Shown: positions 1 through 64,000 of the stretch, piece after piece
Layout of the letters: the number at the start of each line of letters is the position of its first letter
Position numbering within the stretch: the first letter of the stretch is position 1
DNA from: Bacteroidota bacterium
GTDB lineage: Bacteria > Bacteroidota > Bacteroidia > UBA8524
Direction of reading: 5' to 3'
DNA: 64,000 bases
NCBI GenBank assembly: GCA_006226545.1
Contig: SBGR01000038.1
Coordinates: 1-64,000 of the forward strand
Position numbers and translations under genes: made by a program
The notes under the pieces: model-generated
The model's input: the letters and a program-made list of their open reading frames with translations, nothing else
Databases searched by the model: none
What the model was told of the DNA's origin: nothing

Positions 1-60
1 TAAATTGTAGTAGTCGAGAACCGCTTAAACGATATTCCGCTCAGACAGGTACCCGAATAG

Positions 61-96
61 AAAAGGGGCTATCTCGACTTTTGAGACAGCCCCTTA
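61..96 (-). terminator. intrinsic terminator downstream of dapA
   Basis: Inverted repeat AAGGGGCT-TCTC / GAGA-AGCCCCTT just past the dapA stop; T-rich tail on the minus strand. Confidence 0.6.
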
Positions 97-98
97 TC

Positions 99-977
99 TT
101 ATTTTATTTTCTTCGCAAGACTGAGCAATTTCGTTTTGGTTTGCTCATTTACATTGGCCAATGGTAGTCGTACTGTTTTTTCACAAATACCCAGGTACTC
201 AAGTACTTCTTTAATACCCCCCGGATTGCCATCGTCAAATATGGCTTGCATGATTGGTAGCAACTCGTAGTGGCATAAGCGTGATGCAATAAAGTTTCCA
301 CTCAATCCCTCTTTCACCAATTCCGAAAAACGTTTAGGGTAGGCATTCGCAATTACTGAAATTACGCCATCAAGTCCAATACCTAAAAGTGGCAAGGTAA
401 GCGCATCGTCTCCTGATACTACATTAAAACCTTCCGGTTTGTTGCGCATGATTTCCATGATCTGCTCAAAATTGGCAGAAGCTTCTTTCATGCCTGCAAT
501 ATTTGGGTGCTCAGCTAATTTCAGTGTCGTTTCAGCTGTCATATTGGAGCCTGTTCTGCCTGGTACATTGTATAAAATGATAGGCTTTTTTGAAGCATCA
601 GCTAAGGCAGTATAGTGCTGAATAATCCCAGCTTGAGAAGGTTTATTGTAATAAGGAGAAACGGAAAGGATGGCGTCTACACCATCGTAATTGAATTTCT
701 TAAACTCTTGAACAAGTTCAGCGGTATTGTTTCCGCCAAGTCCGGCTACATAGGTTAGTTTACCTTGGTTTTCAGCTTTAACCGTAGCATGGATTTCCTC
801 CTTTTCCTGTTTTGAAAGTGTGGCTGATTCACCGGTGGTGCCCATAACCACGAGGTAATCAATGTCATTGTCAATCAGGTGATTGGTCAGCTTCTTAAGA
901 GCTGGAAAGTCTACAGCACCATCCTTATTAAAAGGTGTAACCATTGCTACGCCGGTGCCCCACAAATTCAAATTCAT
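99..977 (-). CDS. dapA: 4-hydroxy-tetrahydrodipicolinate synthase
   Basis: 292 aa; GTTGES, YNVPGRTG and GMKEAS motifs typical of DapA. Confidence 0.95.
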   Translation of the reverse strand: MNLNLWGTGVAMVTPFNKDGAVDFPALKKLTNHLIDNDIDYLVVMGTTGESATLSKQEKEEIHATVKAENQGKLTYVAGLGGNNTAELVQEFKKFNYDGVDAILSVSPYYNKPSQAGIIQHYTALADASKKPIILYNVPGRTGSNMTAETTLKLAEHPNIAGMKEASANFEQIMEIMRNKPEGFNVVSGDDALTLPLLGIGLDGVISVIANAYPKRFSELVKEGLSGNFIASRLCHYELLPIMQAIFDDGNPGGIKEVLEYLGICEKTVRLPLANVNEQTKTKLLSLAKKIK

Positions 978-1498
978 TTGAGTTGTTTTAAATAATGTTC
1001 ACAAATACTCAAGTAACTCCCCAAATCAGCCTGCTTTTGCACATCAATCATAAAATCAAAGCAGTTTTCATATCCTTCCATAAAGGGTCCGATACGAAAA
1101 GCCTTGGATGCCGCGGCAAGTTGCAGAAGACACAGGGAGCCTTCCAATGATGCAAAGATGAAAAAATCCACCTGAATGTCAGTAAAACCTTTGACTTTTT
1201 CCTTCGTCGGTAATCCATGCCATTGCAGGTCCTTTCGGTTAAAATAATCAAATCCCGGCTTAAAGCTTAATCCTGCCGGAAAATCTTTTGCATCAAAAAA
1301 TCCTAAAAAGGTACAATCGACCCCAAGTGGCTGAAGTTTTTCCTTGAATTGATACATCAATTTGCGGGTAGCTTCTTCTTCAGCATTGAATACGATTCCC
1401 ACGCGAGAACCGGCTCCAATGGCCCTTACTTTTCGCTCAAGCTTACTCGAAGCCTTCGCTTGATTTAAAACAATCTTCTTAGCAATGAGCTTTTTCAA
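974..1498 (-). CDS. conserved hypothetical protein (Bacteroidota DUF6913-like)
   Basis: 174 aa ORF overlapping the dapA start by 4 nt (ATGA), suggesting one operon. Confidence 0.65.
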   Translation of the reverse strand: MKKLIAKKIVLNQAKASSKLERKVRAIGAGSRVGIVFNAEEEATRKLMYQFKEKLQPLGVDCTFLGFFDAKDFPAGLSFKPGFDYFNRKDLQWHGLPTKEKVKGFTDIQVDFFIFASLEGSLCLLQLAAASKAFRIGPFMEGYENCFDFMIDVQKQADLGSYLSICEHYLKQLK

Positions 1499-1568
1499 TA
1501 AGGCAAAAGTAGGGATTCAGTCTTGAATCGTATTGCTTGTTTGCTATAACGAAGACTATTTTTGTTTT

Positions 1569-4114
<2,546 letters not shown>

Positions 4115-5191
4115 CTAGTTTCCTTTGAGGATAGTATCAAGTGGATATTCTATTCGTTGGTTTTCTATTTCACCACGTTTGATCAAACTAAGGTGAAGTG
4201 GAATATGCATTTGATTGAGTTTTGGGCTCCATCCCAATTTATGCACGAGTGCGTTGGTATGACTCATCAAAGAAGGCCAATTGAACAGTGGAATTTCTTC
4301 TAAGCCCAAAATATCGCCTACCTGATTTCCGAGTAGGTAACGCATCATGTGACTTCCGTAATTGGGAGCCAGAGGTTTTTCAATATGATGAATAAACTCA
4401 ACCAATGATTTGGTTAGTTTTTTTCCTTCGGGTGATGGCCGGAAGAGCCTTTTTACAATTTGTTTTTCTAAGCGAAGCGCTTCCTTGTAGTCTGTGGCTA
4501 AAAGCGATTTGTCTAAACCCAACAGATGGGAAATTAGATTCCATTTGTGCAGGAAGGCATCTTTTACCGGGGGACTCAGTTCAACACCCAGTTTTTCAAC
4601 CGCGCGAAGTGTAACGATGGAGAACGCAAGGTTGGTGCCTGCCATGTCTTCCATATTGGTAGGCAATCCCCATTCTGAATTCCAATGGCCTTTTTTCAAT
4701 AAATGAAACCTCACCGCTGCGTGAATGAGTCGTACTTTAGCGATGCTGCGAAAGGCCTTTCCCTTTGGGCCAAATGCTCCGGGCTCTGATACATCTTGAA
4801 TAAACTGTCCGGTTTCACTTAGCCTGCGTTGGGTAAGTTCTTCCATTCTATTCGAATGACTTAAAACCCTCGCTCCATCCGCGGCGGCATAGCAGTAGGG
4901 AAGGGCGGCAAAAAGCAAAGCTGTATATACGTAAACCTGGTATTGATCAAAGAAGGCTTCGGAGTCGGTGATTTTCTGTGGATCTGCCCAATCAGGCAGT
5001 TTGGAACAATCTTGTATAAATTGGAGTAAATCGGGATGTAGGTCGTTAGGTAAAGGATCTGCATTTCCCTCCAGCGCCATAAGTTTGGCCATTTGATCTT
5101 GGGCGCCAGATTGGAATAAAACTTTGATTACGTCATCGGCAGCTCTATCGCTGCTTTGTCTCATGGATTGGAGTTGCTCAAGGCTGATCAT
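4115..5191 (-). CDS. oxygenase MpaB / DUF2236 family protein
   Basis: 358 aa; helical pattern with ETGQFIQDV, KVRLIHAAVRFHL and EDMAGTNLAFS as in the MpaB/latex-clearing-protein-like family. Confidence 0.7.
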   Translation of the reverse strand: MISLEQLQSMRQSSDRAADDVIKVLFQSGAQDQMAKLMALEGNADPLPNDLHPDLLQFIQDCSKLPDWADPQKITDSEAFFDQYQVYVYTALLFAALPYCYAAADGARVLSHSNRMEELTQRRLSETGQFIQDVSEPGAFGPKGKAFRSIAKVRLIHAAVRFHLLKKGHWNSEWGLPTNMEDMAGTNLAFSIVTLRAVEKLGVELSPPVKDAFLHKWNLISHLLGLDKSLLATDYKEALRLEKQIVKRLFRPSPEGKKLTKSLVEFIHHIEKPLAPNYGSHMMRYLLGNQVGDILGLEEIPLFNWPSLMSHTNALVHKLGWSPKLNQMHIPLHLSLIKRGEIENQRIEYPLDTILKGN

Positions 5192-5194
5192 GGT

Positions 5195-5893
5195 TTATAG
5201 AAAATCTCGCTTCAGGTATTGCACTAATTCCGGAACTCCAGAACTTGCATTTTGTTTGATGCAGCGCAAATTTTGAACCGAGTGCAGCGGTTCTGCTTGT
5301 GGGTCAATATAAAATTTGGGGGCTTGAACGGAGGCGTAATGAATGAGCCCCGCAGCCGGATACACTTGCATGGAAGTGCCAATTACAGCAAGCAAATCAG
5401 CATCGCTACAATGCAAGGCGGCATCCTCAATCAATGGAACAGATTCGCCAAACCATACAATATGAGGCCGGAGTTGGTGGCCTTTTTCACAGTTATCGCC
5501 TAGTTTCAACTCCCATCCCGGTAATTCATAAACGAGGTTTTCGTAAACGGTGCTCCGTACTTTTTTCAATTCGCCATGTAGGTGAATGATGTTTTGGGAG
5601 CCGGCCCTCTCGTGCAGGTCGTCTACGTTTTGTGTTACGATTACCACCTCAAAGAAATCTTCCAATTCGACCAAGGCATGGTGGGCAGGATTGGGTTCAA
5701 CTTCGAGCAGTTGTTTTCTACGTTGATTGTAGAATTCAAGTACCAATTCAGGATTGGCGTACCAGCCTTCCGGACTTGCTACCTCGTATACATTATGTCC
5801 TTCCCAGAGTCCGCCGGCATCACGGAAAGTTTTTAATCCCGATTCTGCCGAGATACCTGCTCCGGTTAAGACTACCAGTTTCTTTTTGGGCAT
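5195..5893 (-). CDS. cobB: Sir2 family NAD-dependent deacylase (CobB-like)
   Basis: GAGISAESGLKTFRD, TQNVDDLHERAG, HLHGEL and VWFGE motifs. Confidence 0.92.
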   Translation of the reverse strand: MPKKKLVVLTGAGISAESGLKTFRDAGGLWEGHNVYEVASPEGWYANPELVLEFYNQRRKQLLEVEPNPAHHALVELEDFFEVVIVTQNVDDLHERAGSQNIIHLHGELKKVRSTVYENLVYELPGWELKLGDNCEKGHQLRPHIVWFGESVPLIEDAALHCSDADLLAVIGTSMQVYPAAGLIHYASVQAPKFYIDPQAEPLHSVQNLRCIKQNASSGVPELVQYLKRDFL

Positions 5894-6663
5894 TATTTCA
5901 ACCAGGCTTTAATGAAGTAGATCACCGTAATCAATGGAAGCACAAAACTGAGAATTCCCAAAGCAATTCCAATGATGATGGAGTCGAGTAAATAGAGGAT
6001 GGGGTAGCCTATGGCTAAAACGAGAAAAGCTATAAAGAATATAAAGGTTTTGTTGATTAAGCTTTGATCGATCTTTTTTGGAAAGGAATAACGAACAAAG
6101 AATCTGTAGATTCGGTAGGCTAAGAATAGGAATGCAGCTGTGAAAAGTGCTCCTAAGAATATGGCGACGTAGTAACCTAATGTTGTGGTGAAGGATAAAT
6201 TCCCAAATAGCAAGGCAAGGAAAACCGCAGGAAAATAAAGGGCAATCAAGGCAACAAGCAATGCCGTAAAGAAAAAGGCAAAGAGAACAATGTACTCTAG
6301 CGCTTCAACCTGGTTTTCGTCTTCCTCATCATCGTCTGTGAGTGTTATGGCATCATGGTTTTCAGCTTCTTCAATTTGTGTTTTAAGCTCTGCTTCTTCT
6401 GCAACAGATTCACTCGGGGTGTTCTCATTATTTCCGGTAGCTATTGCTTCGGCGGGAAAGTGAGGTTCTTGAAAGGCAATCTTCACCTCGGTGGAATCTG
6501 GCTTTGTGCTTAAGCTGGCCGTTTTTTGCAATTCTTTTCGCTCTTCCCGAACCTCATAAACAGGATGAGCCTTCACCTTTTTAACATGCCAATAGCGTTG
6601 TTGGCATGCACTAAAAAGAAAACCCAAAAGCAGAATCGGAAATAAAATTTTCAAAGACTTCAT
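5893..6663 (-). CDS. CQQRY-family lipoprotein with C-terminal membrane domain (paralog 1)
   Basis: Signal peptide/lipobox FLFSAC followed by QQRYWHVKKVKAHP; several hydrophobic helices in the C-terminal half; stop overlaps the Sir2 start by 1 nt. Confidence 0.75.
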   Translation of the reverse strand: MKSLKILFPILLLGFLFSACQQRYWHVKKVKAHPVYEVREERKELQKTASLSTKPDSTEVKIAFQEPHFPAEAIATGNNENTPSESVAEEAELKTQIEEAENHDAITLTDDDEEDENQVEALEYIVLFAFFFTALLVALIALYFPAVFLALLFGNLSFTTTLGYYVAIFLGALFTAAFLFLAYRIYRFFVRYSFPKKIDQSLINKTFIFFIAFLVLAIGYPILYLLDSIIIGIALGILSFVLPLITVIYFIKAWLK

Positions 6664-6816
6664 AGCGAGATTAGTTCAGGTTGATGGTAAAGATACAATC
6701 TCTAAGATGGAATTGAACCTACTCGCAGGGTCAAAAGGAAAGTTTACATCCAACAGACCAAATGAGGCTATAGTCTGCCTGCTGTGGTAACTCCGTAACT
6801 GAGCTTTGGATGGTTG

Positions 6817-7557
6817 TTATGATTTGGACTTTAACTTACTGCCTCGAATAAGTTTACTTAATCCCATAACAGCCAATAGTACGATAACAACACTCGCTAA
6901 GAGGTGATGAATCATGGTTAAAAGGAAAATGCCTAGCAAAACTACAAGGACGTTTACAAACAAGTCGCCGAATTCAAGTTTAGTTCCTAAATATCCTTTG
7001 ACAATAAAGCGACTGTACAGTAGGGTGAGCAATATAATGACTGCCGGAATTGCCAATGAGGCTAGAAATAGTCCAGCTGGAAAACCAATGAAAATCGATC
7101 CAATGTAGATTGTTGTTACTTTGGGTATTAACAGAATTAAAAATATGGTCACAAAGCTGAGTAGCAAGGCTAATGTAATAAGGCTAGTAATTGCTACTCG
7201 ATCTGATTTTTCAAGTTCCGTCAATCGAATTGGTTCATCATTTATAGGCTGTTGGCCTACAGCTAGATCCGCCTGTAAGGAGTCTGCAGTTGTTGAATCA
7301 ACTGGGATGTTTATCCTTGTTTCTTCGCTTGGATACAGCTCAGAATTAATCGAATGGCTTGCTTCCACAGGTGCATTTGCCTCATAGTGGATGGAAGGGG
7401 TGATGGAAGGGACCGTTACGGGATGCAATTCTTTGTTTCGTTCTAGTTTAGCTTCAGGCTGAACTTTAACTTTTGGAATATGAGCATAACGTTGCTGACA
7501 AGCTGAGAAGAGTACCACCAGACTTAGCAGCCCAAACCCTAATTTCCGGATGTTCAT
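6817..7557 (-). CDS. CQQRY-family lipoprotein with C-terminal membrane domain (paralog 2)
   Basis: Lipobox VLFSAC + QQRYAHIPKVKVQP; multiple TM segments; start refined to internal ATG (MNIRKLGFGLL). Confidence 0.75.
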   Translation of the reverse strand: MNIRKLGFGLLSLVVLFSACQQRYAHIPKVKVQPEAKLERNKELHPVTVPSITPSIHYEANAPVEASHSINSELYPSEETRINIPVDSTTADSLQADLAVGQQPINDEPIRLTELEKSDRVAITSLITLALLLSFVTIFLILLIPKVTTIYIGSIFIGFPAGLFLASLAIPAVIILLTLLYSRFIVKGYLGTKLEFGDLFVNVLVVLLGIFLLTMIHHLLASVVIVLLAVMGLSKLIRGSKLKSKS

Positions 7558-7564
7558 TTTAGTT

Positions 7565-8281
7565 TTAGAATTTGCTGTTTTTCTTGTGCTTACTGCCATG
7601 GAGAATACTGATTAAACCGAGAATGGAGAATACAGAAAGTACGAGGTAAGGTCCCCAAAAACTGATGATGAGCGAGACCAGTAAAACCAAACCGAGTAAT
7701 AAAAGTAGAATTGAAATATCGCCGATATTCAATCGCTCGCCCAAATACCATTTGATAAATAAGTGAGTGATAAAGAGAATGCTCAATGCGATTAATCCAA
7801 TAATCAGCAAGGTAGGAAGGAGCGTATTAGCGGCGCTGACCAAGGCAAAGGTGTTGAAAAAGGATTCTAAAAAATAGGTATAGGCTACTAACCAGGCAGA
7901 TGAAACGGTAAGTAAGCCGAGACTACTGATGCCAAGCACACCTAACTGATCGGATCGATTCAGGTCTCTGTACCGCAATGATTCAGGTTCTTCATCCTCA
8001 TCTATTTCTAAAGATTGACTCTTGCTTGAATCAAGTGCGTTAGCCGGATCAAGCGACGTATCGTGAACAGTATAAAGCTCAGGCTGAATTGCCTGAGCTT
8101 TTAAGGGTTCTACGGTTAACTCAATTGGAGAGCTTAAATGGGAAATAGGTTCAACTTCCAATACTGCATTTGCAATTGGCTTTGGCTGCGCTTTCACTTT
8201 AGGAATATGAGCATAGCGTTGCTGACAGGAGCTTAAAAGAATAAATACAATTAGCAGTTGGAAGGTGGGTTTCAGGTTCAT
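7565..8281 (-). CDS. CQQRY-family lipoprotein with C-terminal membrane domain (paralog 3)
   Basis: Lipobox ILLSSC + QQRYAHIPKVKAQP; multiple TM segments. Confidence 0.75.
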   Translation of the reverse strand: MNLKPTFQLLIVFILLSSCQQRYAHIPKVKAQPKPIANAVLEVEPISHLSSPIELTVEPLKAQAIQPELYTVHDTSLDPANALDSSKSQSLEIDEDEEPESLRYRDLNRSDQLGVLGISSLGLLTVSSAWLVAYTYFLESFFNTFALVSAANTLLPTLLIIGLIALSILFITHLFIKWYLGERLNIGDISILLLLLGLVLLVSLIISFWGPYLVLSVFSILGLISILHGSKHKKNSKF

Positions 8282-8316
8282 GGAATAGGGTCGAGGTTCA
8301 GTGTAAAACTAAGCAA

Positions 8317-9042
8317 TCATTTTTTAATAAAAACACCGTAAATCAATGCGATAAAGCCAATAAAACCGATTACTCCTACAATGTACATAGCGAATTCCGG
8401 CAGGTATGGCAAGGCGAAAAGCAATAGTGCAAATACTACTGTGGTGAGTAATAAAAGAAAAACAAGATTAAGTCGTTTTTTGAAATAGGCTTTAGTGAAC
8501 CAATGATTGAAAAGAAGGGAAAAGAGTAGGCCCAGAATAGTGAGAGTGGCAAAGGCTAAGGCGCTAATTTCCCATGTAGCAAGAATAATAATTAGTACTG
8601 GAAAAACCGCAGCGAGTAGGCCTAGCATTACTGCAAGAACTGTTATGCAAACGGCCACTAGGATATCGGTTAAACTCATGTCAATGATGCCTAGCCTGTC
8701 CGGTTTTTGATAGGATTCTTCTGTTTCAGATTGTGTTGTACTATCGGCAACTTGAGTTAGGGGCAGCGTCTCTTGCGATGAAGTAGCGCTTTCCACCAAG
8801 ATGGTAGAATCTGGAATGGATTTTAACTCAATCGGTTCTAAAATAGGCGTGGCTAAAGAAGTGGGCTCCCATAGTATATTGGATTTTAAAGTTTCAAGCG
8901 GGGCAACTTCTTGCTTTTTTGAATTGGATTCTGCTTCTGAGGCATAATCACGTACTTTAACTTTTGCTCGGTGCCCATAGCGCTGTTGAGAACAGGAAGC
9001 CAATAGCACGGCTAGGATAAGGAAAATAGGTTTTAGGTTCAT
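8317..9042 (-). CDS. CQQRY-family lipoprotein with C-terminal membrane domain (paralog 4)
   Basis: Lipobox VLLASC + SQQRYGHRAKVKVR; multiple TM segments; start refined to MNLKPIF. Confidence 0.75.
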   Translation of the reverse strand: MNLKPIFLILAVLLASCSQQRYGHRAKVKVRDYASEAESNSKKQEVAPLETLKSNILWEPTSLATPILEPIELKSIPDSTILVESATSSQETLPLTQVADSTTQSETEESYQKPDRLGIIDMSLTDILVAVCITVLAVMLGLLAAVFPVLIIILATWEISALAFATLTILGLLFSLLFNHWFTKAYFKKRLNLVFLLLLTTVVFALLLFALPYLPEFAMYIVGVIGFIGFIALIYGVFIKK

Positions 9043-9139
9043 GGTATAATGCATTTGACAACACAATATAGGATTGTGATGCATTAAATTGCGTAGAAGT
9101 AAATTAGAATGACGATTACTTTACAAAACCATGACAAGC

Positions 9140-10915
9140 CTACATCCGTTCAACCACAGGAATACCCAACATAGTAAAACAGGCCTTCATGGTTTCGCGG
9201 GTAGCTTCGCTTAAGCGCAAACGTAATGCTTTCTTATTGTCATCGGTTTCCTTCAAGATACTTAAGTCGTGGTACAAGCGGTTATACGATTTCACCACAT
9301 CGTAAATGTAGTTGGCTATTAAGGCCGGGCTGTATTGCTTGCCAGCGGCTTCAATAACTTGAGGAGCTGCATAGAGGTTTTTGATGAGATCGCGCTCTTG
9401 TGTTTCCAAACTCGTTGGCCAAGCTGTTACACTGACGCTTGGTGCGTTTTGCAATAGCGATGTGATACGCGCATAGGTATACTGCAAAAACGGACCGGTA
9501 TTTCCTTGGAAGTCGATGGTTTCTTTTGGATCAAATAGGATACGTTTGGCCGGATCTACTTTCAATAAGAAATACTTCAAAGCACCCATGCCCACGCTTT
9601 CGAAAAGGGAATTCAAATCAGCTTCATCTAAGCCTTCTGTTTTGCCCAATTCCAGTGTGATTTCTTTGGCCGTCTTAAACATTTCGTCCATCAAGTCGTC
9701 GGCATCCACCACCGTTCCTTCTCTCGATTTCATTTTACCGGAAGGAAGGTCTACCATGCCGTAACTGAGGTGGTACATGCCTTCAGCATAAGGGCGACCT
9801 AATTTCTCAAGAATTTTGAAAAGTACTTTGAAGTGATAATCTTGCTCATTTCCCACCACGTAGATGGATTGGTCAAAGCCAAATTCTTCAAATTTTTGAT
9901 CAGCTGTGCCCAAGTCTTGCGTGATGTAAACCGAAGTGCCATCCGAACGCAAAACCAGTTTTTGATCAAGTTTGTATTCGCTCAAGTCAATCCACACAGA
10001 GCCGTCTTCTTTTTGGTAGAAAACGCCTTTGTCTAAACCTTCTTGAACCAAGTCTTTACCCAATAGGTAAGTATCAGACTCGTAGTAGAATTTATCGAAG
10101 TCAACGCCCAATCGCTTGTAGGAAACGTCGAAACCGTCGTACACCCACTGGTTCATTTTTTTCCAAGTAGCGATGGTCGCTTCGTCGCCGGCCTCCCATT
10201 TACGCAAAAGCTCTTGTGCTTCAAGCAGGAGCGGCGCTTGTTTTTTAGCCTCCTCTTCGCTCAGACCGGTTGACATGAGCTGCTTGGTCTCTTCACGGTA
10301 AGCTTGGTCGAAGGCAACATAGTATTTACCCACCAGGTGGTCGCCTTTCATGCTGCTGCTTTCCGGAGTCTCTCCATTCCCGAACTTCTCCCAAGCCAAC
10401 ATCGATTTGCAGATGTGAATGCCTCGGTCATTAATCAAGTTTGCCTTGATTACTTCATAGCCATTGTATTCTAAAATACGCGCCACTGAATAGCCCAAAA
10501 GGTTGTTCCTAACGTGGCCTAAGTGAAGGGGTTTATTAGTGTTTGGAGAAGAATATTCAACCATCACTTTTTTACCTTCACCAATTTGACCTTTGGCAAA
10601 GTCTGCGGTTCTGCTTAGTGCTGTGGCTGCAAAATTGGTCCAGAAGGAATCAGCAATACTCAAGTTTAAGAAACCTTTGATGACATTGAAATCCGATACT
10701 TCTTCGCAATTCTCTTTCAAGTATTGCCCAATGGTTTCGGCGCTTTGCTCAGGTCCTTTACCGGTCAAGCGAAGGAATGGAAATACCACCAAGGTGAAGT
10801 CGCCTTCAAATTCAGGTTTTGTTTTTTCCAGTTTCGGTTCTTCTATCTCTTTTTGAAATAGCGCAGTAAAAGCCTTTTGGATATGCTGTTGAAGAATGGA
10901 TTCAATGCTTGTCAT
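9140..10915 (-). CDS. argS: arginyl-tRNA synthetase
   Basis: 591 aa; VEYSSPNTNKPLHLGHVRNNLLG signature and C-terminal anticodon-binding region. Confidence 0.96.
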   Translation of the reverse strand: MTSIESILQQHIQKAFTALFQKEIEEPKLEKTKPEFEGDFTLVVFPFLRLTGKGPEQSAETIGQYLKENCEEVSDFNVIKGFLNLSIADSFWTNFAATALSRTADFAKGQIGEGKKVMVEYSSPNTNKPLHLGHVRNNLLGYSVARILEYNGYEVIKANLINDRGIHICKSMLAWEKFGNGETPESSSMKGDHLVGKYYVAFDQAYREETKQLMSTGLSEEEAKKQAPLLLEAQELLRKWEAGDEATIATWKKMNQWVYDGFDVSYKRLGVDFDKFYYESDTYLLGKDLVQEGLDKGVFYQKEDGSVWIDLSEYKLDQKLVLRSDGTSVYITQDLGTADQKFEEFGFDQSIYVVGNEQDYHFKVLFKILEKLGRPYAEGMYHLSYGMVDLPSGKMKSREGTVVDADDLMDEMFKTAKEITLELGKTEGLDEADLNSLFESVGMGALKYFLLKVDPAKRILFDPKETIDFQGNTGPFLQYTYARITSLLQNAPSVSVTAWPTSLETQERDLIKNLYAAPQVIEAAGKQYSPALIANYIYDVVKSYNRLYHDLSILKETDDNKKALRLRLSEATRETMKACFTMLGIPVVERM

Positions 10916-10933
10916 AAACGCTGCAAAAATGCG

Positions 10934-10984
10934 GAAAAGCCTGCTGAAAAGGAAACGCTATTTGCTTCCAATCGGCAGGCTTTT
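10934..10984 (-). terminator. long inverted repeat, probable terminator of the redoxin gene
   Basis: AAAAGCCTGCTGA ... TCGGCAGGCTTTT, 13 bp with one wobble and a ~25 nt loop, between the redoxin stop and argS start. Confidence 0.5.
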
Positions 10985-11006
10985 CAATGTATAAAGTTAA
11001 AATGGC

Positions 11007-11540
11007 TTATTTCCAGATAATCGGGCAGCCTTCTGCCTCAATTTCAGGGAAGTCTACTTCAATGCCGTCTAAGCAGTATTCAATGGCATCTTCCAAGAAT
11101 ACGCGTGTAACCAAAGCCGGACTTTGCCAGTTATCGTCGATAGCCCCTTTGTAAACCAATTCTCTTTTTGAGTTGAAAAGGAATACTTCCGGATTCACTT
11201 TCGCTCCATATGCCTTAGCGATGGATTGATCTTCGTCTTGCAAGTACATGAAGTTGATGGATTCCAAGCCAAGCTTCTCCGAAATGCGCTTCATTTCTTC
11301 AAACGAATCTTGTGGCGATTTTGATGCGTCGTTGGAGTTGATACCGATGATGCCGAAGTTATCGTCTTCGTATTTAGCCAAAAGCTTGATCAGGCGCTGG
11401 CCATAGGCCTTGGAATAAGGGCAGCTATTGCTGGTGAAAACAATACAAAGGGCGTATTTATCGGCATACTCATAGATGTTGTGCATCTTGCCGTCGGCAC
11501 CTTTCAAGGTGAACTCGATAAATTTTTCTCCAATTTCCAT
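11007..11540 (-). CDS. thioredoxin-like redoxin / AhpC-TSA family protein
   Basis: FTSNSCPYSKAYGQRLIKL, GINSNDASKSPQDS and DEDQSIAKAYGAKVNPEVFLFN; start refined to MEIGEKF. Confidence 0.8.
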   Translation of the reverse strand: MEIGEKFIEFTLKGADGKMHNIYEYADKYALCIVFTSNSCPYSKAYGQRLIKLLAKYEDDNFGIIGINSNDASKSPQDSFEEMKRISEKLGLESINFMYLQDEDQSIAKAYGAKVNPEVFLFNSKRELVYKGAIDDNWQSPALVTRVFLEDAIEYCLDGIEVDFPEIEAEGCPIIWK

Positions 11541-11592
11541 GGCTATTGATTGCTTATTTTGTGCTCGCGAATATCTGATTTGAGATTCAGAA

Positions 11593-12702
11593 ATGGAAGC
11601 ACAAGAAATTACAGATTTTAATGGGCAAAAGCAATTCTTAGCGGTAGCGAACATTTTATACCGCGGAGATCCAAATTGGATCGCACCTCTGGAAGGTGAA
11701 GTATTGCATTTGTTAAACCAAGAGCAAAATAAATGGTTAGCAAAAGGCTCGGTTAAACTTTGGGTATTGAAGGATGCTGAAAAGGGTTTGATTGGTAGGG
11801 TTGCTGCTTTTTATTCGGGCAGAGACAAGCTTGGAAGGATTGGATTTTTTGAATGCATCCACAACCAAGATGCCGCTAACCTGTTATTTGATACTGCGGT
11901 TACTTGGCTACAGGAACAGGGACTTGATTTAATTGAGGCACCGGTTCAGCCGGGATCAAGAGAGGCGTATTGGGGATTGCTTATCGATGGATTTAGTCGC
12001 CCGGCTTTTCAAGATGTTTACAATCCGCCGTATTACCAAAGCCTGTTTGAGGCTTATGGGTTCAGAAAAGATTACGACCAGGAGACGGCGCTTATTCGGG
12101 CTGAATGGTTTAAGGCAGAACGCCTTTCGGTTATTGCCGACCACGCCATCGCTAAGCACCATTACCGCTCTGTTGGATTTACCTGGAAGAACAGGGCGAA
12201 GTTGGCTAAGGATCTTTGTCGAGTTTACAACCTGGCTTGGCAGGTGCACGAGCATTTTCAAGAATTAGGAGAAGCTGAAGTATTGGAGTTGATGCAAGCG
12301 ATGAAGCCTTTGATGGTACCGGAGCTAATTCGCATGGCCTATCAAGGTGATGAGCCAATTGGTTTCTTTGTAAGCTTGCGCGATTTGAACCAATACCTGC
12401 GTGGCATGAAGGGCAAGCAAGGCTTATGGTTTAAGCTTCGTTTAGCGATGAAGTTGAAGTTTGGGGTGAACCGCCGCATGCGTGCCATCTTGTTTGGTGT
12501 TGTTCCTGAACACCAGAACAGGGGAGTGGAGAGTGTGATGATCTACGATTACTTCCGCGCTGCTCAAAAAATGAAAGGATTGGACGAGTTGGAATTAAGT
12601 TGGGTAGGCGATTTCAATCCTCGGATGTTGCGTTTGCTGGAAGGCATTGGTGCAAGGCCGTATAAAAGGCACAGAACTTTTTCTTTGAGAATCAGGACTT
12701 AA
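11593..12702 (+). CDS. GNAT-fold N-acetyltransferase-like protein
   Basis: 369 aa; C-terminal ILFGVVPEHQNRGVESVMIYDYF resembles GNAT motif A. Confidence 0.65.
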   Translation: MEAQEITDFNGQKQFLAVANILYRGDPNWIAPLEGEVLHLLNQEQNKWLAKGSVKLWVLKDAEKGLIGRVAAFYSGRDKLGRIGFFECIHNQDAANLLFDTAVTWLQEQGLDLIEAPVQPGSREAYWGLLIDGFSRPAFQDVYNPPYYQSLFEAYGFRKDYDQETALIRAEWFKAERLSVIADHAIAKHHYRSVGFTWKNRAKLAKDLCRVYNLAWQVHEHFQELGEAEVLELMQAMKPLMVPELIRMAYQGDEPIGFFVSLRDLNQYLRGMKGKQGLWFKLRLAMKLKFGVNRRMRAILFGVVPEHQNRGVESVMIYDYFRAAQKMKGLDELELSWVGDFNPRMLRLLEGIGARPYKRHRTFSLRIRT

Positions 12703-12734
12703 GCGAAAAAGTTAAAATATTTTATAGTCAAGAT

Positions 12735-12764
12735 TTGGATAATTGAAGTCGAGGCTTACCTTTG
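12735..12764 (+). promoter_or_regulatory. Bacteroidota-type promoter TTG-N19-TACCTTTG upstream of tRNA-Lys
   Basis: TTG at 12735-12737 and TACCTTTG at 12757-12764, 19 nt spacing. Confidence 0.75.
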
Positions 12765-12786
12765 CAGTCCCTTACACAAAAGGAAA

Positions 12787-12859
12787 GATTCCTTAGCTCA
12801 GTTGGTAGAGCACATCCCTTTTAAGGATGGGGTCCTGGGTTCGAGCCCCAGAGGGATCA
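12787..12859 (+). tRNA. tRNA-Lys (anticodon TTT)
   Basis: Cloverleaf by eye: acceptor GATTCCT/AGGGATC, D-arm GCTC/GAGC, anticodon stem CATCC/GGATG with loop CTTTTAA, T-arm CTGGG-TTCGAGC-CCCAG. Confidence 0.95.
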
Positions 12860-12869
12860 CAAAACGAAA

Positions 12870-12900
12870 AGCCTTAGCAGAAATGCTGAGGCTTTTTTTA
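12870..12900 (+). terminator. intrinsic terminator after tRNA-Lys
   Basis: AGCCTTAGCA gaaa TGCTGAGGCT followed by a T run. Confidence 0.85.
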
Positions 12901-12946
12901 TTTTCCTGCATGCCTTAAATTCGCTTCAACCCCAAAATAAACCCTA

Positions 12947-13777
12947 ATGAAACAACTGTTTACTCTGTTGATATTCCTATTAGCAGTTCAAGTCAAAGCG
13001 CAAGACAAAATCATCACAGTAGATTCGGACACCATAGAATGCAAAGTAATGGAGAGAGGTTCAGATGCCGTTTCCTATGTTTTGTTTTCTGATTTAAGTG
13101 GACCCGCCAAAACAATCAAGTATACTCAGATTCACAAAATCATCATGCAATCTGGCGCTGAAACTGAATTCACAGCTTTAAATAAACCTAAGGTGCGTAC
13201 GATCAATGGAGTACCTGAAGAAGAGGTCAAGAAACAGAATGATGAATATGCGTATTGGAATAGGCATGCATTCCGACTGAGTTATGGAATGTCCATGGGA
13301 CTTGTTTATTCCGGAACCGATTGGAATAAAGATGTATTCGTTTCCTATTCAATTGGTTTAACCCCAAGAAAATATTTAAAATTTACATTGGGTTGGGGAC
13401 ATTCAGCTGATTTAAAAAGATCCTTGGGTTGGGAATACTGGGGAGACTATCGAACTTTTTCAAGTTCCATAACCTACAGGTACGTATGGGTTAATAGGCC
13501 GAAGCTTCGTGTTTTCTCTGGACTGGGTATCGGTTATTTAGATACAGAAGCCATGATGTCAGATTTAGTATTTAATCCTAGCCCACTAGATTACAAGTTT
13601 GGTTCAAAGGAACAAGTAGTGAGAGAGTTTAATGAGTTTTATGGCTACAGTGGAATTCTTCCTGATATAGAACTGATTGGCCTCGAGTACGTTTTTAGAG
13701 AGCATTGGCTCATTGGCTCTAAATTAGGGTACTCAACTTCTGGGATGGCAACATTAGGGATTGGATATAGTTTTTAA
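12947..13777 (+). CDS. secreted protein with probable outer-membrane beta-barrel C-terminus (paralog A)
   Basis: Signal peptide; N-terminal DKIITVDSDTIECKV domain; aromatic beta-strand-like C-terminus ending GYSF; tandem paralog of the next CDS. Confidence 0.75.
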   Translation: MKQLFTLLIFLLAVQVKAQDKIITVDSDTIECKVMERGSDAVSYVLFSDLSGPAKTIKYTQIHKIIMQSGAETEFTALNKPKVRTINGVPEEEVKKQNDEYAYWNRHAFRLSYGMSMGLVYSGTDWNKDVFVSYSIGLTPRKYLKFTLGWGHSADLKRSLGWEYWGDYRTFSSSITYRYVWVNRPKLRVFSGLGIGYLDTEAMMSDLVFNPSPLDYKFGSKEQVVREFNEFYGYSGILPDIELIGLEYVFREHWLIGSKLGYSTSGMATLGIGYSF

Positions 13778-13803
13778 ACACTTACTATTTTAGTTATATA
13801 AAC

Positions 13804-14655
13804 ATGGTGAAAATGTTTGTCATTAAAAAATGGATATTAGCCGTTGTGCTAACAGTGTCTTGTTTGTCACTTTGCGCCCAAGACAAAATCATCACAGTAG
13901 ATTCGGACACCATAGAGTGCAAAATCATGGAGAAAGGATCGAACGAAGTTTCGTATGTATTGTATGCAGACTTAAGCGGACCAGCACGAACAATAAAGTA
14001 TGCACAGATTCACAAAATTATCATGCAATCGGGTGCTGAAACCGAATACACAGCTTTAAATAAACCTAAGGTGCGCATGATAAATGGAGTGCCAGAAGAG
14101 GAAGTTAAGAAACAAAATGATGAATATGCGTATTGGAATCGGCATGCATTCCGACTGGATATAGGCGCATCCATGGGGAATATGTTTTCCGGTTCCGGTT
14201 TGATAGCGGATGTTTTGCCTTCCTATTCCTTTGGTCTTACACCTAGGAAGTATTTGAAACTAACTGGAGGCATGGGTTATGGTGCCGGATATGAAAGCTG
14301 GAGAGGCTGGAATTATGATGTAGAATATTATACCTATAACTTGACTTTAACCTACAGGTATCATTGGTTAAATAAGCCGAAATTAAGGTTGTTTTCCGGC
14401 TTGGGCTTGGGCTACTTATTAACTGACGCATACATGCTTAATTTGCAGTTTGACCCTTCACCTTTTTCAACAGACATTGCAACAGAACAGGAGATACTTT
14501 CTGATTTTGATTTATATTACGGAATTGACGGCATAGTTCCGGATATTGAGCTGATTGGTATTGAGTTTATTTTAGGCAATAATTGGTTAATTGGTTCAAA
14601 GCTTGGAATAGGCTCGGCAGGTTTAGCCACTATAGGAGTAGGATATACATTCTGA
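13804..14655 (+). CDS. secreted protein with probable outer-membrane beta-barrel C-terminus (paralog B)
   Basis: Signal peptide; near-identical N-terminal domain to paralog A; C-terminal GVGYTF. Confidence 0.75.
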   Translation: MVKMFVIKKWILAVVLTVSCLSLCAQDKIITVDSDTIECKIMEKGSNEVSYVLYADLSGPARTIKYAQIHKIIMQSGAETEYTALNKPKVRMINGVPEEEVKKQNDEYAYWNRHAFRLDIGASMGNMFSGSGLIADVLPSYSFGLTPRKYLKLTGGMGYGAGYESWRGWNYDVEYYTYNLTLTYRYHWLNKPKLRLFSGLGLGYLLTDAYMLNLQFDPSPFSTDIATEQEILSDFDLYYGIDGIVPDIELIGIEFILGNNWLIGSKLGIGSAGLATIGVGYTF

Positions 14656-16070
14656 TGCAGGTTGTGAGAGGATTATTTAGGTTAGTATTCATTTTTGTTT
14701 CAATTAATTGTGTTGGGCAAGTAGCGGAGCCACACCCGGAAAGAACAAAGCCCAATCCTAGGAAAAGAAGCAGCCCCGCCCCGGCAACACAAAACTTACC
14801 ATTAGCTGGCGATGCAGGATTACTAATTATGGTTGATTACCCATCTACCCTGTATGTGGATGGACTTCGAATTGGTGAGTTTGATAAAGGTGCTTCTTGG
14901 CCTTATAAAATTATGGCAGGCACCCATCTTATCCAGCTTAAAACTGAAAAGGACACATGGGATACCTCGGTTGTTTGTGTTTCCAAGGTACAAGTCACCA
15001 TAGTAACCAACATAAACAAGGTTGTAAATATTCGCGTGGTTCGGGAAGTGAAGGAAGAAATGAGACGTCGAGAGTTAGAGAGAAGGGAAAAAGAACGACT
15101 TGACTCACTGAAAAGGGTAGAAGAACAAAAAAGGCAAGAGGCATTGGAGCGACAGCGATATTTAGACAGCATGGCAAAGGTTCAGGCTGAAAGAGAACGA
15201 ATAGCTGAACAAAGAAGAAAAGACAGTATCGCTGAGGCTAAGCGTAGACAAAAAATATTAGATGACAGCCTTGCATTGGTGGCAAAGAAGCTGGCGGCCT
15301 TGGAAAAAAAGCGAAAAGAACTCGCTGAAATGGAGTTGAAAAGGAAGGCTCAGCGTCTTGTAGAACTCAAAAAAGCGAAGGTGAGAAATCCGGAAGTTAT
15401 TGTTGACTTCGAATTCTCCATGGTAAGCATCACCGGAGGAACATTCAAAATGGGTTGCACTGTTGATCAAATTCGCGAATGTGAAGGAGATGAACGCCCG
15501 GTTAAATCAGCGCAAGTAGCCGACTTCAAAATAAGCAAGTTTGAGGTCACCCAAGAGCTTTGGGACGCGGTAATGGATACCAATGTTTCTGTGCATGCGG
15601 GTTGCGCTAAATGTCCGGTAGAAAACATACGCTACGGCGATGTACAGGTCTTTATTAGCAAACTCAATAAACTGACTGGAAAGAACTACAGATTGCCCAC
15701 CGAAGCAGAATGGGAATACGCCGCTCGTGGCGGACAGAAAGCTGAAAGCGAGGTACCAAGCATCAGTCAAGTGGCGTGGTATAGTAACAATAGCGGACAA
15801 ACAACCCACGAAGTAGGACAATTGAAGCCGAATGCACTTGGACTTTATGATATGCTTGGCAATGTTTGGGAATACTGCTCCGATTGGTATGATCCAACCT
15901 ACTATAGCACTCAAAATCTGACAAACCCCAAAGGGCCGTTAACAGGAGCTGAATACGTTATTCGTGGTGGTAGCTTTTTTAGCGCCGCCTCAGAATGTCG
16001 TGTAGCTAACCGAAACTCTATTTTCCCAATCATGGCTCACAAAAGCTATGGATTCCGACTTGCAGAGTGA
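14655..16070 (+). CDS. PEGA-like / charged helix / SUMF1 (FGE-sulfatase) domain protein
   Basis: LPTEAEWEYAARGG, GNVWEYCSDW and RGGSFF motifs of SUMF1; start ATG 14655 overlaps the previous stop (TGATG). Confidence 0.8.
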   Translation: MQVVRGLFRLVFIFVSINCVGQVAEPHPERTKPNPRKRSSPAPATQNLPLAGDAGLLIMVDYPSTLYVDGLRIGEFDKGASWPYKIMAGTHLIQLKTEKDTWDTSVVCVSKVQVTIVTNINKVVNIRVVREVKEEMRRRELERREKERLDSLKRVEEQKRQEALERQRYLDSMAKVQAERERIAEQRRKDSIAEAKRRQKILDDSLALVAKKLAALEKKRKELAEMELKRKAQRLVELKKAKVRNPEVIVDFEFSMVSITGGTFKMGCTVDQIRECEGDERPVKSAQVADFKISKFEVTQELWDAVMDTNVSVHAGCAKCPVENIRYGDVQVFISKLNKLTGKNYRLPTEAEWEYAARGGQKAESEVPSISQVAWYSNNSGQTTHEVGQLKPNALGLYDMLGNVWEYCSDWYDPTYYSTQNLTNPKGPLTGAEYVIRGGSFFSAASECRVANRNSIFPIMAHKSYGFRLAE

Positions 16071-16360
16071 TAATATAGCAAAGGGCAGAGAGCAGAGGGC
16101 GGAGAGTTTGGGGATTTTTGATTTATGATCGATGATTTGTGATTTAAAAAAGTGAAAACAGGGTTGGAGGGTAGCATTCAAATTGTTCCATACCCTCTTC
16201 GAAAAATTTCCTGTCCTCCCTAAGGCCATTGGGAATGGTTAAACAGTCTACGGTACTATTAAGAAAGATCCAACGTCGATGCGGTTGATGTTATCCGTTG
16301 TCCATTGACAACCCACGCTGGCCCGAAGTACCCCTAGGAGCGTACCAATGCCTCGGCTAT

Positions 16361-16393
16361 TGTCTATGGTCCATGGTCTATGGTCTATGGACT
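16361..16393. repeat. short intergenic tandem repeat (GTCTATGG/GTCCATGG units)
   Basis: tgtctatggtccatggtctatggtctatggact in a noncoding gap. Confidence 0.7.
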
Positions 16394-16396
16394 AAT

Positions 16397-17917
16397 CTAC
16401 AGGTTATTGATGTTTATCCCTTTCACCATCTTCCGTTGCTGTAAGAGCATATTGTCATCACCGGCAGATGAACCGAATTCTTGCTCTAACTCAACCCCGG
16501 TATTTGGATCAAAAGCAGCGATGCGGATAACTCCATCCTCAGTATACGATAAGGTAACCTCTACCGCGTAATTCATTCTGGGGTTCGGAATTGGTCCAAT
16601 GGTGACGGTTCCGATATCAATAAAGTCGTTGCTGTTTTCCAAATACTGCACTACCTCCAAAGAGATTTTCCGTTGCGTATCAGAATGGGTATAGTAGGTT
16701 CTGGAACCTTTGGCGGGCAAAGGCATGTTCTTCTTAATCAGGGTGTCAATCTCTGTTCTTCCCGTACGTGGATTTAAGGTTTTAATGCCCACATTATAAC
16801 CGGTAATGCCTTTGAACTCAGGCGGTATATTGAATTGAGCGGCATCGCCTGAAAGCTGACTAGCATGCAAAGATGCTCCGTAGGCTACCGCCTTCATAGG
16901 CTCGTGGAAGAATATCTTCTGTTTTTGGTCCGGGAACAGTTTGCGTAAGCGTTCACGGATATAAGGAATCATGGATGAACCACCCACAAGCAGCAACGCA
17001 TCAATGTCTTTTTCTTTCAAGCCGGCCGCATCTAAGCAGCGCAGCGTAATCGCAATGGTCTGTTCTATCGATTCGTGAATCGCTTTTTCAAACTCTTTGC
17101 GGTTTAAAGTGATGTCAATCGCTTGGTATCCCAGGAGCACCGTCTTACGCAAGAAGGTTACATTCGGTAAGGAAAGTTCAATCTTAATTTCTTCGCTAAT
17201 GCGTCTGAGTTGCAAGAGGGTAAACGCATTCAATTCAGGGGTATGTCCCAACGTGCGCTCAAACTGTTCCAACACAAAAGCGGCCACGCACTCATCAAAT
17301 TCTTTCCCACCTAACTCGGTTAGCCCGTCTTTCGCTAAAACATATACGCCTTTGTCATCTAAACTCAGAACGGTAGCATCAAAGGTTCCTCCGCCCAGGT
17401 CATAAACCAATAAAACTTGTCCGTGTGTACTGTGCGTAATGCCGTAATGAAGTGCTGCAGCAACGGGTTCTTCCACCAAGCCTAAAATTGGCATATCTGC
17501 CATAGCCGCGGCATGAATTACACCTTTACGCTGCAAGTCGTTGAAGTGAGCAGGAACGGTAATAACAGCGCTTTCAATGCGTGATCCGGTATAGCTTTCG
17601 GCGTCAAATTGCAGCTTCTTTAAAACCAAGGCACCGAGCGATTCTGCATGCCAGGCGTTCTGCGATTTATCAAAGTAAACAGGTTCACCTGTACCAAATT
17701 TTCGCTTAAAGAAGCGAAGTACAGGAAGCTCAGGGTTTTGTTCGAGTAAGGTATCTACCAAGCTGCCAATGATGGCGTTTCCTTGCGTGATATACGCGGC
17801 GCTCGGTGTAGCAAAAATGTCTTTATCTGAATGATCCGGGATAAGGATGGGCTTGCCATCCGGTCCGAGGCGGGAGATTAAGGAATAGGTTGTTCCGAGG
17901 TCTATGCCAACTTTCAT
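16397..17917 (-). CDS. accessory Hsp70 (DnaK-like) without alpha-helical lid
   Basis: VGIDLGTTYS, VYDLGGGTFDATVL, LLVGGSSMIPYI motifs; only 506 aa, ending shortly after the beta substrate-binding-domain region. Confidence 0.9.
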   Translation of the reverse strand: MKVGIDLGTTYSLISRLGPDGKPILIPDHSDKDIFATPSAAYITQGNAIIGSLVDTLLEQNPELPVLRFFKRKFGTGEPVYFDKSQNAWHAESLGALVLKKLQFDAESYTGSRIESAVITVPAHFNDLQRKGVIHAAAMADMPILGLVEEPVAAALHYGITHSTHGQVLLVYDLGGGTFDATVLSLDDKGVYVLAKDGLTELGGKEFDECVAAFVLEQFERTLGHTPELNAFTLLQLRRISEEIKIELSLPNVTFLRKTVLLGYQAIDITLNRKEFEKAIHESIEQTIAITLRCLDAAGLKEKDIDALLLVGGSSMIPYIRERLRKLFPDQKQKIFFHEPMKAVAYGASLHASQLSGDAAQFNIPPEFKGITGYNVGIKTLNPRTGRTEIDTLIKKNMPLPAKGSRTYYTHSDTQRKISLEVVQYLENSNDFIDIGTVTIGPIPNPRMNYAVEVTLSYTEDGVIRIAAFDPNTGVELEQEFGSSAGDDNMLLQQRKMVKGININNL

Positions 17918-19671
17918 ACTTTTCTTCTCAATTCACGTTCACGTGCACGTTCATCGCGCATCACTTGGTTGTACGCGAGGCGAAGATCGGTTTTTAATCG
18001 ACTTAAAGTACGTTCCCAGCCGTTTCTATTCTTGCGTGCCGTCTCAATTTTCTTGTCCATCATCTCAAATCCGGCACTGGTTCTTTGGCTGTTCAATTTG
18101 GCTTGTTCCTCCAGCTGACCTTGTTTCTCTTCTTCCGATTTTAAAGCAGATTCAGCGGCAACAATCATGGCGCTAAACTCGGCTTTGAGGTGTTCTTGCA
18201 TCTGTTTGATCCAGTAGCGATTCACTTCAGAAGCCATGTTTTTGGCGAGGTTCAATAAATGGTCTTTGGCCTTGCCCAATTCTTTGTCCGTACCTTCTTC
18301 GCGTTCTTTACGCACGTTTGCACTCACGCTGTAAGCACCATAACCAATCAATACAATGGTTAATGGAATCATGTACAAGCGCATGTTTTTAAAGAAGGTA
18401 AGGCCGAGCGACGACGCCATCATAAAAACCAACATTTGGTATTTACGCATGGCCATGAAGTATTCGTAGGCGCCTTTTTTAGTTACGCTTCCTTCGTAGT
18501 TTCGGTCAGAATGACCTAGTCCTTCCAAAAGCGAATTCATGGCATCTGTAGTCATGAAACCCACGTGTTGTCCCAAATGTGCATTGGAGTTGCGCTCCAA
18601 CTTTTGCATCAGCTCTGCTGCGCTTTCGTGAAGCAGGTCGTTTGCACTTTTGATATCGTTCAACATCTGCTGACTTAAATCGCTTTTCAATTGCGACTTA
18701 AAATACTGCTGAAATTTATCTGGAATGCGAAGTGTATTTTGTTTGGTTCCTTGGGTCTCTTCTAAACCACTTAATTCGTTTAACAAGGCATCAGTGAGTT
18801 GTTTAAACGGACCCGAAGCCGGTTGAAAGAAATCGGCATATTTCTTCTCTAAACCTTTAATAAAGCTGGTTTGAACGGAGTTGAATTCGCTTTTAAGCTG
18901 ACTGATCAACTTGCTGGCTTTTGTATTGCCGCCTTCTTTGCTTAGCGAAGCATTTTCGGTAACCATGTTCAAGGCTTTTTTGCCTTTGTTGTTTCGTTCT
19001 TCCTGATCTAGGATAAGTCCGAAAATGGTATTGTTTGCTTCCAAGGCCAATACGCTTTGAGCGAGCGAAAACACCTGAAGTCGGGCTGCACTATAGTTTT
19101 CTTCTAAAAACCCTTTGAAGCCGGCTTCTTGGTTAAGATCTACCCATTGTGAGTCGATCATATTGCGCTTTTCTTCTTCGCTCAATGCCCATTTTTTGCC
19201 GGTATTTTCTTCAGACCAAATCAAAACGCCGGAATAATCCGGATACATCGTATTGAAATGTGAATGCCATTCTTCGGTTTGTTCCGGTGGCGCATCGGCA
19301 GGAATATAGGCAACCAATAGTGCGCTGTTTTGCAATCCCGACGATTTATTCACCGGCATGGTCCAGTCGTAGACATGCCATATCAGTTCAATACCGTCTA
19401 GGCTAAAGCTGAAATCCTGTTTTTCAGTATGCTCCTTACCGGGGGCATCCCGTTCAGGAAATAAGGTTTTTAGCGAAGTATTCTCTGATTCATGGAAAGA
19501 CTCTCCGTAGCAAATCAGGTCGATATTGACTTGGTTTCGAGCATAAGAGCTCAGAATGCTTTCCAGCTGTGTTTCAATTTGTCTTGTAGCATTCGGAATG
19601 CCCACTTCTTTGATGTTTTGCAGCAAATTTTCAGTGGCTGTTCCGAGGTTATTCAGGGCTTTTGTACTCAT
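17914..19671 (-). CDS. membrane-associated coiled-coil protein with possible degenerate GTPase-like N-terminus
   Basis: 585 aa; hydrophobic hairpin LVFMMASSLGLTFFKNMRLYMIPLTIVLIGYGAYSV; flanking coiled-coil segments; stop overlaps the Hsp70 start by 4 nt. Confidence 0.75.
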   Translation of the reverse strand: MSTKALNNLGTATENLLQNIKEVGIPNATRQIETQLESILSSYARNQVNIDLICYGESFHESENTSLKTLFPERDAPGKEHTEKQDFSFSLDGIELIWHVYDWTMPVNKSSGLQNSALLVAYIPADAPPEQTEEWHSHFNTMYPDYSGVLIWSEENTGKKWALSEEEKRNMIDSQWVDLNQEAGFKGFLEENYSAARLQVFSLAQSVLALEANNTIFGLILDQEERNNKGKKALNMVTENASLSKEGGNTKASKLISQLKSEFNSVQTSFIKGLEKKYADFFQPASGPFKQLTDALLNELSGLEETQGTKQNTLRIPDKFQQYFKSQLKSDLSQQMLNDIKSANDLLHESAAELMQKLERNSNAHLGQHVGFMTTDAMNSLLEGLGHSDRNYEGSVTKKGAYEYFMAMRKYQMLVFMMASSLGLTFFKNMRLYMIPLTIVLIGYGAYSVSANVRKEREEGTDKELGKAKDHLLNLAKNMASEVNRYWIKQMQEHLKAEFSAMIVAAESALKSEEEKQGQLEEQAKLNSQRTSAGFEMMDKKIETARKNRNGWERTLSRLKTDLRLAYNQVMRDERARERELRRKV

Positions 19672-19691
19672 GGGCTGATGCGAATATACAA

Positions 19692-21833
19692 TTATGCTCC
19701 GGCAGATGCAGCGGCAGAAGCAGCTCGGTCTGCAGCATCTTCCGCTCTGTCAGCAGCGCTATCGGCTTTAGATGCTGAACTTTCACACTGAGAAACCAAT
19801 TGCTCACATTCTTTGGCAGACGATTCACAATCGGATTTCAGGTCTTCGCATTCGCTTTTGATTCCTTCAATGTCCGATTTCAGCTCCTCACATTCTCCTT
19901 TGAGTTCATCGCAGTTGTCTTTAAGCTCTTCACATTCGTCGCGCAGACTGGAAGAATCGTCGCGTAAAGATTCGCATTCATCACGCAGGGAGCTCGACTC
20001 GTCTTTCAAGTCGGTGCACTCATCTCGCAGGTCGGTACACTCGTCGCGCAAGGTGGTACATTCATCACGTAAGCCTTCATTCTCATCGCGCAATCCTTGA
20101 CTTTCATCTCTCAGGCTGATGTTTTCGTCTCTCAGTTCTGTAGAGTTATCGCGGAGGTCGGTAATTTCAGATTGTAAACCAATGCTATTGTCGCGTATGC
20201 CTGCAATTTCTTGTTCTAAGGTTCCGCAGTTGTCGCGTAAACCTGCAGATTCATCGCGCAAGGCAGTAACTTCATCGCGCAAGCTCATGGTGTCTTGGTT
20301 GGTCTGCTCACATTGCTCGAATACCGTTCTGATATTGCTAAGTACGGTAGTGGCTTCTTCACTTTTGGTGGAGATTTCTTGAACGATGGTGATACTTTCT
20401 TCTCGCTGACTCACAATGGTACTCAGTTCAGACTGTGCATCCGATTCGCAGCTGCGGATGGTATCGATATACGATTGACAATCTGTTTCGATGGTATGGC
20501 AATGGTCGTGGCAGGTATTAACATTCACTTCCACTTCTTGAACGGCAACCAATACCTGAGAAGCTTGTTGGTTGTTTTCTTGAATCACAACCACAGTTTG
20601 TTCTGCGGTGCTTTGGAATTCGTGGATATGTCCGATGCACGATTCTGCTTCTTGCTCGTGGCTTCGGATATGGCTTAAGATACTTTCAGCTTCACTGTCG
20701 TGCTGGCGAATATGGTTTACGAGCGATTCTGCCTCACCGTCGTGACGTCTGATTTCACTCACCAAGTTTTCTGCCTCATTATCGTGTTGCTTGATGTGAT
20801 CCAATTCCGATTCGGCTTCTTGGTCCATCTTTTTAATTTCTTCCAAAAGCTCATTGGATTCGGAGCGGAAGCCTTCAATCTCATCTTGTAGTTTTTCAGA
20901 TTCTTGTCTGAAGTCTTCAATTTCTTTCTTCAGCTCAGACGATTCATCTTTAAGTTCGTCGATGGCATCTTTCAGCTCACCACTGTCTTTGTGGAAGGTG
21001 GTGATTTCTTCTTTTAGTTCAGCTGATTTGCTTTCGTGTTCGATGATGGTATTCAGGAGTTTTTCTCCCTCTTGTTCGTCTTTGGTGATAGAGTCGAGGA
21101 GTTCTTTCACCTCGTTGTTCATTTCAGTGGTATTATCGAGCAAGCCTTGAATTGCATCCCGGTCCGATTCGGCATTTTGCAGGGCCTCTTGGATTGCATT
21201 TTCATTTTCCTTGCTGGTATTGAGTAGGTCAGCGATAGTGTCTGACATCTCGTTAACACTCTGTTGGCGGTCTTCAACCTCAGCGTTGATTTGCTGAATT
21301 TTACCTTCAATTTCGGTGGCGCTGTCTTCTGCCTGTTTGATTTGATCGAGGTAGTTGGAAGCAGAATCTTCCATTTCTCTGATTTGATCGCGGTTTCTGT
21401 CTGCTGACTCTTCCATTTCGCGGATGGCTTGCAGTGAATCGTGCGCTTCTTCTTTTATTTCATTCAACTGAGTTGAGTATTCTTTCGCTTCAGCTAAAAG
21501 TTCAGTCAGGGCATCTTTTTCGGCTAGTATCTGAGCTAGGGTGTCGTTTACTTCCGATTTTATTCCTTCCATTTCATCGCGAATGCCACTGATTTCTATT
21601 TTCATGGCTTCCATTTCTTCCGCAAGTGCTGCGGTGTCTGTAGTGGTGGATTCGGTTTCTTGTGCCACGCTTTCTGTTTGGGTCATGCTTTGTTGCATTT
21701 CATCCAAAATTGCGCTCATTTCAGAGTTGGAGTTTTCCATTGAACTCTTCATTGCCATCATTTCATCGTAGAGCGTTTGAGCGTTGGAAAGCATTGATTC
21801 CATCTCGGCGCTGAATGTAGATTGATCTGCCAT
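19692..21833 (-). CDS. long coiled-coil repeat protein with Cys/Ser/Asn-cored heptads
   Basis: 713 aa, almost entirely heptad-like; 16 consecutive xxLRDEC-type heptads; five 14-aa IRxHDxEAESLxxH repeats; Ala-rich tail; no signal peptide. Confidence 0.85.
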   Translation of the reverse strand: MADQSTFSAEMESMLSNAQTLYDEMMAMKSSMENSNSEMSAILDEMQQSMTQTESVAQETESTTTDTAALAEEMEAMKIEISGIRDEMEGIKSEVNDTLAQILAEKDALTELLAEAKEYSTQLNEIKEEAHDSLQAIREMEESADRNRDQIREMEDSASNYLDQIKQAEDSATEIEGKIQQINAEVEDRQQSVNEMSDTIADLLNTSKENENAIQEALQNAESDRDAIQGLLDNTTEMNNEVKELLDSITKDEQEGEKLLNTIIEHESKSAELKEEITTFHKDSGELKDAIDELKDESSELKKEIEDFRQESEKLQDEIEGFRSESNELLEEIKKMDQEAESELDHIKQHDNEAENLVSEIRRHDGEAESLVNHIRQHDSEAESILSHIRSHEQEAESCIGHIHEFQSTAEQTVVVIQENNQQASQVLVAVQEVEVNVNTCHDHCHTIETDCQSYIDTIRSCESDAQSELSTIVSQREESITIVQEISTKSEEATTVLSNIRTVFEQCEQTNQDTMSLRDEVTALRDESAGLRDNCGTLEQEIAGIRDNSIGLQSEITDLRDNSTELRDENISLRDESQGLRDENEGLRDECTTLRDECTDLRDECTDLKDESSSLRDECESLRDDSSSLRDECEELKDNCDELKGECEELKSDIEGIKSECEDLKSDCESSAKECEQLVSQCESSASKADSAADRAEDAADRAASAAASAGA

Positions 21834-21961
21834 TGTAATTAGGTTTTTTGTGGTTTTCGTAGGAAAGATACGTTAAAAATTGCTGAATTATTGTTGGAAG
21901 AGTCTTGATTTTACTCATTTTGTAGCAAATACCTAAATTCAATTATCTTCGCTCGGCAAAT

Positions 21962-22792
21962 ATGAACAGCTCAGACGCACACATTATTTTAGGCTTAAAC
22001 GAAGGAGCATCTCCTGAGGAAATGGAAGCCAAGTTTCAAGAAGTGTATAGCGATTACCAAATTCGCTTGTCCAATGCACCCACACCCAATCTGAAGAAAC
22101 TCTACCAAAAGAATCTGCAAGAATTGGAGGAAGCTTATAACTTACTTAGTGGTGGGGTAAACACGTCTAGCGACCTACCGAGCTCCAAGCCTCAGTTGGA
22201 GGTGAAGAAGACAGTAGCGCCACCACCTCCTGTTCAGACGCAGCAACATACCACCGCTGCCAAAACGAGTATGGCCAGTAAGTCGGCTCCGGCTAATACC
22301 CATGCAGGTTCAAAAAAGGGCGTGCTTTACGGTGGTTTGATTGCCTTGGTGGGCATCGGTGTTTCTGTGCTTTTTGGCTTGCTTTATTTCCAAGGACAAG
22401 CAGAGCAAGACGCAGTGAAGGAAAAGATGGAAGCGGAACAGCAAAAACAAGCAGAGAAGCTTGAGCGCGCTGAATTATTGGAACGCATCTTCCACGAAGA
22501 GAAATTTAAAATTAAAAATGCAGGCCGTCACAGTTTGAAAGTGCTAACCATTGCAGCAACTTTCATGAACGATAAAGACGAGTTGGAGAAGGCTGAGTTT
22601 TATTCAGGTGAAATTATTGAAGCTGGAAAGACATACGATGCCATGATTGTTAAAGGTTCACGCACCATTTACGATGGGGACGTAATAAGTTACGCCTTGT
22701 CCTTTGAATACGATGGAACACGTTATACCACGGGTGGTGTGTATTCACAAGATGCCAAAGACGGCATGCTCATCATCAAGATGGATCGCTGA
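21962..22792 (+). CDS. membrane protein with J-domain-like N-terminus lacking HPD
   Basis: AHIILGLNEGASPEEMEAKFQEVYSDY...LQELEEAYNLLSGG resembles J-domain helices I, II and III; single TM GVLYGGLIALVGIGVSVLFGLLYF. Confidence 0.7.
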   Translation: MNSSDAHIILGLNEGASPEEMEAKFQEVYSDYQIRLSNAPTPNLKKLYQKNLQELEEAYNLLSGGVNTSSDLPSSKPQLEVKKTVAPPPPVQTQQHTTAAKTSMASKSAPANTHAGSKKGVLYGGLIALVGIGVSVLFGLLYFQGQAEQDAVKEKMEAEQQKQAEKLERAELLERIFHEEKFKIKNAGRHSLKVLTIAATFMNDKDELEKAEFYSGEIIEAGKTYDAMIVKGSRTIYDGDVISYALSFEYDGTRYTTGGVYSQDAKDGMLIIKMDR

Positions 22793-22813
22793 TAAAAAGT
22801 TTTATAATGGAGA

Positions 22814-22842
22814 AGTGCAATTCGGGAGGGTTGCGCTTTTTT
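22814..22842 (+). terminator. intrinsic terminator after the J-like gene
   Basis: GTGCAA ... TTGCGC followed by TTTTTT. Confidence 0.7.
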
Positions 22843-22862
22843 CATGTACTATGCGGCATGTT

Positions 22863-23129
22863 TTAGTGCTTGCAAAGCTCCTTGATATGTGCTTTTTCTG
22901 CATCGCTAAGCTTCAACACATCTTGGTTTAGCGGGTCTGTGATATGCTTCTCCATAATGCGGTCTATGTATTCAGTCTGAATCTCGTATTGCGTGCAGGG
23001 ATTGCAAATGCTTCTATGCCATTTCAGCTGTTGCTTTTCAATGAAGTTCAATTTGAAATTCTGTTCCTTTTCCATCAAAGCGCTGGCTTTGCGGCAAGAG
23101 AGTGCAAAAAAGTGTGTGATGAATTTCAT
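22863..23129 (-). CDS. small anti-sigma-like mini zinc finger protein (zf-HC2-like)
   Basis: 88 aa; SCRKASALMEKEQNFKLNFIEKQQLKWHRSICNPCTQYE matches the HxxxCxxC pattern; immediately follows the ECF sigma gene. Confidence 0.65.
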   Translation of the reverse strand: MKFITHFFALSCRKASALMEKEQNFKLNFIEKQQLKWHRSICNPCTQYEIQTEYIDRIMEKHITDPLNQDVLKLSDAEKAHIKELCKH

Positions 23130-23707
23130 TCTGCTTTTTTAAACCAGTTGTTTTCGAGACAAGCTCGAAGTTGCAATTTCGCGCGGTGCATAATCTGCCA
23201 GAAGTTGGACGGTGAAACATTAAGTTCCTGACAAATTACATCGCTTTCTTTTTTTTCCAAAAACTTCCAGACAATGGCGTTTCTGAACCGGTCAGATAAT
23301 CTGTTAATACAGGCGTCAAATACTTTTCGGAAGTCTAAGTCGTCCAATAAATTGAAATCAGCTTCAGTCCATGCTTGCGGACGAAATTCCGGTTTCCATT
23401 CACCATGTTCATTGAAGCGTTCGTCGCCACTATCCTCAAACTGCAGGTCGCTCATGTAAATGTTACGGCCTTTGTTTTTTCTGAAGTAATCTCTGATTTT
23501 ATTGTTCAAGATAGAGAATAGCCACGTTCTCACACTGCTTCTTCCTTCAAATTTAGCGAAGGCTTGGGAGGCTGCGATAAAAGTGTCCTGCACAAGGTCT
23601 TTTGCATTTTCAGGGTTGTTGAGTTTATACGAGGCCCAGGTATAAAGTTCATCGCTGTACAAATCTACCCATTCTGAAAGTTGAGCATTGGCTTCAGGCA
23701 TACTCAA
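23126..23707 (-). CDS. RNA polymerase ECF-family sigma factor
   Basis: NAKDLVQDTFIAASQAFAKFEGRSSVRTWLFSILNNKIRDYFRK (sigma-2) and a C-terminal sigma-4 HTH. Confidence 0.92.
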   Translation of the reverse strand: MSMPEANAQLSEWVDLYSDELYTWASYKLNNPENAKDLVQDTFIAASQAFAKFEGRSSVRTWLFSILNNKIRDYFRKNKGRNIYMSDLQFEDSGDERFNEHGEWKPEFRPQAWTEADFNLLDDLDFRKVFDACINRLSDRFRNAIVWKFLEKKESDVICQELNVSPSNFWQIMHRAKLQLRACLENNWFKKAE

Positions 23708-23766
23708 GTATACAGCAATTGAATACGAATAGCTGCATGGAATGGTTTATTATCGTTTGATTAGGC

Positions 23767-23803
23767 AAAAAAAAATGGCCATCGATTGACGAGGGCCATT
23801 TTT
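23767..23803 (-). terminator. intrinsic terminator after the PID-CTERM-like gene
   Basis: AAATGGCC ... GGCCATTT with a long T run on the minus strand. Confidence 0.8.
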
Positions 23804-23826
23804 GGGGGTATAAAGAACACAAATTC

Positions 23827-24012
23827 TTAATCGGCAGATTCTTCCTTCTGCTGTGTATGTTTCTTGTAAGTACGGTAGCCTAAAGCACCACCTGCTGCTA
23901 AAAGTAAACTCAAACCTCCATCAATTGGAGTTGGATTTGGGGGTGGCAATGGTTGAGCCATGGCCACTTCGGCCAGTGTCATCAGAAATCCCAATACGAG
24001 CATCTTTTTCAT
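23827..24012 (-). CDS. PID-CTERM-like short sorted protein
   Basis: 61 aa; signal peptide, then PPPNPTPIDGGLSLLLAAGGALGYRTYKK. Confidence 0.8.
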   Translation of the reverse strand: MKKMLVLGFLMTLAEVAMAQPLPPPNPTPIDGGLSLLLAAGGALGYRTYKKHTQQKEESAD

Positions 24013-24016
24013 ATGA

Positions 24017-24047
24017 CAAAGGTATTTTCACACCTAAGTTGATGCAA
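24017..24047 (-). promoter_or_regulatory. promoter TTG-N20-TACCTTTG for the PID-CTERM-like gene
   Basis: Reverse complement of CAAAGGTA (24017-24024) and CAA (24045-24047); only 4 nt separate TACCTTTG from the ATG. Confidence 0.75.
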
Positions 24048-24304
24048 TAGTTTTAACTATGTTCCTTTTGCGAAAAGGTAAAAAGCTTTAACTATGGTGG
24101 AATATGCTGATTTATTTATAGTGCGATACGATTTATTTAGGGTGGCTATTCGAAGCTCGTTACACATTTCCTGAAAAACGACAACGTGCTACTAGGTAAG
24201 AAATAGCTTAAAGTAATGTAAATCAATAAGATAGTATTGATTGTTAAATCTGTGTCCTAGAGAGCTCATGGAAAGAAATCGTCAAAATTCGGCGTAAAAC
24301 TGAC

Positions 24305-25420
24305 TTATTTTAAAAAGTGCATCGCTTCAAACCCAAATCTGCCTTCTTTCTGAATTAGCATTTCTTTGATTCGTTTCAGTAAATCTTCAACCTTGTCAAA
24401 ATATTCGATATCCTCCGGGCTGTCTTGCAGGATATGATCGTAATAGACATCGATGTGCTCGTATTCCTCCCGCTGGTTTTCTTGAATAAAACTGTCTTGC
24501 ACCATCATGGGGTGGCAAAGCTCAAAACATTTCAATTCAAAATTATAGGCGGCTATGCTCAGTTTGAAAGGGTTGGTGGTGAGCTCCGGTAGCATAAAAA
24601 TCAAAGGGTGCTTCACAAATGTCCCAGGCTCATAAGCAAAGCCCAAAGAGTAAAGTTTATACAAAAGCCGCTGATGGGGAATGCCCGATTTCTTTAAGGC
24701 AAGCTCTAGCTGGGCACTAACACCTTGGATCTCGTGAACCGGACTTTCGCTAATTAGGCTGCTAGGGTCTTTGATCCACTTGCCATCATAGCGGTAATAA
24801 TGGTAAGTACCAAGATTCAGTTTATAGTCGAACAACTTAGATTCTGCCAGTACATAACCGGGGTAGTACCATTTTAGTCCTTTTTGTTTCGCCAACTCTA
24901 CCTCTTGCATCATGGTATACATGCCCGGACTGTATTTCATGTACTCTGGATCGTAGAGTCCAAGCACACTCATCATCGATTCATTGCCCATATCGAAGAC
25001 TGAGGCAGCCACTAAGCGATCGCCATCCCAAACTTTGATATGCCAACTGTGAAAGATGTTTTTGTTCTGGTAATCGTATAAAAAGGAAAAGAGGTCCGGA
25101 AAAACAAAACCTTTAAATCGGTGCGTAGTAAGGTGGTACAGGCGCTCCATTTGCGCACATAGCTTCAGAGGGCCCGTTTCAACCCTGAATGCTTTGTTCT
25201 TGCGTTTGATTTTCCGCATGCTTTGACTCCATGCATGTTTGCGTAAGTCAAGGCGAATATTCAAAACAGTGCACAGCTCTCCATCCAGAATCAGCATTTT
25301 CACTTTGAACAAGTTATTACTGCTTCTGAACCAGGCTCCGGCCAGGTATTGATCTAACCTGGAAGCCGATAGTTTTTGTGGACGGTAGTATGCAATGAGG
25401 CTGTTTTGCATCGCTAACAA
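24305..25420 (-). CDS. arginyl-tRNA-protein transferase-like (ATE-like) protein
   Basis: LDQYLAGAWFRSSNNLF and EVELAKQKGLKWYYPGYVLAESKLFDYKLNLGTYHYYRYDGKW resemble the ATE fold. Confidence 0.55.
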   Translation of the reverse strand: MLAMQNSLIAYYRPQKLSASRLDQYLAGAWFRSSNNLFKVKMLILDGELCTVLNIRLDLRKHAWSQSMRKIKRKNKAFRVETGPLKLCAQMERLYHLTTHRFKGFVFPDLFSFLYDYQNKNIFHSWHIKVWDGDRLVAASVFDMGNESMMSVLGLYDPEYMKYSPGMYTMMQEVELAKQKGLKWYYPGYVLAESKLFDYKLNLGTYHYYRYDGKWIKDPSSLISESPVHEIQGVSAQLELALKKSGIPHQRLLYKLYSLGFAYEPGTFVKHPLIFMLPELTTNPFKLSIAAYNFELKCFELCHPMMVQDSFIQENQREEYEHIDVYYDHILQDSPEDIEYFDKVEDLLKRIKEMLIQKEGRFGFEAMHFLK

Positions 25421-25488
25421 AATACGGTTTTACCAAAGGGATATGCAATTCAGGGTCTAAATTGCGTTATCCCTGAAACCCCAAACGT

Positions 25489-27771
25489 ATGAGATTCTAT
25501 TCCATTTTGCTGTTCTTGTTTATGCCCTTCCTTGCCTTAGCCCAAAGTGCCGAGGTTAAAGTAGTAGTGAAAAAGAATAAAAATCAACCTTTGTCAAATG
25601 CACTCCTCGCATTTATTGAAACCAGCAGTAGTCAAAAGATAGAAAAGCGAACCAGCTCCAACGGTGAAGCCCTTTTTATGCTCCAAGGAGGTATAAGCTG
25701 GAAGCTGTATTGCGAAGGAACAGAAACACAATACGAGGTGAAGATCCCGGCTTCTTCTAACCTGAAACAACAAATTACTTTTACCTACAATCCGGAGATG
25801 AATAAAAAGATGGAGGCGCAGACCGTAGATCGAACCGGTCTGAATTTTATCGCGCAAACCTATTCATCCGCAACCCAGCCCGATCCCGGAAAAACCGTAC
25901 TCAAGGTGAAGGTGGTGAGCCGTAGCGGCGTTGCACAAGGCAGGAAAAAAGTGGTGGTAGTAAATCACGCCAAGAAAGAGGCCTTTACCGCAGTTACGGA
26001 TTATACAGGTATAGCAGCATTTATGGTGGAGCCCGGCGCTCATTACGATATCGACGTGGAGGAAGCTTTGAACGTTTCGCTGATCGACGTGAGAAAGACT
26101 CCGGGAATGATTGTTACCGCCAAGGTGTTTTATGAAGCACCACGCATCAATGAAAAACGGGTTGGCGATACTGTATTACAGCAGATCCAACGATTTGAAC
26201 CTGCCAGTGGCAGAGCCGCCTATACCGTTGAGGTATTGAATACGGATGGCCAAGCGTATAAAGATGAGATTGTTTATGTAGCAGACTTGAACGGCACCGA
26301 TGTATACGTGGCGTATACAGACCAAAATGGGAATGCCCAATTTTCATTGCCTACCGGAAGAAAATACATGATTCATTTCCTCTTTGAGCCGGATGTAGAT
26401 GTTATCAACCTCACCAAAAGCAGGGGATTTGTCCAAGGAAAGACTACGGTGATGTATCGCCCAAGACCGAATTTACAGTACCCGGAGAGTTTTATTCCGA
26501 AACCCGATGAGCTCTTCTTAATTTCATTCAATACCTACCTCGGTAAACAGTTTCCCAAGCCCGCATCCAATCCGGATGCGTCATTGCACCTCAATTGGGG
26601 AAATAGCTTTAGCGCAGGTACACGAGAAGCTGTTTTAGAAATTGGGTATGCAGGGTGGCAAAGCGCGGGACGGAAACCGGTGAACGTGGCATTTGTTCTG
26701 GATATCAGCGGTTCCATGGATGGACATGGTCGTTTGCCGGCCTTGAAAGAATCGCTTAAGAAATTGTTGAGCGGAATGTTGGATGACGACAAGGTTTCAT
26801 TGCTGGTTTTTGAAAGCAGTCACCGTCTCATTCTCACCACAGACCATTTAGGCTCGTCCAAACGCCAGCTTATTCAAGCCATCGATTCATTGGAAGCCGG
26901 TGGAGGAACGGACATGCTCAAAGCCTTAAGCCAGGCTTATCAATTGGCAGCAGCCAACATGATTCCGGGAGGTACGAACCAGGTGATAGTACTCTCAGAT
27001 GGTTACGATGAAAACACTGTTCAAGAGCTGAGCAAAGTAGTAGTAGCCGGTAAAAAAGGAATTTACTGCCAAACCATTGGAGTAGGCGAGAGCTATAATT
27101 ATCCGTTGTTGCAACTTTTAGCAGATACAGGCAAAGGGAAACACTACCATGTTAGCGATGATGGTAAATTTAACGATGCATTCCTTCGTGCGGTTGAGAA
27201 TCTTTTTAGTCCAATCGGGACGAATGTAGAATTGGAATTGGTCTATAGCCAACCGATGGAGTTCACCAGATTGCATGGAGGAGAAGTGAAAAATGCCGGT
27301 TCCAATAAGGTAATCATTCCTTTGGCCGATTTGTATGCCGGTCAACAGAACCTATTGATGGCACGTTTTGAGTTGGATAAAGTGATGCCTGAAATTGAGC
27401 AAAAACCGGTTTTCGTTACGCTTCGCTACAAAGATGCAGTTACAGGTCAGGTGAAAGAAGTGAAGGCCGATGCGAAACCGGAGTTCAAGACTAAGCCTGT
27501 TTCCGACTTTGTTGTATTGGATTTCGAGCGAAGAAAAATGTATGCTATTGCTGAGGTGAATAGATCACTAAAACTTATGGCTGAGGCGTATGCTGCGGGT
27601 AAAAACGATGAAGCTGAAAAAGCCATTGCCGAAGCACAAAAGGTGCTTAAGTCTTGTTTCCCTGATCAGAAAGACAAGGATTTAGAAAAGTTGAGTAACG
27701 ACTTAAGAACCTACGCTGCAGCGATGGTCAATATAAAGAAAAAGAACAGCGGTAAGCAAAAGCTGAAATAA
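25489..27771 (+). CDS. von Willebrand factor type A domain protein, secreted
   Basis: Signal peptide; VAFVLDISGSMDGHGRLPALKESLKKLL MIDAS motif (DxSxS); Ig-like/carboxypeptidase-regulatory-like repeats upstream. Confidence 0.85.
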   Translation: MRFYSILLFLFMPFLALAQSAEVKVVVKKNKNQPLSNALLAFIETSSSQKIEKRTSSNGEALFMLQGGISWKLYCEGTETQYEVKIPASSNLKQQITFTYNPEMNKKMEAQTVDRTGLNFIAQTYSSATQPDPGKTVLKVKVVSRSGVAQGRKKVVVVNHAKKEAFTAVTDYTGIAAFMVEPGAHYDIDVEEALNVSLIDVRKTPGMIVTAKVFYEAPRINEKRVGDTVLQQIQRFEPASGRAAYTVEVLNTDGQAYKDEIVYVADLNGTDVYVAYTDQNGNAQFSLPTGRKYMIHFLFEPDVDVINLTKSRGFVQGKTTVMYRPRPNLQYPESFIPKPDELFLISFNTYLGKQFPKPASNPDASLHLNWGNSFSAGTREAVLEIGYAGWQSAGRKPVNVAFVLDISGSMDGHGRLPALKESLKKLLSGMLDDDKVSLLVFESSHRLILTTDHLGSSKRQLIQAIDSLEAGGGTDMLKALSQAYQLAAANMIPGGTNQVIVLSDGYDENTVQELSKVVVAGKKGIYCQTIGVGESYNYPLLQLLADTGKGKHYHVSDDGKFNDAFLRAVENLFSPIGTNVELELVYSQPMEFTRLHGGEVKNAGSNKVIIPLADLYAGQQNLLMARFELDKVMPEIEQKPVFVTLRYKDAVTGQVKEVKADAKPEFKTKPVSDFVVLDFERRKMYAIAEVNRSLKLMAEAYAAGKNDEAEKAIAEAQKVLKSCFPDQKDKDLEKLSNDLRTYAAAMVNIKKKNSGKQKLK

Positions 27772-27792
27772 AAAAGGAGCCTTTCGGCTCCT
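27771..27792 (-). terminator. intrinsic terminator for the minus-strand SRPBCC gene
   Basis: AAGGAGCC tttc GGCTCCTT with a T run on the minus strand. Confidence 0.75.
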
Positions 27793-27816
27793 TACCCCTA
27801 CCTCAATAGTATTGCG

Positions 27817-28833
27817 TTATTTTTTTCTTACCGGATAAGCAATCTGGGTCAATACCTTAGCCGGATCTTTTTCTTCCATAGGGTCGGTGATGTAGAATTC
27901 AAAAGGTCCGCCTGTATATTCATATCCGTTTTGATCAGCGTAAACTTGAATCTTTTCATGCGCCATCATGCTGCCCTCAAAGGTGCCGTAGTAGTTCACC
28001 TGCAACACCATTTGGGAGTCGATTTTAGCGGAAGAAAGTCCATCAATTGATTTCAATTCATTCACAGGAATAGCCGGAGACATAATGGTTTCTCCTTCCG
28101 GATCATAGCTGTGGTAAATTGCGAAAGGAGCACCACTCATTTGCAGGTTATTGGCTTGAACCGCTCCCATGATATTTCCGTATGCCAAGCCTAAAGCAGG
28201 GCCAATGGCTGTGCTGGCAACCGTATCGGTTTGATACAGGTAAATGAGGTTACGAAGCATAAGTACTTCTACCTCCTCAACGCGGTCTACAACAACCACT
28301 TGTGGAGTTTCTTCTGCCACTTTCTTCAGATCAGCCAGTCCCTTATCAAAAGTAGAAGATAGGCTGCCTGCCATTAGGAGATTAAACCAACGTCCTAGGT
28401 AATTGCCTGATTCCATTACCATGCGTGTTCCTACCTTGGTTTCATTGTCGCCCAATTGCTCAAAGAAATAAGTGGCACTGCTTTCTCCCCATGCTTTGAA
28501 CTCTAGTTTAATCACAACAGAATCCAAAGAGCTGTGTGTAATTGTGAGCTTGCCTTCACCTACGCTGCTATTATTGCTTGCCCAAGTATACCAAGCATCA
28601 ACGCCTGATGCTACTTCAGAATATTCTAATCTTGATGTAGTATCCATCTTGTACCAAGGCGACCATTTGGTCCACGACTTCAAATCGTTGACTAGCACAA
28701 AACACGACTTAACAGGAGCATTAACGGTAACCGTTCTTTCAATCACTTTTTCAGAGGCTAAAAATGCCGGAGTGATGAGTACAATGGCAACTAGAATTGC
28801 CAAGATAATTCCTAAGGTTTTTAAAATTTTCAT
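27817..28833 (-). CDS. SRPBCC family protein with GyrI-like effector-binding domain
   Basis: ERTVTVNAPVKSCFVLVNDLKSWTKWSPW START-like domain; C-terminal GyrI-like pattern (YEYTGGPFEFYITDP). Confidence 0.75.
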   Translation of the reverse strand: MKILKTLGIILAILVAIVLITPAFLASEKVIERTVTVNAPVKSCFVLVNDLKSWTKWSPWYKMDTTSRLEYSEVASGVDAWYTWASNNSSVGEGKLTITHSSLDSVVIKLEFKAWGESSATYFFEQLGDNETKVGTRMVMESGNYLGRWFNLLMAGSLSSTFDKGLADLKKVAEETPQVVVVDRVEEVEVLMLRNLIYLYQTDTVASTAIGPALGLAYGNIMGAVQANNLQMSGAPFAIYHSYDPEGETIMSPAIPVNELKSIDGLSSAKIDSQMVLQVNYYGTFEGSMMAHEKIQVYADQNGYEYTGGPFEFYITDPMEEKDPAKVLTQIAYPVRKK

Positions 28834-28892
28834 AGCCAGGGTTTTATCAAAACTATGAAATTCTAGCGAATCACAGATTCGCTTTCGATATA

Positions 28893-29537
28893 CTAAGGTT
28901 TGGTGGCCCTCACCATTTCCTGTTTACCTGGAGGTCCGGCCAAGGTTTCAACCTCAAATCCAAGGCTTTTTAGGTTTCGCTTAAACTGGCCTTGTGCACA
29001 ATAGGTAACAAGCATTCCGCCCGGCTTCAGCGCTTCCCAAGCTTTTTGTAAATAATCCAACTCCCAAACTTCGGCTTGTTTAGAAGGAGCGAAGGCGTCG
29101 TAATAAATAACATCAACTTCCTCAGCGGAATGATCGAGAAAACGACCATGGTGTTTGTAAATGGAGAAATTAGAATCCAAGTCAACCCATTCATTCCAGC
29201 TCGCTTCATGCAAAGCATCGTAACGCTTTTGATCTTCTTGTCCGTAGTTCAGGGCCAAGGCTAAATCCAATTCTAGCGGAAATAACTCGGTGGTATAATA
29301 GCGCACTTTAACTTGATGCTCTATGGCGTATTGCCAAGTGAGTAAGGCGTTTAATCCGGTGCCAAAGCCAAATTCCAATACAGCCAAATTGGGCTTTTGT
29401 TGTTTAGCGAGCCCTTGTGTGATGTAAACGTAAATAGACTCAGTTAGCGCGCCTTTCCGACTGTGGTACGTTTCATTTAACTCTGGTAAAAAGAGCGAAT
29501 GAGAGCCATCGCCTGTGTCTATGATTTCCGGATTCAT
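28893..29537 (-). CDS. mnmD: tRNA (mnm5s2U34)-methyltransferase-like protein (MnmD)
   Basis: NETYHSRKGALTES, LEFGFGTGLNALLTW and YYDAFAPSKQAEVW motifs. Confidence 0.85.
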   Translation of the reverse strand: MNPEIIDTGDGSHSLFLPELNETYHSRKGALTESIYVYITQGLAKQQKPNLAVLEFGFGTGLNALLTWQYAIEHQVKVRYYTTELFPLELDLALALNYGQEDQKRYDALHEASWNEWVDLDSNFSIYKHHGRFLDHSAEEVDVIYYDAFAPSKQAEVWELDYLQKAWEALKPGGMLVTYCAQGQFKRNLKSLGFEVETLAGPPGKQEMVRATKP

Positions 29538-29590
29538 GCTGCAAATTTATTCTGTTTTGAAGTGGCAAACACAATCGCGATTTTTGCTGC

Positions 29591-30250
29591 ATGGCATACA
29601 AAGCATGCATAGCCGGAGCCGGGGGCTTAATCGGTGGCGAATTACTCCAGCTGCTTCAAGGCGATTCCAGCTGCGAAGCAATCATCGTACTGTCGCGAAA
29701 AGAAGCGAAACAAGAAGGAAAAACCACCTTTCTTCCCTTTGATTTTAGCGATTGGGATTCGCTCAAAATCCAGCTAGATTCCAGCTTCAGGCTGTTCTGT
29801 TGTGTAGGTACCACCCGAGCTAAAACCCCTGATTTAACCGAATACAAATCAATAGACCACGGCATTCCCTTAGCGATGGCAAAGCTAGCTGCTGAAGTCC
29901 AAGCGCAAAGCCTGGGCATCGTTTCGGCCTTGGGCGCCAATCCGAAATCCGGTAATTTCTATAACCGCATAAAAGGGGAGATGGAGCAAGATGTGATGGC
30001 GGTGCAGTTCCACCCGGTGTACTTTGCCCGTCCTGCCTTATTACTCGGAAACAGAAAAGAAAAGCGAAGTGCGGAGGCCATCGCTCAAGCCATCTTCCGA
30101 TTGATTAATCCGCTGTTTGTTGGTCCGCTGGCTGCATATAAAGCCGTGGAGGGAAGAGCCGTAGCAAAAGCGCTGTTCACCTTGGCGAATGGCCAAGCTG
30201 CCGATGGAGTTTATTTAAATGACGCTTTAATTGAATTAGGTGCTGAATAA
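29591..30250 (+). CDS. NAD(P)-binding Rossmann oxidoreductase (HTATIP2-like)
   Basis: CIAGAGGLIGGELLQLL; LGANPKSGNFYNRIKGEME. Confidence 0.75.
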   Translation: MAYKACIAGAGGLIGGELLQLLQGDSSCEAIIVLSRKEAKQEGKTTFLPFDFSDWDSLKIQLDSSFRLFCCVGTTRAKTPDLTEYKSIDHGIPLAMAKLAAEVQAQSLGIVSALGANPKSGNFYNRIKGEMEQDVMAVQFHPVYFARPALLLGNRKEKRSAEAIAQAIFRLINPLFVGPLAAYKAVEGRAVAKALFTLANGQAADGVYLNDALIELGAE

Positions 30251-31289
30251 GGTTTTAATCGTAGGACAAGGTTTGGCCGGGTCGGCCATTGCACGTTACC
30301 TCCAGCAGAATGGAATAGGCGTCCATATCGTGGCTTCACCTGAAAAAGCTTCGGCATCGAGAATTGCTGCCGGCGTATGGAATCCGGTGGTGGTGAAACG
30401 TTTTGTTCCGGCTTGGTATGCATCGGAAGCTTTAACCGTTTCTCGCGACTTTTATGCCCAAGAAGAAGATCGATTGGGTAAAAGGTTTTTTCATACACAT
30501 CCACTCCATAAACTGTTATCAAATGAGGCGGAGATAGAACAAATGCGTCAGCAATGGGACAAACGCCATTTAGGAGAGTTTTGTGATGCGGATTTGGTAA
30601 CAGAATTACCGGCAGGCGTGCATGATTTTCCTTCCGCGTTGCGAATCAGAGAGTCGGGGTATTTGGATGTGCCGCTCTATCTGGATAGCCTCGCTGAAAA
30701 CTGGGAAAAGGAAGGCGTCTTAAGCAAAGCCGAGTTTGACTATGACCAATTGAAGCAAGTTGATGGAAAATGGACCTACCGCCAAGATCACTTCGATAAA
30801 GTCATTTTTTGCGAAGGCATTGGCGCCTTAGCGAATCCATTTTTAAGCGATATGCCCTTGGTGAAGATGAAGGGTGAAATTCTTAGGGTGAAATTGCCGG
30901 CTTTGAAGAGTGATATAACGCTGAACAAAAGCATCTTTATCTTACCTCAAGCCAATGCCGAGTTTAAAGTTGGGGCCACTTATAACCGCGATGCAGCCGA
31001 TACTTTGCCTACAGAAGAAGGTAAAGCAGAGCTTATAGAGAAGTTGAGTGAAATTGTAGATACCGAAGGATTGGAACTTGTCGATCATTCGGCAGGCTAC
31101 CGCCCGGCGGTGAAAGACCGCAGGCCGCTGGTAGGTGAGGTGCCAAATTACCGCGGACTTTATGTTTTAAACGGGCTCGGGTCTAGGGGAGTGATGTTGG
31201 CTCCTTTGATGGCGCAATGGTTAGGTGAACATCTGCTTAATGGGAAAACGCTTCCGGAGGAAGTTCTACTTCGTCGCTTTTTAAAATAA
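30240..31289 (+). CDS. FAD-dependent oxidoreductase (DAO family)
   Basis: VLIVGQGLAGSAIARYLQQNG and C-terminal YRPAVKDRRPLVGEVP; GTG start overlapping the upstream ORF. Confidence 0.8.
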   Translation: MLNKVLIVGQGLAGSAIARYLQQNGIGVHIVASPEKASASRIAAGVWNPVVVKRFVPAWYASEALTVSRDFYAQEEDRLGKRFFHTHPLHKLLSNEAEIEQMRQQWDKRHLGEFCDADLVTELPAGVHDFPSALRIRESGYLDVPLYLDSLAENWEKEGVLSKAEFDYDQLKQVDGKWTYRQDHFDKVIFCEGIGALANPFLSDMPLVKMKGEILRVKLPALKSDITLNKSIFILPQANAEFKVGATYNRDAADTLPTEEGKAELIEKLSEIVDTEGLELVDHSAGYRPAVKDRRPLVGEVPNYRGLYVLNGLGSRGVMLAPLMAQWLGEHLLNGKTLPEEVLLRRFLK

Positions 31290-31293
31290 ACTT

Positions 31294-32517
31294 CTAGCGA
31301 ATCACCCTCGCTATGGCATCTCCGGCAGTCCAAGCTGCCTGGAAATTAAAGCCTCCGGTAATGCCGTCGATATCTGCCAGTTCTCCGGCCACGTATATGC
31401 CGGGCCATTCTTTCAACTGGAAATTCTCGTCCAGGTTATCTAAGCTGATGCCACCGGCAGTTACAAATTCTTCTTTGAAAGTGGTTTTTCCGTCGGCCTG
31501 ATAAACATCTGAGCATAGCTTATCGGCCAATGCGGCATAAGTCTTCTTGCCGCTTTCGGCCCAGTTTCGATAGCTTTCTTTGATAACCGTTCCGGCTAAA
31601 CTTTGCCAGAGTCGGGTGGAGATATGTTCCAGTGGACTATGACTTACAATCTGCTTTTTGGGATGTTGTTCTGCAAAGTGCTTTAGGCTCTGAATTACGG
31701 CGTTTTTGTCTTGTCCGGTCCAGTTCACTGCCACTTGAAAACGGTAATCTTTATCGTGCAGTTCCCTTGCTAACCAAGCACTGCTGCGCAGCACGGCCGG
31801 ACCGCTTAATCCCCAATGGGTGATAAGCAAAGGCCCTCGATCTTTTCGCTTTAATCCCACTACCTGCACTTCTGCATCAGGCACACTTACGCCACTTAAG
31901 TCGCGCAGGGGGTGCATTTCAATATTGAAGGTGAAAAGGGAAGGAACCGGATCAACAATGTCTAGGTTCAGGTTTCCTAATAGGTCGTATTGGATGAGTT
32001 TAGGCAAGCCGCCAAATGCCAAAACCAAGTTACGACAAGCATAGGTTTCTTTATCGGTGGTGATGGTATAAGTGCCATTTCCCTGCTCAATACGTTCTAG
32101 GCCCTCGCGGGTTTGAACTTTGATATTGGCTCGCTCAGCACTTTTTAATAGGCAGTTAGCGATGCTTCCGCTTGAATCGCTTGTTGGGAACATGCGTCCA
32201 TCCGACTCGGTTTTAAGCGGTACGTTTTTGCTTTCAAACCAGTCTTGGGTTTGCTCCGGACCGAATGCCCAAAAATGGGGTTTCAGGTAGTCGCCTCCTC
32301 TTGGATAACGTAAGCACAGCTCTTCAACATCAAAACAATGGTGTGTTACGTTGCAACGTCCGCCACCGCTGATCAATACTTTGCTTAGCAGTTTGGCACT
32401 TTTCTCAAGGATGAGAATTTTCCAATTGGGGTGTTTCTCTGCCGTGCGAATAGCAGAAAAAAAGCCGGCGGCACCACCACCGGCTACAATTAGATCGTAT
32501 GTATTGGAAGCGCTCAT
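31294..32517 (-). CDS. NAD(P)/FAD-dependent oxidoreductase, HI0933/BaiN-like
   Basis: LIVAGGGAAGFFSAI, SGGGRCNVTH and TAGGISLDNLDE motifs. Confidence 0.85.
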   Translation of the reverse strand: MSASNTYDLIVAGGGAAGFFSAIRTAEKHPNWKILILEKSAKLLSKVLISGGGRCNVTHHCFDVEELCLRYPRGGDYLKPHFWAFGPEQTQDWFESKNVPLKTESDGRMFPTSDSSGSIANCLLKSAERANIKVQTREGLERIEQGNGTYTITTDKETYACRNLVLAFGGLPKLIQYDLLGNLNLDIVDPVPSLFTFNIEMHPLRDLSGVSVPDAEVQVVGLKRKDRGPLLITHWGLSGPAVLRSSAWLARELHDKDYRFQVAVNWTGQDKNAVIQSLKHFAEQHPKKQIVSHSPLEHISTRLWQSLAGTVIKESYRNWAESGKKTYAALADKLCSDVYQADGKTTFKEEFVTAGGISLDNLDENFQLKEWPGIYVAGELADIDGITGGFNFQAAWTAGDAIARVIR

Positions 32518-34055
32518 GCCTGAAGGCTAGTTGGCAAAGATGCCAAGAACTGCTCCATACGGTTTAAAACGGTTTCTTTACCCAGCAGGGCGGCCATGTC
32601 GAAGATGGGAGGTCCGCCAGCCACACCGCTAATGCTTAAGCGGAATGGGAGCATCACCTCACCCGGCTTTTTGCCTTCCGCTTCGCAGAATTGGTGAAAC
32701 GATTCTTCCAATTTGGCGCCGGTCCAGTCGTTTACCTCGCTCAGCTTAGCTGCGAAAGCTTTCAGTTTGGAGGCAGTGTCTTCTTTGAATTTTTTAGCGA
32801 TGAGTGCTTCATCGGCTTTGCCCGGTTCAATAAAGAAATAGGCTCCTTCGCTAAAGAGTTCATTGGAGAAGCTCACTTTTTCTTTCATCAAGCCACAAAC
32901 ACCGGTGATATAGTCCAAGTTGGCTGTGATGCCTTTTTGGTCCAAGATGGCTTTTAAGGTCACGGCCAATTCAGCATCGCTTTTACCGCGCAGGTATTGT
33001 TGGTTGAACCAATGTGCTTTTTGCACGTCAAATTTAGCCCCAGACTTGCTCACACGCTCCAAGGAGAATTCGTTTACGAGTTCTTCCAAGTTGAATAATT
33101 CACGGTGGTCTGAAGGGTGCCAGCCCAAGAAGGCGAGGATATTGATTACTGCTTCAGGGAAATAACCTGATTCGCGATAACCGCTGGATTGTTCTCCTGT
33201 TTTTGGGTCGGTCCAGTTTAATGGGAATACCGGGAATCCGAGGCGGTCGCCATCGCGTTTGCTCAGTTTACCATTGCCTTCCGGCTTAAGTAAAAGAGGT
33301 AAATGTGCAAATTCCGGCATCTTGTCTTCCCAGCCTAGGTATCGATACAACATCACGTGCAATGGAGCTGAAGGAAGCCATTCTTCACCACGGATAACGT
33401 GGGTGATTTCCATCAGGTAGTCGTCTACCACGTTGGCTAAGTGGTAGGTTGGCATTCCATCGCTTTTAAACAGGACTTTATCGTCCATGGTATTGGTATG
33501 CACCACAACCCATCCGCGGATGATATCGTGGAAACGTACTTCTTCTTTACGAGGCAACTTGATGCGGATAACGTAAGGTTCACCTGAGGCCAAACGTTTT
33601 TCTACCTCATCGCTAGGCAGCGTCAAGGAGTTTTTCATGCTCATGCGCGATACGGCGTCGTACATAGGCGACATGCCATTGGCCTTCAAGGTGTCACGCA
33701 TGGTATCGAGCTCTTCGGCTGTATCGAATGCATAGTAAGCATAATCGTTGGCCACGAGTTGATCTGCGTATTGTTTGTACATCGCTTTGCGCTCACTTTG
33801 GCGGTAAGGGGCGTGTTTGCCTTGAGCGAAACCAACACCTTCATCGGCTGGAATACTCAGCCATTTCAATGCCTCGATGATGTAATTTTCTGCGCCGGGA
33901 ACAAAGCGGGTTTGATCTGTGTCTTCAATGCGAAGCAAGAAATCGCCACCGTGTTTTTTAGCGAATAAATAATTGTACAAAGCTGTTCTCACTCCACCAA
34001 TGTGCAAGGGCCCTGTAGGGCTCGGAGCAAAACGTACGCGAACTCTTCTTTCCAT
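32514..34055 (-). CDS. gltX: glutamyl-tRNA synthetase
   Basis: RFAPSPTGPLHIGGVRTALYN, KLSKRDGDR; start refined to MERRVRV. Confidence 0.96.
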   Translation of the reverse strand: MERRVRVRFAPSPTGPLHIGGVRTALYNYLFAKKHGGDFLLRIEDTDQTRFVPGAENYIIEALKWLSIPADEGVGFAQGKHAPYRQSERKAMYKQYADQLVANDYAYYAFDTAEELDTMRDTLKANGMSPMYDAVSRMSMKNSLTLPSDEVEKRLASGEPYVIRIKLPRKEEVRFHDIIRGWVVVHTNTMDDKVLFKSDGMPTYHLANVVDDYLMEITHVIRGEEWLPSAPLHVMLYRYLGWEDKMPEFAHLPLLLKPEGNGKLSKRDGDRLGFPVFPLNWTDPKTGEQSSGYRESGYFPEAVINILAFLGWHPSDHRELFNLEELVNEFSLERVSKSGAKFDVQKAHWFNQQYLRGKSDAELAVTLKAILDQKGITANLDYITGVCGLMKEKVSFSNELFSEGAYFFIEPGKADEALIAKKFKEDTASKLKAFAAKLSEVNDWTGAKLEESFHQFCEAEGKKPGEVMLPFRLSISGVAGGPPIFDMAALLGKETVLNRMEQFLASLPTSLQA

Positions 34056-34225
34056 AATGCGGCTGCAAAGATAGGAGTAGGAAAGCAGAGCAGGAAATAT
34101 CAATTCAAGCTTCTGCCTGCTCAAGCAAAAACTACATTCGACGAAATTATGCTACCATCTCAACCCTTGGTTGCTTAAATTCGTATTCATACAACCAAAA
34201 TGGCCTAATCCCGTCTATTCATTGC

Positions 34226-36841
34226 ATGCGTAAATTACTTCGCTATTCTTTTGCACTTGTGCTGCTACTTGCTACTGCAGTAAGTTCTAGGGCAACCCAT
34301 ATTGTAGGGGGAGACCTTACATACAAATACCTTGGAAGTAACAATTACCAAATTGAATTGTACCTGTATGTTGATTGCATCAATGGGGCACCATCCGCCA
34401 TCGATCAAGATAAGTTTGCCGAGATTGGGGTATTTAACGCCTCCAATACAATGGTGCAATCGCTACAGTTGGCAAGAACAGGCCCCACGCGAATAGACGG
34501 GAAAAACTACAGTTGCGTTATCCCGCCAACAACAGCTTGCGTCGATTTGTACGTGTTCAAAACCACCACCACCTTGTTACCGAGCACGGGTGGTTACCAA
34601 TTGGTTTTTCAGCGCTGCTGTAGAAACAATACCATAGAAAACATCAATGCTCCACAAAGTACGGGGTCAACTTACAGAACCTATATTCCGGATGTGATGC
34701 AGTATGGATTCAATTCGAGTGCGGTATTCAAAGGATTACCTCCTAACTTTTTATGTACCAATGAGCCTTTGGTGTTTGATCATTCGGCTACCGACCCGGA
34801 TGGCGATAGATTGGTTTATGAATTATGTAATCCGCTTCACGGAGCATCTACCTCAGACCCGCTTCCTATTCCGGTAAACAATCCGCCTTATACCAACGTT
34901 AGCTGGAAATGGCCTTATAATGTTACGAATCAAATGGCGGGCTTGCCGGCATTGTCTATCAACAGCACAACGGGAGAGTTAACGGTTACGCCTTCGGTGA
35001 TTGGTCAGTTTGTGGTGGGGGTTTGCGTGAAAGAATACCGCAACAATGTTTTGATCAATACCGTATTGCGCGATTTCCAGTTTAATGTGGTGAACTGTGT
35101 GTTTACGATTACACCTCGCTTCACGATGCCGGTAGCGAAGTGTTCCAATACCATTAACTTTACCAATACTACTACGGGTGGAGCTGTTGCTTATACGTGG
35201 AAGTTCTACGACGATACCACGTTTTTAGATTCTTCCAATTCAAAGGATCCATCGTATACCTTTCCTGGTCCGGGGAAATACCGTATTTCCTTAACAGCTT
35301 ATAATAGCAATGGCTGTTCTAGAGAATATTCCAGCTGGGTGCATATTTTACCCGATTTGATACCGGGTCTGTTGCCTGATTCTACGGTTTGCTATGGTAC
35401 CCAAATCCAGTTAGGTGCGGCAGACCCAGACTTCAGTATAAACTATTTGTGGACACCTTCGGCGGGATTGGATAATCCGAATGCGTCAAATCCAATAGCA
35501 ACCGTTACCCAAAATCAAAAGTATACAGTTAAGCGCAGTTCCATTTCGTGTTTTGTAGAAGGCGAGGTAGAGTTGAGTATAGATCCCATCAACGCCGATT
35601 TTATTCACGAGTATTTACCACCTTGCGATGGATTGAAGGTGAAGTTCTTTAATCGCTCACAACACCAGACAAGACAGGTTTGGGATTTTGGCGATTGGAC
35701 GAGTGCTCGAGATACAAGCACACAAGATTCATCGGTTTGGGTTTACAAGGATACCGGGATTGTTTACGTGCGTTTGGATGTATTCAATGCCCATTGCAAA
35801 GACAGCTTAATTAAACCTATTCGTATTCTCTTCCCTGATCAGTTTACTGCTGTTATTGATACGGCCATTTGCGACAAAGATGCCATTCGAATAGGACCTT
35901 TAAATGATACGAGCATCATGTCGTTTTCTTGGAGCTCTACACGCTTTATGAATGATGGTGCACTTTTGTATCCGACAGTTACACCGGATACCTCAGTGTC
36001 TTATACTTTGACTAAAGTTTACGCCACTTGTACCCTAAAAGACAGTTTCGTAATCCGTGTGAATGAGCTGCCTGACTTTAGCGTTTCCCGCACTGGGGAT
36101 GAAGATATTTGTTTAGGTGATTCGATCATGCTCTTAGCAACAGGTAGTCCGAGCTACCAATACGAATGGTTTCCTAAAGCAGAATTAAGTTCACCTTTTT
36201 CTCAGAATACCTGGGTGAAGCCAACTCAAACCACCTTGTATGAGGTAAGGGTGGTGACGCCGGTAGGTTGTACGGAAAATGATACCATCACGGTTCCAAT
36301 GTACCCGCAGTGGACCTTAGACTTACCGCGAGAATACGTGATTTGCCAAGGGGAGCGTTTCTTGCCGGAAATTCCGATTCCGGATGCCATTGTTCGCTGG
36401 ACAGGTTGGGGAACTGATATCATCTATGATTCGCTAAGTGAAGAAGGTTATTATGTGGTGACAGTTACCACTAAATGCCAAGTGTTGAAAGACACGATTC
36501 AGGTAGCACATTATGTTCCGCAGTACTGTAAATTAGATTTTCCAAATGCCTTTACACCGAATGGCGATGGAATAAATGATACCTATCCTTTCGGTGGTCG
36601 TTACCACGAGATATTCGGGATTGAATGTGATTTTATGGATTATAACCTAGTCATCTTCAATCGCTGGGGTGAGGTTGTTTTCAGGTCTGTAGACCCAACA
36701 CAAGAGTGGGATGGATTGTACAAAAACAACAACGGTAATATTGATGTATTTGGCTATTACCTCCAGTACCGCGAATTCAACTGGTGCACCGGCGCACTTG
36801 AAGTGAAAGTGAAATGGGGTAACGTGAGCGTACTTCGCTAA
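34226..36841 (+). CDS. PKD-containing T9SS type B (CHU_C) sorting domain protein
   Basis: Signal peptide; C-terminal FPNAFTPNGDGINDTY ... LVIFNRWGEVVFRS. Confidence 0.9.
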   Translation: MRKLLRYSFALVLLLATAVSSRATHIVGGDLTYKYLGSNNYQIELYLYVDCINGAPSAIDQDKFAEIGVFNASNTMVQSLQLARTGPTRIDGKNYSCVIPPTTACVDLYVFKTTTTLLPSTGGYQLVFQRCCRNNTIENINAPQSTGSTYRTYIPDVMQYGFNSSAVFKGLPPNFLCTNEPLVFDHSATDPDGDRLVYELCNPLHGASTSDPLPIPVNNPPYTNVSWKWPYNVTNQMAGLPALSINSTTGELTVTPSVIGQFVVGVCVKEYRNNVLINTVLRDFQFNVVNCVFTITPRFTMPVAKCSNTINFTNTTTGGAVAYTWKFYDDTTFLDSSNSKDPSYTFPGPGKYRISLTAYNSNGCSREYSSWVHILPDLIPGLLPDSTVCYGTQIQLGAADPDFSINYLWTPSAGLDNPNASNPIATVTQNQKYTVKRSSISCFVEGEVELSIDPINADFIHEYLPPCDGLKVKFFNRSQHQTRQVWDFGDWTSARDTSTQDSSVWVYKDTGIVYVRLDVFNAHCKDSLIKPIRILFPDQFTAVIDTAICDKDAIRIGPLNDTSIMSFSWSSTRFMNDGALLYPTVTPDTSVSYTLTKVYATCTLKDSFVIRVNELPDFSVSRTGDEDICLGDSIMLLATGSPSYQYEWFPKAELSSPFSQNTWVKPTQTTLYEVRVVTPVGCTENDTITVPMYPQWTLDLPREYVICQGERFLPEIPIPDAIVRWTGWGTDIIYDSLSEEGYYVVTVTTKCQVLKDTIQVAHYVPQYCKLDFPNAFTPNGDGINDTYPFGGRYHEIFGIECDFMDYNLVIFNRWGEVVFRSVDPTQEWDGLYKNNNGNIDVFGYYLQYREFNWCTGALEVKVKWGNVSVLR

Positions 36842-37197
36842 AGCTGCTTTAGGTTGCGCTTGGTGAAAGCGTTTTCAGTATTTCCGGTATTCAATGTACT
36901 AGCGGGTTCAAACAATAGCACCCAAGCTTCTTCTTCCGCTTCGGGTTGGTGGTAAACTCCTTTTGGAACTACGATGAACGAGCCTTCGGAAACTTCTTCC
37001 ACATAATCGTCGAACCGCATAGTGAAATGCCCTTTCACCACCAAGAAACACTCGTCTTCTTCTTCGTGCAGGTGACGAGGGAAAATGCCTTTGAACTTGG
37101 CCACTTTCATTTCTTGGCCATTTAAATCCGCCACTACATGTGGATCCCAAAAGGCATTCACTTGTTCAAATAAATGGAGCAGGTTTTTAGCCTTCAT
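36838..37197 (-). CDS. cupin domain protein
   Basis: FPRHLHEEEDECFLVVKGHFTMRFDD ... VVPKGVYHQPEAEEEA. Confidence 0.85.
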   Translation of the reverse strand: MKAKNLLHLFEQVNAFWDPHVVADLNGQEMKVAKFKGIFPRHLHEEEDECFLVVKGHFTMRFDDYVEEVSEGSFIVVPKGVYHQPEAEEEAWVLLFEPASTLNTGNTENAFTKRNLKQL

Positions 37198-37672
37198 GGA
37201 AGTACATTTTAAATCCGGAATAAGTCTTTCCGCCTGCCTCAAAACTAAAGGCGAGGTCCGTCATTTGAAACCCACATTTTTCGTAAATGGCAATAGCTGT
37301 TGGATTATCGGCTAAGACATTCAGGGAAACTCGGTAATCGGGTTTTTGCTTTTTAGCTTCCGAGATTAAAAGTTTAACCAAGTGCTGTCCATAACCTTTC
37401 CCGCGTTCTTCCGGGTCTACAATAAGCCGACATAAACGAACTTCAGCCAAGGCATCGTCTACCACAAAATCGCCGTTAGCAAGGTGCTGGCCTTCATCGC
37501 TAAGCAAGGCGAAAGCTATGGCGCCAATTTTCTCCGGGAAATTGCCAATTTGGTCTAAAGTGATAGGGTAAGTAAATCCGGTAGCGGCAAAGCGATGTAC
37601 TTCTTCTGCATTCCTATTCCATCGAATGAAACCTTGTTTGTGTTCTTCTTGAAATGGAACGAGAAAAGGCAT
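37187..37672 (-). CDS. GNAT family N-acetyltransferase
   Basis: LCRLIVDPEERGKGYGQHLVKLLISEA and NPTAIAIYEKCGF. Confidence 0.88.
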   Translation of the reverse strand: MPFLVPFQEEHKQGFIRWNRNAEEVHRFAATGFTYPITLDQIGNFPEKIGAIAFALLSDEGQHLANGDFVVDDALAEVRLCRLIVDPEERGKGYGQHLVKLLISEAKKQKPDYRVSLNVLADNPTAIAIYEKCGFQMTDLAFSFEAGGKTYSGFKMYFHEG

Positions 37673-38946
37673 TAGTTAAATTGTTTGATGATTTCTCCCA
37701 GTCGGTAGATATCCTCGAAGCTGTTGTACAATGGTACCGGTGCCATGCGTATTACATTGGGCTCGCGCCAATCGCTTATTACTCCGTTTGCTTTGAGGAA
37801 TTCATAGAGCTTCTTGCCGTTTTGTCCTACCAGTACAGAGATTTGACAACCACGCTGACTTGGGTCTTTTGGCGTAATAAGTTCAAATTCGAATTGCCCT
37901 GTTGCCGCTATTTGTTCTAAAACAAACTCCAGATAGGCGGTAAGTTTTAGCGATTTTTCTCTCAAAGGGGCCATGCCGCCGGCTCGCTCAAAAATATCCA
38001 AGCTTGCTCTGTGAATGGCCATAGGGAATATCTGAGCATTGCTCAGCTGCCATGCTTGTGCGCCTTCCATTGGGATAAAATGGCGTTTCATTAAAAAGCG
38101 CTCCTTTTCGTTATGTCCCCACCAGCCTTCAAAACGAGGAATATCGCTAAGGCCGCTGAAGCGTTCGTGTACGTATACGCCAGATGTGCCACCCGGTCCG
38201 CTATTGAGGTATTTATAAGAACACCATACGGCGAAGTCAATGTCCCAATCGTGCAATTGAAGCACGAGGTTACCGGCAGCATGTGCTAAGTCGAAGCCAC
38301 AGAAAGAACCGCATTCGTGTGCCTTTTTAGCGATGGACTGCATGTCGTAAGCCTGTCCGGTATAGTAGTTAACACCGCCCAGCATCACCAGAGCCAATTG
38401 GTCTTTTTCAGCTTCAATAGTCGCTAAAATGTCTTCGGTGCGAAGGGTTTGTTCGCCTGCTCTCGGTTTCAATTCAACGATGGCCTCGCTTGGATTGAAT
38501 CCGTGGAAACGCGCTTGAGAATCGGCAGCATATTGATCGGAAGGGAAAGCGCCACCTTCAATGATCATTTTGAAACGCTCTTTGGTAGGGCGGTAAAAGG
38601 AAACCAACATCAAATGGAGGTTGGCTGTCAGGTTATTCATCACCACCACTTCATGTTCTTTAGCGCCCACGATTTTGGCAGCCATTGGGGTGAGGAAATG
38701 ATGGTAATAGAGCCAAGGGTTTTCGGCATCGGTATGGCCTTCTACACCGTGGCGAGCCCAATCGTTGAATTCTTGTTCTGTGTATTCACGGGCTTGCTTA
38801 GGCTGCAGGCCTAGCGAGTTACCGGTAAGGTAAACACAATCTTGTCCTTGGTGTTGTGGGAAATAGAACTCTTGACGAAAAGAGGCCAGCTTGTCATCCT
38901 GATCAGCTTGACGTGCCCACTCTGCAGAAAATTCAAATGCGCTCAT
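37672..38946 (-). CDS. kynU: kynureninase
   Basis: YLTGNSLGLQPKQ, FDLAHAAGN, CSYKYLNSGPGGTSGVYVHE motifs. Confidence 0.94.
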   Translation of the reverse strand: MSAFEFSAEWARQADQDDKLASFRQEFYFPQHQGQDCVYLTGNSLGLQPKQAREYTEQEFNDWARHGVEGHTDAENPWLYYHHFLTPMAAKIVGAKEHEVVVMNNLTANLHLMLVSFYRPTKERFKMIIEGGAFPSDQYAADSQARFHGFNPSEAIVELKPRAGEQTLRTEDILATIEAEKDQLALVMLGGVNYYTGQAYDMQSIAKKAHECGSFCGFDLAHAAGNLVLQLHDWDIDFAVWCSYKYLNSGPGGTSGVYVHERFSGLSDIPRFEGWWGHNEKERFLMKRHFIPMEGAQAWQLSNAQIFPMAIHRASLDIFERAGGMAPLREKSLKLTAYLEFVLEQIAATGQFEFELITPKDPSQRGCQISVLVGQNGKKLYEFLKANGVISDWREPNVIRMAPVPLYNSFEDIYRLGEIIKQFN

Positions 38947-38980
38947 TGGCGCGCAATTTACGCTTTTCTTTTAGGGTGCT

Positions 38981-39010
38981 AAAAAAGAAAGAGCCGTCTT
39001 GCGACGGCTC
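38981..39010 (-). terminator. intrinsic terminator / possible attenuator upstream of kynU
   Basis: Perfect 8-bp stem GAGCCGTC/GACGGCTC (38991-39010) followed on the minus strand by TTTCTTTTTT. Confidence 0.85.
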
Positions 39011-39100
39011 AATCGGAGTGATCTGCTCATGATCGTACTTAAATCCCCCTTAAGTATGCTCCGTGCCAATAAGGGCAATTTAGCGACCATGAAATTAGAG
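39011..39100 (-). ncRNA. putative structured leader or 3'-UTR RNA preceding the terminator
   Basis: Minus strand: CGGAG/CTCCG closing stem around TACTTAA/TTAAGTA and GATC/GATC hairpins, plus upstream TGCC/GGCA hairpin. Confidence 0.45.
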
Positions 39101-39165
39101 GATTGAAAATCAACTAATTAATATATGTGCCATATTGAATATTATTCCGAATATGGGAAAAATAT

Positions 39166-40611
39166 CTAAGATAGGGAACTTAAAAGAGCTTTCAAGTAGT
39201 TCCAGAAATTCTCAACGGAAGCGATTCTCACGCGCTCATCCGGAGAGTGTGCTCCTCTAATATCCGGGCCAATGGATATCATGTCTAAGCCAGGGTAGCG
39301 ACCGTTGATGATACCACATTCTAGTCCGGCGTGGCAGGCGTTTACATCCGGTTCACGATTGAAAACAGTATGGTAAACTTCTATAGCGTGTTTGAGTAGT
39401 CCGGATTCCGGTTCAGGTTTCCATCCCGGGTAATCACCGGCATTTTCTACTGCAGCACCGATTTGTTCGAAAGCGGCTCTAACGGCATTGGCAATGTCCA
39501 TTTTAGCTGATTCAACCGAGCTGCGTTGAAGGCTTTGAGAAAGGAGTTGTCCATTTTTAATTAATACACGAGCTAGGTTAGAGCTTGTTTCTACCAATCC
39601 CGGAATGTCGGCACTCATTCTAAACACACCATTCGGTAATGAGTAGATGGCGCGGGTGATTTTCACTTGGGTGGTTACATCCAAGACTTCTGTCGGAATT
39701 GCCGCTGTTTCCAAATGGATATCCAAATGAGGGTCTGTCGTTCTCAATTCCTTTTTGATTTCATTACCCAGGTGGAGAATATGTTGCTCAAATTCACCGG
39801 CTTTGGTGATGTCAACAACAACGCTTGCAAAGGCTTCGCGTGGAATTGCGTTTCTTAAACCGCCACCGTCAATTCCGGCGATGCGCATTTGAAATTTAGA
39901 ATATCCTTGGTAGAGTAATCTGAACAGAATTTTATTGGCATTGCCTCTGCCCAAATGAATGTCCATGCCTGAATGCCCGCCTTGGAGTCCTTTTACGGTT
40001 AGGTAGTAGGCTTTTGTGTTGTTAGGGCAGTCTTCCATTTTGAGGTCCATGGTTACATTGGTATCAATGCCACCTGCACATCCAATGGTGATTTCTCTTT
40101 CGTCTTCAGTATCGAGGTTGAGTAATATTTTACCATCTAACATACCCGGTCCAAGGGTTTTTGCCCCGGTCATGCCTGCCTCTTCGTCTAACGTGAAAAG
40201 CGCTTCAATAGGAGGGTGGTCGAGGGTTTTATCTTCCAATACCGTTAAAATGTATGCTGCGCCCATACCGTTATCGGCTCCTAAGGTGGTGCCTTTGGCT
40301 TTCACCCATTCGCCGTCAATGTACATTTCAATTCCTTGGGTATCGAAATCAAAATCAGTATCCGCATTTTTCTGGTGCACCATGTCTAAGTGGGCTTGCA
40401 TGATCACCACCGGTGCATTCACTCCTTTACCTTGACCCGGTTTTTTTATGACCACGTTTCCGGTTTCATCGCTCAAAACTTCTAATCCAAGCGATTGTCC
40501 AAATTGCCTTACCCAAGCCGCTATTTGTTCTTCTTTTTTAGAAGCGCGCGGAATGGCATTTAGGCCTGAGAAATTCTTCCATACCGATTGTGGTTCTAAA
40601 CTCTCTAGCAT
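39166..40611 (-). CDS. pepD: aminoacyl-histidine dipeptidase (PepD)
   Basis: 481 aa; QAHLDMVHQKN, LGADNGMGAAYIL, LFTLDEEAGMTGA and GPDIRGAHSPDERV. Confidence 0.93.
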   Translation of the reverse strand: MLESLEPQSVWKNFSGLNAIPRASKKEEQIAAWVRQFGQSLGLEVLSDETGNVVIKKPGQGKGVNAPVVIMQAHLDMVHQKNADTDFDFDTQGIEMYIDGEWVKAKGTTLGADNGMGAAYILTVLEDKTLDHPPIEALFTLDEEAGMTGAKTLGPGMLDGKILLNLDTEDEREITIGCAGGIDTNVTMDLKMEDCPNNTKAYYLTVKGLQGGHSGMDIHLGRGNANKILFRLLYQGYSKFQMRIAGIDGGGLRNAIPREAFASVVVDITKAGEFEQHILHLGNEIKKELRTTDPHLDIHLETAAIPTEVLDVTTQVKITRAIYSLPNGVFRMSADIPGLVETSSNLARVLIKNGQLLSQSLQRSSVESAKMDIANAVRAAFEQIGAAVENAGDYPGWKPEPESGLLKHAIEVYHTVFNREPDVNACHAGLECGIINGRYPGLDMISIGPDIRGAHSPDERVRIASVENFWNYLKALLSSLS

Positions 40612-40773
40612 AGTTTTTCTATTTTTTTCGAACCTATTAAAAAAAGGCGAGATTTAGGTTAGAAACAAGGTATAATCCGCTCTGCTTAAGCGATGAAGTT
40701 CTTTTTTTAACTCCTTTGCTAGAGGTTTGTCGGTATTATTTTGCTTCTTTTGTGTAACAAAAATCCACATGAT

Positions 40774-41361
40774 ATGAAACGCTTGGTCTTCATCCTTATC
40801 ACCCTTTTTGCAGTTCAAGGTGTTCTGGCCAATGGGCCTCAAGCCAAGCTATGGAAGGATAAGGTTTGGCTCATTCCTGAAATGGGCTTAAGCGCCAATA
40901 CCATGTCGAGCGTGGAGTCTGAGGCAAATGGTGGTTTCTATTTTGGCGCAGGTTTACGTTTCGGTAGAAATGTTCATTTGGCTACCGGAATCTATTACCA
41001 AGGTTATCGCTTAAATGCGCAGTTCAATACGCAAACACCCGACAGTAGCAATTTCCAACCGCTGAATTCAAATTACCTCTGTTTCCCTATTCAAATTGGT
41101 TTTCACCTGATCAATACCAAGCTGTTTAAGTTTAGATTGGCCGGAGGAGCGGTAGCCTATCAGCACATCAATGGGACGGTTCAGAGCACAACTCAGCTTG
41201 ATTTCGCTAAAAGCCTTTGGTCTATGCGCATTACAGCCGGTATGGAAATTTGGCGTTTGGTGTTTAACGCCTCTTATGACCTTGGGGTTAGCGATGTATT
41301 TGTAAATGGTTTAGACAGCAAATACCGGGCGTTGAATGCCGGTATCGGATTTAGGTTTTAA
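40774..41361 (+). CDS. outer-membrane beta-barrel (PorT-like) protein
   Basis: Signal peptide; FYFGAGLRFGRNVHLATGIYYQGY and terminal GIGFRF; start refined to ATG 40774. Confidence 0.7.
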   Translation: MKRLVFILITLFAVQGVLANGPQAKLWKDKVWLIPEMGLSANTMSSVESEANGGFYFGAGLRFGRNVHLATGIYYQGYRLNAQFNTQTPDSSNFQPLNSNYLCFPIQIGFHLINTKLFKFRLAGGAVAYQHINGTVQSTTQLDFAKSLWSMRITAGMEIWRLVFNASYDLGVSDVFVNGLDSKYRALNAGIGFRF

Positions 41362-42206
41362 TCGGAACCTTTGGCCATGTGAATAACCCTTTGAGGGAAT
41401 GGAATAGTGATGTTGTGCTCCCTAAAGCTCTTGTCAATTTCAAATCGAATTTCACTTTTAATGCGTTCGATACGGAACATTTCACCACAGTGAAAAAACA
41501 GACGGAATTGCAATCCGTTGTCGCCAAAGTCGGTGAATTGAACCAAGGTTTTGTCTTTTTTTATGGTTTCCGGATGTGATTTGGCACATTGCAAAAGGAG
41601 TTTCTCCACATACCGCGTATCGCTACCATAAGCCACCGATACATCAACGTGAAAACGAGTCGGCGTTTCATTTTGAGTCCAGTTGATTACATGATCAGCA
41701 ATAAGCTTTTGATTTGGAACGAGAATGATAATGTCATCTCTCGTAATTACCCGCGTGGTTCGGAGTCCAACATCGAGTACTTTGCCCACCACTTGGTTGA
41801 TTTCTACAATGTCGCCACTCGAAACGGTGCGTTCTATGAGAATAACAACGCCGGCTACCAGGTCTTTGAAGGTGTCTTGTAAACCAAGTCCTAATCCAAC
41901 AAATAAGGCCGTAGAACCGGCAATCAATACGGTAATCTGAACCCCGAGGCTATCGAGCATTAATACGATACCGATGGTATAAACGAGGTAGCTTACAATC
42001 TGGCGGATAGCATAGGCCTTTCTCGAATCGATGTCGCCTGCCTTGATGCGTCGCTCAAAGAACATACGCAGCATGTACAGCACAAATTTGACAGCCACAA
42101 AGATGACCAATATCCCAACGAAGCTATAGACGTGCAAATCGAGGTTCTTGGTACTCAGAATCTCGTAGTTCATGAAATCTCTAAACTGCTGGAGTAGGTT
42201 GGCCAT
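41358..42206 (-). CDS. MscS-family mechanosensitive ion channel
   Basis: GLQDTFKDLVAGVVILIERTVSSGDIVEI pore/beta-domain signature. Confidence 0.9.
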   Translation of the reverse strand: MANLLQQFRDFMNYEILSTKNLDLHVYSFVGILVIFVAVKFVLYMLRMFFERRIKAGDIDSRKAYAIRQIVSYLVYTIGIVLMLDSLGVQITVLIAGSTALFVGLGLGLQDTFKDLVAGVVILIERTVSSGDIVEINQVVGKVLDVGLRTTRVITRDDIIILVPNQKLIADHVINWTQNETPTRFHVDVSVAYGSDTRYVEKLLLQCAKSHPETIKKDKTLVQFTDFGDNGLQFRLFFHCGEMFRIERIKSEIRFEIDKSFREHNITIPFPQRVIHMAKGSD

Positions 42207-42220
42207 GCTGTAAAAATAAA

Positions 42221-43522
42221 TTATTCGCGAGATAAAGCCACTTTATATGTCTCCAAACAACGTTCTCTTGCAAAAGCATGATCAACCATGGGTTTAGGGT
42301 ATTTGCTCGTGCCGTATTCCGGAATCCACTGTTTGATATACTGTTCTTCCGGGTCGAATTTTACTTGTTGTAGGTAAGGATTAAAAACCCTGAAATAGGG
42401 AGCTGCATCTACACCGCAGCCTGCAGCCCATTGCCAGCCGCCGTTATTGGAGGCGAGGTCAAAATCCAAGAGTTTCTCTGCGAAATAGGCTTCGCCCCAG
42501 CGCCAATCGATTAAAAGGTGTTTGGTTAAGAAGCTGGCCACTACCATGCGCACTCGGTTGTGCATATAGCCCGTAGCATTTAATTCACGCATGCCGGCAT
42601 CAACCATAGAGTAGCCTGTGGTGCCGTTTTTCCATCGCTCAAATTCTTGCTCGTTATTGCGCCATTCAATAAGGTCGTATTCAGGTCTGAATGCCTGGTT
42701 CACCACACGTGGAAAATGCCAGAGTATCGACTGGTAGAAATCGCGCCAGATTAATTCATTGAAGTACTTCTCATTCAAGGTCATGGCTTTACGTACCTTG
42801 TCGCGAATGCTGATGGTGCCAAAACGAAAATGCACGCTCAACTTAGAAGTGCCATCTTGTGCCGGAAAATCGCGGGTTTTATCGTAAACCTTAATTTTCG
42901 ACTGCACAATTTCTTTCGAGGGAATGGAAATAGTGCTCTCTTGGAACCCCATGTCGGTCAAACCGGGCATCGGCTTTGCCGAAAACGATTTGAAGTGATT
43001 AAAGTATTTTTCCGTTGGGTAAGCCTTGAGGTAGAATGCATTTAATTTGGCTTTCCAAGCTTTCGAATAGGGCGTATAAACCACGTAAGGATCGCCATTG
43101 TCTTTTAGAATTTCGCTGCCGTCAAAAATGACTTGGTCTTTGAAGCTGTGAAAAGAAATCCCTTTCGATTTTAGGAGTTGCTGCACTTCTGCATCGCGTT
43201 GTTTGGCGTAAGGCTCGTAGTCTTCATTGGTAAATACGGCCTCAAATTCAAACTCCTTTAAAAGCGATTGCCAGGCTGCCTCTGCAGAAGCATATTTAAC
43301 AACAAGATCGCTACCGAGGTCCTTTAGTTCGCTCTTCAGGCTTTTCAGGGTGTCATGAATAAATTGAACGCGGGCATCCTGCTTATTTTCTAGTTTATCT
43401 AAGATGTTTCGATCGAAGATAAAGACCGGAATCACCGAATCATACGCTTTCAATGCGCGGTATAAGCCGGCGTTATCGTGTAGTCGTAAGTCTCTTCTAA
43501 ACCAAAAAAGGGCTGTTTTCAT
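42221..43522 (-). CDS. phr: cryptochrome/deoxyribodipyrimidine photolyase
   Basis: LFWFRRDLRLHDNAGLY; FAEKLLDFDLASNNGGWQWAAGCGVDAAPYFRVFNP; start refined to MKTALFW. Confidence 0.93.
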   Translation of the reverse strand: MKTALFWFRRDLRLHDNAGLYRALKAYDSVIPVFIFDRNILDKLENKQDARVQFIHDTLKSLKSELKDLGSDLVVKYASAEAAWQSLLKEFEFEAVFTNEDYEPYAKQRDAEVQQLLKSKGISFHSFKDQVIFDGSEILKDNGDPYVVYTPYSKAWKAKLNAFYLKAYPTEKYFNHFKSFSAKPMPGLTDMGFQESTISIPSKEIVQSKIKVYDKTRDFPAQDGTSKLSVHFRFGTISIRDKVRKAMTLNEKYFNELIWRDFYQSILWHFPRVVNQAFRPEYDLIEWRNNEQEFERWKNGTTGYSMVDAGMRELNATGYMHNRVRMVVASFLTKHLLIDWRWGEAYFAEKLLDFDLASNNGGWQWAAGCGVDAAPYFRVFNPYLQQVKFDPEEQYIKQWIPEYGTSKYPKPMVDHAFARERCLETYKVALSRE

Positions 43523-44397
43523 AGTAAATCGGAGAGGACAACACTCAGATCGGTATGGTTTGCTTGCCATCCAATCTCAGCTCCTCTTACCGATATAACC
43601 TTGTGGTCGGCTAAAAGTTCATCGCTGAAATCGCCAAAAATTAATTTTAACGCAAAAGCAGGAACAGGTGGAAGCCAAACCGGTCGCTTCAGTTGTTTAG
43701 CGATGGTCTTGGTCATGGTTTTATTGGTGGTAAACTGTCCGCTTACGCCATTGAAAATACCGGTTCCGTTTTGGCATAGGCGATCAAATAATTGAGTAAG
43801 ATCGCGAATGTCTATCCAGCTTATCATTTGTTTTCCGCTACCTAAAACAGCGCCTGCACCCAGTTTGATGGGTTTAGACATGGCTTCCAGAAATCCGCCT
43901 TTATCGCTCAGCACAATACCTATACGCACAATAGCTGTATCAACCGGAGCTTTCAGCGCTTCTGCTTCCCAGTCGGAGCAGAGTTTAGCTAAAAAACCTT
44001 GACCCTGTGCAGAACTTTCATCCATGGTATTCCCTCCATTCGGGTAATAGCCAATGGCCGAAGCAGAAATGAATTTTTTTAGTTTCGGCATTTTCGGCAT
44101 GTATTTCAACAAAGTGGAGGTGCTTTGAAGCCGTGAATCGATGAGCTCTTGTTTGTATTTTTTAGTCCAAAGCTTACCGGAAACGCTGGCGCCGGCCAAG
44201 TTGATGATAACCTCCGTTTCCAAACAAGCTGCCTCATCCATCAATTGAGAGGAGGGGTCCCAAGAGAAAGTTTTTATATTTGCCTTTGGTGAAACTGAAC
44301 GGGAAAGTACCGCAACGTCATGACCTTCTTTTTTCAGGTGTGATGCTAATGCGGTTCCAACTAAACCGCTGCCTCCGGCAATTAAAATAGAACTCAT
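43519..44397 (-). CDS. TIGR01777-family NAD-dependent epimerase-like protein
   Basis: ILIAGGSGLVGTALASHL; ISASAIGYYPNGG; stop overlaps the photolyase start by 4 nt. Confidence 0.88.
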   Translation of the reverse strand: MSSILIAGGSGLVGTALASHLKKEGHDVAVLSRSVSPKANIKTFSWDPSSQLMDEAACLETEVIINLAGASVSGKLWTKKYKQELIDSRLQSTSTLLKYMPKMPKLKKFISASAIGYYPNGGNTMDESSAQGQGFLAKLCSDWEAEALKAPVDTAIVRIGIVLSDKGGFLEAMSKPIKLGAGAVLGSGKQMISWIDIRDLTQLFDRLCQNGTGIFNGVSGQFTTNKTMTKTIAKQLKRPVWLPPVPAFALKLIFGDFSDELLADHKVISVRGAEIGWQANHTDLSVVLSDLL

Positions 44398-44444
44398 CGG
44401 CTATGATTTTTAATAAGGTGTAAACAAAGCTAAACTTTAAGTGT

Positions 44445-45368
44445 TTGTCAAATAAAAACCACATAGCCTTGTCACGTTTTTCTATCAAAGACATAGAGAC
44501 GATTACCGGTATCAAAGCGCATACGCTGCGTATTTGGGAACAGCGGTATAACCTGATTGAGCCGAAGAGAACGGATACCAATATCAGGTATTACGATGAT
44601 AACGACCTGAAGTTTATTCTGAACGTATCCATCCTGAACAATTACGGAATCAAGATTTCCGAGATTGCTAAGATGCCGTTGAGTAAAATCCAAGAAATGG
44701 TACTCAGCATTTCGGAGAAAGACTCGCCTTTCGAAAGCCAGATCAAAGCACTGATATCAGCCATGTTTTCGCTGGATGAAGGAGCTTTTAACCGCATGCT
44801 GTCTACCAATATTTTGCGCATTGGCTTGGAAGAAACCATGATACGTGTGGTTTTCCCATTTTTACATCAGATTGGGGTACTTTGGCTTACAGGCAGTATT
44901 CATCCGGCGCACGAACATTTCATTACCAACCTTATCCGACAAAAGCTCTTTGTTGCCATTGATGCGCAAACAGGTGCAAGCAGCGGTAAATCTCGGCGGT
45001 TTTTATTGTTTCTACCTGAAGGCGAGCCGCATGAAATAGGTTTACTCTTCGCAAATTACATGATCCGTGCTCGCGGACATGAAGTGGTTTACCTGGGTCA
45101 GAATCTGCCTTTTGAAGATTTGAAAGTTGTATTTGAATTTTACAATCCGGAATACGTCTTAAGCGCGGTAACAAGCGGAGTAACGGATGGTGATATTCAG
45201 CATTTTGTAGATACGGTTTCCAATACTTGGCCTGATGCGAGTGTGATGCTTACCGGCTACCAAATTGTCAATGCCCAAAACCTGAAGGTCCCGAATAATG
45301 TGCAGGTGGTGCCCGATTTGGAATTCCTTCGTGCCTACGTTGAGCAGGTAGATCACGTTACCGTATAA
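44445..45368 (+). CDS. MerR-family regulator with cobalamin-binding domain (CarH/LitR-like)
   Basis: FSIKDIETITGIKAHTLRIWEQRYNLIEPKRTDTNIRYY; W...EHFITNLIRQKL; EGEPHEIGLL B12-binding His motif. TTG start, exact codon uncertain. Confidence 0.88.
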   Translation: MSNKNHIALSRFSIKDIETITGIKAHTLRIWEQRYNLIEPKRTDTNIRYYDDNDLKFILNVSILNNYGIKISEIAKMPLSKIQEMVLSISEKDSPFESQIKALISAMFSLDEGAFNRMLSTNILRIGLEETMIRVVFPFLHQIGVLWLTGSIHPAHEHFITNLIRQKLFVAIDAQTGASSGKSRRFLLFLPEGEPHEIGLLFANYMIRARGHEVVYLGQNLPFEDLKVVFEFYNPEYVLSAVTSGVTDGDIQHFVDTVSNTWPDASVMLTGYQIVNAQNLKVPNNVQVVPDLEFLRAYVEQVDHVTV

Positions 45369-45409
45369 TTTTTCTTGTAGCTCTTCACTTGGCTTGCTAA
45401 GTTTGTTGC

Positions 45410-47098
45410 ATGCCGCTACTTGAACTCCGAAACCTTGCTGTGTATTTCAAAGCTGAAAAGCAGGAGTTTGCTGCGGTTCAAGGATTAAATTTCAGTCTGA
45501 ATGCAGGCGAGTCTTTAGCGATTGTTGGCGAATCCGGATCTGGAAAAAGCGTTAGCCTAAAGGCCATGATGGGCTTGCTTCCGCAGCGAGCCATAGCGCG
45601 TATCGAAGGGGAGGCCTTATTTACTCGGGACAACAAAACGGTAGACTTGCTAAAGTTGAGTCAGAAGGAGTTACGCCCCTACCGAGGTAAAGGTTTAGCA
45701 ATGATTTTTCAAGAACCCATGACGGCCCTTAATCCCGTTATGCGCTGCGGCGAACAAATCTTAGAAGCGGTTCTGCTGCACACTAAACTAAAGGGTAAAG
45801 AAGCCAAGAACCGAGTTTTGGCTTTGCTCGAAGAAGTCAGGGTTTCAGAAACTGAACGAATTTATAAATCGTATCCACACGAGGTTTCCGGTGGACAAAG
45901 ACAGCGTGTGATGATTGCGATGGCCCTAGCCGGAGATCCGCAAGTGCTGATTGCCGATGAACCAACTACGGCGCTGGATGTTTCGGTGCAAGCTTCCATT
46001 TTAGAATTGCTTAAGCGACTCAAAGAAGAACGCGGAATGGCACTTATCTTTATTTCGCACGACCTCGGTGTGGTGAAACAAATTGCCGATCGCTGCCTTG
46101 TGATGTTCCGAGGGGTGAAATTGGAAGAACAAAATGCGGATGACTTATTTAGGTCGCCTCAACACGTATATACCAAAGCTTTATTGGCTTGCCGACCTGG
46201 AGCAAGAACACCGGGCACGCGGCTGCCTGTGATGCGTGATTTCTTCGATTTAACAGAAGAAGGGGAGTTTATTCCAAAAACGCTTGCTCCTGGTTATGAA
46301 GCGCTACACACCCGTCCTGAGCAAAACCCCTATTTGAAAATTGAAGACTTGAAAGTGAGCTACCTGGAATCAGGAGCCTGGGCCTCCAAACAGAAGAAAG
46401 AGGTGATTCATGGGCTCGACTTTGAAATTTTCAAAGGCGAAACCTTGGGTTTATTGGGCGAAAGTGGAAGTGGAAAGTCAACATTGGGCCGGGCCATTAT
46501 GCAGTTGATTCGGTATTCAGGAAAGGTTTGGCTGGAAGGCAAAAACCTGAACGGCAAAGACAGCTTGAGCCGCAGAAAATTGTCGGCAAAAATTCAACTG
46601 ATTTACCAAGATCCCTATGCTTCACTAAATCCGGTTCTGCGTGTTGGCGATGCCTTAGACGAGGTGATGTTGGTGCACGGCGAAGGTGATAGCAAAAAAC
46701 GAAAAGCAGCTTGTATAGCGATGTTGGAAAGAGTAGGACTTAGCGAATCGGATTTGGCCAAGTACCCACATGAATTTTCGGGGGGACAACGTCAGCGTAT
46801 TTCCATCGCTAGAGCACTTTTATGCAAACCTGAATTTATTGTTTGCGATGAGTCGGTTGCCGCTTTAGACGTTTCCGTTCAGGCGCAGGTATTGAATTTA
46901 CTCATGGAACTGAAGGCGGAGTTTGGGCTAACCTACCTCTTTATCACCCACGATTTACAAGTGGTAAAACACATTGCCGACCGTGTGCTGGTATTGAATA
47001 AAGGAGGTATAGCTGATTTGCAAGCTACGGCGGATTTGTTCCGAAATCCACAAGACGAATACACCAAAAACTTATTGGAAGCCTACCCGGTAGCTTGA
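45410..47098 (+). CDS. fused peptide ABC transporter ATP-binding protein (DppD-DppF/YejF-like)
   Basis: Two complete Walker A (GESGSGKSVS, GESGSGKSTLG) and signature (SGGQRQR) sets. Confidence 0.93.
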   Translation: MPLLELRNLAVYFKAEKQEFAAVQGLNFSLNAGESLAIVGESGSGKSVSLKAMMGLLPQRAIARIEGEALFTRDNKTVDLLKLSQKELRPYRGKGLAMIFQEPMTALNPVMRCGEQILEAVLLHTKLKGKEAKNRVLALLEEVRVSETERIYKSYPHEVSGGQRQRVMIAMALAGDPQVLIADEPTTALDVSVQASILELLKRLKEERGMALIFISHDLGVVKQIADRCLVMFRGVKLEEQNADDLFRSPQHVYTKALLACRPGARTPGTRLPVMRDFFDLTEEGEFIPKTLAPGYEALHTRPEQNPYLKIEDLKVSYLESGAWASKQKKEVIHGLDFEIFKGETLGLLGESGSGKSTLGRAIMQLIRYSGKVWLEGKNLNGKDSLSRRKLSAKIQLIYQDPYASLNPVLRVGDALDEVMLVHGEGDSKKRKAACIAMLERVGLSESDLAKYPHEFSGGQRQRISIARALLCKPEFIVCDESVAALDVSVQAQVLNLLMELKAEFGLTYLFITHDLQVVKHIADRVLVLNKGGIADLQATADLFRNPQDEYTKNLLEAYPVA

Positions 47099-50013
47099 AT
47101 GCAAATACGTGCATAAGCCAATTGGCCATTCGCTAGTATAAAACGCAAAGTATACATGCCGGGAGACAAGTCTAGTTTGATGTGCTGTGCCGGATTAATT
47201 TCTTCTCCAACAATTTTTCCTTCGCTGGAAATGACTTGCAACTTGGTAACAGTCTCGGCTGCAGAATAATTAAATACGCCGTTGTTGGGATTAGGGTAAA
47301 CCTGCAAGGTCTGGATAGCTGCAGTTTGGCTAATTCCGGTTTGTAAATCAATTTCAAAGTAGACCGTATCGCTAGAACACTCATTCGAATCTTCCAAAAC
47401 CACCCATTGCTTGTAGTTGCCGTCTTGGTTAAATGCGGGGCTATAATACTGTTTGTGAGCAGAGTCTGCAGCGGCATGATTCCAAGTGCCTCCCCAGTAA
47501 TAATGTGCCTTAGCTTGGTAATCGCCAATAATGAGTGAAGCATTTCTTTCCGTATGCATCCAGCTGTTTTTTGTCATTGGAGTTTTGCCTTTGGGGTAGG
47601 CTCTAAACTCGAGTGAGTCGGTCCAAGCACAAAGTGAATCGCTTAAGGTCCATTTGAACTGATGTAATCCTGTATCCCGTAAACTGTATTCGTTTAGGTA
47701 AAAGTTAGCGATGTTAACCGTATCTACTTTTTCATGGTCCAGTTGAAGTTGAAGCTGCACCGCACCATAACTGAATAGTTGAAACACACCGCGATTTTGT
47801 GGAGTTCCAATGCAGATGCTATGGTTCACCGGAGAAAAGCCGTGGCTTAGCTCGAGCTTTGGCCTTTGGTAAATGGAGTCGAACCAAGTCTTACGGCATC
47901 CCAGTTCATCGCTCAATTCCATTTCAAAAAGCTGCCAACCGGTATCTGGGAATTGCGTAGACCAAGCACTGTCTGAACCGACATGTTTTTTGTTCAAGAA
48001 CCAATCAACTCGACCGTGGCTGTGTTGCGATTGTAAATTTAAATCCGCACCATAGCATAATTCCTTCGACTGAAACTTCCAATTAGAATGGAGTTTTTCC
48101 ATTTGTTGCACTTGGATGGAGTCTGCAGAATAGCAGCCAGAATCACTCAGAATCTCCAATTTGATGGTATGCAGTCCCGCTGAACCTAAGGTATACTGTG
48201 TGTCTAATGCCGAGCTTATGAAATTCTCGTTTATCAGCCAACTGCGCTGGATTCCACTAGACTGGCCATTCATGTCTTTGAGCTGAATACTTTGATCGTA
48301 ACAAAGGCTATCGGGTTGGGATGCAATTTGAGCGATGTAAAGTGGGTTCAGTAAAATAGAATCAGCCACTACCTGACTGTATTGATAGAAGGAGCCTGAT
48401 TGTGTGAATCGGAGATTTCTTCCTCGAATACCTATATAATGTGTTCCCGCAGAAAAATTACCGGTCCAGCTGCTGTCTTGTCCTGGTATGCGAACCAACA
48501 ATTGCCAGTTTCCCATGCTGTCTAAGACAACTATGTCTAGGCTGTCCCAGACAACGGATTTATTCCAACTTACTTGAATCCCTTGATTGGTGCAATTGGC
48601 AGAAAGCTGAATGGTATCAGCCGGCTTCAAAGGGAATACGGGTAGACTTGGATCTCCCATTAAGGCTGCGTGGGTGAAAGCATCGCCGAAACCTACCAAA
48701 TAGGTTATTGAATCGGCTTTTTGAGCTTCTAGCGATAAAATTCCGATGGGGTCTCCTAGGGCAGCATGATGCATGACAGCATGTGGTCGTCCCGACCAAA
48801 AATTGGTGAGTCCCCAGCCTTTGGAGGCGAGCGGAGCACGCAGAAAATTATTGGGATTGTCCCAGTCGCCAAAATAGCTACCGAATAAAAGTGTAAAAGG
48901 GTTTAAAAGTGAATCGGAGGCAAGCTGGGCGCTGTTGCCAATACCACTGGCGCCTTGGTATGAGCCACCGCCGCATCCATAAGAAAAGAGGTAGTCTTGG
49001 TTGTTTAGCGATGTTCTGTAATCGCCATTTGAAATACTATCGCTTGGAATAAATGTGCTGAAATTCCGCCACGCCCCGGAGGCAAATGCTTCTCCACCAA
49101 AAACACCAAAATTATCATCAATAACCGCTCTCTCGCTAAACTGAACTTCGTTGGTCCTGAAGCGATGTGCTTTGGAAAGGTATCGACGCGTTAAAGTTGT
49201 ATCGTCGCCAAACAGTGGCATATTGTAAAAATCTACGCGACCGATGCCTATGCGCGCGCCTTGAGCGGAGGTTTCCCAATTATCGAATTTGCCATCGAAT
49301 GGTACATTGAAGTTTCGCGGACTGGATGAAATGCTATAGTTGAATAAGCTGTCCGTCCAAACGGTATCGAAGCTCCCGTAGTAAACATCGGCAGGCCATG
49401 CGCCAAAATGATCCCAATGAGCATCTGGCATAAATACTCCTGCGTAAGGAACCGGAATATGTCCCAGTAAATACAGCATGGTTCTGCTGTTTGTGTCTTG
49501 GAGCCAAGCAGATTGAATGCGTGCTTTAACGGCAGAGACAGACTCATTTCTCCCGGCGTATAGTACATTAACTCTCCAGTTTTCAGCAAGAAGTTCGTGT
49601 TTCAGCTCCTTTAACTCATTAGCCAAAGGAAGCAGGTAGTTGCTATCGATAAGTAGGAGAATCCGTTTGGGTTGGTTAATGGCGTCGTAGGCATGCCCAA
49701 GGCTAATATAGCCAACAGCCGTTGCTGTGCCACGGTATTCTTTGACGAAATAGTCTTTTCGTTGGCCGGGTAAAAGACTGGAGTCTATGTACTGATTTAG
49801 GGTTCCCGAAAGGCTGTCAAGAAAAACCCAAGTTAAGGACTCCGGACTCTTGGAATAAATCACCCTAGAGCTTGCTTTTGCATTGCCTTCCCAGCTGATG
49901 CCATACGGATATTGATCGCCGATTTTATGCAGCTCTACCGCATAGTCGCGAACATTTTGAGCGGTGCTATTAAGCGATAACAAGGTTAAGAGTACGAAGG
50001 TGAATTGTTTCAA
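47083..50013 (-). CDS. large secreted protein with T9SS type A sorting domain
   Basis: Signal peptide; C-terminal LQVYPNPNNGVFNYSAAE...GMYTLRFILANGQLAYARICI. Confidence 0.85.
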   Translation of the reverse strand: MKQFTFVLLTLLSLNSTAQNVRDYAVELHKIGDQYPYGISWEGNAKASSRVIYSKSPESLTWVFLDSLSGTLNQYIDSSLLPGQRKDYFVKEYRGTATAVGYISLGHAYDAINQPKRILLLIDSNYLLPLANELKELKHELLAENWRVNVLYAGRNESVSAVKARIQSAWLQDTNSRTMLYLLGHIPVPYAGVFMPDAHWDHFGAWPADVYYGSFDTVWTDSLFNYSISSSPRNFNVPFDGKFDNWETSAQGARIGIGRVDFYNMPLFGDDTTLTRRYLSKAHRFRTNEVQFSERAVIDDNFGVFGGEAFASGAWRNFSTFIPSDSISNGDYRTSLNNQDYLFSYGCGGGSYQGASGIGNSAQLASDSLLNPFTLLFGSYFGDWDNPNNFLRAPLASKGWGLTNFWSGRPHAVMHHAALGDPIGILSLEAQKADSITYLVGFGDAFTHAALMGDPSLPVFPLKPADTIQLSANCTNQGIQVSWNKSVVWDSLDIVVLDSMGNWQLLVRIPGQDSSWTGNFSAGTHYIGIRGRNLRFTQSGSFYQYSQVVADSILLNPLYIAQIASQPDSLCYDQSIQLKDMNGQSSGIQRSWLINENFISSALDTQYTLGSAGLHTIKLEILSDSGCYSADSIQVQQMEKLHSNWKFQSKELCYGADLNLQSQHSHGRVDWFLNKKHVGSDSAWSTQFPDTGWQLFEMELSDELGCRKTWFDSIYQRPKLELSHGFSPVNHSICIGTPQNRGVFQLFSYGAVQLQLQLDHEKVDTVNIANFYLNEYSLRDTGLHQFKWTLSDSLCAWTDSLEFRAYPKGKTPMTKNSWMHTERNASLIIGDYQAKAHYYWGGTWNHAAADSAHKQYYSPAFNQDGNYKQWVVLEDSNECSSDTVYFEIDLQTGISQTAAIQTLQVYPNPNNGVFNYSAAETVTKLQVISSEGKIVGEEINPAQHIKLDLSPGMYTLRFILANGQLAYARICIQATG

Positions 50014-50131
50014 GGGAGGGGCTTAAGGGTAAACAAATATACGCAACTAAGTATTTAGTTTTTAATGCCATAAATTTTTGTTTTTGAAGAACTTATTTGC
50101 ACTTGATAAGATTAATTTTAGGTAAAGTGTC

Positions 50132-50161
50132 TTGTTTACAATCTGAATAGACCTACCTTTG
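50132..50161 (+). promoter_or_regulatory. promoter TTG-N19-TACCTTTG upstream of DEAD-box helicase
   Basis: TTG 50132-50134, TACCTTTG 50154-50161. Confidence 0.75.
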
Positions 50162-50163
50162 CG

Positions 50164-50183
50164 CCGGTTTTTTGGGAAGCCGG
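50164..50183 (+). promoter_or_regulatory. 5'-leader stem-loop of DEAD-box helicase mRNA
   Basis: CCGGTTT / AAGCCGG 7-bp stem with TTTGGG loop directly after the promoter. Confidence 0.55.
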
Positions 50184-50240
50184 TCCATCAATGTCCGAAA
50201 GAAGTACTGTTGGCTGGCTTAGCAGAACATATTTTTTTGA

Positions 50241-52013
50241 ATGACGACATTTCAAGACTTGGGTCTTTCTCAGGAGCTAATCGCTGCTATTGAGAAACTG
50301 GGATTTGTACATCCCACGCCCATCCAGGAAAAAGCGATTCCTACGCTGTTAAATGCTGAGCGCGACTTTGTTGGTTTAGCATCTACCGGGACCGGTAAAA
50401 CAGCAGCCTTCGGTTTGCCGATGTTGCAAAGCATCAATCCGGCTAACCGTAACACTCAGGGGCTTATCATTGCTCCTACACGCGAACTTTGTTTGCAAAT
50501 TGCCAACGACTTAAAAGCGTTTTCTAGCGAATTACCTCAAATTGATGTAGTTGCTGTTTACGGTGGTGCCAACATCACCATGCAGATCAAAGAGCTACGC
50601 AGAGGTGCTCAAGTTATTGTGGCCACTCCAGGTCGTCTTATCGACTTGATCCACCGCGGTGCTGCTCAGATTCATGGAGTAGACTATGTGGTTTTGGATG
50701 AAGCGGATGAGATGTTGAACATGGGATTCCAAGAAGACATCGATGAGATTCTTTCTTCTATTCAAGAAGAGCGTCGCATCTGGTTGTTCTCTGCTACCAT
50801 GCCGGCTGAAGTTCGCCGCATCGCTAGCAACTACATGTTCAATCCGTTGGAAGCTACCGTTGGAACGAAAAACGCAACCAACGCGAATATCCGCCACGAA
50901 GTTTATTCAGTTAGAGCAAGAGACCGTTATGCTGCCTTAAAGCGCATCATCGATTTCTATCCTGAAATCTTCGGTATGGTATTTACCCGCACCAAAATTG
51001 AAGCGCAAGATGTAGCTGAGAAATTGATGCGCGACGGATACAATGCAGATGCTTTGCACGGCGATTTATCGCAAGTGCAACGTGATAAAGTAATGGCCCG
51101 TTTCCGCGACCGTAGTATCCAGATTTTAGTGGCTACCGACGTAGCGGCACGTGGTATCGACGTAGACAACATCACTCACGTAATCAACTTCGGAATTCCG
51201 GATGAGTTGGAAGTGTATACCCACCGTTCAGGTAGAACTGCGCGTGCAGGTAAAACCGGAACATCCATCTCTATCATCCATTCCAAAGACAGCGGTAAGG
51301 TGAGACAGTTGGAGAAAATCAGTAAAGCGGTTTTCCATAAAATGGAGATTCCTACAGGTGAAGAAGTTTGCGAAAAGCAATTGTTCAGCTTAGTGAAGAA
51401 AGTTCATGATGTGGAAGTAAACCAAGCAGAGATTGAACAATACCTTCCGGCTGTTTACAATGAGTTGAACGATTTAAGCAAAGAAGAGTTGATTCAGAAA
51501 TTCGTTTCACTTGAATTCAACCGTTTCTTGAGCTACTACGAAGGAGCTACCGATTTGAACTTAAGAGAAGGTGAACGCGATACCAGAGGCGGAGACCGCT
51601 CAGGTAAGTTTGATCGCTTCTTTGTGAGCTTAGGCGAGCTAGACGACTTCGATAAACAAAACATGCTTCGCTTCATCAACAGCTTGAAGTTAGGCCGTAT
51701 TGAAGTTGGACGTATCGAAATCAAACGTTCTTTCAGCTTTGTAGAAATTGAAACCTCTATGTCTGAAGAATTCCAAGAGAAGGTAAATGCCTATGTATTG
51801 GATGGTCGCCAATTGAAAGCAGAACCTGCAGGTCCACGTCAAGGTGGCGGCGGCGGAAGCTACGGCGGTGGTTCTTCTGACCGTAAAGGCGGAAAACGCG
51901 GCGACGGACGCAGATCTTTTGAAGGTAAAAAAGACAACAAAGGATATGGCAAACGTCGCGATGGCGGTAAATCAGAAGGCAAACCCTTCAAAAAGAAGAA
52001 AGCATTTTACTAA
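50241..52013 (+). CDS. DEAD-box RNA helicase (DeaD/CsdA-like)
   Basis: ASTGTGKTAAF, PTRELCLQ, VLDEADEML, SAT, HRSGRTARAG; Gly/Arg-rich C-tail. Confidence 0.96.
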   Translation: MTTFQDLGLSQELIAAIEKLGFVHPTPIQEKAIPTLLNAERDFVGLASTGTGKTAAFGLPMLQSINPANRNTQGLIIAPTRELCLQIANDLKAFSSELPQIDVVAVYGGANITMQIKELRRGAQVIVATPGRLIDLIHRGAAQIHGVDYVVLDEADEMLNMGFQEDIDEILSSIQEERRIWLFSATMPAEVRRIASNYMFNPLEATVGTKNATNANIRHEVYSVRARDRYAALKRIIDFYPEIFGMVFTRTKIEAQDVAEKLMRDGYNADALHGDLSQVQRDKVMARFRDRSIQILVATDVAARGIDVDNITHVINFGIPDELEVYTHRSGRTARAGKTGTSISIIHSKDSGKVRQLEKISKAVFHKMEIPTGEEVCEKQLFSLVKKVHDVEVNQAEIEQYLPAVYNELNDLSKEELIQKFVSLEFNRFLSYYEGATDLNLREGERDTRGGDRSGKFDRFFVSLGELDDFDKQNMLRFINSLKLGRIEVGRIEIKRSFSFVEIETSMSEEFQEKVNAYVLDGRQLKAEPAGPRQGGGGGSYGGGSSDRKGGKRGDGRRSFEGKKDNKGYGKRRDGGKSEGKPFKKKKAFY

Positions 52014-52019
52014 TAGATT

Positions 52020-52493
52020 ATGGCAGATATAAAGCAATTCTACGGTATCGTTGAGGAAGGTCTGATAACATTGGGCATCACCCCTGAACAAAGCCGTAAC
52101 GATGAAGAAGGTCAGTGGACCATTTACAGCGAAGAATTGGAAATTTACATCGACTTGTGGAGCGCAGGAGCGGAGCGTCAGGGGCTTTATTATTTTGAAG
52201 CTGAAGAGCAACCGATTTTGCAAGTGATTTCACCGTTTTGCCAAGCACCAAAGGAGAATTACCAAGCATTCTTGGAAGAGATGTTAGACATCAATATCGG
52301 AATGATGAAAGCAAATTTGGTGATGCGTGAAGAAGGTGGCGTGGTTTGTGTTAAATACCGCGATATCGTTCCTAACCTGAAAAAAGAGGATGTAGTAGAA
52401 GCACTGAACTGTGTGTCATACTACGCCGAATTGCTCAGCAAGGCATTCTTCGATAAATACCAAGTTAACCTGCTTCACCGCATGGATAGCTAG
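52020..52493 (+). CDS. YbjN / type III secretion chaperone-like fold protein
   Basis: 157 aa directly downstream of the helicase; weak pattern similarity to YbjN-like proteins. Confidence 0.45.
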   Translation: MADIKQFYGIVEEGLITLGITPEQSRNDEEGQWTIYSEELEIYIDLWSAGAERQGLYYFEAEEQPILQVISPFCQAPKENYQAFLEEMLDINIGMMKANLVMREEGGVVCVKYRDIVPNLKKEDVVEALNCVSYYAELLSKAFFDKYQVNLLHRMDS

Positions 52494-52516
52494 AAAAACA
52501 ATAGATTGGGTTAAAG

Positions 52517-52546
52517 GGCAGTCTCCGAAAGGAACTGCCTTTTTTT
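52517..52546 (+). terminator. intrinsic terminator
   Basis: GGCAGT-C-TCC gaaa GGA-ACTGCC followed by TTTTTTT. Confidence 0.85.
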
Positions 52547-52687
52547 GTGATTAGTGAGGTTGGAGTTGAGGTTAAGGACAATCAACATTAAACAATACCG
52601 ATTATACAATTCTACTCCCGATGAATATCGGGACTCACAGTCCCACCTTCACTTGTCCGTATATCCGATTTTCCCTAGTTTACAGGC

Positions 52688-53248
52688 ATGAAATTTCAGC
52701 TGCTTACCCTCGTTTCCCTGTTTACTTTATTCGCTTGTCACAGTGGAAAAGAAGCTACCCGCAATGCAACTTCCAATAACCCGGATCAACAGAGCATCAA
52801 GGAGTCATTGGAAATGCAAATCGAGAACATGAATTCAGAATCAGTTAAGCTCGATTCAGCCAAGAAGGTCTTGCATGATACATTGGCCTTCAGAGGGACA
52901 CCGGAGCAGCAGCGCTTGGTTACACAAATAGAAGAAGCCGGAAATCTGCTTCGCTCAAAAATCAACGGAGAGAAACAATTTCTCAAGAAACAAGGTGGAC
53001 CCTACAAAGCAGCACAACGCACCATTTACGATGATATGCTGCAGTACACGGTTCGAGTTGACAATCTTTTAAAACGCTATGAACTCAAAGTCGCTCATAC
53101 CGTTTTGAATGAAACACGTGCAAGTTTTGAAGAACGTCTCGCTAAGCTAAGCACCGAAGAGATCAAAGCAGAGTTTGAAAAAATTAATGTGTTGACGAAA
53201 AAGAATGAAGTTGAATTGTTAAATCAGCTGCTCTTCAAGAAGTCCTGA
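52688..53248 (+). CDS. hypothetical lipoprotein
   Basis: Lipobox LFTLFACHS; helical charged body. Confidence 0.7.
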   Translation: MKFQLLTLVSLFTLFACHSGKEATRNATSNNPDQQSIKESLEMQIENMNSESVKLDSAKKVLHDTLAFRGTPEQQRLVTQIEEAGNLLRSKINGEKQFLKKQGGPYKAAQRTIYDDMLQYTVRVDNLLKRYELKVAHTVLNETRASFEERLAKLSTEEIKAEFEKINVLTKKNEVELLNQLLFKKS

Positions 53249-53265
53249 GCTATCTTTGTGGCATC

Positions 53266-53979
53266 ATGGATCAGAAAATTATCATTGCTGTAGACGGCTA
53301 TTCATCCTGCGGAAAAAGCACCATTGCCAGAGCCCTTGCCAAAAAGCTGGGATACCTGTACATCGATTCAGGTGCTATGTACCGTGCCGTAGCCTTGTAT
53401 TTTCTGCGTAATGATGTGCCTTTCCAAGTGGAGGAACGAGACCTCCAAGCCATCGAACAAGCCCTAAGTCAAATTCACATTGAGTTTCGCTTCAATGAAG
53501 CAATCGGACAACAAGAGACTTTCTTGAATGATGAAAACGTGGAAGAGGAAATTCGCCAGATGTTTGTGGCCAATCACGTGAGTAAGGTTAGTACAATCTC
53601 AGAAGTGCGTCGCTTTTTAGTGAAGCAACAACAGAAGAAAGGAGAGGGTAAAGGCATAGTGATGGACGGCCGCGATATTGGAACGGTGGTTTTCCCGCAA
53701 GCGGAGTTAAAACTCTTCATGACAGCCGACCCGGTTATCCGTGCGGAACGCCGTTTGGCAGAATTGCAAGGCAAGGGAATGAATTCTACGCTAGAGGAAG
53801 TCTTGCATAACCTTCAAGAAAGAGACCGTATCGATTCTACCCGAGCCGATAGCCCATTAAAAAAGGCGGATGATGCCGTGGTTATCGACAACACCCACCT
53901 TAGTCCGGAAGAGCAGTTTAACCTAGCCTTAAACTACGCTCACCAGCGCATTTCACTTAATAGTAATAGCGCCGACTAA
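53266..53979 (+). CDS. cmk: cytidylate kinase
   Basis: IAVDGYSSCGKSTIARALAKKLGYLYIDSGAMYRAVA; VMDGRDIGTVVFP. Confidence 0.96.
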   Translation: MDQKIIIAVDGYSSCGKSTIARALAKKLGYLYIDSGAMYRAVALYFLRNDVPFQVEERDLQAIEQALSQIHIEFRFNEAIGQQETFLNDENVEEEIRQMFVANHVSKVSTISEVRRFLVKQQQKKGEGKGIVMDGRDIGTVVFPQAELKLFMTADPVIRAERRLAELQGKGMNSTLEEVLHNLQERDRIDSTRADSPLKKADDAVVIDNTHLSPEEQFNLALNYAHQRISLNSNSAD

Positions 53980-56900
53980 CCGGTCTATCCTCCGGACTTA
54001 AAAAATACTTGATCATATCGTTTCCGAATGTGCTGTAGTCAGTTTGGAACCTCCTTCTGCGAATCAGTACTTCATCCAATAAGTCTGAAACCTGCAGGTT
54101 GATGTCTTTTTTCTTTTTCCATTCCAGACTCCATATTTCATTGAGTCCACCAAAGAGGTTAACATCAGATTGATCCTTCGGCTGAAGTCCAACGGTTACA
54201 AATCGCCAATCATCGCCATAGCTGCGCTTCACACGGTACACGTACACGTATCCATCCGTATGCATTTGACGTGCTTCGTATTTACCAATAAACACAATGG
54301 AATCTTGCAAAGAGCCGTACCCGCTTTTCGCCATGGTATAGGCTATGGAAAGGCACAAGCTATCTTGGTTACGGTAAGCCTTAGGGAAAAGACTTTCCTT
54401 TTTATGCCGTTTCAACAAAGCATAGAAATAGGCACGCGTATCCGGTTCTTTAGCGAGTTGAAGGCTAATCGATTCAGGCAATGTTTTATCGCGACTTAGC
54501 AAAAGGGCCGCAAGGTCGATGCGTAGTGTGCTTATTTGAATAGCGAAGGCTTTGTCGAAGAGCTCGCGCACCTTCGCATCGGTCTTGTAATAGGGTGCCA
54601 ATAAGTGAAGTTGAGAAATCAGCTCATTCACTTTATTCGAATTGGAGTAGCTGGCTTTTTCAGTAGTTGCTAATCGTTTGATATTGTTCTTTGCTTCAAT
54701 GGCAATTTGTTTCCTGTATGCATCGTAAACGGCGGTATTCACTTTTCCACTATCCACGAGTTGGGCGAGCAGTTCATATACTTCAGATCGGTATTCTTCC
54801 AGGAAGAGGATATTCATAAAGTCAGGGAAATAACGTTTCGCTAAATCCAAGGAGTCTTGAATATCATTAAATAGACTAGGTATCTTATAAGAACTGGTTG
54901 GAAGCGGTGTTTCATCCATGATAAACTGCTTCACTGAATCGGTGCTGGCCACCGTTTGCTGATCTACCATGTGGTCTAGGTAGGTGAGCTGAAGGTTAGC
55001 CGTATCGCCTGCCTTCGCTAAATACTTCATCATAAAGGGCAAGACAGACGGGTGCTGGAGCAAACCCACTTCGGTAATAAACCGCTCTTCAAAGTCTTTG
55101 CACATTTCACAGGTGTCAAAGGTTTGAATCAAAGCAGGTGCATCTTCATCCAAAAATTTTACCCTTCCGGCTTCGATAAGGGCTTGCCTGCGGTAGGCTG
55201 AATCGCTGCTGCTTAAATCTTGAAAGAAGAGTTGTGGTTTATTGATGAATGGAGAGGTACCTATGATGGTATCCATTGGTACAAAGCTTTCAAAGACTTC
55301 TTTTGAAAAAGGTAATAAGCCTTTGGTGGTATCGTATACGGTGAACAAGCTGAAGCAGCGTCCGTTAACCAGATAGCTTTTCAGGTAAACTGCTCGGGTG
55401 GTAGCGCTATCGGTATAATAGGTCTCCATCGTGGTATAATAACCGTGGTGGGTGTACTTGGCTTCGTGCTCAATTTTACTGCTGTCTTTGTTCAAGAAAT
55501 GCGTTTCTCGGTTCCAGAATTCTGCACTGTCTTTATAGGTTTTATAGCGATGGTATTTCTCATAGTCCACAAAAACCACTTCATCGGTACTCGGGCTCTG
55601 AATAAACATACGTGCTGATTCATCGTCAAAAAAGTCCTCGTCGTCTTCGGGTTCCTTGTTTAACTGTTTCTCCATGCGGTAGATTGGACTGTTCACGTTC
55701 AGCTGAGCCGTTACTGTAAAGAAATAGAGCGAATCAGTAATCTTTTTTGAAGGTCTATAATTCGGTTGCTGAAACTTAAATGAGTTTAAGAAGCGATCGC
55801 CATCAGCCTTCTGAGCAGTGAGTTTACAAGCCATCAAGTAGATGAACTGGCCATTTAAAAATGCTCTTGCCTTCACTTCTTGGCTGTCGGCATCCAAATA
55901 ACCGGCATTGATGCAGAGTCTTCCTTCGTAAGTACCGAAGCTATGAGAAACCAAGGTATAGTTGTCTTCTTTCTGAAAGCTGCGCAAGGCCGTTCTCAGT
56001 TGAAAGCTGTCTTCTTCCAGTAGGTAAGTAGCGTACCAAGGCTTAACCAAAACAAAATAAGAGTTTTGAGTGCTTGGGTCTTTAGCGAAATAGTCGCGGC
56101 GCCAGTAATAAGATGTTTTGATGTGGGTTTTGTTTTCATTGGTCCACACGTTGGCAGGCATGTCTACGCTGAATTTATGGTCGACAGGCGTAAAGCTTTT
56201 CCAGCCTTCTTCTTTTTTCTTCAAGCGAATCGATTTAAAGAAGCGATCGGCTTTTTTGCTTTTGGCGTATTCACCCGAACCGGCCAGTTTCACAACCACT
56301 ACCTCATTTGGTGTTACAAAGATTTGATAGCGTTGGTAATCGCCACGTTTGGTTTTGTTTTCTATGTCGAGGCCTTTATAACCATCTAGGCTGATTTCTT
56401 TTTTCTTCAGGATTTTCCCCGGGATATTCTCAAAAAGCAAACTGTCTACACGCTTCAATACGAAGTCGTCAGACATGCCAAACCAAGATGCATGATGCTC
56501 CATGCGTGAAACGATATAGTAATGACCATTTACCATATCGGTAGCAATGCTTTGTTTGTCGCCATTCTGGTAAGGGAATTCAGTCATCTTACCCGGCACT
56601 TCCAAGCTAATCATGCCATCGCTGCTGGTGAAGGAGCTGAATGGAATATCTATTTCAATCTTGTCAATTTTGTCTTTCAGCTTTTCAGATCTGCCGGTAT
56701 AGCTTACCGGTCTTACGGTATAGCCTTTTTTTCGCAAGAGCTCGATAACGCCTTCCTTGCCTGGAAGGTGGGCTGCCCCAACGCCAACAAACATGCTTTG
56801 ATTCGGCATGATGGTATCCATGGTGCGAACCATATTGGCATTTCTGATCCAGAGCATGTACTTATTGTATTTCTTGCTCGGATTCGACATTTTATTGAGT

Positions 56901-57616
56901 GAGTCGAGCATGTCTAAATCGCCTCTGCGGTAGGCATCTTCAAACATTTCAAAGAACTTATACCGGCTTTCGATTTCAATGTCTTCGTAGCCTTCAATTA
57001 CATCGTCTTTGTCGCCGTATTCGCGATCTTGTGCAATCTCAACCAAGGCTTCAGACTCGGCAAAGTCTTCTACCGGAATTACTTTTTTACCGAGCTTTTT
57101 ACCCACTCTAAAGATGTAAAGGTCGAGGTAGGTTTCCTCTTCGAAATTGTCTGAAGAGCTGGATTTACGAAACATGAAGCTGTTGATCAACCGAGGATCT
57201 CGGCGTAACATATCGTTCACTTCCTTGATATCGCTTAACTCCACCGAATAGGTTTTGTCTGGCGTAAAGCTATTGTATCGGCCATAGCCTGAATAGTAAT
57301 CGTCCTTCGCTAAACTCAATACACTGTAAAATTGGTCGTAGCGAATCATGTCGTCTAACCACGTATCAGGTGTAGTTTCTAAACCGACTACCTCTGAATT
57401 CTGTAAGGCCAAGAAGAAGGAATCACCAAGGTGAAAAGCCAGTTTCCTGCTCACGTGCATGGTGCCATAGAGGTAGGAGGGTTTTTGAAGTCCGTTACCG
57501 CTAATTTCCCAAAGGAGGCCTTGGTATTTTGTCGGTTTCGGTTCGGGCGTTGAGTTGGTTTGTGCGTGAAGTTGGATGCCGAGCAAGCATCCGAGGATAA
57601 GAAAAAGTTTTCTCAT
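53957..57616 (-). CDS. giant TraB/GumN (Tiki-like) domain protein, paralog 1
   Basis: Signal peptide; KPSYLYGTMHVS and GVGAAHLPGKEGVIELLRKKGYTVRPV (two GxxH motifs); ~900-aa extension; start refined to MRKLFLILG. Confidence 0.85.
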   Translation of the reverse strand: MRKLFLILGCLLGIQLHAQTNSTPEPKPTKYQGLLWEISGNGLQKPSYLYGTMHVSRKLAFHLGDSFFLALQNSEVVGLETTPDTWLDDMIRYDQFYSVLSLAKDDYYSGYGRYNSFTPDKTYSVELSDIKEVNDMLRRDPRLINSFMFRKSSSSDNFEEETYLDLYIFRVGKKLGKKVIPVEDFAESEALVEIAQDREYGDKDDVIEGYEDIEIESRYKFFEMFEDAYRRGDLDMLDSLNKMSNPSKKYNKYMLWIRNANMVRTMDTIMPNQSMFVGVGAAHLPGKEGVIELLRKKGYTVRPVSYTGRSEKLKDKIDKIEIDIPFSSFTSSDGMISLEVPGKMTEFPYQNGDKQSIATDMVNGHYYIVSRMEHHASWFGMSDDFVLKRVDSLLFENIPGKILKKKEISLDGYKGLDIENKTKRGDYQRYQIFVTPNEVVVVKLAGSGEYAKSKKADRFFKSIRLKKKEEGWKSFTPVDHKFSVDMPANVWTNENKTHIKTSYYWRRDYFAKDPSTQNSYFVLVKPWYATYLLEEDSFQLRTALRSFQKEDNYTLVSHSFGTYEGRLCINAGYLDADSQEVKARAFLNGQFIYLMACKLTAQKADGDRFLNSFKFQQPNYRPSKKITDSLYFFTVTAQLNVNSPIYRMEKQLNKEPEDDEDFFDDESARMFIQSPSTDEVVFVDYEKYHRYKTYKDSAEFWNRETHFLNKDSSKIEHEAKYTHHGYYTTMETYYTDSATTRAVYLKSYLVNGRCFSLFTVYDTTKGLLPFSKEVFESFVPMDTIIGTSPFINKPQLFFQDLSSSDSAYRRQALIEAGRVKFLDEDAPALIQTFDTCEMCKDFEERFITEVGLLQHPSVLPFMMKYLAKAGDTANLQLTYLDHMVDQQTVASTDSVKQFIMDETPLPTSSYKIPSLFNDIQDSLDLAKRYFPDFMNILFLEEYRSEVYELLAQLVDSGKVNTAVYDAYRKQIAIEAKNNIKRLATTEKASYSNSNKVNELISQLHLLAPYYKTDAKVRELFDKAFAIQISTLRIDLAALLLSRDKTLPESISLQLAKEPDTRAYFYALLKRHKKESLFPKAYRNQDSLCLSIAYTMAKSGYGSLQDSIVFIGKYEARQMHTDGYVYVYRVKRSYGDDWRFVTVGLQPKDQSDVNLFGGLNEIWSLEWKKKKDINLQVSDLLDEVLIRRRRFQTDYSTFGNDMIKYFLSPEDRPVSRRYYY

Positions 57617-57677
57617 GTAAGTTCTGATTTTGGGATTCGATTCATCTAACGTGTTCAAACCCAAAGTTCTTACATAA

Positions 57678-58382
57678 TCAGGATTTTTTTAACTGAAAGA
57701 CATAATAAAGAAACAGACCGTCCACTTTGTACAGGGTGCTTTGCTGAAGTGCATCCTTTCCATAGTGATTGGTGAAAAACTTCAGGTAGTCTTTCAGGTC
57801 GTGTTGCTGAGGGTGAAGAATATCCCCTTGAATCAACCGAAAAGGATACTTAAGCAATGGAAAGCGATGCACATCGCTAGAAAGAATAAGTGTGCCGCCG
57901 GGCTTAAGTGCGTGCCATAAAGCCATCATGGCTGAATCCCAATCGGCCACATGGTTTACGGCATTTAAGCAAAAGATTAAATCAAATTTGTCGGAAGTTT
58001 CGAATCCTTCGAGTCGACCTTTTTGCAGCGTAGCATCGGGGTAGTTAACAAGCCAAGGAAATTCTTCCATGTATTGGTCCATCAAAGGGTCTACCGCGGT
58101 GCAAGCATCCTTAGGCATGTTCAAGAAAATGCCTGCCGGTCCACAGCCAATATCCAGTATTTGCTGATGGGGCTCAGGCCTGATTTTACATCGCTCCAAG
58201 AACTGGGTCCAATACTCTTTTTTCCAAGTGAGGTAAGAGTCGTGGTTTTTATCCTTCAGATAACGTTTCCACCATAGTAACTCTGCGTTTTGAGCGATCT
58301 TCCACCGTATTTGCACGCCGCAAAATAATCCTTCCGATGAATTAATCCATAGCAGTCTAAGGCGGGCGTTAGGGCGGAACAA
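57678..58382 (-). CDS. class I SAM-dependent methyltransferase
   Basis: ILDIGCGPAGIFLNMPK; FDLIFCLNAVNHVADWDSAMMALWHALKPGGTLILSSD. Confidence 0.88.
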   Translation of the reverse strand: MFRPNARLRLLWINSSEGLFCGVQIRWKIAQNAELLWWKRYLKDKNHDSYLTWKKEYWTQFLERCKIRPEPHQQILDIGCGPAGIFLNMPKDACTAVDPLMDQYMEEFPWLVNYPDATLQKGRLEGFETSDKFDLIFCLNAVNHVADWDSAMMALWHALKPGGTLILSSDVHRFPLLKYPFRLIQGDILHPQQHDLKDYLKFFTNHYGKDALQQSTLYKVDGLFLYYVFQLKKS

Positions 58383-58432
58383 TTTTTAGCTAGGTGTATA
58401 GAATTCATTTTAGATTCTATATTTTGCAGGCA

Positions 58433-61400
58433 ATGAACCTCGTTAAACATGCGCTGGCAATCATTTGCCTTACCGTTTTAACAGCAACAAGCGCAGTTGC
58501 TCAAGAAGATAGCTCAGCTAAGAAGTATCCCAGCTTACTCTGGGAAATCACCGGACCGGGAATGGATAAGCCTTCTTATCTATTCGGTACCATGCACGTG
58601 AGCTCTAAGGTCGCTTTTTACCTGAGCGATTCCTTTTTTATGGCATTGAAAAAAGTGGATGCCGTGGGATTGGAATCTCGTCCGGATGAATGGCTTCCTA
58701 AAATCGCTGCAAACCTCAGAAACAACAGAACGTATTATACCAAACTCTTAAGCCGTTACGGCCGTGGACCTTTGGATAATAGCCTGTTTACCTTGGAAGA
58801 AGGTGATTTGGAGAAGATTCTCATGTACCTGGGCGACAACAGTAATTTGGTAAATTACTTCTTGTACCGTTCCAATGGTGCAAACTCACAAGAATTTGAA
58901 GAACGCACGTACCTAGACATGTTCATTTACCAATCCGGTATGAAGATGAAAAAGAACGTGGTTTCTTTGGAAGACTATGATCAGTCAGACGAGTTGGTAA
59001 CGAAGTCTTACTACGGTCCGGATGAGAAAGAGGAATTATCAGATGTATTTGAGCCGGAGCCACCTAAGAAAGACAATTACTACTACGAAGAAGAAGGTGA
59101 CTTTGACGCCTTAGAAAAAGCTTACCGTAACGGTGATTTGGACGCAATTGATTCAATCGAAATTGCTACCAGCACACCGCATAACATCAAATACATGTTG
59201 ACCGAGCGCAACCGTTTGATGGTTCAAAAAGCAGAGGGAATCATGAAATCTCAAACCTTGTTTATCGCTGTAGGTGCTGCGCACTTGCCGGGTAAAGAAG
59301 GGATGATTGAAATGTTCCGTGCAAAAGGCTTTACGCTTCGTCCGGTAATGCAAAAAGGCATGGATGATAAGTCGATGCGTAAATTGCAGAAACAACAATC
59401 GAAACCGGAATTGGTGCCATTTACTAGTAACGATGGCTTTATCAGCGCGAACTTCCCTGGTGCATACCTCGAGTTTTCTGCTCAGAATGTGGGCATGATA
59501 TCTTGTCCGGATTTGGTGAACGGAGCTCACATCGAAATTTACCGTCACCCTTACCATGCAAACTTGTTTGGCAACAGCGCCGACTATGTAATGGAGCGTT
59601 TGGATAGCTTTATCTATACGGCCATTCCGGGTGAGGTTGAAGGCAAAGAAAAGATTAAAGTGAACGGACACCCTGGTTATGAAATCTACAACCAGACTCG
59701 TTCCGGTACCTATGAAAGAAACCAATTGATTGTTTTCCCTAATGAGATCATCATTGTGAAGTTAGGAGGAACCAAGAAATACGTTAAAGGAAAAGACGGT
59801 AAGGCCTTCTTCAAGAGCCTAAGCTTTGCAGACCGTACTCAAAAAGAAGGTAAAGTAAGATTGGAAGCAGCTCAGTTGGAAGCAAAGTTTCCTGCAGCTC
59901 CGTGGACCAGCACCGTGATTGGTGGAGGCTACGGTGAAAACACATACCTCTACAACAAAGATGTAAAGTCGAATTCTTATATACTGATGGCGCGTGAAAT
60001 CATCGACATCGATGATTATACTCCGGATACCACACAATTACGTTTCGCATTAACCAGCTTCCGTTATACCAACGAGTTCAAATTTGTAAGTGCTTCATAC
60101 GACAATGTACTCGGTCGCAAGGCCTTGACGTGGGAATGCAAAACCAAAGACGAAGAAACGGTTAAAGCCAGAGCCTTCTGGAGAGGCAGAAGCATCGTGA
60201 TTCAAGCTGTGATTGTAAGAGCAGATGGCGAAGAAGTAACGGCATTCTGGAACAGTGTAGGCGCTTCGCCTGAGTCAAGCAAAGAATACCGTATGGTTTC
60301 AGATACCGTATTGTGTGCTAACTACAAAACCATCGATACTTCAAGTATACGCGTGGGGTATTTGAATTACCTGTTAGGTAACGATTGGTTAGAAGGCGGT
60401 TCTAGAAACAATACCATTGATGGCCATTTTGGTGCAAGCGATATCAGCGTTCGTTTGTCGCACCCATCCCGTTACGGTAATCCATTCGATAGCACCTACT
60501 TCTACGACGAAGAATCTGATTTCTATGGTGTAGATACACTTGACAGAATCACCTTCCGTTCGCCGGTTACAAGAACGGGCAAATACAGAGTGAAAGATTT
60601 GATGATAAGCGATACCGGTTCTGTTTTCTGGAGCTTTAAACGCCTCTACTGGACGCCAACTGGTATGTACAGAATCACTACTGTTATTGATTCAAGCGCT
60701 ACAGATTTCACCTTCTTCAATACCTTCCTTGAAAGCTTCCAGCCTTGGGATACAGTATTGTACAATAACAAACACAAAGAAGGTCGTTTGGCATTCTTCG
60801 AAGACATGGCCACTCAAGATACCACCATCATGGACAAAGCCATGGATGCCATCAACAGCATCAAGTTTAAAGACGAGGATGCTCCACGTTTGTTAGCGAT
60901 GTTGGACACCTGTGTTTCAAACAAGAACTACCGCGTTAAGTTGAGAAAGAACATCGCAGACTTAGAACATAAGGGTGTATTGAATTTCTATACGCAGAAG
61001 TTCTATGCTGCGGGTGACACCACCAGCATGCAGTTGCAAAGTTTGGAATACATCTTTGAACAAGAGAACAGAGCGGCCTTGGATACAGGTAAGCGCCTTT
61101 TATTGAAGCATACGCCGGTTCCTCAAAGCTCTTATAAACTAAATGATATCTTCTATACCTTGGATGATAGTATGGAGTTGACGCAACGTTTGCTTCCTGA
61201 TCTTTTAGACTTGACCGATATTGATGAGTACAAGTCGAAAGTATACGAGCTTCTTGCCGACTTTGCCGATAGCGGTTTCGCTAAACCGGGTAAAAACGAA
61301 TACCCAATGGATCGCTTGATCCGCGATGCGAAAAACGAATTGAAGAAAGCCAATAGCTCGGGTAAATCAGGCTCAGGTAGCTATTACGGAGGTTACTCCA

Positions 61401-62074
61401 GCGGCAGCAGCAAAGACTCTAAGATCTCTTACGACCTCAGAAAACTCTTGCATGCCATGTATCCTTTCCGCAATACCAATTCTGAAGTGAAAGACTTCTA
61501 TGCTAAAGCGAGAGAATCAGAAGCAGGCGGAATGCGCATTGAACTTTTGAAACTTCAATTTGCCGTTGACTCATCAGTTGATACTTCATTGGTAAATAAG
61601 ATGGCTGAGAAAGAAGATACCCGTTACTCGGTTTACGAGTGGATGTACAAAGTAGGAAAGCAGGATTTATTCCCTAAAGCCTACTTGTCTAATGATTCCA
61701 TGATCAAATCCATTATCAAAGACCAGGACTACGGTTTGTATAGCTACGACAAAGACTCTGTTGTGAGTTTGACTTATGACAGTATCGAGTTGCGCAATAC
61801 CACAGGTTTAGTTCACTACTTTAAGATTTATAAAAACTCTTCTAAGAAATACGAATACGGTGCATTGATCTTGTTGCCTGGAGAAGGTCAAGAACTTACC
61901 GATCGTATGAAGGTGATTGTAGGTTTAGGAGAGGTGAAAGAAGACGATAAGCAAGCAGAGAAGTTCTCTGAGATTTCAGAGAAGATTGCCATTGAATACT
62001 ACGAGGGTGTTAAGAAGTCGTATGGCTTTATGAACAACCTGAACTTCGACTTAGGAAACATTAGCTTTAACTAA
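58433..62074 (+). CDS. giant TraB/GumN (Tiki-like) domain protein, paralog 2
   Basis: Signal peptide; KPSYLFGTMHVS and AVGAAHLPGKEGMIEMFRAKGFTLRPV; same layout as paralog 1. Confidence 0.85.
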   Translation: MNLVKHALAIICLTVLTATSAVAQEDSSAKKYPSLLWEITGPGMDKPSYLFGTMHVSSKVAFYLSDSFFMALKKVDAVGLESRPDEWLPKIAANLRNNRTYYTKLLSRYGRGPLDNSLFTLEEGDLEKILMYLGDNSNLVNYFLYRSNGANSQEFEERTYLDMFIYQSGMKMKKNVVSLEDYDQSDELVTKSYYGPDEKEELSDVFEPEPPKKDNYYYEEEGDFDALEKAYRNGDLDAIDSIEIATSTPHNIKYMLTERNRLMVQKAEGIMKSQTLFIAVGAAHLPGKEGMIEMFRAKGFTLRPVMQKGMDDKSMRKLQKQQSKPELVPFTSNDGFISANFPGAYLEFSAQNVGMISCPDLVNGAHIEIYRHPYHANLFGNSADYVMERLDSFIYTAIPGEVEGKEKIKVNGHPGYEIYNQTRSGTYERNQLIVFPNEIIIVKLGGTKKYVKGKDGKAFFKSLSFADRTQKEGKVRLEAAQLEAKFPAAPWTSTVIGGGYGENTYLYNKDVKSNSYILMAREIIDIDDYTPDTTQLRFALTSFRYTNEFKFVSASYDNVLGRKALTWECKTKDEETVKARAFWRGRSIVIQAVIVRADGEEVTAFWNSVGASPESSKEYRMVSDTVLCANYKTIDTSSIRVGYLNYLLGNDWLEGGSRNNTIDGHFGASDISVRLSHPSRYGNPFDSTYFYDEESDFYGVDTLDRITFRSPVTRTGKYRVKDLMISDTGSVFWSFKRLYWTPTGMYRITTVIDSSATDFTFFNTFLESFQPWDTVLYNNKHKEGRLAFFEDMATQDTTIMDKAMDAINSIKFKDEDAPRLLAMLDTCVSNKNYRVKLRKNIADLEHKGVLNFYTQKFYAAGDTTSMQLQSLEYIFEQENRAALDTGKRLLLKHTPVPQSSYKLNDIFYTLDDSMELTQRLLPDLLDLTDIDEYKSKVYELLADFADSGFAKPGKNEYPMDRLIRDAKNELKKANSSGKSGSGSYYGGYSSGSSKDSKISYDLRKLLHAMYPFRNTNSEVKDFYAKARESEAGGMRIELLKLQFAVDSSVDTSLVNKMAEKEDTRYSVYEWMYKVGKQDLFPKAYLSNDSMIKSIIKDQDYGLYSYDKDSVVSLTYDSIELRNTTGLVHYFKIYKNSSKKYEYGALILLPGEGQELTDRMKVIVGLGEVKEDDKQAEKFSEISEKIAIEYYEGVKKSYGFMNNLNFDLGNISFN

Positions 62075-62098
62075 GTCTTTTCATAAGATAAGCATGAG

Positions 62099-62130
62099 GC
62101 CATTCGGGAAACCGGATGGCTTTCTTTTTT
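62099..62130 (+). terminator. intrinsic terminator after TraB/GumN paralog 2
   Basis: GCCATTCGG gaaa CCGGATGGC followed by TTTCTTTTTT. Confidence 0.85.
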
Positions 62131-62190
62131 AGCGATGAAATGGAATTTTAGCATCTGCTTGAAATTCATTCAATTCATTCGGTTAAACGC

Positions 62191-62220
62191 TTGATAATAT
62201 AATTTTTCAAATTACCTTTG
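62191..62220 (+). promoter_or_regulatory. promoter TTG-N19-TACCTTTG upstream of rpsA
   Basis: TTG 62191-62193, TACCTTTG 62213-62220. Confidence 0.8.
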
Positions 62221-62246
62221 CAGCCTTCGTAAAGGAGGACTATCAT

Positions 62247-64000
62247 TTGACAGAACAAAACAACAACCTAACAGAACAACCAGAAGTTGAAAACACAACG
62301 GCTGCAGTTGTAGAGGGAGCAAAAGAAACTAAGAAGAAAAAATCTTCTTCTGCTTCTTCACAAATCGAACCTCCTGCGTTCGATTGGTCTATGGACGACC
62401 AAGGTTTCGGTAACTACACCGAAAACGAAAAAACTGAACTCGCTAAACTCTACGAGGGTACCCTCAGCGAGATCACAGAGAACGAACTTGTTAAAGGTAC
62501 TGTAGTATCTATCACAGACAAAGACGTAGTTCTTAACATCGGATTTAAATCCGACGGCCTTATCCCACGCACTGAATTCCGCGACATGCCGGAAATGAAA
62601 ATCGGTAGCGAGGTTGAGGTTATGATCGAGTCTAAAGAAGACAAAAACGGTCAGTTAGTTCTTTCACGCAAAAAAGCGATCTCTGAAAGAGCTTGGGAAA
62701 ACATTGTGGAGGCTAACGAAAACGACACTATCGTGGAAGGTTACGTGAAGTCCAGAACCAAAGGCGGTCTCGTAGTAGACGTTATGGGTATGGATGCCTT
62801 CTTGCCTGGTTCACAAATTGACATTAAGCCAATTCGTGATTACGACGTTTACGTTGGACAAACCATGCAATTTAAAGTGGTTAAAATCAACCAAGTTTTC
62901 AAAAACGTGGTGATTTCACACAAAGCGCTTATCGAAGACGATATCGAAGCTCAGAAATCAGACATCCTCTCCAAATTGGAGAAAGGTCAAGTATTGGAAG
63001 GTGTTGTGAAAAACATGACTTCTTTCGGTGTGTTTATCGACCTTGGTGGACTCGACGGTTTGCTTCACATTACCGATATCTCTTGGGGACGTATCAACCA
63101 TCCAGAAGAAGTATTGCAGCTTGATCAAAAGATCAACGTTGTTGTGCTTGACTTCGACGATGACAAAAAACGTATCTCTCTCGGCTTGAAACAGCTTCAA
63201 TCTCATCCTTGGGATAGCTTGCCAGCCGGTATCGAAGTAGGTGCTAAAGTAAAAGGTAAAATCGTTACTGTTGCTGATTACGGTGCCTTCTTGGAAATCG
63301 CTCCAGGTGTTGAAGGTTTGATCCACGTTTCTGAAATGAGCTGGTCACAGCACTTGAGAAACCCTCAAGATTTCATGAAAGTAGGAGACGAAATCGAAGC
63401 AGTTATCTTGACTTTGGATGCTGATGAGCGTAAAATGTCTTTGGGCATTAAACAACTTTATCCAGATCCATGGGTTAGCATCGAAGAGAAATACGGTGTT
63501 GGAACTCGCCATACAGGTGTTGTTCGTAACCTTACCAACTACGGTCTATTCGTAGAATTGGAAGAAGGAGTTGATGGTTTGGTTCACGTTTCTGACTTGA
63601 GCTGGAGCAAAAAAATCAAACACCCTTCTGAATTCGTGAAGAAAGACCAAGAATTGGAAGTATTGGTTCTTGAAGTAGACAAAGAAAACCGTCGTTTGAG
63701 CTTAGGCCACAAACAATTGGAAGAAAACCCTTGGGATACTTTCGAAGACCTCTTCCCGGTTGACTCTGAGCATGAAGGAACTGTATTGAAAATTGCTGAT
63801 AAAGGAGCTACTGTTGCGCTTCCTTACGGTGTTGAAGGTTATGCCCCAACTCGTCAGTTGAAGAAAGAAGACGGAAGCAACGCGAAAGAAGACGAAGTAC
63901 TTGCTTTCCGTGTAATCGAATTCAGCAAAGAAAACAGAAGAATCACTGTTTCTCATACAGCAGTTTGGAAAGAAGACGAGCGCGTTTCTGCTAAAGAAGC
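62247..64000 (+). CDS. rpsA: 30S ribosomal protein S1 (3'-truncated by window end)
   Basis: Repeated S1 domains (VLNIGFKSDGLIPRTEF, FGVFIDLGGLDGLLHITDISW, YGAFLEIAPGVEGLIHVSEMSW); probable TTG start 8 nt after AAAGGAGG; in-frame stop upstream at 62184. Confidence 0.92.
   Translation, partial: MTEQNNNLTEQPEVENTTAAVVEGAKETKKKKSSSASSQIEPPAFDWSMDDQGFGNYTENEKTELAKLYEGTLSEITENELVKGTVVSITDKDVVLNIGFKSDGLIPRTEFRDMPEMKIGSEVEVMIESKEDKNGQLVLSRKKAISERAWENIVEANENDTIVEGYVKSRTKGGLVVDVMGMDAFLPGSQIDIKPIRDYDVYVGQTMQFKVVKINQVFKNVVISHKALIEDDIEAQKSDILSKLEKGQVLEGVVKNMTSFGVFIDLGGLDGLLHITDISWGRINHPEEVLQLDQKINVVVLDFDDDKKRISLGLKQLQSHPWDSLPAGIEVGAKVKGKIVTVADYGAFLEIAPGVEGLIHVSEMSWSQHLRNPQDFMKVGDEIEAVILTLDADERKMSLGIKQLYPDPWVSIEEKYGVGTRHTGVVRNLTNYGLFVELEEGVDGLVHVSDLSWSKKIKHPSEFVKKDQELEVLVLEVDKENRRLSLGHKQLEENPWDTFEDLFPVDSEHEGTVLKIADKGATVALPYGVEGYAPTRQLKKEDGSNAKEDEVLAFRVIEFSKENRRITVSHTAVWKEDERVSAKE

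Follow-up and report, generated by a model that had tools for sequence, protein, structure and literature searches.

A rare five-gene locus of uncultured Bacteroidota joins an Hsp70 without its lid to a putative pseudo-dynamin

A lidless Hsp70, a putative pseudo-dynamin with a hydrophobic hairpin, a long coiled-coil protein, a J-like membrane protein and a secreted PEGA-like protein carrying an FGE-sulfatase fold are encoded by five neighbouring genes, which form a rare set in a few uncultured Bacteroidota. Judged from sequence, both halves of the trigger by which J-proteins act on Hsp70 are gone together at this locus, as the Hsp70 has glycine at the position of R167 and the J-like protein has lost HPD. 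The window, by which we mean the whole stretch of 64,000 nucleotides that was analysed, holds the following genes and features.

14583-16070, plus strand, likely start at 14655: secreted PEGA-like, coiled-coil and FGE-sulfatase-fold protein (Pfam; homologues at all six loci)
16397-17917, minus strand: lidless Hsp70, 506 aa (ORF call and Pfam HSP70)
16814-16828, minus strand: interdomain linker IPPEF of the Hsp70, residues 364-368, replacing VLLLD
17480-17482, minus strand: Gly146 codon of the Hsp70, at the position of E. coli DnaK R167
17914-19671, minus strand: putative pseudo-dynamin or hairpin protein, 585 aa (ORF call)
18301-18480, minus strand: hydrophobic hairpin, residues ~398-457, at the paddle or membrane-tip position (alignment, hydropathy, two model helices)
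19096-19539, minus strand: predicted degenerate G domain, residues ~45-192 (b-a-b-b-b-a-b secondary structure of the model; motif scan)
19692-21833, minus strand: coiled-coil protein, 713 aa (ORF call)
21962-22792, plus strand: J-like membrane protein, 276 aa (ORF call)
22055-22069, plus strand: YQIRL, residues 32-36, in place of the YHPDR of J-domains (alignment)
22325-22396, plus strand: single transmembrane segment, approximately residues 122-145 (sequence, hydropathy of the L014 homologue, alignment)

Four of these open reading frames had been described in an earlier note on this DNA and lie where it placed them, and re-measurement gave the same 4-nt overlap, where the ATG of the Hsp70 gene and the stop of the hairpin gene share ATGA at 17914-17917, and the same 128 bp between the divergent coiled-coil and J-like genes. 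The four-gene set proved incomplete, having overlooked a fifth conserved periplasmic partner, the PEGA-like/FGE gene, which is convergent with the Hsp70 gene; secreted proteins of this kind are encoded next to the Hsp70/hairpin genes at all six loci, and it is therefore counted as a fifth partner. The reported absence of grpE and of a canonical dnaJ nearby was borne out by tblastn with E. coli queries, which found no DnaJ, GrpE or HscB in the window at E<=1. No published description of the five-gene set was found in the literature.

The genes co-occur in related genomes, as had been expected, and the module was found in six genomes, three of them of one genus, from three Bacteroidia families (loci L013/L091, L014, L011, L012/L052 and L026). 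In 6/6 the hairpin gene is followed by the Hsp70 gene, and because every one of these genomes, across three families, has exactly this 4-nt overlap, the pairing is more than chance. Every contig that extends far enough also carries the J-like and coiled-coil genes; two contigs end before the coiled-coil position, so the coiled coil could be checked only at the other loci. A J-like domain occurs with the hairpin gene in 5/5 class genomes (hypergeometric 3e-10, with relatedness ignored). The module is not a general feature of Bacteroidota, being absent from hundreds of other genomes searched; same-family genomes lack it, and carriage is patchy in the carrying groups (1/5, 2/45 and 3/7). The Hsp70 subfamily appears close to exclusive to these loci, an E of 1e-100 to the cluster Hsp70 being reached by one of 297 phylum genomes, namely the window's own. 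Recent horizontal transfer was considered and rejected; the GC content of the cluster equals that of its surroundings, and there is no sign of recent exchange because the cluster Hsp70s are less identical between families (65-71%) than DnaK is (78-80%). On plasmids the hairpin protein had no match, and on viral contigs its profile gave 59 pattern matches with 0 confirmed. Plasmid Hsp70 matches of ~32% identity were set aside, both of those inspected with annotation being full-length DnaK beside dnaJ, and the weak hairpin matches in G293 (L015, a conjugative-element region) and G389 were discarded as chance. An ECF sigma gene adjoining the J-like gene was dropped as a candidate regulator, since it was not seen at the relatives' loci.

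The 506-aa protein has the features of the Hsp70 superfamily, a nucleotide-binding domain with phosphate loops followed by SBD-beta, and matches Pfam HSP70 (PF00012) with E 2.3e-78 over residues 3-486. The match ends at profile position 501/599 and thus the protein stops after the beta domain, ~20 residues past SBD-beta, so that the alpha lid and C-terminal tail of DnaK are missing, while the ATPase residues D8, T11, T12, E171, D194, T199 and D201 are kept; on both points the Pfam match and the residue check agree with what had first been read from the sequence. An INxL tail at the C-terminus is conserved among the cluster Hsp70s, which form a clade of their own on the tree (100/100) and group with neither DnaK nor HscA, the window protein being 62-66% identical to the others vs ~28-32% to DnaK, HscA and HscC. 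A separate canonical DnaK is encoded elsewhere in the genome (C37), as is a second, HscA-like Hsp70 (C32).

In E. coli DnaK, R167 is the arginine that binds the aspartate of HPD (PMC8215388, PMC7289447); in all cluster Hsp70s this position is glycine, and the linker IPPEF is invariant. The J-like protein consists of a cytosolic J-like domain without HPD, a proline-rich linker, one transmembrane segment and a periplasmic tail domain, the last recurring in a signal-peptide protein of L052. The helix pattern of its J-like domain aligns with J-domains, HPD is replaced by QIR, QLR or ELL among the homologues, and NAPTPNLKK after YQIRL is invariant in the short ones. Pfam DnaJ does not match the protein, and comparison with HPD-bearing J-domains gave a best E of 0.0018 in a small set and 0.66 for E. 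coli DnaJ, so that the assignment as J-like by sequence is weak. With R167 and the linker motif missing from the Hsp70, and HPD from the J-like protein, the ordinary J-triggered cycle of DnaK cannot, on these residues, operate here. Of the dedicated chaperone machine proposed in the earlier note, the membrane-linked set stands, and a chaperone in the ordinary sense is doubtful given the same three losses.

The 585-aa protein had been described by its hydrophobic hairpin. The hairpin holds, with RKYQM and MxP invariant in the alignment, but in place of a mere membrane anchor the protein is predicted to be dynamin-like with a dead G domain. The AF2 model has two N-terminal helices, a Ras-like fold and a long helical trunk bearing the hairpin. 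A motif scan of four homologues found neither the P-loop GxxxxGK[S/T] nor [N/T]KxD, and Pfam, NCBIfam, PADLOC and PDB gave no significant sequence match. Foldseek with the window model placed IniA first in the PDB (E 2.6e-4), ahead of MxB and Ras-like GTPases, and returned the dynamin family from a viral library (E 7e-6); for a homologue of 26% identity the Cj-DLP pair came first in the PDB (E 2.9e-4), then Mgm1, OPA1, IniA and Drp1. The N-terminal b-a-b-b-b-a-b domain draws Ras-like GTPases almost exclusively. The two homologue models, built on four-row alignments, have pLDDT 47 and 62 (the latter for the 26%-identical homologue) and are of low to moderate confidence, and full-length TM-scores are <0.3; the dynamin assignment therefore rests on ranking and consistency and not on superposition. 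Thus modelled, it is probably a pseudo-dynamin, made up of a dead G domain, a trunk and a hydrophobic hairpin at the inner membrane. On this prediction it would share a G domain, a long helical trunk and a hydrophobic tip with IniA, Cj-DLP1/2 and BDLP1, the top fold matches among them being IniA and the Cj-DLP pair; unlike these it has neither the P-loop nor [N/T]KxD of the GTP-binding motifs G1-G4, and it is a single gene linked to an Hsp70 and not to a second DLP.

The 713-aa coiled coil contains 0 proline and 0 tryptophan and is built of a 14-residue (double heptad) repeat with LRDE heptads and an alanine-rich C-terminal tail. It is a conserved partner, as had been supposed, with homologues at L014 (668 aa), L052 (735 and 335 aa) and L091 (763 and 335 aa) that share the 14-residue periodicity and the alanine-rich tail; the 14-residue autocorrelation is 0.43-0.57 in the window, L014 and L052. 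The PEGA-like/FGE protein matches Pfam FGE-sulfatase with E 2.1e-44. The FGE active-site cysteine pair, which we take from SUMF1 to be positioned after RGGS, is missing, at most one cysteine following RGGS in all six cluster proteins, and catalytic FGE activity was rejected for this reason.

Taken together, the locus could plausibly be a dedicated, accessory module of the cell envelope with an Hsp70/pseudo-dynamin pair, driven by ATP, at its core, which we put forward as a tentative reading. Because a pseudo-dynamin would have lost its GTP switch, the ATP cycle of Hsp70 may take over switching: Hsp70 would bind the pseudo-dynamin, the coiled coil or both and release them again, by which the scaffold would assemble on, or detach from, the inner membrane. 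Spanning the envelope as a tether, the J-like protein would draw Hsp70 to the membrane and might signal the condition of the PEGA/FGE proteins in the periplasm, HPD-triggered hydrolysis playing no part. More speculative, and somewhat unlikely in its full form, is that a dynamin with a dead G domain works under an Hsp70 freed from J-protein control, ATP replacing GTP for membrane or filament remodelling coupled to periplasmic FGE/PEGA sensors. Hsp70s are regarded as dependent on J-proteins via the HPD-R167 contact, and a conserved lineage in which both sides of it are lost is a natural test of other Hsp70 uses; should the partner prove to be a pseudo-dynamin, a chaperone ATPase would have assumed the switching role of a membrane GTPase that is dead.

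The locus might instead encode a specialised membrane-protein chaperone like E. coli HscC with the tail-anchored DjlB/DjlC, in which case its clients would be the hairpin and coiled-coil proteins and no switch or membrane remodelling would be involved. HscC is likewise a short, non-housekeeping Hsp70 encoded beside membrane-anchored J-proteins (PMC8215388), and GrpE was found neither in the window nor in the HscC stretch. However, HscC retains R167, an aspartate at D393 and a reduced lid, its partners are true J-domain proteins, and its stretch has no pseudo-dynamin and no annotated coiled-coil or FGE genes; the cluster Hsp70 belongs to a different clade, falling outside HscC on the tree (one HscC sequence, on a long branch) at ~28% identity, and we regard this explanation as unlikely. 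To a similar degree improbable is a defence or competition system like the GTPase-HSP70 systems (Kaur et al., 2020) or SrfABC, in which periplasmic/FGE parts sense an invader and Hsp70/pseudo-dynamin is the effector or threshold. The combination of an HSP70, a J-type domain and a GTPase-fold component is shared with those conflict systems, among which HSP70, GrpE, DnaJ and FGS domains occur (PMC7159879) and whose wider class includes FGE (FGS); the patchy distribution and the presence of J-like domains inside a SrfB/SrfC/DO-GTPase1-like operon also fit. Against it, PADLOC gave only generic coiled-coil matches and weak ones of 10-14 bits, no nuclease, protease or pore effector was recognised in the window cluster, and neither its GC content nor the plasmid and viral searches for the hairpin protein set it apart. 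DO-GTPase and GAP1 had no Pfam match in the cluster proteins, which also lack GrpE, the GTPase-fold component here being the putative pseudo-dynamin; SrfABC joins a P-loop/Virul_Fac protein to a large SrfB, and in one Bacteroidota operon to HPD-less J-like domains, but SrfC keeps its P-loop, and no window protein matches PF07520 or PF10139 (SrfB, SrfC) in Pfam. No characterised system matches among those compared (HscC, DnaK, bacterial dynamin-like proteins, SrfABC and DO-GTPase/GAP1), in line with the earlier note, which had the cluster as a candidate undescribed one. Very unlikely is an ordinary coiled-coil membrane protein in a loose gene neighbourhood, whose dynamin likeness is an artefact of weak models: the low pLDDT, the many helical matches that long-helix models draw further down the Foldseek list and a negative profile-profile comparison with SrfC speak for it, but the almost exclusive retrieval of Ras-like GTPases by the N-terminal domain, the agreement of two 26%-identical sequences and the linkage kept in three families speak against it.

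Related J-like domains were also seen in two other settings. A second operon encodes them together with SrfB, a DO-GTPase1-like protein and SrfC, whose P-loop is present, and they may offer a way into SrfB/SrfC operons, which are poorly understood; another adjoins FHA, kinase, PP2C and FGE genes at a T6SS locus.

The hairpin gene and the Hsp70 gene that follows it form a conserved pair, and in the window they lie in the module below, whose first four genes had been put forward as a cluster in the earlier note.

16397-17917, minus strand: Hsp70 (506 aa)
17914-19671, minus strand: hairpin protein (585 aa)
19692-21833, minus strand: coiled-coil protein (713 aa)
21962-22792, plus strand: J-like membrane protein (276 aa)
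14583 (probably 14655)-16070: secreted protein that combines an N-terminal PEGA-like domain with an FGE-sulfatase fold

The coordinates of the four ORFs match that account exactly, as do the 4-nt overlap of the Hsp70 start with the hairpin stop and the 128 bp between the J-like gene start and the coiled-coil gene. Searches with the hairpin protein covered 295 class, 5 order and 396 phylum genomes, with added sets of 45 and 7 genomes from the orders of two relatives (G090 and G180), and clear homologues came from three families, six genomes in total: the window's own genome (1 of 5), G090 and G667 of family f9 (2 of 45) and G003, G050 and G180 of family f4 (3 of 7). The Hsp70 gene directly follows with the identical 4-nt overlap in all six. 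Other phyla were covered by plasmids and by one scan of genome contigs with short peptide patterns, a scan that matched only the three f4 MAGs, all Bacteroidota.

Within this six-genome sample, secreted proteins of the PEGA-like/FGE type are encoded at the same locus in every case; their N-terminal domain, which has no Pfam PEGA match, is read as PEGA-like from its sequence. J-like genes occur at five of six loci, the gene not being visible in G667 because the contig starts at the hairpin gene. Coiled-coil homologues lie on the same contig at each of the four loci whose contig reaches that far (window; L014 of G090; L052 of G003; L091 of G180), and these and the PEGA/FGE partner are new beyond the earlier account. 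Pfam finds nothing beyond generic coiled-coil matches in the 713-aa protein. Like its L014 and L052 counterparts, this protein is dominated by a 14-residue period (lag-14 autocorrelation 0.43-0.57, exceeding lag 7) and has an Ala-rich tail, and LRDE heptads occur in it and in the second L052 protein; together these features argue for homology rather than mere coiled-coil composition. Two f4 loci (L052:13606-14091, L091:1966-2457) also carry a very hydrophobic repetitive ORF overlapping another frame, which may not be a gene.

The Hsp70 ends early, as had been noted: its Pfam HSP70 match (E 2.3e-78) reaches only profile position 501 of 599. No DnaJ, GrpE or HscB lies within the window, and the genome holds a separate canonical DnaK (contig C37) and an HscA-like Hsp70 (contig C32). 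The cluster Hsp70s share 62-66% identity with the one in the window and about 28-32% with DnaK, HscA and HscC, and they form their own clade on a long branch (support 100/100). They retain the ATP-site residues, lack the lid, and carry an invariant IPPEF linker in place of VLLLD, Gly at the R167 position, Glu at the N170 position and, in complete chains, a conserved terminal INxL tail. The HPD motif contacts DnaK through Asp35, which bonds R167, and through His33, which bonds the linker (PMC8215388; PMC7289447).

The J-like proteins have QIR, QLR or ELL at the HPD place, followed in the short homologues by an invariant NAPTPNLKK. The J-domain alignment covers the first ~63 residues, and the J-fold match is weak (E 0.0018 to the HPD J-domain of L055; E 0.66 to E. 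coli DnaJ). Since both halves of the HPD-R167 contact are absent, the J trigger appears to be lost, and any remaining Hsp70/J-like binding would serve tethering. The C-terminal tail is most likely periplasmic, because it recurs in an L052 signal-peptide protein, fused to a PEGA-like domain. Next to the Hsp70, f4 genomes encode a 723-aa J-like protein (L013:10911-13082) in which the J-like repeat occurs twice; it also contains TPR, a TM segment, leucine-rich repeats and a PEGA-like domain.

The hairpin protein has no significant Pfam match, and P-loop and [N/T]KxD motifs are absent from every family member scanned. Its AlphaFold2 model (four-row alignment, pLDDT 47) runs helix-helix-strand-helix-three strands-helix-strand, then long helices, with the hydrophobic hairpin at ~398-457. 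Foldseek ranked bacterial dynamin IniA first in the PDB (E 2.6e-4), then MxB, then almost exclusively Ras/Rab/Arl-type GTPases, and dynamin family GTPases among viral models (E 7e-6). The L013 homologue (26% identical; pLDDT 62) matched the Campylobacter DLP pair best (E 2.9e-4), with Mgm1, OPA1, IniA and Drp1 also in its top eight. Full-length TM-scores are below 0.3, so the dynamin assignment applies at fold level; these dynamin-first matches and the missing motifs make the protein a probable pseudo-dynamin, with predicted dynamin-like fold and membrane topology.

The sequences themselves show the gene linkage, the lost motifs and the preserved ATP site. From these we propose that Hsp70 ATP cycling, in place of GTP, would switch a pseudo-dynamin/coiled-coil scaffold, and that the J-like protein would be a trans-envelope tether to periplasmic FGE/PEGA proteins. 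The main rivals are an HscC-like chaperone for membrane proteins and a conflict system. GTPase systems with HSP70, GrpE and DnaJ fusions have been described (Kaur et al., 2020; PMC7159879), but these require DO-GTPase and GAP1, neither of which was found in the window module; no description of this gene combination was found among open-licence papers.

Related J-like modules keep company with ATPase/GTPase and envelope-signalling sets, as seen in two further genomes. In an operon-like run of G244 (contig C1, L049:10653 to L050:9769) the HPD-less J-like domain appears three times, once fused to GYF_2/DUF805 and once to a Fib_succ_major domain. The run also encodes SrfB, a P-loop-bearing SrfC, a subtilase, a LysM protein and a DO-GTPase1-like protein. 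In G110 (contig C1, L051:5022-19991) one protein joins a J-like domain to FHA; its neighbours are a Ser/Thr kinase-FGE protein, PP2C and another FGE protein, and the set adjoins the Bacteroidota T6SS genes TssN and TssC.

Around the window module, the J-like gene has as its neighbour an ECF sigma factor gene (22863-23707; Pfam Sigma70_r2 at E 6.8e-17), overlapped by a small ORF of 88 aa; this arrangement was not seen at the relatives' loci. Directly upstream of the PEGA-like/FGE gene lies a tandem pair of paralogous secreted proteins with nearly identical N-terminal halves (12947-14655), and at 5893-9084 four paralogous lipoprotein-like genes stand in tandem; their products share an N-terminal motif of the QRYxH/HxxKVK type and have TM segments at the C-terminus.
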